Positions 1 through 39,499 of a stretch of 39,499 nucleotides of DNA are shown one piece after another. Numbering within the stretch: position 1 is the stretch's first letter; each line of letters begins with the position of its first letter. The notes below the pieces were generated by a model. That model did no database searches. It had not been told where the DNA came from and saw only the letters and a list, made by a program, of their open reading frames with translations. The stretch is from a virus. Where the stretch lies: IMG/VR virus record IMGVR_UViG_3300042914_001679, positions 1 through 39,499 of that record, one strand, 5' to 3'. Position numbers and translations under genes: made by a program.

Positions 1-661
1 CAATGGTGGGGATGCCCATAGCGATTGCCTGTAGCGGCATCAGGCCGAATCCTTCGCCTCTGGCTGGGGCTACGAAACAGTCAGCCTGGTTGTACCAGTC
101 TCGTTGGGTTTCTTTGTTCATCCAGTCCCGGTACAACTTGATGTTTGGATGTTTGATTTCTTCGGTGTCGAAGGCGTGGGGGGCTGCTTTGATGTGTAGT
201 TCTGCGTCTGGCAGGTTGAGTTCGGTGAAGGCCCGCACAACCAAATCTAGGCCCTTACGGAGCCATAGGGAGCCTCCTGCGTGGAACCTGAACGGGCCGT
301 CCGTCTCACGGTCCTCCGGCTTCCAGAAGGTTAAGTCAACCCCGAGTGGCACCACAGTGGTATCCGGATGCCATTCAGAAAAAAGTTCTAGATTGTGTTC
401 GCAAGGGACAAGAATCTGGTCAAACTGGCTGAACCACGGGTGCATGAAGTTTGGCATCGTGTCCGTTTCCCACATTGTGAACAAGACACGGTGCTGACCT
501 TTATGCCAACCGGGGATGGTGCCCGGTAACTGCATATGCACATTGACCGAGGCATGTTTGTCGAACGTTACCGTTTTCGGTGCTGCTGACAGGAAGCCGT
601 CAAGCATCGAGCCGTACCCAATGCGCCGGTCCCCTATCCCGGTCCAAGACTGGTAATTCAC
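1..661 (-). CDS. GT4-like glycosyltransferase, first allele, C-terminus outside window
   Basis: Reading leftwards from a GTG at 661 the frame stays open to base 1 (220 codons), so the protein is cut by the window edge. It begins VNYQSWTGIGD and carries the nucleotide-sugar-binding half of a GT-B glycosyltransferase: FRFHAGGSLW near residue 125 and RGEGFGLMPLQ near 201. Family 4 enzymes transfer a sugar from an activated donor. The usual E-x7-E motif here reads E-x7-Q. It is a gap-free homologue of the gene at 38214-39293, with 42 differences in 220 aligned residues (about 81% identity). It is either a strain allele of that gene or a diverged duplicate. GTG is chosen because it aligns with the ATG of the other copy and lies 7 nt from a -10-like box. 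Substrate and acceptor are unknown. Confidence 0.8.
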   Translation of the reverse strand, partial: MNYQSWTGIGDRRIGYGSMLDGFLSAAPKTVTFDKHASVNVHMQLPGTIPGWHKGQHRVLFTMWETDTMPNFMHPWFSQFDQILVPCEHNLELFSEWHPDTTVVPLGVDLTFWKPEDRETDGPFRFHAGGSLWLRKGLDLVVRAFTELNLPDAELHIKAAPHAFDTEEIKHPNIKLYRDWMNKETQRDWYNQADCFVAPARGEGFGLMPLQAIAMGIPTI

Positions 662-667
662 ACTCTA

Positions 668-674
668 TAGACTA
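668..674. promoter_or_regulatory. Overlapping back-to-back -10 boxes of a divergent promoter
   Basis: TAGACT (668-673) lies exactly 7 nt before the ATG at 681 on plus, and TAGTCT (complement of 669-674) lies exactly 7 nt before the GTG at 661 on minus. The same geometry is kept at 39300-39306. Such spacing implies leaderless or nearly leaderless transcripts in both directions. No clear -35 box or Shine-Dalgarno sequence is visible. Assignment is by pattern only. Confidence 0.5.
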
Positions 675-680
675 GCCTGT

Positions 681-1418
681 ATGTCAACCTTGTCGATATA
701 CATTCCGACATGGAATCGACAACATCTTCTGAATAGATTGCTGAAAAGCATTGAACCGCAACTGTGCGACGAAGTTGACGTTTTTGTTTCGGTCAACCAC
801 AAACCCGATTACGACCTGCCGGATTGGGTGAGCCGCCGACAAACCAGAATCAATGTTGGTGGAGATGCCAACATCATTCCCGGCCCAACGCTTGTCAACG
901 GAGAATATGTTTGGGTTATGGGCGACGATGAACAGTTGCTCGATGGGGCAATCAAAGCCTGCCTCTACGCCATCAAATCAAAACCTGGGCTAATTATTCA
1001 CCCTGACGGCAAGTTCAACATGGGGGTGCCAATTGGGGCGGAGTTCGAGAACTATGGGGAGTTTTGCAAAGCGGCAATGAAAGGCAACTTTGGCAGGTTG
1101 ATAACGGCGCACACGCTGATTTCGTCCAACACTTTTATGCGGGCTGCCTACGACCCCGCTATTGCTATACAAAAAATTGACACCCGTTACGGGTTTCATT
1201 ATGGGATGCTCAACAATCTGTTCGATAAACCTGTTGCGATTGCGCCCCGACCCACGGTCCGCTACGGGTCAGAGGCCAGCATTTTTCTGCAACCTAAGGA
1301 AATGATTGACGAACACATGGCGGCATACCCGCAGGTTATCTACGACATTTTTGAGTGGGTTCAGGAACGAACAGGTGTGGAGATTCCTCGCAGTTGCTAC
1401 GGGCGAGGGTTTGATTAA
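681..1418 (+). CDS. GT2-like glycosyltransferase (GT-A fold)
   Basis: A 245-aa protein opening with SIYIPTWNRQHLLNRLLKSI, the beta-strand/helix start typical of family 2 glycosyltransferases. It continues with GGDANI near residue 60 and VWVMGDDEQLLDGA near 77-90, where GDDE is the likely metal-binding DxD-type motif. Family 2 enzymes use a nucleotide sugar to glycosylate lipid, polysaccharide or protein acceptors; the acceptor here cannot be told. It is divergently transcribed from the GT4-like gene with 19 bp between the start codons and has no Shine-Dalgarno sequence. Its stop overlaps the convergent stop of the next minus-strand gene in a shared TTAA. Bases 741-867 within it are exactly those ending the window. 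Confidence 0.8.
   Translation: MSTLSIYIPTWNRQHLLNRLLKSIEPQLCDEVDVFVSVNHKPDYDLPDWVSRRQTRINVGGDANIIPGPTLVNGEYVWVMGDDEQLLDGAIKACLYAIKSKPGLIIHPDGKFNMGVPIGAEFENYGEFCKAAMKGNFGRLITAHTLISSNTFMRAAYDPAIAIQKIDTRYGFHYGMLNNLFDKPVAIAPRPTVRYGSEASIFLQPKEMIDEHMAAYPQVIYDIFEWVQERTGVEIPRSCYGRGFD
741..867. repeat. 127-bp exact direct repeat, first copy
   Basis: Bases 741-867 are identical to 39373-39499, the last 127 bases of the window. The base just before the run differs (740 is g, 39372 is a). An odd-sized exact repeat of 127 at a sequence end is what a de Bruijn assembler run at k=127 leaves at a fork or a circular junction. Confidence 0.9.
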
Positions 1419-1696
1419 CTGGCTTCAGCCGGAGCTGACTTAAGCCCTTCAATCTGCCACTTCTCGGTGGCGTGTTTCTCTAGAATGGCTGCACCGTCAA
1501 TTTGTCTTGGCTGCAATCCCTGTTGACGTAAACGCTTGTAGGCAGGCATGTCTCGCTGCCAGCGGCGTTCACGGGCGTTCGTCTCGCCAACAACAGAACC
1601 TTTGGTGGTGGTGGTGTTTGCGCCCATGCGGACACCAAGAATCTTGCAACCGAAACATCCGTCAACATCTGTCGGATGGATTTCCCTATGCTTCAA
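1415..1696 (-). CDS. Small protein with a CxxC motif, unknown function
   Basis: 93 aa, starting MKHREIHPTDVDGCFGCKIL, with a single C-x2-C pair at residues 14-17 and a basic middle section (NARERRWQRD, YKRLRQQG). One CxxC pair could be half of a metal site. The start codon is TTG at 1696, overlapping the upstream gene's end by 11 nt, with a GGGG stretch about 8 nt upstream as a weak ribosome site. It is the last gene of the minus-strand head block, beyond the capsid terminator, and converges with the GT2-like gene. I recognise this type as a recurrent phage hypothetical protein but know no function. Confidence 0.65.
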   Translation of the reverse strand: MKHREIHPTDVDGCFGCKILGVRMGANTTTTKGSVVGETNARERRWQRDMPAYKRLRQQGLQPRQIDGAAILEKHATEKWQIEGLKSAPAEAS

Positions 1697-1943
1697 TGTA
1701 AGCCCCGTACCCTGCTGCTCTGAGGTCCGCTTCTTCTTCAGCGGTCAATTCGTGGATATGCCCACCATGATACGTCTTTTCAATCAGCGTGTCAGGATGC
1801 GGTTGGTCTTCAGTAAAGGAACCGTTGGCAAGTTTGTAAACGTTTCGACCACGCGGCCAACCTTTCAAACGTGCCATGATGCCCCAGCTTGTGCCATCAC
1901 TAAATGTGACAAACGGGTCAGTGGGCGGTCTGAAGGTAGCCAT
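1686..1943 (-). CDS. Hypothetical protein downstream of the capsid gene
   Basis: 85 aa from the ATG at 1943 (begins MATFRPPTDPFVTFSDGTSW), or 95 aa from a GTG at 1973 that would add a short CxxC-bearing extension. Neither start has a good ribosome site. The protein is rich in aromatic and polar residues, with no signal peptide or membrane segment. It follows the terminator after the major capsid gene and overlaps the next gene by 11 nt, so those two form a unit. The position after the capsid gene suggests, but does not prove, a structural or accessory head role. Confidence 0.6.
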   Translation of the reverse strand: MATFRPPTDPFVTFSDGTSWGIMARLKGWPRGRNVYKLANGSFTEDQPHPDTLIEKTYHGGHIHELTAEEEADLRAAGYGAYIEA

Positions 1944-2045
1944 GCGTGTACAAGAATAGCAAGAACCCGCCACCCCTGCGATGACGGGTCCTTACTACCA
2001 GTTGTGGAAAAGGGTTTTCTCTCCCCATTCGCAACAGCGCCAGTA

Positions 2046-2090
2046 AAACACAAAACCCCCTCCGACGCAAATCGGAGAGGGCCTGTGTTT
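2046..2090 (-). terminator. Intrinsic terminator after the major capsid gene
   Basis: On the minus strand CTCTCCGA-TTTGCG-TCGGAGGG forms a strong stem, extended by AAACACA pairing with TGTGTTT, and the 3' arm is followed by GTTTTGTGTTTTACT. It sits 15 nt beyond the capsid stop codon, the right place to limit read-through from the abundant capsid message. Confidence 0.8.
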
Positions 2091-2104
2091 CCTTGTCGGA
2101 AAGG

Positions 2105-3085
2105 TTAGGCGTTGCTGCCGAGGCTTGAAGCTGATTCGATGCGACGCAAGGCTTCCTGACGGAAGACCGAGTAGCCGACGAAGTGCTTCCAACCAACCGG
2201 GCGGAAACGCTGGAGGATGTCGGTCACCGTGCCGTACACGATGGTCGGCTGTGCGCCGTACTCGCCACCAAGGGAGATACCCTTGGCGAGAGCCTGACGA
2301 CCCATGATGAGGGTGCCGTAGACATCGATGGTGCCCGACGAAGACGAGTTGTTCGACGCATCCACGAACAGCGGCGCACGGGGCGACTCGATGAAGCGCA
2401 CCATGTCAATCATGCCGATTTCGCCGTTGTAGAGGCCCTCGCCACCGACGTACTTGTACGAGTCACGCCAGCCGCCAGCGTCCACGTTCGAACGGAAGTC
2501 GAACGAAACGTCGGGGTGGATGAAACCGATGTACGAACCGTTGATGGTCGGGACATTGGCCTTGCGCAACTGTGCGGCTGCCTTGCGGACATCGTTGATG
2601 TGCAAAACGTCGTCGGTGTTGACGGTCGTGCGGCTCGTCGGGTCGGTTGCACCGCCCGTTGCGTACAGCACGTTGTCACCAGCCTGGAGCACGTCGCGGC
2701 AGATGCTGTCAATCGACAGACCGGCGTTGAAGCCGACAGCGTTTGCTGCCACCGGGTCAACCGGGATGAACGACGAAGCGCGAAGCTTTGCGGTCGTGAC
2801 AGTTGCGTTGCCGTATTCCTTAAGGGTGACGGTGACCTGGCTGTCGCTCATGGCGACCGGCGTCACGTCCTCTGCTTCACCCAGTTCGGTCGTCGCGGCC
2901 GCGAGGTCAGCGAAAACGGTGAACTTGATGGATGCACCAGGGTTGGTGGCGTTGGTTGCCTGAACGTCTGCGAACTGGTCGTAGTACATTTCGGGACGGA
3001 GGGCGAAGTACGCCAACTTCTCAAAAGCAACCTGGTCGGTCGTGAGGTTAGCGGTGCCCGTTTCTGCTGCGTAATAATCAGCCAT
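2105..3085 (-). CDS. Major capsid protein, N4-gp56 family
   Basis: 326 aa. The opening (MADYYAAETGTANLTTDQV, then FALRPEMYYDQFADV), the TVTLKEYGNATVTT segment near residues 86-99, the IHPDVSFDFRSN region near 190 and the closing GWKHFVGYSVFRQEALRRIES match what I know of the N4-gp56-like HK97-fold capsid family. The protein would form the head shell. It follows the scaffold-like gene by 24 nt and is closed by a terminator. A consensus-like promoter lies upstream of the pair, consistent with high late expression. The family call is from memory of the sequence type; a profile search would settle it. Confidence 0.88.
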   Translation of the reverse strand: MADYYAAETGTANLTTDQVAFEKLAYFALRPEMYYDQFADVQATNATNPGASIKFTVFADLAAATTELGEAEDVTPVAMSDSQVTVTLKEYGNATVTTAKLRASSFIPVDPVAANAVGFNAGLSIDSICRDVLQAGDNVLYATGGATDPTSRTTVNTDDVLHINDVRKAAAQLRKANVPTINGSYIGFIHPDVSFDFRSNVDAGGWRDSYKYVGGEGLYNGEIGMIDMVRFIESPRAPLFVDASNNSSSSGTIDVYGTLIMGRQALAKGISLGGEYGAQPTIVYGTVTDILQRFRPVGWKHFVGYSVFRQEALRRIESASSLGSNA

Positions 3086-3109
3086 TTGGGTTATCTCTCT
3101 TTCTTGGAG

Positions 3110-3568
3110 TTAGTTTGCGGTGAGGTCAATTCCTTGTGCCGCAGCCTCCTGAAAGATGGCCATGAGTTCGCTTTCCGAATTGGCGTCAGCGATTCGTTGT
3201 TTCCACGACGGGGGTGTTGGGGCGTTTTCCGCTCCGACAGCAACCTTGTTAGAGGTTTGCCAGCCTTGCGTTTCACGCGGGTCCGTTACCGGTTGTGGCG
3301 TAATCAACTGTGCTTCTTCGGCAGCCATACGGATTGCTTCTGCTGAAAGTTCACCGTCGTAGCCTTTGACGAAGTATTTGAATTTCGCTTCGGCAGGGTC
3401 AATGCCTGCTTTTAGGAAACTTACTTCGCGTCTAGCTGTTTCGGCTTCCGCGAGCGCCTTTCGGATTTCGCGGTTTTCTTTCTCCAGTTGCTTCATCCTT
3501 GCCCTCACGGGGTTGGATTCGTTTGGCTGGTCGTCGTCCTCGTAGAAGTCATCTTCCAGATTTGACAT
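3110..3568 (-). CDS. Scaffold-like capsid assembly protein
   Basis: 152 aa from the ATG at 3568. It has an acidic N-terminus (MSNLEDDFYEDDDQPNES), then a heptad-like coiled coil (MKQLEKENREIRKALAEAE, about residues 24-45) and a polar, low-complexity C-terminal half. Acidic start, coiled coil and a position directly before the major capsid gene are the usual signature of phage scaffolding proteins, which guide shell assembly and leave before packaging. GGAGAG upstream of 3568 is a good ribosome site. A GTG or ATG further upstream (to 3592) would only add a few residues. No protease gene is seen nearby. Confidence 0.7.
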   Translation of the reverse strand: MSNLEDDFYEDDDQPNESNPVRARMKQLEKENREIRKALAEAETARREVSFLKAGIDPAEAKFKYFVKGYDGELSAEAIRMAAEEAQLITPQPVTDPRETQGWQTSNKVAVGAENAPTPPSWKQRIADANSESELMAIFQEAAAQGIDLTAN

Positions 3569-3647
3569 ATGGCACTCTCCGTTTCTGCCCACACCCGAGC
3601 GGAGGACTTGGGTGGCTGCGTCAGTTGGTTACGCCCCGATATGTACG

Positions 3648-3672
3648 CCACGGTTACGGGGGCTACCCGTGG
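3648..3672 (-). promoter_or_regulatory. Hairpin in the leader of the scaffold-capsid transcript
   Basis: CCACGG (3648-3653) and CCGTGG (3667-3672) flank a 13-nt loop. They lie between the predicted promoter at 3700-3728 and the scaffold start, so the stem would form in a leader of roughly 125 nt. It may stabilise or regulate the message; function is inferred only. Confidence 0.35.
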
Positions 3673-3699
3673 GTTCCGGCCATCGGCCTCTAAACGAAA

Positions 3700-3728
3700 A
3701 GATTAGACACCTGTTTTACGGTTGTCAA
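3700..3728 (-). promoter_or_regulatory. Sigma70-type promoter for scaffold and capsid genes
   Basis: Minus strand reads TTGACA (3728-3723), a 17-nt spacer, then TAATCT (3705-3700). This is a perfect -35 box, ideal spacing and a near-consensus -10. It starts right at the stop codon of the small zinc-ribbon gene and points at scaffold and major capsid, giving them their own start within the head block. Confidence 0.75.
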
Positions 3729-3824
3729 CTATCCCTCGCAACAATGTGCTTTGTGCCCACAATGAGGGCATCGCCATCTGGTTGCTATCGGGTCATACTG
3801 CTGTTCGCAGTTTTCGCAAATCAT
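3729..3824 (-). CDS. 31-aa zinc-ribbon protein
   Basis: A very short gene reading MICENCEQQYDPIATRW followed by RCPHCGHKAHCCEG. The CxxC pair at residues 3-6 and CPHC at 19-22 form a rubredoxin-like zinc knuckle, with CC and two His near the end as extra possible ligands. Its ATG overlaps the stop of the upstream gene (ATGA), which supports translational coupling and that it is real despite its size. It sits between the virion-protein block and the capsid promoter. A nucleic-acid or protein contact role is possible; nothing specific can be claimed. Confidence 0.7.
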   Translation of the reverse strand: MICENCEQQYDPIATRWRCPHCGHKAHCCEG

Positions 3825-4657
3825 TCGCCAGCGGTTGAAAGTGCGGCCCGGCCGCCTGCTTGGAATTCGGCTACGCGCCGACGACGGCGGGTTGCGACGC
3901 GCTGTGCAGCTGAAACATTAGTTGCGAATTCTGCACCAATCTGTTCCATCCCACCGATACCGCCTTCGCCTGCTCCGGCTTCCCCTACGGTCGGCGTGTA
4001 GATTTCTTGTTCGCGGGCGATGCGTTGGAACCCTTCGCGGGCCCGTTCCTCACCTACGCCTGCCTGTACAAGTTGTTCGGCTTCGGCCGCACCCAGACTC
4101 ATACCGGCCTGCTGGCGGGCCTGTGCGGCCACCTGAGCGGCCTGTGTGCGGGTTCTGAGCACATCCGTGGCTTTGGTCGGGTCAAGGTAGTAGGCGGCCA
4201 AGTCGGCGGTATTCCATCCGTACAGGTTGGTCAGTTCGTCTCGGACGTTCTGTGGGGCGGCCAACGCGGCACGGAACCCAGCGTTCAAACGGTCGGCTAG
4301 TTCAACTGCGTCAATGTTTTTACCAATGAAGTCTGCGATTTCCTCATCGGTGTCGAAAAACCCTGCGGGCATACCGTTTGAGCGGAGGGTGCTGCGGAGG
4401 GCCGCCTCAACTGCAAGATATGTAGCAGGGTCGTATTCGGCTCGACCAGCTGCACGGCGAGCGGCGTTGCCTTTGCCGTTCGGCTCAAACCTATCCTTGT
4501 ATTCCTTGGTGTCCCGCAACTTGACTGTAAGTAATGGAATATTATTTTTCAGTGTCGGGTCGGCTTTGATAAGAACATCCGCTGCTGGGGTTAATGTCCC
4601 CAAACCGAATGATTCAAGAAGTGCTTGAAGTTCTTGGAGGCCGGTTGTCGCTGCCAT
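3821..4657 (-). CDS. Probable virion protein, function unknown
   Basis: 278 aa, mostly Ala/Glu/Arg-rich and predicted helical by eye (ELQALLESFGLGTLTPAADV; AAQVAAQARQQAGMSLGAAE near residue 175), with a Gly/Glu-rich hinge near 230 and a basic stretch RVATRRRRRVAEF near 255. There is no signal peptide or catalytic motif. It is the last of four adjoining genes between portal and capsid that overlap by a few bases (TAATG with the previous gene). Long helical proteins here in short-tailed phages are often internal or ejected virion proteins; that role is an inference from position. Confidence 0.65.
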   Translation of the reverse strand: MAATTGLQELQALLESFGLGTLTPAADVLIKADPTLKNNIPLLTVKLRDTKEYKDRFEPNGKGNAARRAAGRAEYDPATYLAVEAALRSTLRSNGMPAGFFDTDEEIADFIGKNIDAVELADRLNAGFRAALAAPQNVRDELTNLYGWNTADLAAYYLDPTKATDVLRTRTQAAQVAAQARQQAGMSLGAAEAEQLVQAGVGEERAREGFQRIAREQEIYTPTVGEAGAGEGGIGGMEQIGAEFATNVSAAQRVATRRRRRVAEFQAGGRAALSTAGE

Positions 4658-6441
4658 TACTGCACCTTCCCAAACATGCGGAGAATCGAAAGACCAACGT
4701 CGGTATATTCACGCTTGGCATTGTCGGTGGTTTGCCACTCGGGCAGCGAACGGATATAACGCTCCCATTCGTTCAGGTTCATCTGACGTGGCTTACCGGT
4801 CCCCTCTGGGTCATACGCAAAAGCCTTAGCATATTTGCTGTCGGTGAAGTTGATTTCACCTTCAGGCTTTTCAAGGTATTGAGCGGCCATCTGCCGGTAA
4901 TCGGCGGTGAGGGTACGAAGGTTGTAATCCTGGTCGATATAGTCGCCAAACACTCCGTAACGCATTTTGGCGCGGGCTTTCATGTCCCGCTTGAAACCGT
5001 CCTCGGTGATGTCACCAGAAATAATTCTCTTCGTGTAGTCGGAAAGTTCTTCGTCCGTCACATTGTCCAACATCAAATCGCCTGTCAGTTTTTTTGCCTT
5101 GGCGTATTGGGTGGTGGTCCTAATGTCGGTTTGCGGGGTGAGCGACCCGCGAGCCTCGGCTGCGGTTGCCTCTTTAACAAACTCCGCACCAATCGCCTTA
5201 TCTGCTTCAATATCTGTCCACCCGTATTTAAGTGCTTCATCAGCTAGGAACGAGTATGTGTTATCGCTCAACGAAAGATTTTTTGCTGTAGCCCGACCTT
5301 TTATGTAGTCAGTTTTGTCCGCAAGAGTATTTGCCCACTCGGGTGAAAGTTTGTTCTTTGTATAATTTCGCATCGATTCGGCGGTGTTGTTCCACCACGA
5401 TGTCTTATACAGTTCGTTAATGAAGCGTTGCTGACCGTCGGTTGTACTGGGGTCAATGTTCTTCTTGGACCAGTCAAGGAGGGTGCGGATTGAGTCATCG
5501 CTTTCATACAGTGAGGCAATCCAACCGTATTCGGCGTATGCATCTTTTAGCCATTCAACGGATGAAACTTCTGGTTCCATCGTGCCACCGCCACCAGCGC
5601 CACCGCCACCAGGGGTGGTAGCGCCCGTGCCACCTTTGATGCGCTTGCCACCCTTACCGCCTTTGCCACCGCCCGCACCAGTTGGGGGGCTAACAGGTGT
5701 TACATCCGGACCCGGCCCTGCCGCTTCCTCGGCCATGCGGAACTGACCAGCGGTAGAACCCCCAGCAACAGGTTTAGCTGGAGCGGTGGCCGCCATAGTT
5801 GTGGGGGCAACAGTCGGCATTTTGCCCTGAACAAAATCAGCGTAAATCTTCTCCCGTCGGGCGGTTTCCTCAGCCTGCTCTGGGGTCTGGTCAAGAACAT
5901 TACGGCGAGTAGCTGCGGCACCCTTACCAGACACAACAGCCCGCCACGTTCCACCAGCAACGGTCATGCGACCAAGCGAATCGGTGACGTTTTTCAACTT
6001 GTTGCTTGCGTCTTCCAACGCCCACTCACGGTCAGACCACTGAGTACGCTTCTTCGTCTCAGGGTCAACAAAACCCTGGTCAATCACGTCAACCAACTGG
6101 CGGTATGCAACAGCCAACTGGTACACATTGTCAAAAGTGTCTTCGCCTTGGGTAAGAGTATTAATCTTCGATACAATTTGGGAACGCTTCACCCGTTCCG
6201 GCACAATTGGACCTGACGGCGTCGCGGATGTGACACCAGCCTTGCCTGCCCTGATACCAGCTTCAAGTTGCGGGATGCTCGTCTCTCGAAGTTCCCGTTT
6301 CAAATCTTCTAATTCAACACGGGACAAAACCTTGTTTGAACCTGGCAATGCATAGCCGCCCTTTTGTGGGTCAAACTTTGCCTTCTCGGCATCTTTCAGT
6401 TGCTTTTTAAGGTCGGAAAGTTGTTTATTGAGGTCAGCCAC
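4657..6441 (-). CDS. Probable virion protein with glycine-rich linker
   Basis: 594 aa. A coiled-coil N-terminus (DLNKQLSDLKKQLKDAEKAK) is followed by a helical region to about residue 190. A long low-complexity linker rich in Gly, Lys, Ala and Thr spans roughly 225-290 (several GGKGGK-like runs), and a large polar C-terminal domain with many Tyr/Trp follows. The linker separates two folded halves, as in proteins that must unfold or pass through a channel. It overlaps its upstream neighbour by 8 nt. An internal or ejection-protein role is inferred from its place between the portal and capsid genes; I recognise no family. Confidence 0.65.
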   Translation of the reverse strand: MADLNKQLSDLKKQLKDAEKAKFDPQKGGYALPGSNKVLSRVELEDLKRELRETSIPQLEAGIRAGKAGVTSATPSGPIVPERVKRSQIVSKINTLTQGEDTFDNVYQLAVAYRQLVDVIDQGFVDPETKKRTQWSDREWALEDASNKLKNVTDSLGRMTVAGGTWRAVVSGKGAAATRRNVLDQTPEQAEETARREKIYADFVQGKMPTVAPTTMAATAPAKPVAGGSTAGQFRMAEEAAGPGPDVTPVSPPTGAGGGKGGKGGKRIKGGTGATTPGGGGAGGGGTMEPEVSSVEWLKDAYAEYGWIASLYESDDSIRTLLDWSKKNIDPSTTDGQQRFINELYKTSWWNNTAESMRNYTKNKLSPEWANTLADKTDYIKGRATAKNLSLSDNTYSFLADEALKYGWTDIEADKAIGAEFVKEATAAEARGSLTPQTDIRTTTQYAKAKKLTGDLMLDNVTDEELSDYTKRIISGDITEDGFKRDMKARAKMRYGVFGDYIDQDYNLRTLTADYRQMAAQYLEKPEGEINFTDSKYAKAFAYDPEGTGKPRQMNLNEWERYIRSLPEWQTTDNAKREYTDVGLSILRMFGKVQ

Positions 6442-7231
6442 GTCCAGATACCGCCCTGTTCAGAAGTTCAGCAAACGTCATCATTTTGACATTCTCAGAT
6501 TCTTCGCCGTACTTTTCTTTTACTTTCTTGATAGCGAGCGACTCGGCAGATGGGGTGGCCGCCACAACACCACCCGACACGGCTGCCTTCTGCGCTTCAA
6601 CCTCGGCCTGCTGGATGTATTTGCCAATACGGGCAACATCCTTGGCTGAAATGTTGCGACCCAACAAGCTTTGTGCAGCACCCTGGACAACCGCTTCAAG
6701 GTCCGCCTGCGGTGTGAAACGGTAGGTGCGGGTCGGTCCGGTCGGCGCAACTGGGGCAACCTTCGTCATCAACATTTGGTAGGTTTCACGCCACGGCGTC
6801 AGATAGATATTCGACTGCAACAACAGTTCACTCATCGCTTGCCGGTCAGAAGACGTGAACCCGTTACCCGGTTTCTCATTCTGGGTATAACCGATGCCCC
6901 GTGACTTGAGTCCGTTCAGAACAGTTTTGCGTTCAACGTCGTCAAGCTGCGAAAGGATTGTCCCAGCCTGCTTATAGATGTCATACAGTCCGAGAGGCTG
7001 GGCTTCGCCAGTAGCGGTTGGTTCAAAAACTGGTTCACCGGTTGTGGTGTACCTGATTTCGGAAACACGCTGAGGTTGAGATACCCCACCGAAAACTTTT
7101 TCCCGTGAATAGCCTTCAGGGACGCCCGTCGTTTTCGTTTCGGTAGGCGTAATAAGGTCGCTGATTGAACCTGTCTGCGCCTCAAACTGCTCAATGGGCG
7201 TAGTTTCTTTGGTGGGTTTGTTCTCAGCCAT
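6434..7231 (-). CDS. Probable virion protein, function unknown
   Basis: 265 aa, soluble, starting MAENKPTKETTPIEQFEAQ. A disordered N-terminus (to about residue 75) precedes a domain with LYDIYKQAGTILSQLDDVER and, near 190, a helical SLLGRNISAKDVARIGKYIQ segment. No cysteines, membrane spans or enzyme motifs are seen. The ATG overlaps the stop of the 1608-aa gene (TGATG). The Pro/Thr-rich head plus compact tail is common among phage-internal linker or ejection proteins, but I do not recognise it. Confidence 0.6.
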   Translation of the reverse strand: MAENKPTKETTPIEQFEAQTGSISDLITPTETKTTGVPEGYSREKVFGGVSQPQRVSEIRYTTTGEPVFEPTATGEAQPLGLYDIYKQAGTILSQLDDVERKTVLNGLKSRGIGYTQNEKPGNGFTSSDRQAMSELLLQSNIYLTPWRETYQMLMTKVAPVAPTGPTRTYRFTPQADLEAVVQGAAQSLLGRNISAKDVARIGKYIQQAEVEAQKAAVSGGVVAATPSAESLAIKKVKEKYGEESENVKMMTFAELLNRAVSGRG

Positions 7232-10200
7232 CAGCCCAAATCTACCTCATACGACAATAGTTGCTCCCAAACCCGCCCAAAGTCCGGATAGGTTTCCGCA
7301 ACCACCTCACCATACTGATACAGGTATTCGCGGACAGGCGCGGCCTGCTTACCAGCAAGGGTTGTCAAACCAACTTCGTTAAGAGCCACCAAAGCTTCAT
7401 CACGTTTCGCCAAATACTTCAAGACGCCCTGCGCCACCGTATTGTCTGGCATGAACTCGGCGGCCTTGCGGAGACGCTCAATTTCATTCAAGCGTTCCTG
7501 CGATGTTTTGACCTCACCTTTACCGAAACCGGGGTATTTCTTGACAAGGAACTCACGATACCTACGGAGGTAGTCGCGTTGTGCATCGTTCGGATACGGC
7601 CCGGCCTTGTCGCGCACAGCCTTGTAGTAGGCAAAACCGATAGTCCGCTGCGCCTGGTCGGTTAGTTCTTGGGCGGAAACCCGTTCTTTAGCGCCAGTCT
7701 GAAGCTGTCGGAAGTACGCTTGTGGGCTGTACCGTCCGCCAGCAGGGGCGAAGTAACCAGCCACGTCAGAGTACCGTCGGAACAGTTCTTTATTTTCGGC
7801 TTGGAAACGTCCTGCTTCCTCGGTTGATTCCAACCCGCCAACAAGTGACCGTGATTTGCGGCCCAGATAGATAAACGCATCTTCACCGAATGTGTCGATG
7901 AACCTTTGGACCGCTGTGCCATACCCGCCGTTTGCGGTGTCGTTTTGCATGTCAAAGAATTCTTTTGTCAGCGATGTTGCCATAACATCACCTTGGTCGG
8001 TTGGGACCTTGAACTCGGGCGAGAATCTGGCGGGGCCGGTGAACTGGATGAAACCACGCATAATCGTCAGCACCTTGGCTTTTGATTTGGCGTCCTCACG
8101 GAGACGTTGCAGCTCGTCGTCATTCGACATGTCGTATTTGCCTGTTGCGGCAAGTGCCTGATATGTCTCCATGAACGTGTTGGCGAAGATGCTGTTGCCT
8201 TCTGGGGAGTCAGTCAGGCCGCTGATGACCTTTTGGGCCCATGACGGGGTAAAGGTCTTAAGGAACTGCTGGCCAACTTCTTCGCCCTTAAACGCCGTTT
8301 CACCGTATGGGAGCAAGAAGTTGCGGATTTCGTCAAACTGTGGGGAGTCCGGCAGTAGTGCTGATAGTCCCATTTGTCCGACTGGTCCGACACCTGGACG
8401 GAAATCGAAACCGAGGACAAGACCGGCGACTGGAGCCTGCATATTTGCTTGGATAGGTGCACCGCCACCGAAACGGTTGACGATAGCTCCGAGTGCTTTG
8501 TCTCCCATTGGGTAAGAAAATGACCATTGTCCGGATGTTGGGTCACGGTAGAAGAATCCGTTGCCGTCTTGGTCAGGGTCGGCAGAGATACCACCGTCAA
8601 CGATTTGGGTGGCCCGACGCAAGTTTGTCAGGTTGGGCATTTTGCCGAAACCGGTGTCAATGAAAGCGGTGCGGCCCAAAGCCTTGTAAAAGTCAATCTG
8701 CGCTTGGGCGAATGGCATCACAATTCTGGCGATGTCGGTCAGGTTGTTGCGTTCCGAAGCATCGTAAAGGAGGCGCTTCATGTCATCCAGCGCCATACCC
8801 TTTGCGTATGCATTTGCTTCGGAAAGTGACAGCGTGTTGTAGGCGGTTTTGTTGCCTTGCTGGTAGTCAAGGATGCGTTGCCAACGCTTGCCACCGTCCA
8901 CAGCCTTGCCGAACGACAGGGTTTTGATGTTGTCACCGACGTATTGCGCAGGAGTCAAACCGAGTTGTTTGGCGCGGGTGGTGATAGTTGATACAAGTTC
9001 GTCTAGTGCTTCTTGTTTGAGTGACGGGACAAGTTCGTCAACCCATGTGTAATAGCGCTGGCGGAACGCGGGGCTGCGTTCAAGGAACTTTGCGGGGCGA
9101 GAGTAGATGTGCCCGAAGAAACCGTTGACTGTTTCGTCCCAGCGTTGACGCAGATTGCTGTTCTTGTCTGCCCATTTAGGGTTGCGTCCTTCCATACCAA
9201 AAGCCGTTGGGAGGTTCTGGTCGTTGTATACGTCGTCCCGGCCAAGTAGTTTGCGGAGGTCGGCTGATACTTCGCCACGGTCAAATGCGAAAGGTCGGAT
9301 GATTGCTTCACCGGTTGTGGTGTCAATATCTACAACGCGGGCAACTCGGGTGCCTTTACCGGTAGCGCTCGGCACTTCCATGACGCGACCTACGTCATTG
9401 GCCGACAAACCTGATGCGACAAGGCTGATACGTTCAGCGGGAAGTTGTCCCGAGGCAACCACGCCGAGCAGGTCCCCACGCATGTTTGTCATGGTTTGGA
9501 CACGTTCACGAGATTCACGCAGATACAAGTTCATGTTTTGCTCGATGTTCAAGTCAACCGACTGTGTATCTGGAGCGAACCGTCCCGGGCGACCGTTTGC
9601 GCCAGGAATGTAAACGGCCCGGCCATTGATGTGTAGGTCGTAAATGTCTCTATACCAGTCGGCAGGGTTGACATCCTTGCCGATGGTGTCTTGGTATTTG
9701 GCGATGACCGCTGCGTCTGTTTTGCCGCCGTATCCGATGATGAGTTTGATTTCGTCATCGTCTGCACCAGCAGCAATCAGGCGGTCTACAAGGTCTGCGT
9801 TGAGTTTGCCGATTTGGTCGCCATGCCCAAGAACAACCTGTTCTTTGGGTTCAAAACCCTTGCGGGCGAGTTTCCAGTCGCCGTTACGTTCAGCCATGCG
9901 GAACCCGGCAACAGGGTCGTTCATGTATGCGGATTGTGCTACGCCGACCGCTTGGTCGTATTCTTTTTGTGTACGACGTGCCGCCACGTCTATCGGCAGG
10001 TCATCCCATGTGTTGCCTTCAATGTCGCCCGCACCCTTGGTTTTGGTGCTCCACGACATGTGTTGAAGCGGGTGCCGACCCAAACTTGTCACATCTCCCG
10101 TGTCGGAAAACGCTAGCCGCATCTGTCCTTCGAGAAGGTTGCGGACGCTGTATGCGCCAGTCATCAGAGTGGTGGTGCGCCATAGTTGGTTCAGGGAAGA

Positions 10201-12057
10201 GACTGCTGCGAAGGGCAGGCGAAGTTGTCCGGCTTGGGCGAGACGTGCAAGGTTCGGGTCGCCGCCTGTTCCTTCACGGACAGCACGACGAATCGCGCCG
10301 CTTTTACTTTTTGTATAAATCCATGAAAGGTTGCTGGTGAGGCGGCGCACCTGACGCGGGTCAGGCATCTGAATAATGCTCTTAGCAAGCTCGGCGGCAT
10401 TCTGTGGGCTAACCAAAATACCGTTCGCATACTTCTTGTTGTTGCTAACCAGACCCATATAGAAACCGGAGTCGGTGAATTCGCCTGCACTATCAAGGTT
10501 ATAGAGACGGGCCTTCTCGGCGGCTTGCCGCGCCTGGTCAAACATGGCGTCAACAATTTCACGCGGAATACCCTTTTCGGTGAGGCTTGCCCGCATCACA
10601 TCATCAAATGTTTCCTCAAAAGCTTTCTTCGCGCTGGGTGTCGCACCACTGCCGACCATCACATCGGCCGCACGGTCCAACAATTCTTTGCGGCCAGGCA
10701 ACTGCTGGGTGATTTCGTTACCGGCATTGTCAATGTAGGTGTGTGTCCAGCTTGTTTCTGGTAGAAGGTTTTGTCGGGCCCAGTTGCCGATAGCGCGGAT
10801 GCTGTTGCGGGCTTCAATCGGGTCATCTGCAACATCCAATGTGAACTGGGTACGCGGCATAGTCGCAGCAAGACGGCGAATCTTCCTGCTAGAAAACACT
10901 GGAACTTCTTCCAAGAAATCCATCATCCGTTTCTTGGTTGAATATGTGACGGCAGTACCAGGAAGGCGGGTACGGTTCAGTCCAGTTTGCTTACCAACCG
11001 TGTCTACCAAAACCGAAACAACATCAGCGTCTGTTTTTGCGTGCCGCAACGCTTTAGCCGTTTCGACATAGACGTTTTCGTTCGTTGCTTTATAAACATC
11101 TTCAAGGGTGTTGGCGTCACGAAGGTTCTCTATGAGTCGGCGGCCCTTCTCAGTTGCCAAGAAACCGTTGAACTTGCCGATGTCAATAGTGTCACCAACC
11201 CAACCAACCCCATCTACAAGGGCGGCACGTTCCGCCTCAAACGCTTCGCGGGACAGTTTTGACGCTTCAAGTTTTCCACCGGCACGACCTGCCCGAGCCA
11301 CAAGTTCGGCGGCCCCTTGCAAAACCTTGCCGCCCGTCCCCAACTCCCTGATTTCTTTCGCCGCACCCGACACACCTTTTACGCCGGGCACAGCCGGGAC
11401 GTAAAGCGCGACACCACCATCCACAAGGCCAGACAAAAGGTTGAAAGCGAGCGAACCGTCGGGGGTGAGGACGCTTGCCAAACCACGCCCGATAGTCCAA
11501 GCGTGGCCATTTACTTCACCACGGTACTGTCGTGCGCGACGCCCCTGATTCTCCTTAGCTTGCCCGCCAACAAACCAGCCCGACCCAGACTTTTCATCCT
11601 CCATCACCATCGTGCCAAATTCGGTTGAAGCAAACCAACCTTTGACACTGGAATTTTCATCAAACACTTGCGCAACGCCACCCTGCACAAACTCAAGGGG
11701 GAAGTTCAGTGCAGCAGTACCCCACCTCGTTGCAGTTTTTGCTTTATCAAAAAAGTTGCGTTGCAAAAAACTTTTTTTCTTAGGCTGGCTATCCTGAGGG
11801 TTCAACGAATCAGGATTCATGTTTGCCTGGGCGGTCATCCGTTGAGCGACCATTTTCAGTTGCTCATCGGTCATGTTTGCCTTGGCAGCTGGAAGAATTA
11901 CATCGGGCGGCAACATCGGGTATGCCTTACCGATAGCGGAAACACGGTCAGCTAGCTGCTGTGAAGCTTGTGCCGCAAGACGTTTCGATTCTTCTTGTTC
12001 TTGGACCAGACTGTTATGGATGATGTCTGTATCGGTGACGCTGTATTTGGGGGCCAT
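7231..12057 (-). CDS. Giant virion protein, putative internal/ejection protein
   Basis: 1608 aa from the ATG at 12057 (a GTG one codon earlier is possible), the longest gene of the window at about 12% of it. It is mostly helical and polar, with an N-terminal Gln/Ala-rich coiled coil (EQEESKRLAAQASQQLADRV), a Gly/Ala-rich hydrophobic patch near residues 205-255, and no signal peptide. I find no clear transglycosylase, protease or polymerase motif. In podoviruses the largest virion gene near the portal usually encodes an internal core protein ejected into the cell (as T7 gp16 does). That comparison is positional, not by sequence. It overlaps its upstream neighbour as TGATG. Confidence 0.65.
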   Translation of the reverse strand: MAPKYSVTDTDIIHNSLVQEQEESKRLAAQASQQLADRVSAIGKAYPMLPPDVILPAAKANMTDEQLKMVAQRMTAQANMNPDSLNPQDSQPKKKSFLQRNFFDKAKTATRWGTAALNFPLEFVQGGVAQVFDENSSVKGWFASTEFGTMVMEDEKSGSGWFVGGQAKENQGRRARQYRGEVNGHAWTIGRGLASVLTPDGSLAFNLLSGLVDGGVALYVPAVPGVKGVSGAAKEIRELGTGGKVLQGAAELVARAGRAGGKLEASKLSREAFEAERAALVDGVGWVGDTIDIGKFNGFLATEKGRRLIENLRDANTLEDVYKATNENVYVETAKALRHAKTDADVVSVLVDTVGKQTGLNRTRLPGTAVTYSTKKRMMDFLEEVPVFSSRKIRRLAATMPRTQFTLDVADDPIEARNSIRAIGNWARQNLLPETSWTHTYIDNAGNEITQQLPGRKELLDRAADVMVGSGATPSAKKAFEETFDDVMRASLTEKGIPREIVDAMFDQARQAAEKARLYNLDSAGEFTDSGFYMGLVSNNKKYANGILVSPQNAAELAKSIIQMPDPRQVRRLTSNLSWIYTKSKSGAIRRAVREGTGGDPNLARLAQAGQLRLPFAAVSSLNQLWRTTTLMTGAYSVRNLLEGQMRLAFSDTGDVTSLGRHPLQHMSWSTKTKGAGDIEGNTWDDLPIDVAARRTQKEYDQAVGVAQSAYMNDPVAGFRMAERNGDWKLARKGFEPKEQVVLGHGDQIGKLNADLVDRLIAAGADDDEIKLIIGYGGKTDAAVIAKYQDTIGKDVNPADWYRDIYDLHINGRAVYIPGANGRPGRFAPDTQSVDLNIEQNMNLYLRESRERVQTMTNMRGDLLGVVASGQLPAERISLVASGLSANDVGRVMEVPSATGKGTRVARVVDIDTTTGEAIIRPFAFDRGEVSADLRKLLGRDDVYNDQNLPTAFGMEGRNPKWADKNSNLRQRWDETVNGFFGHIYSRPAKFLERSPAFRQRYYTWVDELVPSLKQEALDELVSTITTRAKQLGLTPAQYVGDNIKTLSFGKAVDGGKRWQRILDYQQGNKTAYNTLSLSEANAYAKGMALDDMKRLLYDASERNNLTDIARIVMPFAQAQIDFYKALGRTAFIDTGFGKMPNLTNLRRATQIVDGGISADPDQDGNGFFYRDPTSGQWSFSYPMGDKALGAIVNRFGGGAPIQANMQAPVAGLVLGFDFRPGVGPVGQMGLSALLPDSPQFDEIRNFLLPYGETAFKGEEVGQQFLKTFTPSWAQKVISGLTDSPEGNSIFANTFMETYQALAATGKYDMSNDDELQRLREDAKSKAKVLTIMRGFIQFTGPARFSPEFKVPTDQGDVMATSLTKEFFDMQNDTANGGYGTAVQRFIDTFGEDAFIYLGRKSRSLVGGLESTEEAGRFQAENKELFRRYSDVAGYFAPAGGRYSPQAYFRQLQTGAKERVSAQELTDQAQRTIGFAYYKAVRDKAGPYPNDAQRDYLRRYREFLVKKYPGFGKGEVKTSQERLNEIERLRKAAEFMPDNTVAQGVLKYLAKRDEALVALNEVGLTTLAGKQAAPVREYLYQYGEVVAETYPDFGRVWEQLLSYEVDLG

Positions 12058-12458
12058 CACATTCCGCCGTACTGGATGGCGGAGATAATGTTCGCCAAAC
12101 CATCATTCGGGAACTGTTTGTAGAGAATTAAAAGTTCTTGCAACACTGGGTCGGCTGACTGTGCGACAAGAGGCAAACCTGCCTCGGTATAACCAGGGCC
12201 AGGTCCAGCGTTCACACCGTATGTTCCGGGGCGGTCTGGGAATTCTGTTTCACGGTTGAAAGCACCCAAAGAACCTGGTGCGGGGGGAGGCGGCATCGGC
12301 ACGTTCGGCTGGTCAGTTGGTGCTGATGCCATCGGAACGGCACGTTGGGCAGCCATCTGCTGCCCCGCTTCACCATACGTTTGACCTTTAGCTGCTTGCA
12401 TGGCAACTTTCTTCGTCGGGTTCTGCAAATCCGACCTGTTCGAATACTGTTTAGCCAT
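12057..12458 (-). CDS. Small Pro/Gln-rich protein downstream of portal
   Basis: 133 aa with a basic, Gln/Ala-rich N-terminus, a proline stretch (PMPPPPAPGSLGAF near residues 53-67) and an ordered C-terminus (PVLQELLILYKQFPNDGLANIISAIQYGGM). It lies directly after the portal gene (start 12458, portal stop 12459) and overlaps the giant virion gene. Such a disordered head and short helical tail would suit a minor head or portal-binding protein. No family is recognised. Confidence 0.6.
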   Translation of the reverse strand: MAKQYSNRSDLQNPTKKVAMQAAKGQTYGEAGQQMAAQRAVPMASAPTDQPNVPMPPPPAPGSLGAFNRETEFPDRPGTYGVNAGPGPGYTEAGLPLVAQSADPVLQELLILYKQFPNDGLANIISAIQYGGM

Positions 12459-14282
12459 TTACCCCAACCTTGATGCGAGACTTAACACGGAACCGGGTGT
12501 GCCAGGTGCGGCGGCCGCGCCAGACGGCTCTTGGTTTAACTGGCCGAGTAGTGCAGCCAGTCCGCCAGGTCCACCGCCAGCGGACGGTTGCTCGGCGCCC
12601 ATCCCAGGTGGGGCCAAACCTGGCATCGTTTCAGGTGCACCAGCCGGAGCGGGTGTCGCTTGACGTTCCTGAGCACGTTTCTGCGCAGCCTGAATTGCCT
12701 CGGCCAACGTCATCTTGTTTGACTGGACTTGCTGTGCGATATACGCCAAATCGTCCGGCTGATATGGGCCGTTCGGGTCTGCTGCTTGTGCTTGGATGCT
12801 GGAAAGCAACGCCGATTCGATTGCTTCTGCAACGATACGGTCACGTTCCAACTCGGGGTCGGAGATGAGCGGGTCTGCTTCACGGGCCGACTCTTTTGAC
12901 ATGAGGCCAGTTCCGAGACGTTGACCCAATCCGACGATAAGTGAGTTGACATCGGACCCGGATGCCGAGTAGGAAACATAGTGGAAGTCGGTTTCCCACA
13001 GTTTGTTCGGTGTGTAATCAGTAATTCCGCCCTTGAGTCCAGGGATGAAGAACGATTTAGGGTTGTTACCCCAATACGTTTTTTCCAACTGGATAGCAAT
13101 TTTGTCTTCTTCGATGATTGATGAAGAAAAAATTTCTTGTGCTTCTTGCACACGGAAGTCAATCGTTGCGGATAGGACGTTTTCGCCACGGCGGCCGGTA
13201 CGAATGTTGCTGGCGGATTCTCCACCGAACTCTGCGGGGATAGCACCCTCAAGGCGTTCCTGCCGTTCGAGGCGGTCAAGTGCAACGTCGGTCTTGTAGC
13301 CAGGGTTGGTTTGCAACTGTTGAATGTCGCCGCCTTTGACAACACCCAACTGTCCTGTCTTGCCGTCTGCCACTTGGAGAATTTCGGGGTTTTCACCAGG
13401 CCGGGCGACAAGGTACTCATCTGGGAAGATGCCGCGTTCGATAGCGATTTCGGTGAGTGCTTGTAGACGTGCACGGGTGTAATACATTCCGAGTACACCA
13501 TCGAACTGTCCGCGAGGCTGGTCAAGGTTGATGCGTTGCGGAATGACAACAAGGGGGACAGATGCGCGGTTTGGCATCCTGACCAACTCAACTGCTGGTG
13601 AACCGGGGATGGTGAGCCCGGTGTTGGGGTCCCGTTTCATGTCGGACCCTAAAGCAATTAGCACAACTTCGTTGGCGCACACATACTCCAAGATGACAAC
13701 CGGGGTGTCGTATGTCGGGTTGGAGAGGCGAAGAACCCCTGTTATTTGTGAACCGTAGTTCGCTGCGAGCCACCCGTAGGTGCGGGTGTAGGCGAAGATG
13801 ACGTTTTCGGGAACTGGATTGTCAAGGTCATTTTGTGGAGATGCGAAAGTATCAAGCGGGTTACGGAGATGCCATTCGGGTACACGCTTCTCAAAGTTTG
13901 GTTTGATGAAAACTGGTGACGAACTGTAGCCAATCAGGTATCGTGCGCGGCGACGCATCTTTTGCGACATCCTGTTGTGGTCCCAAATTGATAGCAACGC
14001 CCGTTTGCGGTCCCGCGCCAACTTGATAGACCTGTCATTACCTTCCCGCATTGGCGGAAAATATGGTGAAGGCATAGTGGATGCGATGCGCATACTGGTC
14101 TGGTCCAAACCTTGTACCAGCAGGTTTGCCACGGATGACCTAGCGTTTTTGTCTAGTTCTGACAGGGGGACGACGATGTCGCCGTTGGCGAGGTTACGGA
14201 CTTGTCTCATCTGTTGCAACACTGGGCCCATAGCGTCGTAGCGTTCCCGATACATTGCAACGATTTCTTCGACTGACCTCAT
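12459..14282 (-). CDS. Portal protein
   Basis: 607 aa, next after the terminase, which is the standard position of the portal (the dodecameric ring through which DNA is packaged and ejected). Supporting features: a helical start (MRSVEEIVAMYRERYDAMGP); a basic clamp-like segment DRKRALLSIWDHNRMSQKMR near residue 90; WHLRNPLDTFASPQND near 140; then a long helix-rich wing and a disordered Pro/Gly/Ala-rich C-terminus of about 60 residues. ATG at 14282 has AAAGG 7 nt upstream. The length is at the upper end for podoviral portals. The call rests on context plus general character rather than one diagnostic motif. Confidence 0.75.
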   Translation of the reverse strand: MRSVEEIVAMYRERYDAMGPVLQQMRQVRNLANGDIVVPLSELDKNARSSVANLLVQGLDQTSMRIASTMPSPYFPPMREGNDRSIKLARDRKRALLSIWDHNRMSQKMRRRARYLIGYSSSPVFIKPNFEKRVPEWHLRNPLDTFASPQNDLDNPVPENVIFAYTRTYGWLAANYGSQITGVLRLSNPTYDTPVVILEYVCANEVVLIALGSDMKRDPNTGLTIPGSPAVELVRMPNRASVPLVVIPQRINLDQPRGQFDGVLGMYYTRARLQALTEIAIERGIFPDEYLVARPGENPEILQVADGKTGQLGVVKGGDIQQLQTNPGYKTDVALDRLERQERLEGAIPAEFGGESASNIRTGRRGENVLSATIDFRVQEAQEIFSSSIIEEDKIAIQLEKTYWGNNPKSFFIPGLKGGITDYTPNKLWETDFHYVSYSASGSDVNSLIVGLGQRLGTGLMSKESAREADPLISDPELERDRIVAEAIESALLSSIQAQAADPNGPYQPDDLAYIAQQVQSNKMTLAEAIQAAQKRAQERQATPAPAGAPETMPGLAPPGMGAEQPSAGGGPGGLAALLGQLNQEPSGAAAAPGTPGSVLSLASRLG

Positions 14283-14326
14283 CCATCAACCTTTTGTAGA
14301 CGCAGATACGTCCACAAGATAACACA

Positions 14327-16297
14327 CTATTGAAGCATCCACGTTGGGCGCCATTGGCGGGGCGGCATTTTGAACGTGGTCAGGTTCGGCAGGTTGAGCA
14401 CAGCCATCCAGAGGGACATGACGATGTCGGTGCCGTTCTTTTTGTCGCGGGTCCATTTGCACAGTTCGTCTACCGCTGCCAAGGTTTTCCAGTTGCCGCG
14501 CATCGACGGGAACCGCATTGAGCCGGTGCGGATAAGCGGCGGGAGTAGCGCCTCCACACCAAGGTTTTCGTCCAGTTTGTTGCGGGATGTGGTGTGGGGC
14601 ACAATGTTGACCATTTGGAGGGATTGCCAGCGGCGAACAAAGTCGTGCGCTAGAAGGAACCGTTGGGCTGCGTTGATTTCCACCACCCAATGCGATATCG
14701 GGTAGCCCATCTGGTAGGACCGGTTCTGCCAATCTTCCATCATCCCCGAATAGGTGCTGGTCATCGTGTTGTAACCCAGCAAATCTTCAGCTGTGAGTTT
14801 GGTTCGTTCAACATCAACGATGTGGTAGAGGTTCAAATCGGGCTGGTAGAGCATCCAGGTCAATGCCCAAAACTGGGTTGGGGACGGGTCTACTGAGGCG
14901 ATGGATATAACGGGCGGCGTTAAACCCTGCGGGATTTGCCCCGGTAGACGCTCATTATCGATACAGCCCTGATATAGAACACCGTCTTGACCCATGCCAC
15001 CTGTGAGCATTGTGCGGGAAACCAGATACGATTCGTCCGCTGCGTCTTCCTGCTGGTAAACAACCTTGAACGTGGTCGGGTTTGAGTACCGAATGTACGA
15101 CAGGTCTTTCCAAGAAAGACGTTTCGGGTCTAGGAGCGGCCCGTCAGGATACGGTCGCGCATTGATACTACGTGACTCTTTACCTGTGTCAAGCTCTTGA
15201 TAATAAGCTTTGTAGGTAATGTGGTGGTATTTTTGACGTTTGAGAGGTTCCGCTCCCAATCTTTCAGGGGATTCAATCGTTTCACCATCGTATTCATCTT
15301 CATCTTCATAGGTTACCTTAGACAAACAATGGGCGTACAGGTCGCCTGCACCGAGCCGCTGCCCAACAACCGCTAAAACCCCACCTGGGTCTACTCGGGC
15401 TTCGGCCATAGAGTCCCATCGTTCTAACAGTTTGTCTCGGGCGGTGGATTCGCGGGCGTTTTCGGTAGAGGCAACGTCGTCAAAGAGACATAGGTCGGCA
15501 CGGTGACCGATGAATTCGGCATCAATACCATACGCCCTGACGGTAGGTTCCTTGTTGTCAAGGTTACCTGGGATGTCTTGTTCCACAATGAACTCATCTG
15601 CCCTCCAAAGAGCACCCGTATTGGCCGGTTTGAACCTTCCGTAGTCGATAGACAGGCATCCTTTGGCGTTGACCGCCAACCCCTTCTTTACCAGCTCGGG
15701 GTCAGGTTCCAACGGGGAGGGTCGTTCCAAGGTTTCACGGATACGCCTCGAATACATTTTGGCAAGAGCCTGCGAAATAGAGCCGTAAAGGACACGGATG
15801 CCCCTGTTTCGGACGATGCACCAGACTGCAACATCGTGAAAGAGGGTTGATTTCCCTGCGCCCGGCGGACAGTTCAACACCAGGAACTCTTTTTCTTCAG
15901 ATTCCAGTAGTTGAACTATTTTGTATGCGGCTTCTACCTGCCACGGGGACGGCACACGACCCAGGTAGTAGCTGCGGAAAAAATCAAAATCTTCCAAACC
16001 CCTCTTGGCTTCAGGGGTAAGCCGGTCGTGGGGAATAGCTGGCGGCAATTCAAGCGACTCCGACAACAACCGCATCGACTCGGCTTGCACCCCACCCTGT
16101 TTCGCCCGATGTTTCGATGTTTCCAACTGGGCCAACTCAAGCCGTGCCTGTGTTTCTTTCCGTTTCTTTTCCCAGTTCCCCGCAGTGTTGGGGTGGATAC
16201 CTGCGATACGTGCCGCATCTTCCTGCGACATGCCAGCCTGACGTGACGCCCAATAGCGGGCCTTGTCTGCGTCAGAAATAATTCTTCGAGTACCCAT
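14327..16297 (-). CDS. terL: Terminase large subunit with N-terminal helix-turn-helix
   Basis: 656 aa from the ATG at 16297 (begins MGTRRIISDADKARYW); an ATG at 16321 would add 8 residues. Residues about 22-45 (MSQEDAARIAGIHPNTAGNW) look like a helix-turn-helix of the kind found in small terminase subunits. The ATPase follows: Walker A CPPGAGKST at about 143-151 and Walker B LCLFDD at about 269-274. The RNase H-like nuclease is suggested by SIASVDPSPTQFW and later HWVVEINAAQRF. The enzyme cuts concatemers and drives DNA into the head. No separate small subunit is visible, so the HTH may serve DNA recognition. No Shine-Dalgarno is seen; TATGCT lies 12 nt upstream of the ATG, so a very short leader is possible. 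Confidence 0.9.
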   Translation of the reverse strand: MGTRRIISDADKARYWASRQAGMSQEDAARIAGIHPNTAGNWEKKRKETQARLELAQLETSKHRAKQGGVQAESMRLLSESLELPPAIPHDRLTPEAKRGLEDFDFFRSYYLGRVPSPWQVEAAYKIVQLLESEEKEFLVLNCPPGAGKSTLFHDVAVWCIVRNRGIRVLYGSISQALAKMYSRRIRETLERPSPLEPDPELVKKGLAVNAKGCLSIDYGRFKPANTGALWRADEFIVEQDIPGNLDNKEPTVRAYGIDAEFIGHRADLCLFDDVASTENARESTARDKLLERWDSMAEARVDPGGVLAVVGQRLGAGDLYAHCLSKVTYEDEDEYDGETIESPERLGAEPLKRQKYHHITYKAYYQELDTGKESRSINARPYPDGPLLDPKRLSWKDLSYIRYSNPTTFKVVYQQEDAADESYLVSRTMLTGGMGQDGVLYQGCIDNERLPGQIPQGLTPPVISIASVDPSPTQFWALTWMLYQPDLNLYHIVDVERTKLTAEDLLGYNTMTSTYSGMMEDWQNRSYQMGYPISHWVVEINAAQRFLLAHDFVRRWQSLQMVNIVPHTTSRNKLDENLGVEALLPPLIRTGSMRFPSMRGNWKTLAAVDELCKWTRDKKNGTDIVMSLWMAVLNLPNLTTFKMPPRQWRPTWMLQ

Positions 16298-16547
16298 GAA
16301 CTGTTGACAAGCATAAACCATTTGGTATCATCAGCGCCACAACCCAACGAATACATGACCCGCACTCCACACTCAGAAGCACAGGAAGTGGAAAGGGTAA
16401 ACGTGGCCGGAAACGGGGACTGACCCCCTGTGCAAAACGCCCCGCAAGGACCCTGAGCGAAACAAAGAACGGAAAGCGGCGGGATACGTAGGGTGAGAAA
16501 AAGACTAGAAAACGGTGTCGGCTAAAAGCATTTGGCTACGGCCACCG

Positions 16548-16591
16548 GTAAACATTTTGTTTACGAAGCGTGGGGGGAGCTAAAGCTTCGT
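16548..16591. repeat. Two overlapping inverted repeats
   Basis: GTAAAC (16548-16553), a 5-nt loop, then GTTTAC (16559-16564). The second stem, ACGAAGC (16563-16569) with GCTTCGT (16585-16591), shares two bases with the first. Alternating stems of this kind can be protein-binding or switchable structures. Confidence 0.5.
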
Positions 16592-16712
16592 GGCAGTCCA
16601 GCCGGTTCGGCAAGTTCCGTCCGCTGCGCGAACGGCTGCCGCCCTCGCTAACGCTCGGTTGCCCACAGAGCCTCAAAGCAGCCGCACGAACAGGTCGCCC
16701 CCAGGCGGGGCA

Positions 16713-16741
16713 TCTTTTTCTTTTTACCCTTTTTCTTTTTC
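16713..16741. repeat. Pyrimidine tract with repeated CTTTTTCTTTTT
   Basis: CTTTTTCTTTTT occurs twice, separated by ACC, giving 29 bases almost purely of C and T. It is an easily melted, strand-asymmetric tract about 60 bp from the DnaA-box-like sites, as expected of a DNA-unwinding element. It could also simply be a weak transcription stop. Confidence 0.4.
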
Positions 16742-16800
16742 AACAAGTACACAGACCAGTCGGGTGTCACAACCCACACAGGGGTTGCCTGCCGCCAACT

Positions 16801-16821
16801 TTATCCACAAACATATCCACA
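16801..16821. promoter_or_regulatory. Pair of DnaA-box-like sites
   Basis: TTATCCACA (16801-16809) equals the classical bacterial DnaA box, and ATATCCACA (16813-16821) differs by one base, in the same orientation, 12 bp start to start. DnaA is the host initiator. A phage without its own replication proteins could use such sites to recruit the host helicase. Confidence 0.5.
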
Positions 16822-16831
16822 GCCAACCCAA

Positions 16832-16852
16832 GGTATCTCGAAACGAGATACC
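16832..16852. promoter_or_regulatory. Perfect 21-bp palindromic site
   Basis: GGTATCTCG-AAA-CGAGATACC: two perfect 9-bp arms around a 3-nt centre, 10 bp from the DnaA-box-like pair. No U-tract follows on either strand, so it is more like a dimeric protein-binding site than a terminator. The binding protein is unknown. Confidence 0.5.
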
Positions 16853-17072
16853 CACCAGCAAGGGCTAGTGTGAACACCTACAGAAACGCTAATACGTATA
16901 TGGCGGGGGGGATGGCGCGGCACTACCCCGGTCGTGTGTGCGTGTGTCGCGGGCACGCGGGGGGTCATCGGGCCCCGGCCGCCGTCACCCCGAAAAGCTG
17001 CACCGGCCAACCGGCCACCCCCACCCCCCCTGCACCACCGGCAAGACATGAAAAGAACCGGCGGCATCGGCC

Positions 17073-17153
17073 ACAAGTATTTAGCGGGGGGGTTCGCCTA
17101 CTTGTTGGGGGTGCTTGTCTTTTACTTGTCTACTTGTGACATGAGTCACTTGT
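17073..17153. promoter_or_regulatory. Array of ACTTGT hexamers, possible operator or iterons
   Basis: ACTTGT starts at 17100, 17124, 17132 and 17148 on plus (spacings 24, 8 and 16, all multiples of 8). There is one inverted copy (ACAAGT) at 17073-17078 and a variant GCTTGT at 17113. GTGAC-ATGA-GTCAC (17136-17149) overlaps the last two. The array ends 8 bp before the -35-like box of the cassette promoter, so it is well placed to control it. Confidence 0.5.
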
Positions 17154-17160
17154 TTTGCTC

Positions 17161-17189
17161 TTGACTTTGGCGCGGGTTGGATTCATGAT
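17161..17189 (+). promoter_or_regulatory. Probable promoter of the plus-strand cassette
   Basis: TTGACT (17161-17166), a 17-nt spacer, then CATGAT (17184-17189). The -35 matches in five of six positions; the -10 is weaker. It lies 45 bp before the first cassette gene and directly after the ACTTGT array. Confidence 0.5.
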
Positions 17190-17234
17190 TAGGGGGAGCT
17201 TGCGCAAGGGGCGCGGGCAGATAGGGGGCCCATC

Positions 17235-17444
17235 GTGGCACGTCGTAGTTTTGTATTTTGGTGCGATAGGATGGATGCGGCCGCTGCGGGTCGTATTGAG
17301 AATGAGTGTGACGGCTACGCGGCCGTGCATGTCACGTATCAATCGGAGGAGCTGCGGGGGATTCTTGGGGGGGACTATTGCCAGGCTTGCGCGGATGCTC
17401 TCGCGGGTGATGGTCGTTTAATCCTTAGCGTTAAGGGTATCTAG
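17235..17444 (+). CDS. Small Cys-containing cassette protein, unknown
   Basis: 69 aa from a GTG at 17235 with AGGGGG 6 nt upstream. It begins MARRSFVFWCDRMDAAAAGR and has Cys at 10, 25, 49 and 52, the last two as CxxC in DYCQACADAL. The four cysteines could bind one metal. It is the first gene of the plus-strand cassette and is followed by a GC hairpin. Codons are strongly G/C-ending (GCG, GGG), as throughout the cassette. No family recognised. Confidence 0.6.
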   Translation: MARRSFVFWCDRMDAAAAGRIENECDGYAAVHVTYQSEELRGILGGDYCQACADALAGDGRLILSVKGI

Positions 17445-17460
17445 TTGGCGTTAGGTGGCG

Positions 17461-17482
17461 TCCCCGCTCCGGCGGGGGTGCC
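17461..17482 (+). repeat. GC hairpin, first of two identical copies
   Basis: CCCCGC-TCCG-GCGGGG with flanks, identical over 22 bp to 18461-18482. It begins 17 nt after a stop codon. A 6-bp GC stem with a tetraloop and no U-tract suggests a transcription pause, attenuator or processing signal rather than a classical terminator. Confidence 0.55.
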
Positions 17483-17553
17483 GCCCGGTGCCCCTGGCCG
17501 CGTGTCGGGGGTAGCGGGCGGCAAGGGGCCGCAAACTAGAGATAGGGGAATTT

Positions 17554-17835
17554 ATGGATAGGGAAGAGTTAGGGGCGCGGGCGTTGCGTCTCGCGTATCG
17601 GGTGCAGGGGTTGGCCGCTAACGCGGTCGGTGCGGCCGGTGAATTCCGGAGCGAGCACGGCCGGACCCCGGAAGAAATTACCGGGGACTATGTTTCGGAC
17701 CTTGTCGCGGAATTGAGCGACACGGTGCGCAAATTGTCGGCGGTAGTGCGGGAGCTTGACAAGGTGCGGGCCGAATTGGATGCGGCTAGTTTTGCGGGTA
17801 TCGCGGCGGCCGTGGAACAAAGGGGCCGCAAGTAA
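17554..17835 (+). CDS. Cassette protein with coiled-coil character, unknown
   Basis: 93 aa, starting MDREELGARALRLAYRVQGL, acidic and helical. A C-terminal heptad-like stretch (LVAELSDTVRKLSAVVRELD, near residues 50-70) suggests coiled-coil dimerisation. AGGGGA precedes the ATG by 5 nt. Its stop overlaps the ATG of the ArdC-like gene (TAATG), so the two are probably co-translated. It may be a partner of that protein; this is only inferred from coupling. Confidence 0.65.
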   Translation: MDREELGARALRLAYRVQGLAANAVGAAGEFRSEHGRTPEEITGDYVSDLVAELSDTVRKLSAVVRELDKVRAELDAASFAGIAAAVEQRGRK

Positions 17836-18248
17836 TGGCGCGGCGGGCATACACTGAGACGGAGCGGGCGGCGGTCCGGGAGCATCGGGCCGCCCTGGCG
17901 GCGGCCGCTAAAGCGGCGGACGAATCCCGGCCGGGTGACGTGGCGCGGGCGGTCGAAATTCTGGGGCACTATTCCCGACGTAACGCGGCGCTAATTTTGG
18001 TGCAAGCGGAGCAACGCGGCCAGGCTATCCCGCAAGCGGTGGCCGGGTTCCATGAGTGGCGCAAGCTGGGCCGGACCGTCCGCAAGGGTGCTAAGGGTTA
18101 CGCCATTTGGGCGCCCATCGTGGGCAAGAAAGGCCAGGGCGGCGAAGATGGCGCGACGGATGACGGGACCCCGCGCGGGTTTACGATTCGGTTCGTCTTC
18201 GACGTGGCCGACACGGACCCGGCGACGGTCCCGGCGGGGGTGGCGTAA
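17835..18248 (+). CDS. ArdC-type ssDNA-binding antirestriction domain protein
   Basis: 137 aa. After a helical start, the stretch HYSRRNAALILVQAEQRGQA, then VAGFHEWRKLGRTVRKGAKG, YAIWAPIV and FVFDVADT (roughly residues 49-130) reproduces the ArdC N-terminal ssDNA-binding domain. In that family the Asn/Gln/Trp/Arg/Lys-rich core contacts single-stranded DNA and shields incoming DNA from restriction. Full ArdC proteins carry a C-terminal metalloprotease domain (HExxH), which is absent here; the protein ends just after FDVADTDP. It is thus a stand-alone binding domain or a truncated relic. It is coupled both upstream and downstream (TAATG). Confidence 0.8.
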   Translation: MARRAYTETERAAVREHRAALAAAAKAADESRPGDVARAVEILGHYSRRNAALILVQAEQRGQAIPQAVAGFHEWRKLGRTVRKGAKGYAIWAPIVGKKGQGGEDGATDDGTPRGFTIRFVFDVADTDPATVPAGVA

Positions 18249-18448
18249 TGGGTAGGCGACGGACAGAACCTAATCTCGCGGCCATTCTGGCGGCGTATCA
18301 ACGGGAGGCGCGGCGGTTGGATAGGGCCGCTAAAGAATTGGGGACCGACACGGCCGCCGGGCGGGAGCTTTTGACTATGGCGCGTAATGTCCGGCGGTGC
18401 GCCCTGGCGGCGGCTACTGATGCGGCGCGGGAGGGGGTGACGGCGTAA
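18248..18448 (+). CDS. Small helical cassette protein, unknown
   Basis: 66 aa, Ala/Arg-rich, starting MGRRRTEPNLAAILAAYQRE and apparently all helical. The ATG overlaps the stop of the ArdC-like gene (TAATG). It occupies the position where ArdC's protease domain would be but shows none of its motifs. It is followed after 12 nt by the second GC hairpin, so these three genes appear to form one transcript unit. Function unknown. Confidence 0.6.
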   Translation: MGRRRTEPNLAAILAAYQREARRLDRAAKELGTDTAAGRELLTMARNVRRCALAAATDAAREGVTA

Positions 18449-18460
18449 AGGTTGGGGCGT

Positions 18461-18482
18461 TCCCCGCTCCGGCGGGGGTGCC
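18461..18482 (+). repeat. GC hairpin, second of two identical copies
   Basis: Same 22 bp as 17461-17482, exactly 1000 bp further on, again just after a stop codon (12 nt). Repetition of the same hairpin after two transcription-unit ends argues for a shared role in mRNA 3' ends. Confidence 0.55.
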
Positions 18483-18569
18483 TTGCCCATTCTGCATTAG
18501 TTCGTTAGTGTGGGGCGGGTAGGGCATAGCTCGGAGCTAGTTCTACGGCGGTCTAAGGGGGCCGCAACT

Positions 18570-19190
18570 ATGGAAACAATGACGAAACTAGGCGGGCGCG
18601 AGCTTATCGCGGGCCGCGAATGGATACGGAGCACGACACTAGACGCGGCCGGTGAGCCCTGGCACGTGTCGAAAAGTGGCCAAGTGTTGCCGGTGGTGGT
18701 AAAGGTGCGCGGCGAGCTTGTGCACCTGGCCGGAAATGCGCGGCCCTATTTCTCCGTAACGGGGGAAGTGTATAACCCGCGCTCGCGCCGTAACGGCGGG
18801 GACGGGTGCATTATGGGCGGGTGTATCCACGACATAGCGGTGCACTATTTCCCGGCGGTGGCTCCGTTGGTGGCGGTGCACTTGGCGGACGATAACGGGG
18901 TGCCGATGCATGCGGCCGCTAATGCGGCCTACTGGGCGGGCCTTACGAAATGGCAACCGGCGGACCTGGCGACACTTGCGCGACACTTGCGCGTAAATGA
19001 TGCCGAGGCGGCCGAGCTCGCGGGTTGGGTATGGAATTTTTACGGGGATAACCCCGACGCTTTCGACGCGGTGACTACCCCGGCGGCGGCTATGTTGGCG
19101 GCGTTCGATGAATTTGGGCTGCCGGAGCGGTGGCAGACAGACGCGGCGCAGGCGCTCGCGGTTCTTCGTCGTGAGGCGGTGCAGGCATGA
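18570..19190 (+). CDS. Conserved actinobacterial mobile-element-type protein, unknown function
   Basis: 206 aa from the ATG at 18570, chosen for its AAGGGGG site; a GTG at 18510 would add 20 residues. Recognisable stretches are YFSVTGEVYNPRSRR, MGGCIHDIAVHYFP and DNGVPMHAAANAAYW (roughly residues 65-140). I have seen this pattern in hypothetical proteins of actinobacterial plasmids and phages. The Cys/His-rich centre (GGCIHD, PMHA) looks like a possible metal or active site, but no reaction is known to me. The C-terminal half is helical. Composition is GC-rich like its neighbours. The stop overlaps the next start. Confidence 0.6.
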   Translation: METMTKLGGRELIAGREWIRSTTLDAAGEPWHVSKSGQVLPVVVKVRGELVHLAGNARPYFSVTGEVYNPRSRRNGGDGCIMGGCIHDIAVHYFPAVAPLVAVHLADDNGVPMHAAANAAYWAGLTKWQPADLATLARHLRVNDAEAAELAGWVWNFYGDNPDAFDAVTTPAAAMLAAFDEFGLPERWQTDAAQALAVLRREAVQA

Positions 19191-19369
19191 GTCGGGCGGC
19201 CGACCGTCTTCGGGCCGCGACGTATGCGGCAAGCTTTATCGGCGGCGTCATTGTTGCCGGTACGGGGTTCGATACGTGGAACGCGGGCGATAGTTTCGGC
19301 GCGTTCTATCTTGTGGCGGGGTTGGGTCTGGCCTTTATCGGCTGCACCTATCGGGCGGGCGGTGAATGA
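19187..19369 (+). CDS. Small membrane protein, two predicted spans
   Basis: 60 aa with two hydrophobic stretches: ATYAASFIGGVIVAGTGF (about 11-28) and FGAFYLVAGLGLAFIGC (about 37-53), separated by a polar turn (DTWNAGDS). A two-span hairpin of this size is seen in holins and in small phage membrane effectors. Its ATG overlaps the previous stop (ATGA). It lies in the early-looking cassette far from the lysis genes, so a holin role is less likely than a host-membrane function. Confidence 0.65.
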   Translation: MSRAADRLRAATYAASFIGGVIVAGTGFDTWNAGDSFGAFYLVAGLGLAFIGCTYRAGGE

Positions 19370-19650
19370 TGGCGCGGACGGTAGCGGAAATTCCCGACGG
19401 GTCCGACGCGCTCGCGGGCGCGTTTCTGGCGGCGGATTATTACGGCGGACAATTTACGGCGCTTTACGCGGTCGCTAGTTCGGGTTCTCTGGAGCTTTAT
19501 TCGGGCGAGGGGTTGGACCGGCTGCGGCGCGAATTGGTAGCGGCTGTCGCTATTGCGGAACAATTGCCGGAGTCTGACGACGGCTATTTGACCGACGCGG
19601 AAAATTTGGGCGCGTTCCTGGCCTGGGTTGAAGCTAACGCGGGCGATTAG
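19366..19650 (+). CDS. Acidic cassette protein, unknown
   Basis: 94 aa, strongly acidic, beginning MMARTVAEIPDGSDALAGAF; the start may be 19366 or the next ATG at 19369. It has a small helical C-terminal half (LDRLRRELVAAVAIAEQLPE). The start overlaps the previous stop as ATGATG. A low-pI small protein in an antirestriction cassette could be a DNA mimic, but no fold can be assigned. Confidence 0.6.
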   Translation: MMARTVAEIPDGSDALAGAFLAADYYGGQFTALYAVASSGSLELYSGEGLDRLRRELVAAVAIAEQLPESDDGYLTDAENLGAFLAWVEANAGD

Positions 19651-19744
19651 CCCGCCGGGTGCGGCCGCGTGGCCCTCGCCCCGTTCGATACGGGGGCACC
19701 CGCTCCGCCTAATTCGGGGCGGTTCAACATAGAAGGGTAAAGGT

Positions 19745-20152
19745 ATGTCTATTTTCGACACGGCTAAACAAGGGGTAGGGGAGCGGCGCGTAGTGTTTAC
19801 GTGGTCCGGACCGGCTACGGAGGAATACGCGGGCAACGTGTGGGGGGAGCGGGTGAAGCTTTCTATCACGCACAATAAGGACCGCAAGCGGTTCGAAGCT
19901 ACCGTTTCGCGGTGCCAGTGGAGCCAGGGCGACGGCTACGTGATGGAACGTCACGCGGTTTTTGTTGATGCTTTCGTGACGTTCCACACGGCCCCGTGTG
20001 CGCGTTACAGTGCAGGCCGGTTCTCCGAGTTTGTGGCGGAGACGAAGACTAAGGCGGAAATGTATGCGGCTCCGGCGGTAGTTGTTGACGGGTCAGTAAA
20101 GGCCCGTGAGCTTTTCCGTAAGGCTGCCGAGCTGGCCGTTCCCGTCGCGTGA
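19745..20152 (+). CDS. Cassette protein, unknown
   Basis: 135 aa, beginning MSIFDTAKQGVGERRVVFTW, with AGAAGGG as ribosome site. It looks mainly beta in its first two thirds (VVFTWSG, VKLSITHNKDRKRFEATVSR) with a helical Lys/Glu-rich end. No recognised motif or membrane span. The 94-bp gap before it contains GC-rich inverted elements but not the repeated 22-bp hairpin, so it may start a new unit. It overlaps the next gene by 4 nt. Confidence 0.6.
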   Translation: MSIFDTAKQGVGERRVVFTWSGPATEEYAGNVWGERVKLSITHNKDRKRFEATVSRCQWSQGDGYVMERHAVFVDAFVTFHTAPCARYSAGRFSEFVAETKTKAEMYAAPAVVVDGSVKARELFRKAAELAVPVA

Positions 20153-20454
20153 CTTGGGTACGTTTTAACCCGCACGGCGACGTAGCTTTCATCGTTCGAC
20201 GGGCCGGGAAGCGGTGCGGGGTGCTCTTTGATAGGCCGCCCCGTTACCGCGCCCCGCGTCATACGTTCGCCGTTTACCGCCAGCTAGGTGCCGGGCGTTG
20301 GTACTGGCAAGGTCCGGACCGTGCATCGGGTAACGGTTGGGGGCAGGTTAGTTCCGCTCATTACTACACGTCCCGAGATGATGCTGCGGCCGCGATGGTG
20401 CGGCATCATATTGTTCCGACAGTTTTTTCGGTTGGGGTGGTGCAGGTTACGTAG
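20149..20454 (+). CDS. Basic cassette protein, unknown
   Basis: 101 aa from a GTG overlapping the preceding stop (GTGA). It begins MTWVRFNPHGDVAFIVRRAG and is rich in Arg, Tyr and Trp (RRAGKRCGVLFDRPPRYRAP; GAGRWYWQGP), suggesting a small basic beta protein that may bind nucleic acid. It is the last gene of the plus-strand cassette and is followed 24 nt later by a strong terminator. No family recognised. Confidence 0.6.
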   Translation: MTWVRFNPHGDVAFIVRRAGKRCGVLFDRPPRYRAPRHTFAVYRQLGAGRWYWQGPDRASGNGWGQVSSAHYYTSRDDAAAAMVRHHIVPTVFSVGVVQVT

Positions 20455-20477
20455 CTTGTGCTAGTCTCACCAAAGAA

Positions 20478-20525
20478 GGCCGCGCTCCCCGTTCCCCTTC
20501 CGGGTTGAGCGCGGTCTTTTATTTT
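20478..20525 (+). terminator. Bidirectional terminator between cassette and WhiB genes
   Basis: CCGCGCTC (20480-20487) pairs with GAGCGCGG (20507-20514), followed on plus by TCTTTTATTTT. On minus the complement ends in TTCTTT. It separates the plus-strand cassette from the convergent minus-strand WhiB genes. Confidence 0.8.
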
Positions 20526-20565
20526 ATGTAGCGGGCCCTATCCCATGCGCCTGTGGCGCGACTCA

Positions 20566-20808
20566 TTACAGTAGTTTGTCGCGTTCGTCGGGGGTGAGTC
20601 CGCCCCACATTCCGTGCCGACGCAGGTCTGGTTCTTCGAAACTCATTGCCAGTTTGAGGCATTGGTATTTGACTGTGCAGTTGTTGCAGTATTCGCGGGC
20701 TTGGTCCCAGATGCGGGGGCTGGTGTTGCCTTGGTATTCGGGGAAGAAGATGTCTGTCGGCTGGTTGAGGCAGGCCGATTCTGTCATCCAGTCATGCTGT
20801 GCGTACAC
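20566..20808 (-). CDS. WhiB-family iron-sulfur regulator 1
   Basis: 80 aa with all WhiB hallmarks: Cys13, then C41-x2-C44-x5-C50 (YCNNCTVKYQC) as ligands of a [4Fe-4S] cluster, an FFPE motif after the first Cys, and GMWGGLTPDERDKL as the G-W-G turn. WhiB proteins bind the host primary sigma factor and modulate transcription in actinobacteria. A GTG at 20808 keeps the usual Trp before the first Cys; an ATG at 20787 is possible. The short basic C-terminal DNA-binding tail is almost missing (ends DERDKLL), so it may act through sigma binding only. It overlaps the second whiB by 17 nt and is the last gene of the minus-strand block. Confidence 0.88.
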   Translation of the reverse strand: MYAQHDWMTESACLNQPTDIFFPEYQGNTSPRIWDQAREYCNNCTVKYQCLKLAMSFEEPDLRRHGMWGGLTPDERDKLL

Positions 20809-21046
20809 GGTTCAGGTGGTCCTGGTAGTTTTCGCGTTGCGATGGGGTCATCCCGGCGTACATGCCGAAACGGGGTACAGCTGGGTCTTGTTCTATTTCC
20901 ATGATGAACTCGAAGCATTGTTGCATAACGGTGCAGTTTGCGCAGTATGAACGGGCTGCTTTGTATGCGTATGGGCCGCCTCCTTTTTGTTCGAAGAAGA
21001 TGTTGATGTCTGCGCCTCGGCATGATGCGTGGTCTTGCCAGTTCAT
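20792..21046 (-). CDS. WhiB-family iron-sulfur regulator 2
   Basis: 84 aa. Cys9 and C35-x2-C38-x5-C44 (YCANCTVMQQC) supply the cluster ligands. The turn motif reads GMYAGMTPSQREN, with Tyr and Ala replacing the usual Trp-Gly, and the C-terminus (YQDHLNRVRTA) is somewhat basic. Divergence from WhiB 1 in everything but the framework suggests two functions rather than a fresh duplication. Its ATG overlaps the stop of a 49-aa zinc protein (ATGA), and the SSB gene lies just upstream, so the regulators are co-transcribed with recombination genes. Confidence 0.88.
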   Translation of the reverse strand: MNWQDHASCRGADINIFFEQKGGGPYAYKAARSYCANCTVMQQCFEFIMEIEQDPAVPRFGMYAGMTPSQRENYQDHLNRVRTA

Positions 21047-21192
21047 TTTGTGGTTCCCTTCTTGCGTTTCGATAGTCGTGTGCCGTCGTACCGTTTGGCT
21101 TCATGGCATTGACATGGGCAGGTGGCGAGCTCGGCCGGGGGGTGTTGGCCGAGTTGTTTCGCCACGCTGCCGCAATGGTCACATGTTGTCAC
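21043..21192 (-). CDS. 49-aa Cys-rich zinc-binding protein
   Basis: Reads MTTCDHCGSVAKQLGQ, then a short linker and ATCPCQCHEAKRY, ending in a basic tail (SKRKKGTTK). The CxxC and CPCQCH clusters form a likely zinc knuckle. The start is a GTG overlapping the SSB stop by one base (TAGTG), and the stop overlaps the next ATG (ATGA). This tight fit on both sides supports a real gene. Role unknown; the basic tail would suit nucleic-acid contact. Confidence 0.7.
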   Translation of the reverse strand: MTTCDHCGSVAKQLGQHPPAELATCPCQCHEAKRYDGTRLSKRKKGTTK

Positions 21193-21581
21193 TAAAAGGC
21201 ATCTTCGAAAAGGTCGGTGTCAAACTTTTCTTTGACTTTCGCCATGACGTTCTCCGTCTGGTCCTTTACATACGAATCGTAAGTCAGGTCCGGACCCACA
21301 TTGTCTGCAACAATTTTCGTCCAGGTCTTCTTCACGCCGTCCTTTTCGGAGGTGGTGATGTCGATGCGACCGACGACGATGACACGGGAACCTTTGACTA
21401 CGGTCGCAGCAACATTCTCGGCAAGTTTGCCGAAGATGGTGACGTTGTGCCAGGTGGTTTGCTTCTTGTCATCTTTGCCTCGGGTGGTGGCAACAGTCAT
21501 TTCTCCGACTGCCATGCCGCCTGGTGTGAACCGGATTTCGGGTTGTTTGCCGACGTTGCCGATGATGGTGATGTTGTTCAT
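21192..21581 (-). CDS. ssb: Single-stranded DNA-binding protein
   Basis: 129 aa with an OB fold: NNITIIGNVGKQPEIRFTP at the start, then GEMTVATTRGKDDKKQTTWH, NVTIFGKLAENVA, VVKGSRVIVVGRI, all classical SSB positions. The C-terminus DLFEDAF resembles the acidic SSB tip (DDDIPF-like) that recruits replication and repair partners. SSB coats single strands during replication and recombination and would work with the phage exonuclease and annealing protein. ATG at 21581 is supported by AAGGGGAG; an upstream extension of the frame is not needed. Confidence 0.92.
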   Translation of the reverse strand: MNNITIIGNVGKQPEIRFTPGGMAVGEMTVATTRGKDDKKQTTWHNVTIFGKLAENVAATVVKGSRVIVVGRIDITTSEKDGVKKTWTKIVADNVGPDLTYDSYVKDQTENVMAKVKEKFDTDLFEDAF

Positions 21582-21724
21582 TTCTTCTCCCCTTTCAAGG
21601 TGAGTGGTAGTGTTTGATTGCGTTGTTTCACACAGGTGTGTGTTGGTGGTTGGGACGGTTTGATGTACAGCACTATCCGTTGTTTGCACCGTTCGCAGAC
21701 CCATTCGGATTGCTTGTCCGCCAT
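21578..21724 (-). CDS. 48-aa zinc-ribbon-like protein
   Basis: Starts MADKQSEWVCERCKQRIVLY, with CxxC at residues 10-13 and a third Cys at 31 (THTCVKQRN); a His may complete the site. The stop overlaps the SSB ATG (ATGA). It begins inside the 3' end of the secreted glycosidase gene, overlapping it by about 50 nt in another frame. Probably a small metal-binding accessory; function unknown. Confidence 0.6.
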   Translation of the reverse strand: MADKQSEWVCERCKQRIVLYIKPSQPPTHTCVKQRNQTLPLTLKGEKK

Positions 21725-22122
21725 TGATACCACTTCGGGAGTCCCCTTTCTGTGCTGTATTTCACTAATGCTAGTGCGGCCCGCAGGTTGATTCGTGGAT
21801 TTAACAGGTCCTCTTTGACCTTGATAATGCGGTTGTCTCTCAGGTAGCGAACCCACGAATAATCATTGACCTGCATAATGCCCCAGTCCGTTGACCAGAC
21901 AGAGCCGTCGGCCCTTTTGTTTAAGCCTTTGTTCCAGGGTATGCAACGTGATTCGCGGTGAGCGATTCGTAAGAGCTCCGGAAGGTCCCCTCGTTTGAAT
22001 CCCACTTCTAGTGCGACCGGAATAAGTTTTTTGCAGGTGGCCGGTATTTCGGTTGCTGCCCCGGCTCGGGCGGGCATGAGGTTGATAAGGACTAGGGATG
22101 CCAAGAGCGCGGATTTGCGCAT
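21673..22122 (-). CDS. Secreted SLT-type lytic transglycosylase/lysozyme
   Basis: 149 aa. Signal peptide: MRKSALLASLVLINLMPARAGA, likely cleaved after GA near 22. The catalytic region follows: IAHRESRC with Glu57, DWGIMQVNDYSW (79-90), then DLLNPRINLRAALALVKYS, the order found in SLT/goose-lysozyme-like enzymes that cleave the glycan strands of peptidoglycan. A signal peptide means export by the host Sec system, unlike the M15-type peptidase in the lysis block. AAGGAG 7 nt before the ATG is a strong site. It sits between recombination genes and SSB, so it may help cell-wall passage or lysis; which is not decidable here. Confidence 0.8.
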   Translation of the reverse strand: MRKSALLASLVLINLMPARAGAATEIPATCKKLIPVALEVGFKRGDLPELLRIAHRESRCIPWNKGLNKRADGSVWSTDWGIMQVNDYSWVRYLRDNRIIKVKEDLLNPRINLRAALALVKYSTERGLPKWYQWRTSNPNGSANGANNG

Positions 22123-22197
22123 GATGTTCTCCTTTCGTTGGTGGGCATCAGGTGGTGTTGTGCGTGGCTATCTCCTCTCGTTAGGGCTTGTTTGAGT

Positions 22198-22617
22198 CTA
22201 GTCGTATTCGGGGTTGGTCAACAGGTCTTTAACGTGGTGCTCCATTAACAGATACCCTTTGGCTGGGTTGTCTGAATCGACCGCGAACAGTCGTTTGTCT
22301 TCCAGCGTGAAGTTGTGTTTGATGAACTTTTTTAGCCGGTCAGTGGACACGATGACGAAGCCGTCGTTGGAGAACAGGTAGACCCACCAGGTTGCTTTGG
22401 TTGTTTTGAGTCCGGATGGTTGCCAGCCTCGGTTTTGTGGGGATTGTTCGGTTTCTACGACCATTCGCCCGTTGCGGTATCGGTCACGTTTTACTTCGAA
22501 GCTGCCGTCGGATAGGGATGTGAGGAATCCTTGGACGATTTGTTCGCCTTCTTCTCCGTATGCTAGGTCTTGTTGAAAGTTGGGGCCGAGAAGGTCGTGG
22601 TCAGGGTTGTATGGCAT
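22198..22617 (-). CDS. Hypothetical protein, possible PD-(D/E)xK-like fold
   Basis: 139 aa from the ATG at 22617. It reads MPYNPDHDLLGPNFQQDLAY, then GEEGEQIVQGFL, SFEVKRDRYRNGRM, a long loop and a WWVYLFSNDGFVIVSTDRLK strand-helix pair. E..E followed by the FEVK pattern (E-x-K) and later hydrophobic strands resemble the restriction-endonuclease-like fold of many phage nucleases, but the key Asp is not obvious. It overlaps the preceding small gene by 17 nt. Neighbours are recombination genes, consistent with DNA metabolism. Confidence 0.55.
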   Translation of the reverse strand: MPYNPDHDLLGPNFQQDLAYGEEGEQIVQGFLTSLSDGSFEVKRDRYRNGRMVVETEQSPQNRGWQPSGLKTTKATWWVYLFSNDGFVIVSTDRLKKFIKHNFTLEDKRLFAVDSDNPAKGYLLMEHHVKDLLTNPEYD

Positions 22618-22783
22618 TGTTGCCTTTGTCACGTTTGGGGTGGTGGAGTGTGGCGTAGCCTTTGAGTAGGTCTGCGCCGAACCGTTCACGGAATGTGGAG
22701 CACCAGATGTCTCGTTCGTTTGGGGTCATGTCGCCCCATAGTCCGAACCTGATGCCGATTTCGGCTGAGCTGCCTATCGCCAT
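22601..22783 (-). CDS. WhiB-tail-like small protein lacking the cysteine half
   Basis: 60 aa. Residues 11-25 (IRFGLWGDMTPNERD) copy the G-W-G turn and NERD segment that ends the WhiB fold, but the four cluster cysteines are missing; the only Cys is at 28. The protein starts where a WhiB would be half complete. No cysteine-bearing half is found in other frames just upstream. It is coupled to the preceding gene by TAATG, so it appears to be translated. It could be a decay product of a third whiB, or a cluster-free sigma-factor or WhiB competitor. Confidence 0.55.
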   Translation of the reverse strand: MAIGSSAEIGIRFGLWGDMTPNERDIWCSTFRERFGADLLKGYATLHHPKRDKGNNAIQP

Positions 22784-22986
22784 TAGTTGCGTACCATTTC
22801 TTCGTAAGAGATGATTGCGTATTCCCAGCCTTCACGGTCTGTCATGCGGTCGGAGTTGGCGAGTCGTTCTGCGATGATTTCCCATTGGCGGACTTTGCGT
22901 TCAAGTGCGTCAATGCGGTGGTTGAGGTTGTCAATTACTTCGTCTACGAGTCGGCCGCGTCGTTCGATGATGTCATCAGTCACCAC
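22783..22986 (-). CDS. Small coiled-coil protein
   Basis: 67 aa, starting MVTDDIIERRGRLVDEVIDN. Residues about 12-45 form a heptad-like amphipathic helix (IDNLNHRIDALERKVRQWE), predicting a dimeric coiled coil, with a short polar end (EGWEYAIISYEEMVRN). It overlaps its upstream gene by 11 nt and its downstream one by TAATG. Function unknown. Confidence 0.6.
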   Translation of the reverse strand: MVTDDIIERRGRLVDEVIDNLNHRIDALERKVRQWEIIAERLANSDRMTDREGWEYAIISYEEMVRN

Positions 22987-23209
22987 GCACCTCTTCCCTT
23001 TCTTCGAGTAATTGTTCCCATTCTTCGAGTAATTGGGTCCGCTGAGAATGAATTTTCTCGTCGCAATATACGCACCCGCAGTAATGGGCAGATACGGCTA
23101 TTGAATCCAACAACCGCACGAGACGGTCCCGTTCGGCCTGTAACTCGGCGTATGCCGGACAGTCCTTACAGGTGTACGGTGTACCAGAGTTAAACGGTTT
23201 CCACTTCAT
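22976..23209 (-). CDS. Small Cys-rich coiled-coil protein
   Basis: 77 aa from the ATG at 23209 (begins MKWKPFNSGTPYTCKDCPAY); an in-frame ATG two codons earlier is possible. A CxxC pair near the start and CGCVYC near residue 45 bracket a helix (LQAERDRLVRLLDSI), then an acidic coiled coil follows (EEWEQLLEEREE). The paired cysteine clusters suggest zinc binding. It starts within the end of the preceding 55-aa gene (20-nt overlap). Function unknown. Confidence 0.6.
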   Translation of the reverse strand: MKWKPFNSGTPYTCKDCPAYAELQAERDRLVRLLDSIAVSAHYCGCVYCDEKIHSQRTQLLEEWEQLLEEREEVRGD

Positions 23210-23357
23210 CCTCATCCCCCTCCAAGTCCAGAAACGCTTCGATAGCTGCCCGTTCACGGTCAGTCAACCCAGTCTCAGCGTCTAGCTGTGGCGTATACAC
23301 CCGCTCCATGAGACACTCAAACAGTTCTCGGGCAACCTGCTCCATCTCAGTTTCCAT
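23190..23357 (-). CDS. 55-aa acidic protein
   Basis: Starts METEMEQVARELFECLMERV and ends in a very acidic run (DLEGDEDEVETV). The perfect AGGAGG 7 nt before the ATG at 23357 is the best ribosome site in this stretch and is why I accept so short a gene. It overlaps the upstream nuclease gene by 11 nt. Strong acidity and helical look could fit a DNA mimic or protein inhibitor; unproven. Confidence 0.6.
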   Translation of the reverse strand: METEMEQVARELFECLMERVYTPQLDAETGLTDRERAAIEAFLDLEGDEDEVETV

Positions 23358-23688
23358 AGCCTGCCTCCTGTAATAGATGCACCAAATCGTCTAGCCGCAT
23401 GATGGCGTACTGGTCACCTGGGTCGCCATAGTTGCGGCGTTTGACAACAAGGATGCCGTGTTGTGCTTTCGCATTGTGCCGTTCCGCTTCCGTTTCCTTT
23501 AACCAGCCGGAGATGTCCAAGGTCTTGTGGTTCTTGCACTCCCAAACAAGCGGGCCGGTACCGGTGATGTCACCTTTGTCGGCTTGTCCTTGGAGGACTC
23601 GCCGTTCAGCATGTGGCCAACCTTTGCTTTGCAGGTAGCGGACGATGAGCGTTTCGAACGCTGTGCCTTTACCCTTGTTCCGGCTCAT
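23347..23688 (-). CDS. Hjc-like Holliday-junction nuclease (PD-(D/E)xK)
   Basis: 113 aa. MSRNKGKGTAFETLIVRYL carries the conserved basic start and Glu12; QADKGDITG supplies Asp40; LVWECKN supplies E50-x-K52. That E...D...E-x-K order is the active site of archaeal Hjc-type and related phage resolvases and nucleases, which cut branched DNA. It lies after the Rad52-like gene with a 20-nt overlap. It would resolve junctions produced by phage recombination before packaging. Substrate preference (junction, flap or other) cannot be read from sequence. Confidence 0.75.
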   Translation of the reverse strand: MSRNKGKGTAFETLIVRYLQSKGWPHAERRVLQGQADKGDITGTGPLVWECKNHKTLDISGWLKETEAERHNAKAQHGILVVKRRNYGDPGDQYAIMRLDDLVHLLQEAGYGN

Positions 23689-24373
23689 TTGTACCTTCCT
23701 TAAAACTTGAGAGGTCTTTCAGGGCGTCACGAAGCGCTGGCAGGGCGCTGATGGGGACTGGTTGGGCCCAGTCAATGCGGGCGTTGGCAGCCACCTTGAC
23801 ATGGTCCAGTCCGTGCTCGGCACATACCCGTTCAAATGATTGGCGTGATGTTTCGTTCAAGAAAGCTTGTTCTGGTTCGGTCGCGGTCTGTTGTTTGGCG
23901 GGGCGACCGGCCTTCTTCGCTGGTGTTGCTTCCTTATGGTGGTCCAAGTCTTCCCATTCCTGCTTGGACCACAACTTGAGTGCGATTCCGAACCGCATCG
24001 CGCCGTTGCGGAGGCTGTCCGAAATCAGTTCTTTATAGATGTCGGGTTTCTTGTCTTGCACGGAACCGATTGCGAGGCGTCGGACGCCGTGGATTTGCAG
24101 CCACCCGGCCATGTGTGCCATGCCGTTCACGACGGTGTATTTCGGCAGACCTGCCTCGTCGTATTCAACTGGTTCCCATGTCCAGGTTGGGCATACCTCG
24201 ATGAGGATTTTGGTGATGTCGGCATGACCCACAAAGTCAAGGCTTGCGCCACCTTTGGGGAGTTTGCCAACAATCTTGGGGTCCGGCACCGCATAGTCGG
24301 TGAGGACTTTGAGTAGCGATTCGTCACGATGCTTGCGCATCTCGTTGTATTCCTTGTATTCCATTTCTCCCAT
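23669..24373 (-). CDS. Rad52-family single-strand annealing protein
   Basis: 234 aa. Residues about 37-150 show the Rad52-type core: LPKGGASLDFVGHADITKIL, TWTWEPVEYDEAGLPKY, GWLQIHGVRRLAIGSVQDKK, then ELISDSLRNGAMRFGIALKL. These proteins form rings that anneal complementary single strands exposed by an exonuclease. The linker after about 155 is Lys/Ala-rich and the C-terminus helical and acidic, a likely partner-binding region. AAAGGAAAG lies just before the ATG. The YqaJ-type exonuclease is immediately upstream, the classical exonuclease-annealase pair. Confidence 0.78.
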   Translation of the reverse strand: MGEMEYKEYNEMRKHRDESLLKVLTDYAVPDPKIVGKLPKGGASLDFVGHADITKILIEVCPTWTWEPVEYDEAGLPKYTVVNGMAHMAGWLQIHGVRRLAIGSVQDKKPDIYKELISDSLRNGAMRFGIALKLWSKQEWEDLDHHKEATPAKKAGRPAKQQTATEPEQAFLNETSRQSFERVCAEHGLDHVKVAANARIDWAQPVPISALPALRDALKDLSSFKEGTNEPEQG

Positions 24374-24374
24374 G

Positions 24375-25334
24375 TCACTTTCCTTTCAAAACGAAACTAC
24401 GAACGGTGATTGTTTTGCTGTACTTGCTGGCCAATTCAGGGCACTCCGCCTTGAATAGTTTGGTATCCAACGTCTGACGCTTCTGCCCTTTCCAAGTGGC
24501 GACGAGGGTCCCGCCGACGGTAGCTGCGTCAGCCGTGCCGATTGCCTCGCACAACTTGGCAGTCAACTTGTCTTCAATTTCTTCATACGATTTACGTTCG
24601 GACTTTGCGTGGCGAAGTTGCTTTACAATTTCCATGTAGTCCTCTGAGAGTTCTACGGTGGAGTCGGGTCGCGGCTCTGGGTAGCGTTCCTTGATTGATT
24701 CAAACGACCAAGAGACACCGGGGGGTGTCATGCCCATGTCGATTGCGGCCAACCATTCGGACGCCTTTTCAATGTGTTCCTGCTTTTCAGCGTCGGTCAC
24801 TTCCTGCGTGTGGATGTGCAGTTCGTGTGCACCGTCAAACACGCCCCAAGTGATTTCGCTGGTATCGGCACAGATGGCCTGTTGCACACCTTGTATGCGC
24901 CAGTAGTCGAAGAAGTCACCTGGGTCCCACGGGCGGTTGTAGGTTTTGATTTCGCAGATGCGACGGTTCTCGCCGTCTTCTTGGAATCCGTCAATGGTGG
25001 AGATGAGTCGTGCGCCACGGTCATCGTCGTAAGCAAACATTTCTTCAGGGGTAAAAAAGTTGGTGCCAAGACGTTCGTTGACCCAGGTGATGACGGTCGG
25101 CTCCAAATCGTTGCCGCGTTTCATCGCCCATGTCGGTGTGGTCGGCGTGGGTGGGGTGTTGGACAGTAGTTCTGCTGCGAACTTGTCTGGTGCGACGAAC
25201 CGGTGCAGTCCATAGATAGCTGCGGCGGCTGACGCGGAGATGCGTTTGCGGCCCTGTTCGTCACGGAACCGAATGTTCAGCCAATCCTGTTCGCCGTGTG
25301 TTGGTTTGGTAATCCTGTAACGCTTGAACCCCAT
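24375..25334 (-). CDS. YqaJ-family recombination exonuclease
   Basis: 319 aa. It begins MGFKRYRITKPTHGEQDWLN, followed by RISASAAAAIYGLHRF, the GNDLEP motif (Glu78), STIDGF (Asp115) and CEIKTYN (E128-x-K130), which are the metal ligands of the lambda-exonuclease/YqaJ fold. The enzyme degrades one strand from a double-strand end so that the annealing protein downstream can load. The C-terminal third is a Lys/Glu-rich helical region and a beta end. AAAGGGGA precedes the ATG. The gap upstream (25335-25413) holds only a weak promoter-like match. Confidence 0.85.
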   Translation of the reverse strand: MGFKRYRITKPTHGEQDWLNIRFRDEQGRKRISASAAAAIYGLHRFVAPDKFAAELLSNTPPTPTTPTWAMKRGNDLEPTVITWVNERLGTNFFTPEEMFAYDDDRGARLISTIDGFQEDGENRRICEIKTYNRPWDPGDFFDYWRIQGVQQAICADTSEITWGVFDGAHELHIHTQEVTDAEKQEHIEKASEWLAAIDMGMTPPGVSWSFESIKERYPEPRPDSTVELSEDYMEIVKQLRHAKSERKSYEEIEDKLTAKLCEAIGTADAATVGGTLVATWKGQKRQTLDTKLFKAECPELASKYSKTITVRSFVLKGK

Positions 25335-25413
25335 GTTGGGTCCCCTTTCTGTTGGTCAGCTGTCAAACTAACGAAAGGGTGTGCGCGATGCAAGCACCAT
25401 TCGCAATAAACTA

Positions 25414-25686
25414 TTAGTCCAACGTCAGAGGTTTGGTGTAGGGCTCAAGAAATTCGATACTGCGCATCATCCCTGACGGAATGTAAATGACATGGTCGTA
25501 GAAATCGTCAGGCGTTTTTGACTGTGCGATGGTGATGTGGCCGGGCTTCCCGCCGTCCTGTTCGTTGACGTGGATACCGCAGGTCACGACGATGTGTTCG
25601 TTGTGGTCATCGTCCAGTTCACCCCAATGCCCTGGTCCGGAATGTGCGTCGGCCCATTTGACGAGAACATACTGTGGGTCACTCAT
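25414..25686 (-). CDS. Hypothetical protein, unknown
   Basis: 90 aa from the ATG at 25686 (MSDPQYVLVKWADAHSGPGH). It is acidic and His-rich in its first half (GELDDDHNEHIVVTCGIHVN), beta-looking, with no membrane span. The pattern 'ladder of short strands, DFYDHVIYIPSGMMRSIEFL' suggests a small SH3-like or barrel domain, but this is weak. It overlaps the end of a 39-aa zinc-ribbon gene by 8 nt. Confidence 0.6.
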   Translation of the reverse strand: MSDPQYVLVKWADAHSGPGHWGELDDDHNEHIVVTCGIHVNEQDGGKPGHITIAQSKTPDDFYDHVIYIPSGMMRSIEFLEPYTKPLTLD

Positions 25687-25798
25687 CGTTGTCACCTGGT
25701 TGGAAATCGGGGTCGCCTTTGCGTCCGCAAATGTTGCAGTATGACCCTTCGTTGGGGGGCCAACAGGTTTCGCAGGCGGGGCAATAGAGCCAGCTCAT
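25679..25798 (-). CDS. 39-aa zinc-ribbon protein
   Basis: Reads MSWLYCPACETCWPPNEGSY followed by CNICGRKGDPDF and an acidic end. The CPAC and CNIC pairs (residues 6-9 and 21-24) make a complete C4 zinc ribbon. It overlaps the next gene (ATGAGTGA). It is the fourth very short zinc-type protein in this genome, with those at 3729, 21043 and 21578. No clear ribosome site; function unknown. Confidence 0.65.
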   Translation of the reverse strand: MSWLYCPACETCWPPNEGSYCNICGRKGDPDFQPGDNDE

Positions 25799-25819
25799 AA
25801 ACTGAGCCTAGCCGATGGG

Positions 25820-25963
25820 TCAGGCAGCCTTATTTTTAGCGGTTTGTTTCGCTATCAGGAGGTCAATCGTGTCAATCAGGTTCAGGAGACGGTTTTGGTC
25901 TTCGCCGTGGCATACCACTCGGGATAGGAAGTAGCGGATGTCGGTGAGTGTTTTGATGGTCAT
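25820..25963 (-). CDS. 47-aa helical protein, unknown
   Basis: Reads MTIKTLTDIRYFLSRVVCHG, then EDQNRLLNLIDTIDLLIAKQ and a Lys/Ala tail. It is probably two short helices. No Shine-Dalgarno precedes the ATG; TACAGT lies 10 nt upstream, so a very short leader is possible. The gene fills an otherwise empty gap and has phage-like codons, but evidence is modest. Confidence 0.45.
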   Translation of the reverse strand: MTIKTLTDIRYFLSRVVCHGEDQNRLLNLIDTIDLLIAKQTAKNKAA

Positions 25964-25984
25964 AGGGGGGCTGACTGTAGCACC

Positions 25985-26161
25985 CTAAATGTCTCCGCGT
26001 AGGTGGTCATCAATGTGACCGTCCAGTTTGTTTTCGATGCGGTTAAGTGAGTCCGCGACGATTGCGTGGTCGTCACGGTTTTCTTTCCTCATGGCTTGCA
26101 CAAGGGCCGCTAAGACCGTGCCGACAGCTCCGATTACCGCTACGAGAACTATCTCGCTCAT
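25985..26161 (-). CDS. 58-aa single-span membrane protein
   Basis: An N-terminal membrane helix (MSEIVLVAVIGAVGTVLAAL, residues 1-20) is followed by a polar amphipathic tail (RKENRDDHAIVADSLNRIEN). This shape, N-out with a charged cytoplasmic helix, resembles small phage proteins next to endolysins (holin partners, spanin-like). Its ATG overlaps the stop of the 37-aa membrane gene (ATGA). I assign it to the lysis group by position. Confidence 0.6.
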   Translation of the reverse strand: MSEIVLVAVIGAVGTVLAALVQAMRKENRDDHAIVADSLNRIENKLDGHIDDHLRGDI

Positions 26162-26271
26162 TCGTAGAACTTCGTTCTATCCCAGCGGCGGTTGAGAAAA
26201 TGAGCGCCAAGCATAGCGCTACAGAACACAGCACAACCAAGAATAAGAAGACCGGTAAAAGTGCGAGCCAT
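26158..26271 (-). CDS. 37-aa single-span membrane protein
   Basis: Reads MARTFTGLLILGCAVFCSAM, then LGAHFLNRRWDRTKFYE: one hydrophobic span (about 6-24) and a basic C-terminus. It starts just before the peptidase stop (overlap) and its own stop overlaps the following ATG, so coupling on both sides argues it is translated. This reading is preferred to a 67-aa alternative in another frame. Possible lysis accessory. Confidence 0.55.
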   Translation of the reverse strand: MARTFTGLLILGCAVFCSAMLGAHFLNRRWDRTKFYE

Positions 26272-26272
26272 T

Positions 26273-26899
26273 TCAAGCCTTCAAACCTTTCCGTCCCTTT
26301 TTCTCTTTACGGGTTGGTTTGACAACCTTTGTTGCTTGTTCAACAGCACCGCCTGTGATTTCGGCAGGGAGACTGTCACAATCGAAACATTCGAGGTGCC
26401 AGATTTCAAACTCTTTGTTGTTCGGGTCGCCAACACCCCACGCCCAACCAAACTTTTCACAGTTCGCCTTCAGCCAATCAACATGTTTTTGAGAGCCACC
26501 AAGGTTGATAAGTTTCTTGTTGACGATTGCAGCACAGTCGATGGCCGCCGCGAAACCATGCTTTGAGGTGCCGGGGGTGCCAGCTGGGGCCATACCTTCC
26601 TTGAGAAACCAGGTCTTTCCCTTGTAGGTGCGGGTAATCTGGGGGACGCGCTTCGAGGGCTTGGTGCTGTAACGGGATGCGAACAGTGACTCTTGTTCCT
26701 TAAGGGTACGTAGGGCTCCAACGTGGGAGAACTCCAGACCCTCAGCCTTGGCCGCATCAAGCATCGCGTTCCACGCCTTCGCTGCCTTCCAGTAGAGCTG
26801 TCCGTAGGGTTTGATATTTGACAGCAGATGTGCGGGGATGTCGCCGTTGGGGCACTTTTCAAGTTCCTTGGGCAGAATAAATTTCCGGCTGGGGTACAT
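26273..26899 (-). CDS. M15-type peptidase endolysin (VanY/D-Ala-D-Ala carboxypeptidase-like)
   Basis: 208 aa. Metal-binding motifs of family M15: SKHGFAAAIDCA with His114 and Asp121, and EIWHLECF with His168. The enzyme cuts the D-Ala-containing peptide cross-links of peptidoglycan to release progeny. The mid-protein GALRTLKEQESLF near 61-73 is the usual helix before the active site. No signal peptide is present, so passage to the wall needs a holin; several small membrane proteins surround it. The Lys-rich end (RKEKKGRKGLKA) may bind the wall or DNA. Its ATG overlaps the previous stop (TGATG). Confidence 0.85.
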   Translation of the reverse strand: MYPSRKFILPKELEKCPNGDIPAHLLSNIKPYGQLYWKAAKAWNAMLDAAKAEGLEFSHVGALRTLKEQESLFASRYSTKPSKRVPQITRTYKGKTWFLKEGMAPAGTPGTSKHGFAAAIDCAAIVNKKLINLGGSQKHVDWLKANCEKFGWAWGVGDPNNKEFEIWHLECFDCDSLPAEITGGAVEQATKVVKPTRKEKKGRKGLKA

Positions 26900-27099
26900 C
26901 AGTCATCTCCTTTAGAGTCAATGTAAGCGGTTCCTACCAGCGCGGCGAACAAAACACCGGTGATGTAGAGGGCTTGTGTGCGGGTCGCCCCAGAGAGGGT
27001 GATGATGACATATGCGCTGCCGCACATTGCGGCGACGATGGTCGCTGTATGTCCTAGAAACTTGCGCACGGTGGCGAGATTATCATTTGCGTCGGGCAC
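26899..27099 (-). CDS. Holin-like membrane protein, two spans
   Basis: 66 aa from a GTG at 27099. Two hydrophobic segments, GHTATIVAAMCGSAYVIITL (about 16-35) and ALYITGVLFAALVGTAYI (about 43-60), have short charged ends (SKGDD). Class II holins have exactly this layout and size. It lies directly before the M15-type endolysin, sharing TGATG with it, which is the standard holin-lysin order. It overlaps the mucin-like gene by 17 nt. Confidence 0.7.
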   Translation of the reverse strand: MPDANDNLATVRKFLGHTATIVAAMCGSAYVIITLSGATRTQALYITGVLFAALVGTAYIDSKGDD

Positions 27100-28402
27100 C
27101 CATAACGACTGGGCTGGCAGCTAAAACTGCGCCAACCACAACAAGTGCACGGCGTTGAGCGACTGTCACGGTTTGGTTGGCTGGGACGTAATTGTCGAAT
27201 CCTCCACCGAAGATGTTGACTTCTTCTTCAAAAGCTTCTTTGACTTTTGGCGGTGCTACTGACAATTCTTTGGCGAGTTGGTCTAGTTGTTGACCGGAAA
27301 GTTGGTCAAGGTTTTCGGCAATCTCGGTGATGACCGCTTCAACTTGCTCGTCCGTAGGGTTCTCGGGGAGGGCCGCTATAGGCTCCTCTACAGACCAACT
27401 AACTGTCGTAGTTGTCGTCGTCTGGTCCACCATCATTGTCGTCGCCACGGGCCTCAGAGGCGGGTTTGGCGGGACGGTGGTGGTGGTAGGCGCCAAAGAT
27501 GTCACGGTGGTGGCGGTTTTGGCCAGGCTGGTGGGGGCAACAGTCACCAAACTGGTCGTAGAGCTGGACCCCATCAACCCCAACGTTGTCGAAGGGGCCA
27601 GGGATGTCGTAGATAACGATGTTGATTCGGTAGGAAGGGTGGTTTCGGGCAACGTCGTGGAGGCCAATATCTCGGGCAATGTCGTCGGGGTTAACGTCGA
27701 TGTCGGAAAGCTGCTCGTTGACGATTCCAGCAAACTGCTGGAAGTAGTGGACTGAATCTCTGGCTCGCTCGTAGGCGGCACGGTGCTCGTTGTCGTCGTA
27801 ATGCTCGGCCATACCTGCACCGTAGTGGAGGTGGACGTAGAAGGCAAGGATGTTGTTTCTTCAACCGTTGTTGTCGGTTCCTCAGTTGTCGTGGTTGGCG
27901 GTTCGGTCGTCGTTGTAGACATCTCAGTTGTCGTTGTAGGCACATCGGTTGTCGTTGTAGACCCAACAGTTGTTGGTATTACAGCAGTCAAATTCGCTGA
28001 CAGGTCATACTGCACCCCAGACCACCAAGCATCCGGATTACCACAACACACCCCTGCGCGAAGCCGATACCAACCCGGCTGTAGTTCTATTGACAGGTGC
28101 GATTGCAACCCGTACCAGTCGTCGTTCGCAACAAGCAACACACCCAGGTCGTTATATAACCAAAGCATCGGGTCGGAGCCGTACCCAGCGACAGCGTAGG
28201 TGCGGACCTCAAAGACTGTGGTGGTATCGAAGTGATACCAATAGTCGGTGGCCTGCGTGACCCGCAGGTTCTCAGCTTTAACAGTTGTCGCTAAAACGAT
28301 AAGGCCAAGTCCTGCCCCGACTGCTAGGGCTTTACTCGCCCGACGGAGTCTCAGGCTTCTTGCCGAAGGCAATCGCCACTTCCTCCTTGGACAGAACTCC
28401 AT
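27083..28402 (-). CDS. Thr/Ser-rich mucin-like surface protein with PPC-like domain
   Basis: 439 aa, in order: a basic N-terminus and a hydrophobic stretch ALAVGAGLGLIVLATTVKA (about 25-43, signal or anchor); a beta domain about 45-145 with PMLWLYNDLGVLLVANDDWY and ELQPGWYRLRAG, resembling bacterial pre-peptidase C-terminal (PPC) or jelly-roll domains; a stalk of about 200 residues of TTTT/PTTTT-type repeats; an acidic helical part near 350-395; and a C-terminal span ALVVVGAVLAASPVVMG with RRK after it. The Thr-rich stalk is what O-glycosylated mucin-like cell-surface proteins have. It lies within the lysis block between two holin-like genes. Host-surface display (superinfection exclusion, adhesion) or a lysis role are both open. 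Confidence 0.7.
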   Translation of the reverse strand: MEFCPRRKWRLPSARSLRLRRASKALAVGAGLGLIVLATTVKAENLRVTQATDYWYHFDTTTVFEVRTYAVAGYGSDPMLWLYNDLGVLLVANDDWYGLQSHLSIELQPGWYRLRAGVCCGNPDAWWSGVQYDLSANLTAVIPTTVGSTTTTDVPTTTTEMSTTTTEPPTTTTEEPTTTVEETTSLPSTSTSTTVQVWPSITTTTSTVPPTSEPEIQSTTSSSLLESSTSSFPTSTLTPTTLPEILASTTLPETTLPTESTSLSTTSLAPSTTLGLMGSSSTTSLVTVAPTSLAKTATTVTSLAPTTTTVPPNPPLRPVATTMMVDQTTTTTTVSWSVEEPIAALPENPTDEQVEAVITEIAENLDQLSGQQLDQLAKELSVAPPKVKEAFEEEVNIFGGGFDNYVPANQTVTVAQRRALVVVGAVLAASPVVMGARRK

Positions 28403-28577
28403 CCTCAGCCCAGAACTTGAGGAGTTGCTCGGTCACTTTGGCGGCGGCCATGAATCCTGCGAGACACGCAGCCTTCCACAGTTCGACGTTGATGATTGCA
28501 CCACCGGCTAGGGCGGCAAGAGCCGACGAACCGAACACCGCAAACACGCGGCCGATAACTGACTGAATCTTAACCAT
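28332..28577 (-). CDS. Holin-like protein
   Basis: 81 aa, MVKIQSVIGRVFAVFGSSAL, then AALAGGAIINVELWKAACLA and GFMAAAKVTEQLLKFWAEDG, with a charged tail (LSKEEVAIAFGKKPETPSGE). Two weakly hydrophobic helices followed by 'DG.L..EE...AF' is a pattern I associate with actinophage holins, which open the inner membrane at lysis. GGAG precedes the ATG. It comes directly after the tail-collar gene and overlaps the mucin-like gene by 71 nt. Confidence 0.7.
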   Translation of the reverse strand: MVKIQSVIGRVFAVFGSSALAALAGGAIINVELWKAACLAGFMAAAKVTEQLLKFWAEDGVLSKEEVAIAFGKKPETPSGE

Positions 28578-28585
28578 AATTACTC

Positions 28586-29638
28586 CTAGTAGTCGTGTTT
28601 GATGATGTAGTTAACAACGTAATACGGCGGGTAGTAGTCGGTTCCACTACCAGTCGCATTGCTGGTGTTGTCGTTCGGTCCGCCAGTCGGGCTTGTCGCC
28701 GTGGTTTGGATAAACGCATTGATGTTGCCGGTTTGGTTTGTAGCCAAAACACCCCAGTTGCCTGAAGAACCACTGTCGTAAATCGTGACACCCGAAACCG
28801 TGTGGGTGTGGCTTTTCATGGCGTGGGTGTGCGACGGAAGGTTCGCCTCGGAAATCGTGGCTGAACCACCCGTGCCGAGAAGGGTGAGGGATGCGTTGTC
28901 ACCAATCGGGAAACGCCCCCTTATGTCTGGGGTGGTCGTGCCGACGAGCGCACGAAGTTCCGTATACGAAACGCTAATTGAGCTGCCGTCGCACAACAGC
29001 CAACCAGTCGGAGCTGCCGCGCCACCATAAGCAACAATGGTGCCAACCGGACACAACAACTTGAGTGCAGCGGTAGCCAACTTTCCTGCTGTCACATTCA
29101 AATCTGCAATCTTTGCGGTAGTCACCGCCAAATCTGTGATACCAGCAGTAGCGACCTGTCCCCACTCTGGAGCTGTCGCGCCACTGTTGACTTTAAGAAC
29201 CTGACCAGCAGTACCGACTGTCAACTCTTGGAAGGTAGTCGCACCCTGGTAAACAACAGCGCCCTGACCTTGATACTTTGATACCAGTTCATTCGCCTGG
29301 TCAGCTTCATAGGCGGTGAAAACCGGATAGATGGTCGCACCAGCATCATGTGCGCGGTCAGTCGTGCCATCGGCTCCGCGACCATTTGCAGACGCAGGCC
29401 AACTCGAAACCGTCGCAGGGTCAACAACCGTTAGCGTCGTGCTAGATGCGTACTTGACGCAAACCTTTTCTTCCTTTGAAGTGCCTGGGTCAATAACGAC
29501 AAAGAACGGTTCGGAACCGGTCGGCCAACCCGACAGGGCGCTGGCGAGGGTGATGGTGGTGCCACCAGCAGACAGCAATACACCAAGGGTGTTGCTGACT
29601 GGCGCTCCTTTATACGACCTGCGACTTTTACCTGCCAT
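28586..29638 (-). CDS. Tail fibre with phage tail-collar domain
   Basis: 350 aa. An N-terminal beta region with GTTITLASALSGWPTGSEPF probably docks to the tail. The segment after about residue 195 (CPVGTIVAYGGAAAPTGWLL, then CDGSSISVSYTELRALVG, PDIRGRFPIGDN, LPSHTHAMKSHTH) is a tail-collar domain as in T4 gp12-type short fibres. The His-x-His pairs are typical of iron-binding trimeric fibres. It ends YPPYYVVNYIIKHDY, the usual collar terminus. GGAG lies just upstream of the ATG. Likely role: host binding. Confidence 0.85.
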   Translation of the reverse strand: MAGKSRRSYKGAPVSNTLGVLLSAGGTTITLASALSGWPTGSEPFFVVIDPGTSKEEKVCVKYASSTTLTVVDPATVSSWPASANGRGADGTTDRAHDAGATIYPVFTAYEADQANELVSKYQGQGAVVYQGATTFQELTVGTAGQVLKVNSGATAPEWGQVATAGITDLAVTTAKIADLNVTAGKLATAALKLLCPVGTIVAYGGAAAPTGWLLCDGSSISVSYTELRALVGTTTPDIRGRFPIGDNASLTLLGTGGSATISEANLPSHTHAMKSHTHTVSGVTIYDSGSSGNWGVLATNQTGNINAFIQTTATSPTGGPNDNTSNATGSGTDYYPPYYVVNYIIKHDY

Positions 29639-29645
29639 GATTCTC

Positions 29646-31718
29646 CTAGTTTTCTACCGACCTGAGTGTAACAACAAGGGTCCCCTGGAAAGTCCAAGTG
29701 TTGCCGTGGGCGTCCGATGAAAGCCATTCCACGTCATCCACGATAACTGTGTGGGTGAAATTGCCCATCTGAAGGGCAATGATTCGGGGCGATTCAATGA
29801 GCCCGTCAAAGAAACTTTGGTGTTCCTCAACGTCGTAGTAATACTCCTTATCTCGGACCTTAACCACGTCATGTAACAGGATAGGGATGACGAACTGTTG
29901 GGAGCGGAACGGGGCCACGTAAGCACGGGCCATCCAGCGGGTCATGGTTGGACCGGTAGCCGTGTTGGTGCTGGAGCGTGTCAACTTGAACTTGAACGCG
30001 GCCTCAATCGCCTTGTCGTCTGAACCATCAACAGAATCTTCCGTCGTGCCAACATCGTCCCACGCCCCTGCTTCAACCCATGAACCTTCATCAATTTGCA
30101 GATATTGGCTGATTGAACCGACGAGTGGGGTTGCGCGGGTGTCGATTTTTGCCACGAATTTGCGGTCTGGGATACCCCACCGCCAGATACCTGTTTCAAT
30201 TTCGCCAGACTCAACAAGTTTGCTGGAGTCTTGAGCGATAAACCCGATACCATCAATCATAAAACAACGCTTCGAGTCAAATGTGAGGGCGTTAGAAACT
30301 GTTGCGGCGGAGTTGTACATCAAATCTGTCGCATACGCGGGGGCGTTGGTTGATGTAAACGCTGACAAATCAAGACGCCCCAAACCACCCGAAGTGCCGT
30401 CGTAGTTGGTCCAAGTGAAATAGGTGTATCTGTCTTCCGAAGTGAACTTGTAAACAGCACCGGATGTCGGGATAATTGGGCCAGCGACAAGGTTTGACTG
30501 GTCATCGGTCGTGCAATAACGGACACCTTTGTTGGTGCCGAGAAGGATATAGCCGAGGTATCCGCTGATTGCTGTGACAACCTCGCCGGTTGGAAGTTCA
30601 AGGGCGACAACACCCGAATCTAACACGCCCGCCGAGGTAATCGTAATCTTATAAATCAGCGACTTGTTGCCAGAATAGCCAGCTGCGTAAACAGCGTTCT
30701 GCCCGGTTGCTACACCAACCCACCGAAATGTTGAGTCGCCCGGGATGACGGCATCTGACGGGGAACCACCTGAGTCGATAGCCCGCAGTTTGTGGTCATG
30801 CGCACCAAACATGAACTGTTTAGCGAACGCCAGCATGTAATACGAATCGTTTGAGTTGACAAACTTGGTGTTAGAAATTGCCGCAACAGAAGTACTCGGG
30901 ATGATTTGGCGAACACCGTCGGAAGGAAACGCTAAATAGATTTTGTTTCCATCGGTCGCCATTGCGGCACAGTTACCGCCAGGTTCATCTGTGCAGTTCA
31001 ACCAAACTGGTCGCTGTACGGCAGTTCCGCCAGATACAAACGTGCCGGTTGCGCCGTTCGTAACTGTGAACGTGGTCGTAGTTGGGGTCCCGGCAATCGT
31101 TGCCCCAGTCAAGTTGTATGCGGTGGGGGAGATACCAGTAATGTCAACGACCTGCCCAGCAGTGAAACCGTGCGCGACAGATGTGGTGTAGGTGATGGTC
31201 CCAGTTGCCGCAGAAACATTTGAAACTGTTCTTGTGATGCTGGTGTATGGGTCGGTGGAGTATTTGACATCAGCGTCAAACGATGCGTAAACGCGGGGAC
31301 CTTGAGCAACCGAATGAACAGTTGTAGCGGTTGACCCAAACGAAAGTTTCGTTTCGTTCAACAAACTGATTTGGCCCTTGGTCCAAACATCAATACCTTT
31401 GGACTTATAAAACCTATAGTCCTTCGCCTCAGCCGTATCCGCATACTTCTGTCCCGCACCAAAATGCCACGAATCCTGACCGCGACGCCACAAACCGCCA
31501 GGGTTAATAGACGACTCACCTGGCGCGGTCGAAATGTCTTGCGAGTCACGGACACGTTGCTCGTACCCACGGGAGAACCGGCCAGATTTCTGGTCAATCA
31601 TGTATGGGCGGCCGTCAATCGCCACCGGGAAAACGCTCGGGACAAGAGGCGAAGCGGCAATACCCGTAAAAAACGCGGGCGAGTTGGTGTATGGGAAGGT
31701 AAAATTAATTACTGCCAC
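29646..31718 (-). CDS. Large tail protein, tail-nozzle/tubular-B-like
   Basis: 690 aa from a GTG at 31718. It is dominated by beta strands with repeats of the form 'GDSTFRWVGVATGQNAVYAA', 'NKIYLAFPSDGVRQII', and 'GYLGYILLGTNKGVRYC', suggesting a propeller. Residues about 163-235 contain a short inserted domain (TTSVAHGFTAGQVVDITGIS... TTTFTVTNG), a module I know from many phage tail proteins. Position between the adaptor gene and the fibre gene matches the T7 tail-tubular B (nozzle) order. No catalytic motif. It would form the tail tip through which DNA passes; this is inferred. Confidence 0.65.
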   Translation of the reverse strand: MAVINFTFPYTNSPAFFTGIAASPLVPSVFPVAIDGRPYMIDQKSGRFSRGYEQRVRDSQDISTAPGESSINPGGLWRRGQDSWHFGAGQKYADTAEAKDYRFYKSKGIDVWTKGQISLLNETKLSFGSTATTVHSVAQGPRVYASFDADVKYSTDPYTSITRTVSNVSAATGTITYTTSVAHGFTAGQVVDITGISPTAYNLTGATIAGTPTTTTFTVTNGATGTFVSGGTAVQRPVWLNCTDEPGGNCAAMATDGNKIYLAFPSDGVRQIIPSTSVAAISNTKFVNSNDSYYMLAFAKQFMFGAHDHKLRAIDSGGSPSDAVIPGDSTFRWVGVATGQNAVYAAGYSGNKSLIYKITITSAGVLDSGVVALELPTGEVVTAISGYLGYILLGTNKGVRYCTTDDQSNLVAGPIIPTSGAVYKFTSEDRYTYFTWTNYDGTSGGLGRLDLSAFTSTNAPAYATDLMYNSAATVSNALTFDSKRCFMIDGIGFIAQDSSKLVESGEIETGIWRWGIPDRKFVAKIDTRATPLVGSISQYLQIDEGSWVEAGAWDDVGTTEDSVDGSDDKAIEAAFKFKLTRSSTNTATGPTMTRWMARAYVAPFRSQQFVIPILLHDVVKVRDKEYYYDVEEHQSFFDGLIESPRIIALQMGNFTHTVIVDDVEWLSSDAHGNTWTFQGTLVVTLRSVEN

Positions 31719-31719
31719 G

Positions 31720-32607
31720 TCACACTCTGTTCAAGAACGTGGGGTACAACCTGTTCAATTTCGCGGCTTCAGCTGTGATGCGGTCACGCCGCATACGGAT
31801 AAGGTTGCTCAACGAGTTACCAACAGCCCCCGACGGAACCTCATCAGGACGGCGGGTATCGCCCTGCGATTCGGTAAAGTTACGTTTCACCTCACGGGGG
31901 GCAACCAAACGAATCTGGCATCCCATAACGAGGATATCTTCAGCGGATTCAGGGAAACCACAAATGGTTTGCAAACTGTCCGTTTCTTGCGTCGGCTTAG
32001 TGAAATGGGTTTTGTATACAACCCGCATCGACCCAGAGGTAATTTGTGAATCAATCTGTAGTGCAAGACCAGAACCAAAATCCTTTGTTGCCATGTTCCG
32101 CAACAGCTTAAACTGGTTGACCTGCTTGTAGTCAGAGGACAGATACCTGTATCGGACATCAACAATGTCAATGATTTCGTCGCTGATGGACAAATTGGTT
32201 TGCCGGTCGGCTGCGTTGTACGTCAGGTCGTAGGTTTTCACACGGAACAAGCCGTGGACGGGGCTAGACAGGTCAGCTATCTCGTCGGCCAAAGCCTCAA
32301 AAATTTGGTTTCGAGGAAACTTGGGGTTGACGGTAACGATTGCCGCGTTCGCATGGGTAGCGGCAGTTGTGCCATTGAAAGCCCGTTCCACCGTAGCCGT
32401 TTTTGATGCAACAGAAATTTCCCATATGTACATCAACTCGGCGTCAATTTGGATTACCGCACCAGGACGTATACCAGATAGTTCATAGGTGAACGTAACG
32501 GTTGTCGCGGTAGCAGTTAAAGATGCTGCGAGCTTGTTGCGTTCCTCTACCGTCCCAGACAACAGTTGCCGCTGGGTGCGGGTGATGACTTGTGCGACTG
32601 TTGACAC
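31720..32607 (-). CDS. Head-tail adaptor, tail-tubular-A-like
   Basis: 295 aa from a GTG at 32607, abutting the previous stop (TAAGTG). It begins MSTVAQVITRTQRQLLSGTV, with an inserted beta domain (TATATTVTFTYELSGIRPGA), then RNQIFEALADEIADLSSPVH and a helical Arg-rich C-terminus (LIRMRRDRITAEAAKLNRLY). 'N.AL.ei.r..' helices plus a C-terminal helix bundle is how podoviral tail tubular A/adaptor proteins look. It would link the portal to the tail tube. The next gene is the nozzle-like protein, supporting the pair. Confidence 0.6.
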   Translation of the reverse strand: MSTVAQVITRTQRQLLSGTVEERNKLAASLTATATTVTFTYELSGIRPGAVIQIDAELMYIWEISVASKTATVERAFNGTTAATHANAAIVTVNPKFPRNQIFEALADEIADLSSPVHGLFRVKTYDLTYNAADRQTNLSISDEIIDIVDVRYRYLSSDYKQVNQFKLLRNMATKDFGSGLALQIDSQITSGSMRVVYKTHFTKPTQETDSLQTICGFPESAEDILVMGCQIRLVAPREVKRNFTESQGDTRRPDEVPSGAVGNSLSNLIRMRRDRITAEAAKLNRLYPTFLNRV

Positions 32608-32733
32608 TTACTTCTTCTTCTTGGCGGCTTTCTTGCCCATCTTCATAGGCTTGCCGGACTTTTTTGCTTCCATCTTCGCAGCCTTCATACCGGCTTTCGA
32701 GTAAGAGAATTCCTTTTTACCAACCATCGGCAT
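32608..32733 (-). CDS. 41-aa lysine-rich small protein
   Basis: Reads MPMVGKKEFSYSKAGMKAAK, then MEAKKSGKPMKMGKKAAKKK with a final Lys: about 40% Lys, no acidic run. Similar Lys-rich mini-proteins with a 'VGKKEFSYSKAGM' start occur in many aquatic phages. AAGGAGG 5-6 nt before the ATG is among the strongest sites in the window, so high expression is likely. Nucleic-acid or capsid contact is plausible. Confidence 0.7.
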   Translation of the reverse strand: MPMVGKKEFSYSKAGMKAAKMEAKKSGKPMKMGKKAAKKKK

Positions 32734-32753
32734 AGCGACCTCCTTGGGGACAG

Positions 32754-33530
32754 TCAGATACTAGCACCGAACTTTTTGTCCAGCCGTTCTGCGTATTCGG
32801 CTGCTATCTGTGGCACTAACTGCTGTATCAGCCCGTTCATTGCTCGTTGTGCTGATGCAGGGTCGATGTGCTGGAGGTAAAGGATTTTGGGGATGTGGGC
32901 TATTTGGGTTGCGAGGGCTGTGCGGACGATGAGTTCGTAGTCGTCGGCTACTCGCAGGTTCGGGTTGTGGCCTCCGATGGCTTGGTAGGTGGAGGCCCGC
33001 CATGCCCGCACATGGTTCGGGGCTGAAACGATGTGGCTGAGGGTTGTGCGGTTTATCGGGACCCGGCAGGCCCAGACTTGCAGCGTCTCGTCCCAGTAGT
33101 GGGAGCCGTAGCCGAGGCCCCACCCGTCGGGATAGCGCAGGCTGGAACCGTCCGGGTAGACCTCTGCGCAGTCCGAGTAGGCGAACCCGACAGACGGGTT
33201 TGTGAAGGCTGTGGCGAGTTCCTGAAGGCAGTCTGGGGTCAACTGGTCATCGTGGTCGGCTTCGACGAGGATGTCTCCGAGGCCGAGGCTGAACGCCATC
33301 TTCTTGACGTAGCCGATGTTGCCGCCGGAGGGGACATGGGGCCGGAAGTATCGGATTCTGTAACGCTCGTCGGAGCACATTCCGTAGACCTGTTGCTGGA
33401 CTGCGGTGGTGGTGGAGTCGTCGTATACAAGCCATTCCCAGTCGGTGTAGGTCTGGTTTTTTAGTGAGGCCCAGAGTCGGGCTAGGACACTAGGGTTCGT
33501 GTTGTACGTCGGGGTGACGACAGAAATCAT
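32754..33530 (-). CDS. GT2-family glycosyltransferase in the tail block
   Basis: 258 aa from the ATG at 33530 (a TTG at 33551 would overlap the fibre gene). It opens MISVVTPTYNTNPSVLARLW, then WEWLVYDDST, GGNIGYVKKMAFSLG and ILVEADHDDQLTPDC, where the YDDS and DHDD motifs bind the nucleotide sugar and metal of a GT-A enzyme. Later FAYSDCAEVYPDGS and NLRVADDYELIVR are typical family 2 acceptor-side segments. It follows the tail-fibre gene directly, suggesting it modifies the fibres or the host envelope; the target is not shown by sequence. Confidence 0.82.
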   Translation of the reverse strand: MISVVTPTYNTNPSVLARLWASLKNQTYTDWEWLVYDDSTTTAVQQQVYGMCSDERYRIRYFRPHVPSGGNIGYVKKMAFSLGLGDILVEADHDDQLTPDCLQELATAFTNPSVGFAYSDCAEVYPDGSSLRYPDGWGLGYGSHYWDETLQVWACRVPINRTTLSHIVSAPNHVRAWRASTYQAIGGHNPNLRVADDYELIVRTALATQIAHIPKILYLQHIDPASAQRAMNGLIQQLVPQIAAEYAERLDKKFGASI

Positions 33531-33534
33531 GTGG

Positions 33535-34215
33535 TTACGGTATTGGACCAATGTCCATGACGTTTAACTGGTGAGGCAAAGAGGCAGAACCAACAATTCC
33601 GTCCGGGTCTGGGTTTAGCGCTCCGCTTGAACCACAACGCCAGTAAAGATTCAATGTTTTTGACGAAGAACTGCTTGTAACGCCAAAGGCAGCGGCATCT
33701 GTCAATAGCCAACCCTGAAATAGTTGGCAATAATACTGCGTTATGGCAAGGGTGTCATACGCAAGTGTTTTGTTACCCAATGTTGTTTCGCCAACATACA
33801 ACACATTTGATGTTGCGGCTGTACCCGTAACCTGAACGCCGACCCTACCGTGAATCATGTATCGGCGGCCCGCAACAACCGTAAAAGAAGCATTCAACAC
33901 ATTCAATGCTGTAGCAGCAGAAAAAGACGTTGTTGCGGTTGACGCAGTATGAAGAACCATGCCCCACGGCATATTCCACGGTTTCGTGCTGATGTTAACG
34001 CTGGAAGACTCTCCACTTGATGAACCGCTAATTGCGTTAAACCAAGTTGAGCCGTCCTGCGACTTGCTGAGATAATCCCACGCAGCCCCATCCCACACCC
34101 GCAAATAACCCGTATCCGTCTCATAAATAACCTGACCCGTATACGGAGAACCAGGGCGGGTGGTTGAGGTGCAAACGCCAGGGCGTAGACCGGTCGCAAG
34201 ATTAGACAAACTCAT
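33535..34215 (-). CDS. Tail-fibre protein, paralogue of the fibre at 34370
   Basis: 226 aa. The start (LRPGVCTSTTRPGSPYTGQV, then IYETDTGYLRVWDGAAW) is a short tail-docking module shared with the gene at 34370-34969. After that the two sequences differ completely; here the rest is a Ser/Thr-rich beta region (SSSGESSSVN; FSAATALNVLNASFTVVAGR) ending PHQLNVMDIGPIP. Same docking part with different tips is what swappable receptor-binding fibres look like. ATG overlaps the previous stop (ATGA). Confidence 0.7.
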   Translation of the reverse strand: MSLSNLATGLRPGVCTSTTRPGSPYTGQVIYETDTGYLRVWDGAAWDYLSKSQDGSTWFNAISGSSSGESSSVNISTKPWNMPWGMVLHTASTATTSFSAATALNVLNASFTVVAGRRYMIHGRVGVQVTGTAATSNVLYVGETTLGNKTLAYDTLAITQYYCQLFQGWLLTDAAAFGVTSSSSSKTLNLYWRCGSSGALNPDPDGIVGSASLPHQLNVMDIGPIP

Positions 34216-34370
34216 GGCTTCACCCAGCCAGCAGCAATCAATTCTTCCTCTGTCGGCTGCGGCTCGTCACGCACCCACAAGATAATGCCTTTTGCGTTAT
34301 CGGCAGCCCAACCAGATTCAAAACCAAGTCGTTTTAGGGCTTCACTAATGAGAGTTGGGTCTTCAAGCAT
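34212..34370 (-). CDS. 52-aa small protein between fibres, chaperone-like
   Basis: Reads MLEDPTLISEALKRLGFESG, then WAADNAKGIILWVRDEPQPT and EEELIAAGWVKP. The end with 'PQPTEEELIAAGW' resembles C-terminal parts of small tail-fibre assembly proteins. It is coupled on both sides (TAATG upstream, ATGA downstream). It may assist folding of a neighbouring fibre. Confidence 0.6.
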   Translation of the reverse strand: MLEDPTLISEALKRLGFESGWAADNAKGIILWVRDEPQPTEEELIAAGWVKP

Positions 34371-34969
34371 TATCCTGCAATCTCCACAAGTGTCATTGTT
34401 GAATCGGTGAGGCTGCCAACCTGCACCCCAACTTCAGCAGCATTTTGACCATTCAAGAATCTGGTCTTGTACGTTGTTGCCGATGTGGTGTTAGGGCTGT
34501 CTAGATAGGTACAACTAAAGTTGCCACGGTTTTGCAAAGTCGTAGCGGTGTATAGACCGAAGTACGCAAACAACGAAACCGTGACATTGTTTCCTTTGAC
34601 AAGAAGAAGATAGATGCCGTTACCTGAGTTGCCAGCAGATTTGTAGCAGCCGGTTTGCTGAACCATCACCAGCACCTTGCTTGATGTCGAAGTGGGCGTA
34701 ATCGTTGCAGACAAACCAGTGTCAACGTATTGGTCTGTTGCATTGACGACCTGCGTTGAGTAGGTGCTTTGAACAACCTGGAGAACCGCACCGTTCGTTG
34801 GTGTGGAGTATGTCATGGTTCGCCATGCGGAACCGTTGTAGACACGCACCAGGTCGGTGTCGGTTTCGTAGATGACCTGACCCTCGTATGGGCTAGCAGG
34901 CCGAGTTGAAGAAGTGCACACGCCAGGTTTAGCGATAGCGGAAGTTGCAAGAAACGACGAGATGGGCAT
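34370..34969 (-). CDS. Tail-fibre protein with shared docking module
   Basis: 199 aa from the ATG at 34969, in TAATG with the upstream stop; an earlier ATG at 34984 is less likely. Residues about 12-50 (AKPGVCTSSTRPASPYEGQV, IYETDTDLVRVYNGSAW) are the docking module shared with the downstream fibre gene. The remainder is a beta-rich tip domain with VDTGLSATITPTSTSSKVLV and a short SPNTTSATTYKTRF segment. Probably a trimeric receptor-binding protein. Confidence 0.7.
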   Translation of the reverse strand: MPISSFLATSAIAKPGVCTSSTRPASPYEGQVIYETDTDLVRVYNGSAWRTMTYSTPTNGAVLQVVQSTYSTQVVNATDQYVDTGLSATITPTSTSSKVLVMVQQTGCYKSAGNSGNGIYLLLVKGNNVTVSLFAYFGLYTATTLQNRGNFSCTYLDSPNTTSATTYKTRFLNGQNAAEVGVQVGSLTDSTMTLVEIAG

Positions 34970-35136
34970 TACTGGTTCTCCCACGGTTCGGGTTCATTTC
35001 CTTCAGCGAGCCAAGCGAGATACTGCTGATAGTCGGTGTTGGCATCGTCAAATGGAATCCAACAATTTGTTTCCATGTCAACAACAGCACCAGCAAAAAC
35101 TACGTTGCCTTTAGCCAAGCGGTAACGGGTACTCAT
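34969..35136 (-). CDS. 55-aa tail-fibre-associated protein
   Basis: Reads MSTRYRLAKGNVVFAGAVVD, then METNCWIPFDDANTDYQQYL and AWLAEGNEPEPWENQ. The 'IPFDDANTDYQQYLAWLAEGN' pattern is one I associate with small phage tail-fibre assembly proteins. Its ATG overlaps the stop of the 327-aa fibre gene (ATGA), and its own stop overlaps the next fibre start (TAATG). It may chaperone that fibre. Confidence 0.6.
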   Translation of the reverse strand: MSTRYRLAKGNVVFAGAVVDMETNCWIPFDDANTDYQQYLAWLAEGNEPEPWENQ

Positions 35137-36116
35137 AATTCACTCGCCGCCCTAAATGAGTAATACAAACCAGATGCCGTGGATGAAATCAAAACGTCCA
35201 TACTGGTCACATAGGCGCTAACAAGCGCTGCATCAATGTTATTAGTTCCAGTGCCTGCGGTATCTAAAGTTGACAATTTGCCTGCTGTTCCAACGCCATC
35301 GAAAATAGTTATTGTTGGTGTTGCTCGCATCCGTACAGGGAATTGTGCAGATGTCCATTTTTGGACATTGCTTGTGGTGAAACCGTTGTAGGTAATGAAT
35401 GACGTTCCGTTGTCATAAAAGTACCGCTGGCAGAGTTGGAGTTCGACACCGATAGGGCGCTGCTCAAACGGGGTCGGCTGATAGTTCTGCTCAAGTTGGA
35501 CACCCGTGATGTCAAAGTAGTCGTTTGTACTCGCCGTTCCAACAGGCGTGTAATCAAACTGGATAAGCAACTGGCTAGACGTCGCAGGCATAACCCCGTA
35601 ATAAATGAACCGTTGCCACGATGTCGTCAACGTTGCTGTAGTTGATACAACGGATGTAGGGCTAGTAAAACCCGTGTAGATGCCATTTGCTTCGGTGCCC
35701 GTCCCGCTAGAAAGCAGCACGTTGAGCAGGCTTGATGACGCAGAAAAGTTACTCCCGGCCCTAGCGTAAAACGACAGGACAACGGGCTTGTTTGCCAATT
35801 TGGTTGCTGTTGAGGTTTCAAACGATGTGCCAAGATAAATTTTGTTCGTTGCCGAGTTTCCAGAATTACGCTGTATACGAATTGCGTATTGGAACGTGTC
35901 CAGGCTGGCGGAAATTCTTGACTGGGTTGACCCGGTGGTGGACCTGTAGGTGCTCCATCTGTCTGCAAGGAAGGACGAGGAAGCCGAGGCGCTCTGTATC
36001 GTTGTCCCGCTACTGCCACGTTGCCACACATCAAAGCCGCCGTTGATAACAACGTTGCGGAACCCCAACCCGGCAGGCAACAAAGCCGAAGAACCCAACG
36101 CAGCAGAAATACCCAT
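35133..36116 (-). CDS. Tail-fibre protein with carbohydrate-binding-like domains
   Basis: 327 aa from the ATG at 36116 (TGATG with the previous stop). Residues about 20-50 (FRNVVINGGFDVWQRGSSGT, FLADRWSTYR) start a jelly-roll domain of the kind found in carbohydrate-binding fibres; the long LTTSWQRFIYYGVMPATSSQ, DYFDITGVQLEQNYQPTPFE part completes it (GVQLE..P.. is typical). A second beta domain follows with GVELQLCQRYFYDNGT. Likely binds the host surface glycan. Many Ser/Thr, no enzyme motif. Confidence 0.75.
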   Translation of the reverse strand: MGISAALGSSALLPAGLGFRNVVINGGFDVWQRGSSGTTIQSASASSSFLADRWSTYRSTTGSTQSRISASLDTFQYAIRIQRNSGNSATNKIYLGTSFETSTATKLANKPVVLSFYARAGSNFSASSSLLNVLLSSGTGTEANGIYTGFTSPTSVVSTTATLTTSWQRFIYYGVMPATSSQLLIQFDYTPVGTASTNDYFDITGVQLEQNYQPTPFEQRPIGVELQLCQRYFYDNGTSFITYNGFTTSNVQKWTSAQFPVRMRATPTITIFDGVGTAGKLSTLDTAGTGTNNIDAALVSAYVTSMDVLISSTASGLYYSFRAASEL

Positions 36117-36457
36117 CAGACTTCTTTTTCCCACCCAACAGCAGTAAACGTCACCTTGTCAGTCGTATCCGAATAGCCGTAAAACTGGTCAGTAGCGTTC
36201 AACACCAAAGCCGTATCCCAAATAATCGTGTCATTCGCCGCAATCGGCAAAGCCCAAAAAATCCGGTTATCAACCGTTGCCGTTGTATTCACAGCAAAAT
36301 AAAGAAGCCTGTCCGTTCCATCGGTATTGCAGAACACAATCTGCTTCACAACCCAAGCACGACCAGATGCAACAGCGGAACCCAACGTAGAGTTCGCTGT
36401 TGCGGTCAGTTTGACTGGCCCAACCAGTCGCTTTTCAGTGCGGTCACCTACAGCCAA
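36116..36457 (-). CDS. Small tail protein, unknown
   Basis: 113 aa from a TTG at 36457, accepted because GGAG lies 7 nt upstream. It starts MAVGDRTEKRLVGPVKLTAT; beta-rich with TNTTATVDNR- and YGYSDTTDKV-like stretches. It lies between two fibre genes, so probably a fibre base or connector. Its stop overlaps the downstream ATG (TGATG). No family recognised. Confidence 0.6.
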   Translation of the reverse strand: MAVGDRTEKRLVGPVKLTATANSTLGSAVASGRAWVVKQIVFCNTDGTDRLLYFAVNTTATVDNRIFWALPIAANDTIIWDTALVLNATDQFYGYSDTTDKVTFTAVGWEKEV

Positions 36458-36458
36458 T

Positions 36459-37466
36459 TTATGCTCCTACATCCGTCGTAATAATCGCCGTGAACTTCGA
36501 ATCGTTCATCGGGTCAGTAGACACAGCAGAGTTTACCCATTGACTACTAGCCGTACTGTAAACCAACGCCTGACCATTCGCCGGAGTGCCGGTAATCGTC
36601 ACATCCGTCAAACCATCAAGCGTCTGCGAACCTTGAGGACCTTGAGGACCTTGAGCACCCTGCGGACCTGAAGCACCAGTTAAACCAACAGCGCCTTGCG
36701 GTCCCTGAAAACCAATAGGACCCTGAGCGCCCTGCGCACCTTGAGGACCTTGGAATCCTTGAGGACCTTGTGCTCCTTGAGCGCCTTGAGCACCCTGCGC
36801 ACCTGTATCCCCCTGAGGTCCTTGGAAACCCTGCGGGCCCTGAGCGCCTTGAGTGCCCTGTGCGCCCTGTGCGCCCTGCGGACCAGTATCACCCTGCGGG
36901 CCTTGCGTACCCTGAAACCCTTGAGGACCCTGAGCACCCTGGGCACCCTGAGGTCCCGTATCACCTTGCGGTCCTTGTGTACCCTGAGGACCCTGTGAAC
37001 CCTGAGGACCAGTATCCCCCTGAGGACCTTGCGCTCCTTGAACACCTGTTGCACCTTGAGGTCCCTGAGCGCCGGTCGGTCCCTGAGCACCTTGAGCGCC
37101 TTGTGCACCAGTTGCTCCTTGAGGACCCGTATCTCCCTGTGGACCTTGGAAACCCTGAGGACCCTGTGAGCCTTGCGCTCCGGTCGCTCCTTGCGCTCCC
37201 TGCGCACCCGTGGCCCCCTGAGCACCAGTAGCGCCCTGTGGGCCTTGCGTACCCTGCGGGCCTTGCGTACCCTGTGCACCTTGAGCTCCTTGAGCTCCTT
37301 GAACACCAACAGGGCCGACATTTTCCGAACCGACAACAGTTATTGCGGTGACCGCCGCAACATCAATATTTGAAACGGTTCGCGTCAACGTCACATAGAC
37401 CGCGTTAGCGGACGATACCCCTACCGTTTCCTCGGAACGGTCAACCGTAACCGAAACCGATGCCAC
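36459..37466 (-). CDS. Collagen-like tail-fibre protein
   Basis: 335 aa from a GTG in TAGTG with the previous stop. A 50-residue N-terminal beta domain ([20 protein letters not shown]) is followed by about 77 uninterrupted Gly-x-y triplets (51-281, mostly GPQ, GAQ, GTQ), then a C-terminal part [30 protein letters not shown]. The Gly-x-y run forms a triple-helical rod, giving a long trimeric fibre shaft. The terminal 'LDGLTDVTI' module is common in phage collagen fibres and may nucleate trimerisation. The Gln-rich y position suits bacterial collagen, which lacks hydroxyproline. The coding repeats are a recombination hot spot. Confidence 0.85.
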
Positions 37467-37807
37467 TACGCTCTCGTAACGTCAGCCAGCACAACCACCG
37501 TTCCCGCCAAAACGGTTGTCACGACAGTCCCGTTCGTTTCCTGCAAATCCCAGTAATAGTTGCCGGGGGAAAGCAGCGCGGTGGATGTAGCAGAAAACAC
37601 GACAGTCATCACACCGTTCGCGCCATCAGTCACGGTACAGGTTGCTGTCGCGGAAACTGTTGAAATGTCGGGGTTGGTGCGGAGCTGCGCGGCGTAGGTG
37701 CGACCTGTAATGTTGACAGGTGTGGACCCGTCGGTGGTCATTGTGACCTGAACGGTTTCTGTGTCGCCTCGAACAAACGTGAGGTTTTGTGTTCCGGGTG
37801 CAGCCAT
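37466..37807 (-). CDS. Beta-sandwich tail protein (BppU-like N-terminal domain)
   Basis: 113 aa, beginning [20 protein letters not shown], continuing [20 protein letters not shown] and [20 protein letters not shown]. 'F.RGDT.....t...G.P.nitG....a.ir....' is the pattern of the BppU-type baseplate/upper-fibre domain in many phages. It probably links the collagen-like fibre encoded next to the tail. The overlap with that gene is TAGTG. Confidence 0.7.
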
Positions 37808-37819
37808 ACTAGACGGATA

Positions 37820-38071
37820 CTACCATTTCACTCGGTTAGCCCAATAGGCCGCCGACATCTTGCCCTTAGCGATGTTCTTGGCGTGGCGGGCTTTGAACGC
37901 ACGGTTGCGGGCAGTCCCCTCAGGTGAACCTTGGACACCCTGCTGGCCGAAACGAATCAACTTGATTTTGTCGCCTTGTTTGGCAAGGACCGCATGGGAC
38001 TTTTTGGCGTTCGGGGTGCGCTTCGGTTTGTTGTAACCAGCGAACCGTTCGCCACGGTATTTAATGCTCAC
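37820..38071 (-). CDS. Conserved small basic phage protein
   Basis: 83 aa from a GTG at 38071 overlapping the previous stop (GTGA); a TTG at 38086 is possible. It contains KPKRTPNAKKSHAVLAKQGD, KIKLIRFGQQGVQGSP and a basic end FKARHAKNIAKGKMSAAYWA NRVKW. I know this 'RFGQQGV...FKARHAKNI.KGKMSAAYWA..VKW' pattern from many aquatic phages. It is likely structural or DNA-binding; no function is established to my knowledge. Confidence 0.75.
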   Translation of the reverse strand: MSIKYRGERFAGYNKPKRTPNAKKSHAVLAKQGDKIKLIRFGQQGVQGSPEGTARNRAFKARHAKNIAKGKMSAAYWANRVKW

Positions 38072-38217
38072 TGGTTTGCCGCCCAAGCATTATCAACAAG
38101 GTTCGGGTACTTGCGACCAGCCTTCGCCGCCCGAGCCTTTGCAGCCTTCTTCTGGCTGTCAGTCAACTTGGTTGATTTCTTGTTCGGGTTCTTTTTGTCC
38201 CAAAACTGCTTTTTCAC
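38068..38217 (-). CDS. 49-aa Lys-rich conserved phage protein
   Basis: Reads MKKQFWDKKNPNKKSTKLTD, then SQKKAAKARAAKAGRKYPNL and VDNAWAANQ. The 'KLT..QK..AKARA..AGR.YPNLVDN' pattern is frequent in aquatic phages next to tail or head genes. The GTG start overlaps the GT4-like stop (GTGA), and its own stop overlaps the next GTG. Very basic, probably nucleic-acid or virion associated. Confidence 0.7.
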   Translation of the reverse strand: MKKQFWDKKNPNKKSTKLTDSQKKAAKARAAKAGRKYPNLVDNAWAANQ

Positions 38218-39293
38218 GATGGCTCCATTTCAACAGCACCAGAATCAAACAATACCTGATAGGCCCCCGGGCTGATATCGGCAACCTGCCCGGTAGCTAT
38301 CACATATCTGTTATTGGCAATCGTAGCGTTGACGGGTCGTTTGGCTCGGACCCGGACGGTGACTGTGGGAATCTCCCACTTTGGGTTGTCAAGCAGTTCG
38401 CCCTTAGGGACAGCTGCTACAAGTTTTTTGGCTGCTTCCGCCCAAGAGAATTTTGCTGTCCCAGCTGGGCGTTTTCGGGGCAGGCGCATGTCGTATGCGT
38501 CCTGCATTGCCAGTTTCAACTTTTGCAGATTGGGTTCGTCCCACTGGCCGACAGTTTGGGCTTTCGATTTGCCGCATGGGACAGTCCATTGGGCAAGGTG
38601 CATAAAGTCCCTTTGGCCTGTGGATTCAGAGACGATGGTGGGAATACCCATAGCGATTGCCTGTAGGGGCATCAGGCCGAATCCTTCGCCTCTGGTTGCC
38701 GCCACGAAACAATCCGCCTGGTCGTACCAGTCTCGTTGGGTTTCTTTGTTCATCCAGTTGCGATGAAAGACGATGTTGGGGTGTTTGACGGTTTCTACGT
38801 CGAAGGCGTGTGGGGCTGCTTTGATGTGTAGTTCGGCATCGGGCAGGTTGAGTTCGGTGAAGGCTTTGACAACAATGTCAAGACCTTTACGGAACCATAG
38901 GGAGCCTCCTGCGTGGAATCTGAACGGGCCGTCCGCATTGCGGCCTTTGGATTTCCAGAATGCCAAATCAACCCCGAGTGGTACACAAGTGGTATTCGGG
39001 TGGTATTTAGAAAATAGTTCTAGATTGTGTTCGCAGGGTACAAGAATCTGGTCGAACTGGCTGAACCACGGGTGCATGAACTGTGGCATCGTGTCGGTTT
39101 CCCACATCGTGAACAGGGCACGGTGTTGGCCCTTGAACCAGCCTTTCACAGAAATCGGCATCTGCATATAGACGTTCACCGAAGCGTGTTTGTCAAACAC
39201 AACATCTTTCGGGGCGTGGGTTACGAAACCGTCAAGCATTGACCCGTAGCCAACCTTGATGTCCCCGACCCCATTCCAAGACTGGTAATTCAT
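38214..39293 (-). CDS. GT4-like glycosyltransferase, second allele, complete
   Basis: 359 aa from the ATG at 39293 (MNYQSWNGVGDIKVGYGSML). The donor half shows FRFHAGGSLWFRKG near 125-137 and RGEGFGLMPLQAIAMG near 201-216, the usual GT-B layout, but E203-x7-Q211 replaces the E-x7-E motif, as in the allele at the window start. The C-terminal part (TVRVRAKRPVNATIANNRYV) is a small beta domain. A longer frame to 39434 exists but the ATG matches the other copy and lies 7 nt from a -10-like box. It transfers a sugar to an unknown acceptor, presumably on virion or host surface. It starts the minus-strand tail block. Confidence 0.82.
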   Translation of the reverse strand: MNYQSWNGVGDIKVGYGSMLDGFVTHAPKDVVFDKHASVNVYMQMPISVKGWFKGQHRALFTMWETDTMPQFMHPWFSQFDQILVPCEHNLELFSKYHPNTTCVPLGVDLAFWKSKGRNADGPFRFHAGGSLWFRKGLDIVVKAFTELNLPDAELHIKAAPHAFDVETVKHPNIVFHRNWMNKETQRDWYDQADCFVAATRGEGFGLMPLQAIAMGIPTIVSESTGQRDFMHLAQWTVPCGKSKAQTVGQWDEPNLQKLKLAMQDAYDMRLPRKRPAGTAKFSWAEAAKKLVAAVPKGELLDNPKWEIPTVTVRVRAKRPVNATIANNRYVIATGQVADISPGAYQVLFDSGAVEMEPS

Positions 39294-39299
39294 GCTGGA

Positions 39300-39306
39300 T
39301 ACACTA
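39300..39306. promoter_or_regulatory. Overlapping back-to-back -10 boxes, second allele
   Basis: TACACT (39300-39305) is 7 nt before the ATG at 39313; TAGTGT on the opposite strand (complement of 39301-39306) is 7 nt before the ATG at 39293. The arrangement equals that at 668-674 although several spacer bases differ, so the geometry is conserved. Confidence 0.5.
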
Positions 39307-39312
39307 GCCCCT

Positions 39313-39499
39313 ATGCCCACCCTGTCGATATACATTCCGACATGGAACCGGCAGCATCTTTTGGACAGGTTACTGAAAAGCATTGAACCGCAACTGTGCG
39401 ACGAAGTTGACGTTTTTGTTTCGGTCAACCACAAACCCGATTACGACCTGCCGGATTGGGTGAGCCGCCGACAAACCAGAATCAATGTTGGTGGAGATG
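39313..39499 (+). CDS. GT2-like glycosyltransferase, second allele, N-terminus only
   Basis: 62 codons of the same protein as 681-1418, cut by the window end. It begins MPTLSIYIPTWNRQHLLDRL and differs from the first allele at residue 2 (Pro for Ser) and 18 (Asp for Asn). From 39373 on it is base-for-base identical to 741-867. If the ends are joined as a circle through that repeat, this reading continues into the complete gene at 868-1418. Confidence 0.85.
   Translation, partial: MPTLSIYIPTWNRQHLLDRLLKSIEPQLCDEVDVFVSVNHKPDYDLPDWVSRRQTRINVGGD
39373..39499. repeat. 127-bp exact direct repeat, second copy
   Basis: Identical to 741-867 and ending exactly at the last base of the window. The preceding 60 bases already differ from their counterpart at several positions, so the exact match begins at 39373 and not earlier. 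Confidence 0.9.

Follow-up and report, generated by a model that had tools for sequence, protein, structure and literature searches.

The window analysed here is the whole 39,499-bp virus record IMGVR_UViG_3300042914_001679. It carries a large terminase gene (TerL, with an N-terminal HTH) on the minus strand at 14327–16300 and, divergent from it on the plus strand, a predicted gene for a structured noncoding RNA at 16304–16740. The gene opens with a predicted promoter at 16304–16331 (TTGACA-16 nt-TATCAT, matching the consensus at 11 of 12 positions and with TG extending the -10), from which transcription is predicted to start at about 16338; relatives have TG-TANNNT at the equivalent place. 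Conservation in relatives marks a structured RNA of subtype I at 16349–16588 (plus strand), the conserved part being about 250 nucleotides long, and drops to background right after GGGGGGAGC (~16588 in window coordinates). The RNA core lies at 16509–16592 (plus strand) and scored 78.7 bits with our covariance model R1. On the same strand, 16697–16740 resembles an intrinsic terminator, with a GCCCC/GGGGC hairpin and then a double T tract; the T tracts are kept in L002, L004, L034 and other relatives. Across the terminase relatives in IMG/VR, the RNA stretch appeared as a conserved noncoding block with no conserved ORF. The RNA matched no family among the Rfam 15 covariance models at the gathering cut-off or at E ≤ 10, the minimum-free-energy z-score of the single window sequence was 0.01 and so uninformative, and we found no earlier description of the RNA in the open-access literature.

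A preliminary description of this DNA had proposed a candidate replication origin at 16548–16852, and all of the motifs it flagged were present. The GTAAAC and GTTTAC arms (16548–16553 and 16559–16564) do form a stem, kept by compensatory change in relatives, but it is a predicted hairpin of the RNA rather than a DNA element of an origin. The ACGAAGC and GCTTCGT arms (16563–16569 and 16585–16591), also listed as an origin feature, showed no conservation in relatives and probably arose by chance. The pyrimidine double tract, with CTTTTTCTTTTT at 16714 and 16729, is kept in near relatives; however, it lies 3' of the GC hairpin and is thus part of the terminator, not an unwinding element. The perfect 9+3+9 palindrome GGTATCTCG-AAA-CGAGATACC (16832–16852, no strand) may be real, since L004 has a palindrome at the same place with changed yet complementary arms (GGTATCAAC-TTC-GTTGATACC). 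By our own estimate, ~1.7 perfect 9-bp palindromes with a loop of at most 10 would be expected by chance in 39.5 kb.

The core comprises a helix (CGGU/ACCG), the GTAAAC/GTTTAC hairpin and a pseudoknot (GGCT/AGCT), and it contains a G6 run inside GTGGGGGGAGC, where conservation ends. Covariation was measured by model-free corrected mutual information in 79 non-redundant core sequences. The top column pairs (45-69, 39-74, 5-43, 47-67, 44-70, 46-68, and 48-66) were all canonical, and the pseudoknot pair 33-84 ranked slightly lower. The hairpin corresponds to columns 44-48/66-70, and the single covarying pair 39-74 was C-G, G-C, U-A or U-G in 79 of 79 sequences. For the core structure, 86.0% of cells were paired compared with 61.9% after shuffling, and covariation was 0.605 compared with 0.182, a value reached in none of 500 shuffles; sliding the register of the structure lowered covariation to 0.07–0.19. 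Further covarying helices were found in the 5' domain of subtype II, where nearly all of 43 sequences pair at the helix positions and an alignment-based long-range contact between columns 19 and 84 is U-A in 38 sequences and C-G in five. Covariation this strong identifies the conserved object as a structured RNA, its predicted pseudoknots included.

Scanning IMG/VR viral contigs with the motif GGTGTCGGCT...ACGGCNACC, we found the motif together with a downstream GTGGGGG in at least 147 loci on at least ~140 different contigs; a few exact pattern matches inside coding DNA were recognised and left out. The RNA is divergent from the terminase gene in at least 128 loci, and it is shared by a second phage group whose terminase and portal are of another kind. 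The exact pattern did not find the RNA in 85,000 cellular genomes, in which five pattern matches were all coding DNA with R1 scores at chance level, and blastn of the RNA region against isolated phages and plasmids gave no credible match. A close isolate was likewise not found, as terminase and portal searches matched only distant relatives or nothing. The hosts are very likely actinobacteria, because WhiB is encoded in all 22 of the RNA-bearing records.

Near-complete RNA-bearing genomes are ~35–41 kb long, four of them with the end overlaps of a circular assembly, and each has one RNA copy except G019. In this 79,213-bp contig (L199–L202), two phage types with two RNA copies are joined, and a repeated 112-aa gene common to both types lies at 37466–37804 and 78799–79137; the contig is either a chimeric assembly or a real joint. 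Many IMG/VR contigs end within a few hundred bp 3' of the RNA core, which suggests a hypervariable stretch that breaks assembly. Reading contig ends as physical genome ends was unsupported, since several genomes are circular assemblies. The window contig itself probably broke at a repeat, because a divergent pair of glycosyltransferase genes recurs in similar form at its two ends (1–1418 and 38214–39499).

The preliminary description had noted recombination enzymes but no recognisable polymerase, primase or helicase, and this absence extended to the relatives: DnaB, DNA polymerase A, DNA polymerase B, Prim-Pol, DnaG zinc ribbon, and D5_N each exceeded the family cut-off in none of the 22 RNA-bearing records, some of which may be fragments. 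The conserved DNA genes are those for a YqaJ/RecE-like exonuclease, present in all 17 genomes compared, and for an annealing protein, present in 13 of these. Two distant relatives that have been isolated, Shocker and DS1, do encode a DNA polymerase (and Shocker a primase/helicase in addition), and R1 found no RNA in either. It is possible that an initiator protein too divergent to recognise is encoded, as many early genes have no known function.

The position of the RNA is taken by a protein gene in some terminase relatives. A replication initiation protein (phrog_270) was encoded in none of the 22 RNA-bearing records and in 10 of 10 RNA-less terminase relatives, a count that includes initiator frames cut by contig ends (G023, G027). 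The seven annotated initiator ORFs lie 187–403 bp upstream of the terminase gene, divergent from it as the RNA is; they matched phrog_270 at 1e-22 to 1e-49, and HTH_36 exceeded the Pfam cut-off in six of the seven, with L046 just under it. None of the terminase loci had both the RNA and a phrog_270 initiator. On the terminase tree with midpoint rooting, a single branch separates the initiator-bearing phages from the others, and they fall within the RNA-bearing ones; the change from RNA to initiator thus maps to a single event, and the genomes in the exclusivity count are not independent observations. The most divergent terminase relative, L048, has neither the initiator nor the core at 7263–7823; it keeps the promoter and the 5' domain motif and has two TATCCACA 12 bp apart.

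A second, independent swap was found in the other phage group: L262, with a TerL 97% identical to that of L261, has a different conserved RNA at the same place, ending 3' in GGGGGGGGAAGGGG with a G8 run. We observed this second RNA, denoted RNA-III, upstream of the terminase gene in L262, L263, L264, L269, L270, L296, and L299 (e.g., at 2984–3524 on the minus strand of L264), in the slot that the window-type RNA has in close relatives. RNA-III is unrelated to the window RNA and had no credible match in Rfam; its hairpins look compensated, and it has a G7–8 run at its end, followed by DnaA boxes. As close relatives hold an initiation gene or another RNA at this place and no replication enzyme was found, the proposal of an origin at 16548–16852 was probably right in kind, although most of the features listed for it belong to the noncoding RNA gene or to its terminator and are not DnaA-binding or unwinding elements.

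The same exchange bears on whether the RNA might instead work in trans, in regulation or host takeover, with its proximity to a replication module being incidental. An independent gene with its own promoter, a complex pseudoknotted fold and high conservation would all suit such a role. Moreover, exclusivity is not universal, since the distant 64-kb phage L239 has, within 4495–5580, a divergent RNA copy (42.8 bits) and, immediately after it, a replication-initiation-like ORF (phrog_16167) and a weak helicase-loader match, so that the RNA and an initiator-like gene coexist there. However, we regard a trans-acting function as unlikely, given that the RNA is swapped at one place for an initiator gene and for another RNA, as replication modules are.

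Downstream of the RNA gene, the plus strand has a DnaA-box-like pair, TTATCCACA at 16801–16809 and ATATCCACA at 16813–16821, 12 bp apart from start to start. The first is the only occurrence of TTATCCACA in the 39.5-kb window and appeared in nine of 5000 dinucleotide shuffles of the 246-bp segment, and two TATCCACA appeared in none of the 5000. For relatives, 90 non-redundant segments from the RNA core to the next element were compared with 300 shuffles. TTNTNCACA was observed 27 times (4.9 expected), seven segments had two or more copies (0.2 expected), and TTRTCCACA was observed 10 times (0.4 expected); none of the 300 shuffles reached the observed counts. The 12-bp spacing recurs in the window, L008, L013, L112, and L048. 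However, only 18 of the 90 segments contained any TTNTNCACA, and these counts point to the predicted DnaA boxes as a genuine, if optional, feature of the locus. Recruitment of host DnaA, which the preliminary description had offered as the explanation of replication, is accordingly compatible with the enrichment of boxes 3' of the RNA but cannot be the general mechanism.

A DnaA-dependent, oriC-like origin, for which the RNA would be merely an activating transcript, would account for the box pair beyond chance in the window, the enrichment in relatives, far above chance, and the recurring spacing. However, 72 of the 90 RNA-bearing segments lack TTNTNCACA, and it is the RNA structure that is conserved, not the boxes. 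The GC-skew switch, also named in the preliminary description as a check, was absent: in 10 near-complete genomes, genome-wide GC skew had no consistent minimum or switch at the RNA. We therefore consider an oriC-like origin improbable.

A second conserved DNA element, with an AT-rich TAATACGTATA, a G run and CGCGGCACTACCCCGGTCG, is located at 16872–16938 on the plus strand. It occurs once per genome, ~200–480 bp downstream of the RNA, and ends in GCCTCGGCAGACCCCCAGTTG in most relatives. Both skews flip locally at this element, with GC skew at about -0.4 before it and +0.2 after it. The element is kept upstream of the terminase gene in the RNA-less G025, is weaker in the RNA-less G024, and differs in the other terminase group. 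We rejected it as part of the RNA origin in our main interpretation because it is kept in G024 and G025; given that its distribution tracks the terminase lineage, RNA-less relatives included, it may be a packaging (cos/pac) site.

Further downstream, a CRP-like palindrome GTGACATGAGTCAC (within 17136–17189) lies just 5' of an early promoter-like site (TTGACT-17-CATGAT, 17161–17189), and similar GTGAC..GTCAC palindromes occur in L100 and L141. The plus-strand early genes at 17235–20454 include one for a protein with an ArdC N-terminal domain and have 61–67% GC, compared with ~53% elsewhere; this block looks recently acquired. Since the RNA is upstream of these genes, it might act on the rightward early operon as a leader or antitermination element. 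This is very unlikely, as the RNA has its own terminator, the early genes have their own promoter-like site ~420 bp further on, and the RNA is swapped for an initiator gene. Least probable of all is a packaging RNA of the phi29 pRNA kind, likewise a structured phage RNA near packaging genes: the RNA is the divergent neighbour of TerL in at least 128 loci, but it is found with two different, unrelated terminase/portal families and is exchanged while the terminase is unchanged, being absent from the relative with the 97% identical terminase.

We consider it likely that the intergenic region containing the RNA gene at 16304–16740 is the phage replication origin, and that this origin depends on the RNA, probably as a ColE1-like primer, with optional help from DnaA. 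We infer the replication role from the slot of the RNA, which holds an initiator gene or another RNA in relatives. An RNA-dependent origin most simply explains why RNA and initiator replace each other at one position in phages that encode no recognisable replication enzymes. In ColE1, RNA II is a promoter-driven structured RNA with a G-rich stretch that works without an initiator protein and becomes a primer through a persistent hybrid and RNase H cleavage. By analogy, host RNA polymerase would transcribe the phage RNA, whose 5' domain and pseudoknotted core would fold while emerging; the conserved G6 run in GTGGGGGGAGC would pair stably with the template strand as an rG:dC hybrid, and host DNA polymerase would extend the transcript, still annealed, as a primer. 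In some lineages, that of the window included, the downstream DnaA boxes may bind DnaA and help to load the host replisome. The primer step and its hybrid are suggested by the observation that conservation stops 3' at a G run in each of two unrelated RNAs, and by the likeness to RNA II, which extends to reliance on the host. There is no homology to RNA II (no Rfam match), and, unlike it, the window RNA has an intrinsic terminator, which counts against the primer model and needs explaining.

The RNA gene, its conserved structure, the exclusivity with the initiator among terminase relatives, the absence of the replication enzymes searched for and the DnaA-box enrichment support an origin. Against it, there is no genome-wide skew minimum, and the strong local flip sits at the second element, which RNA-less phages also have.

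Among described systems, the RNA-based prophage origins of cluster A mycobacteriophages (RedRock, Alma, Gladiator, LadyBird, and Et2Brutus; Wetzel et al. 2020, PMC7157519) come closest to the locus in the window. Both are from actinobacteriophages, with a noncoding RNA of a few hundred nucleotides at the replication locus (in the window with a predicted promoter, conserved structure and no conserved ORF) and an initiator protein in its stead in a minority of relatives, L239 being the exception to exclusivity here. Homology was not detectable, as R1 run with filters off gave no credible sequence or structure match to the ori regions of RedRock, Alma, and Gladiator. In cluster A, the RNA origin lies beside parABS and works for the extrachromosomal prophage, and the phages can grow lytically without it (PMC7157519). 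In contrast, the window-type RNA would serve phage growth itself, since these phages lack the replication enzymes searched for.

We give about even chances to a broader proposal, that these RNAs represent a new class of pseudoknotted RNA initiators, in which one slot is contested by at least two unrelated RNAs (the window RNA and RNA-III) and by one protein initiator, in whole actinobacterial phage lineages without an initiation protein of their own. If true, this would account for the replication of 39-kb genomes without a recognisable polymerase, primase, helicase or initiator, and would offer a testable RNA fold, sharply bounded 3' by a G run, as well as compact, protein-free origins for use in actinobacterial vectors. 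Many uncultured phages would then replicate without a replication protein of their own, started by a folded RNA, and RNA-primed replication would become a common phage strategy, beyond ColE1 plasmids and a few mycobacterial prophages.

Follow-up and report, generated by a model that had tools for sequence, protein, structure and literature searches.

The gene at positions 27083-28402 on the minus strand of virus record IMGVR_UViG_3300042914_001679 (39,499 bases, analysed over its whole length and referred to here as the window) is a real phage gene. Its product is a surface protein that is exported and anchored in the membrane, with a head of sugar-binding type carried on a long stalk rich in threonine. 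The protein is apparently a member of a large, virus-only and undescribed family. Both its near-obligate pairing with a small downstream-encoded protein of two transmembrane (TM) segments, the TLSG partner, and the location of the family in lysis cassettes are well supported. The function that we infer for the pair is that of a two-component complex, which would be displayed at the cell surface at the stage of lysis and would engage glycans of the host envelope. This is the best of the readings considered, and it is held at a little under even chances. The features of the gene and of its surroundings are collected in Table 1.

Table 1. Features of the large gene, its neighbours and the accompanying LPXTG proteins (window positions unless a locus is named)
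Feature	Position	Strand	Description or basis
Large gene, whole	27083..28402	-	439 aa: signal peptide, PPC-fold head, Thr-rich stalk, helical C-terminal module, hydrophobic segment, RRK tail
Signal peptide, residues 1-43	28274..28402	-	...RRASKALAVGAGLGLIVLATTVKA before ENL; by eye and hydropathy
PPC-fold head, residues 44-140	27983..28273	-	AlphaFold and PDB fold matches
Mucin-like stalk, residues 141-345	27368..27982	-	Composition: 62% Thr+Ser+Pro
Conserved C-terminal module, residues 346-418	27149..27367	-	Short helical domain and VKEAFEEEVNIFGGGFDNYVPANQTVTVAQRR; family alignment, helices in L079 model
C-terminal hydrophobic segment and basic tail, residues 419-439	27086..27148	-	ALVVVGAVLAASPVVMG and ARRK; hydropathy
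Partner gene, 'TLSG' family	26899..27099	-	66 aa, two TM segments; phrog_29041, function unassigned in PHROGs; directly downstream, 17 nt overlap with large-gene end
Holin-like gene	28332..28577	-	81 aa, phrog_26427 (PHROGs); upstream of large gene
Endolysin	26273..26899	-	208 aa, VanY/M15 D-Ala-D-Ala carboxypeptidase family; Pfam VanY E 2.7e-15
Second LPXTG family, locus L005	6882-8324
Second LPXTG family, locus L137	2451-4010
Second LPXTG family, loci L043, L048, L096, L114, L159

The reading frame is intact and runs as a single frame through all 439 codons. Its nearest relative, on contig IMGVR_UViG_3300046010_007397 (L022), shares 95.5% DNA identity with it over 1,809 nt aligned without gaps; 13 of the 17 changed codons are synonymous, 13 of the 17 substitutions fall on third positions, and the repeat region also contains synonymous changes. 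The repeat region is therefore translated in the frame of the gene, and the frame error that an earlier note on this DNA had considered for the repeats is excluded. The protein gave no significant match in Pfam, NCBIfam or PHROGs. Its start codon is uncertain, and two candidates stand side by side: ATG at 28402, which entails an overlap of about 70 nt with the upstream gene, and TTG at 28372, which has a perfect Shine-Dalgarno sequence (AAGGAGG, 28382-28388) nine bases upstream and corresponds to CTG in L022.

Signal peptides were assigned by eye and hydropathy. The N-terminus of the window protein looks like a normal cleavable signal peptide ending VKA/EN, and 67 of the 68 full-length nonredundant relatives likewise start with what resembles a signal peptide and its AxA-type site. 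The earlier note had described an exported surface protein that is doubly anchored. The signal-peptide pattern bears out the export, whereas the double anchoring is probably wrong for the window protein, because its N-terminus resembles a signal that is cleaved.

The segment behind the signal peptide (residues 43-145) was modelled by AlphaFold as a beta sandwich (pLDDT 89, pTM 0.82). A fold search against the PDB placed PPC/collagen-binding domains at the top (E 1.6e-4, TM-score 0.62-0.67), among them 1nqj_A (TM-score 0.67) and 5sv5, a pre-peptidase C-terminal domain. Of 38 family members compared with Pfam, six carry PA14, four fn3, two an L-type lectin (best E 1e-40), two a SUEL lectin and two PPC, the window protein not being one of the last; three of the 38 match DVUA0089 of NCBIfam. 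The head type interchanges across the family between PPC, PA14, L-type lectin and SUEL-lectin-like modules, which are types that often bind carbohydrate, and the heads are candidates for glycan binding. The resemblance of the window protein to DVUA0089/PPC domain proteins lies in the head fold and extends to nothing beyond the head.

The stalk that follows comprises 205 residues, with 35% Thr, 16% Ser and 12% Pro and just two Lys or Arg residues. A stretch of 60 residues with at least 60% Thr, Ser and Pro occurs in 63 of the 68 full-length relatives. In L014, L015 and L016, about ten acidic TSP3-like repeats (DTDGDGVFDAEE..), which are probably calcium-binding, stand in place of the stalk. The window also codes for a family-2 glycosyltransferase (32754-33551, minus strand; E 4.5e-17), and in L089 a similar glycosyltransferase lies directly ahead of the large gene; the enzyme is possibly linked to glycosylation of the stalk.

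The last 95 residues served as the first query for relatives and an alignment as the second, and the module pattern VKEAFEEEVNIF..YVPxGSxVxVxxRR followed by a hydrophobic segment was recovered in at least 133 viral contigs. Its fuller form across the family reads VKEAFEEE[VI]N[VI]F-x-GGFDxYVPxGSxVxVxxRR, with the hydrophobic stretch next, and the window protein agrees with the consensus VKExFEEE[VI]N[VI]F..YVPxGSxVxVxxRR and its hydrophobic segment. The module is constant across the family, whereas length, linker and head are variable, the 68 full-length nonredundant members ranging from 355 to 1,443 residues. The hydrophobic segment of the window protein (ALVVVGAVLAASPVVMGA) has a mean KD of 2.28 and is flanked by RR and RRK. 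In some members the segment is short and weak, with a mean KD down to 0.87, and the invariant basic residues beside it lie on the putative outer side, contrary to the positive-inside rule. Comparison of the module with the PDB, by sequence and by fold using a C-terminal model, gave nothing significant, and Pfam, NCBIfam, PHROGs and the PDB yielded nothing beyond weak helical-bundle matches. The module is new, and it may serve as an anchor.

The pairing with the TLSG partner was assessed in 75 nonredundant groups, 71 of which have enough 3' sequence for the partner to be counted. It is present in 70 of these 71 loci, either as a separate gene or fused, and in 15 of the 75 groups it is fused to the C-terminus of the large protein. 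A first set of loci gave 94 of 95; the HMM for the partner had been seeded with ten members, whose loci are circular in that count, and this is offset by a reciprocal search, in which the large protein lies immediately upstream of the partner in 76 of 78 loci and one gene further up in L137 (77 of 78 in total). A search from the TLSG partner alone retrieved 531 viral relatives. Fusion is also seen in phage DSL-LC01, whose large protein (WJZ48438.1, 'hypothetical protein') carries a TLSG homologue at its end in one reading frame.

Of ten fused genes in which the junction holds a Met, eight retain a strong Shine-Dalgarno sequence of the GGAGG type just before this Met. In L028, L031, L052, L053, L058, L064, L078 and L079, GGAGG and ATG are found ahead of the two-TM part, about 60-65 codons before the end of the reading frame. 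Because most fused genes that have such a Met keep a ribosome site just before it, the partner may additionally be made from them as a free protein; some fused genes have no clear internal start for it. The model of one fused C-terminus (L079; mean pLDDT 76, below 50 in the linker) consists of a helical domain, a helix of TM length, a disordered linker, a beta hairpin and a TM hairpin. The partner gave no holin match in Pfam, and comparison of profiles revealed no similarity between it and the neighbouring holins.

The gene order in the window is tail fibre, holin-like gene of 81 aa, large gene, partner and endolysin. Family-wide, 58 of the 71 nonredundant loci have a lysis gene, either holin-like or an M15 endolysin, no more than 2 kb away. 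An M15/VanY endolysin is found within this distance in 42 of them, without exception on the strand of the large gene and usually at 0.75 kb or less, and a holin-like gene in 48; two of the neighbouring holin families match r1t-type holins. The 13 other loci are without a recognised lysis gene within 2 kb, and in DSL-LC01 the endolysin is about 4.6 kb off and on the opposite strand. The PPC-like head, the mucin-like stalk, the C-terminal span and the place inside the lysis block, all proposed in the earlier note, are thus upheld along with export, by the fold matches, the composition, the hydropathy and the family-wide neighbourhood, respectively; its double anchoring and its host derivation (discussed below) are not, and the near-obligate downstream partner had been missed.

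Several further genes deserve mention. The family phrog_26427 is labelled 'nuclease' in PHROGs, yet it is a hydrophobic protein of about 80 aa in lysis cassettes; a member of this type in L091 matches the holin family phrog_443 (E 2.9e-6), and the label is probably an annotation error. Elsewhere in the window, an SLT/lysozyme-like protein of 149 aa (21673-22122, minus strand), which has a signal peptide of its own, is a second wall enzyme and possibly holin-independent, and a collagen-like tail protein (36459-37466, minus strand) bears a long tandem-repeat array (Pfam Collagen 1.7e-38). Several loci of the family also code for a second family of exported phage proteins, with the mature start GGGPMVLDGMDPACHAVYGEGTENYIAKVL..., a Thr-rich stalk and a canonical LPXTG sorting signal, and in L101 an LPXTG end occurs on a protein other than the GGGPMVLDGMDPACHAVYGEGTENYIAKVL family. 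These companions are an independent sign, which suggests that such phages put proteins on sortase-bearing host surfaces. L101 and L137 had seemed to have an LPXTG protein in place of the family protein; in L137, however, the family protein stands one gene further up, and the 5' end of L101 is truncated, so that these loci support neither a replacement of the family protein nor an exchange of the anchor module for an LPXTG signal.

In 84,980 cellular genomes, no relative of the C-terminal module was found with short exact peptide patterns, which distant relatives could escape. The same genomes, searched for the TLSG partner with patterns of the same kind, gave one match, on a 6.9-kb contig binned as Flavobacteriales (CALKUW010000343.1, L176); it carries an M15 endolysin, the large gene with its partner and two holin-like genes, and is evidently a piece of phage DNA that was mis-binned. 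Of the 50,697 phage records queried with four C-terminal variants and a partner, DSL-LC01 alone has the pair. This metagenome-assembled lake phage was judged to be an actinobacteriophage by its authors, and the text examined from their paper mentions neither the large protein nor the partner (PMC10611076). The host is likely to be actinobacterial, because the window terminase is nearest to those of Streptomyces phages (27-32% identity), WhiB-like genes were recognised by eye in related loci, and the LPXTG signals fit Gram-positive hosts.

In the lysis-stage reading that we favour, the large protein would be a late product of the lysis cassette, working with the two-TM protein encoded downstream. 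The signal peptide would carry it out of the cell, and its head (PPC here; PA14, L-type lectin or SUEL-type in relatives) would be held beyond the cell wall by the extended stalk, which is probably O-glycosylated. The helical module and the hydrophobic segment would together form a membrane anchor with the C-terminus inside, where it would join the two-TM partner. At lysis, the membrane-anchored pair would engage surface glycans of the host and help to loosen the last envelope layer, a role resembling that proposed for LysZ, from which it would differ in size, build and topology. In favour of this reading are the partner in 70/71 loci and its fusion in 15/75 groups, the nearness of lysis genes in 58/71, the r1t-type holins, the signal peptide in 67/68, the heads of carbohydrate-binding type, the LPXTG companions and the precedent of LysZ, following its description in PMC13056207. 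Against it count the 13/71 loci with no lysis gene nearby, the distant, opposite-strand endolysin of DSL-LC01, the partner's want of holin similarity, the weak hydrophobic segments and the basic residues on the putative outer side. Nor are phages of Gram-positive hosts known to require spanins.

The elaborate, swapped heads and the LPXTG companions suit adhesion or masking equally well, and receptor masking is the strongest rival. Late display would bind or hide the receptor glycans of the host, sparing progeny from loss on debris and blocking superinfection; T5 Llp provides the model for this logic, here transposed to an actinobacterial surface. An exported and anchored protein whose lectin-type heads swap between phages, a stalk suited to reaching past the wall and LPXTG-anchored surface proteins in the same loci all fit such a role. 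Exclusion genes are usually early or prophage-expressed, however, and a gene that sits in the lysis block in 58/71 loci is unlike them; masking also leaves the near-obligate two-TM partner unexplained, and we regard it as rather unlikely, albeit to be taken seriously. The partner would find a place in an unusual holin system, as the hole-former, with the large protein as its timing or regulatory (antiholin-like) subunit. It is small, has two TM segments and lies in the lysis cassette, its internal ribosome site is often kept in fused genes, and in Girr the two-TM, holin-like LysF1a adjoins a second TM protein (PMC13056207). Such a system is nevertheless improbable, considering that separate holin-like genes occur in 48/71 of the same loci, that the partner has no profile match to neighbouring holins, and that some fused genes, having no clear internal start, would lock it to a very large ectodomain.

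An adhesin, which would clump infected cells or tie them to new hosts or particles and so aid transmission, would account for the head-stalk-anchor plan and for the PA14 and lectin heads but not for the lysis-cassette location, and the chance of it is slight. A role in the virion, as a tail or decoration protein, might be read from the adjoining tail genes and from the two of 38 relatives that weakly match a major-tail-protein PHROG (E ~1e-5); the tail matches are confined to these two, which speaks against the tail-protein homologues that had been weighed in the earlier note, and with a near-universal signal peptide (67/68), a C-terminal hydrophobic segment and a membrane partner that is near-obligate and often fused, this role is judged very unlikely. 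Folds of the PPC, PA14 and lectin types are widespread among bacteria, and a host origin had been raised previously. For the module and the partner this is largely refuted, as neither was found in the 84,980 cellular genomes, the phage-fragment contig excepted, and acquisition of a host surface protein by the phage is scarcely credible; the heads alone could be host-derived.

Little is known about phage exit from Gram-positive cells whose envelopes are thick and rich in glycans, and lysis studies cover few actinobacterial phages. Hundreds of environmental phage contigs carry the pair, the only annotated phage genome found being that of DSL-LC01, with its 'hypothetical protein'. It may represent a virus-exclusive two-component system for surface display, probably of actinobacterial phages, in which a lectin-headed stalk with interchangeable heads and a two-TM partner would be deployed from the lysis cassette on the outer glycan layer; this broader proposal is tentative, with the balance of probability somewhat against it. 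If true, it would correspond, in Gram-positive hosts, to the spanin step, or would be a device for progeny protection, with no cellular or cultured-phage precedent. The pair offers a clear candidate, open to test, for an additional step at lysis or at the surface, and a useful marker for uncultured phages that probably infect actinobacteria. Phage isolates exist for the Nanopelagicales (PMC10202952). Searches of the open-access literature found no account of the family, and the pair is not described there or in the family libraries and structure databases searched.

Among known systems, LPXTG sortase-anchored proteins share with the window protein a signal peptide, a head, a Thr/Pro-rich stalk and a C-terminal motif with a hydrophobic segment and a basic tail. 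Unlike theirs, the C-terminus of the family is a helical domain ending YVPxGSxVxVxxRR, which can be fused to the two-TM protein; no LPXTG-type motif precedes the hydrophobic segment in residues 388-439 of the window protein, and this identity is thereby ruled out. Spanins (Rz/Rz1 and gp11-type) are likewise accessory lysis proteins that reach from the membrane outwards. They are characterised by an N-terminal anchor or lipobox with a coiled-coil ectodomain and by a lipoprotein partner, which are missing here, and the relatives, in contrast, co-occur with r1t-type holins typical of Gram-positive hosts. The signal peptide, the C-terminal hydrophobic segment, the beta-sandwich head and the missing lipoprotein partner rule out a spanin, and the homologues are not the plain spanins that the earlier note had also allowed for.

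Two further parallels come from phages of Actinobacteria. LysF1a and LysF1b, of mycobacteriophages Girr and NormanBulbieJr, combine a two-TM protein with an N-out/C-in single-TM protein beside it in the lysis cassette (PMC13056207); LysF1b has 124 aa with an outside part of 22 residues, as against several hundred residues and a lectin-type head in the window protein. The nearest functional precedent, by analogy, would be LysZ, which PMC13056207 describes from the Corynebacterium phages CL31 and Cog: a lysis-cassette membrane protein of 177 aa, with a proposed N-in/C-out topology and a proposed action on lipid-anchored envelope glycans. Going by that description, both are membrane proteins with an outside domain from lysis cassettes of actinobacterial phages. 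For LysZ a single TM segment, N-in/C-out, is proposed, whereas the window protein has a signal peptide and is probably N-out/C-in; unlike LysZ as there described, it has a mucin stalk, a head that can be swapped and a two-TM partner of its own. Accessory membrane proteins were already known from lysis cassettes of actinophages, and what is new is the lectin-headed, mucin-stalked, two-component form.
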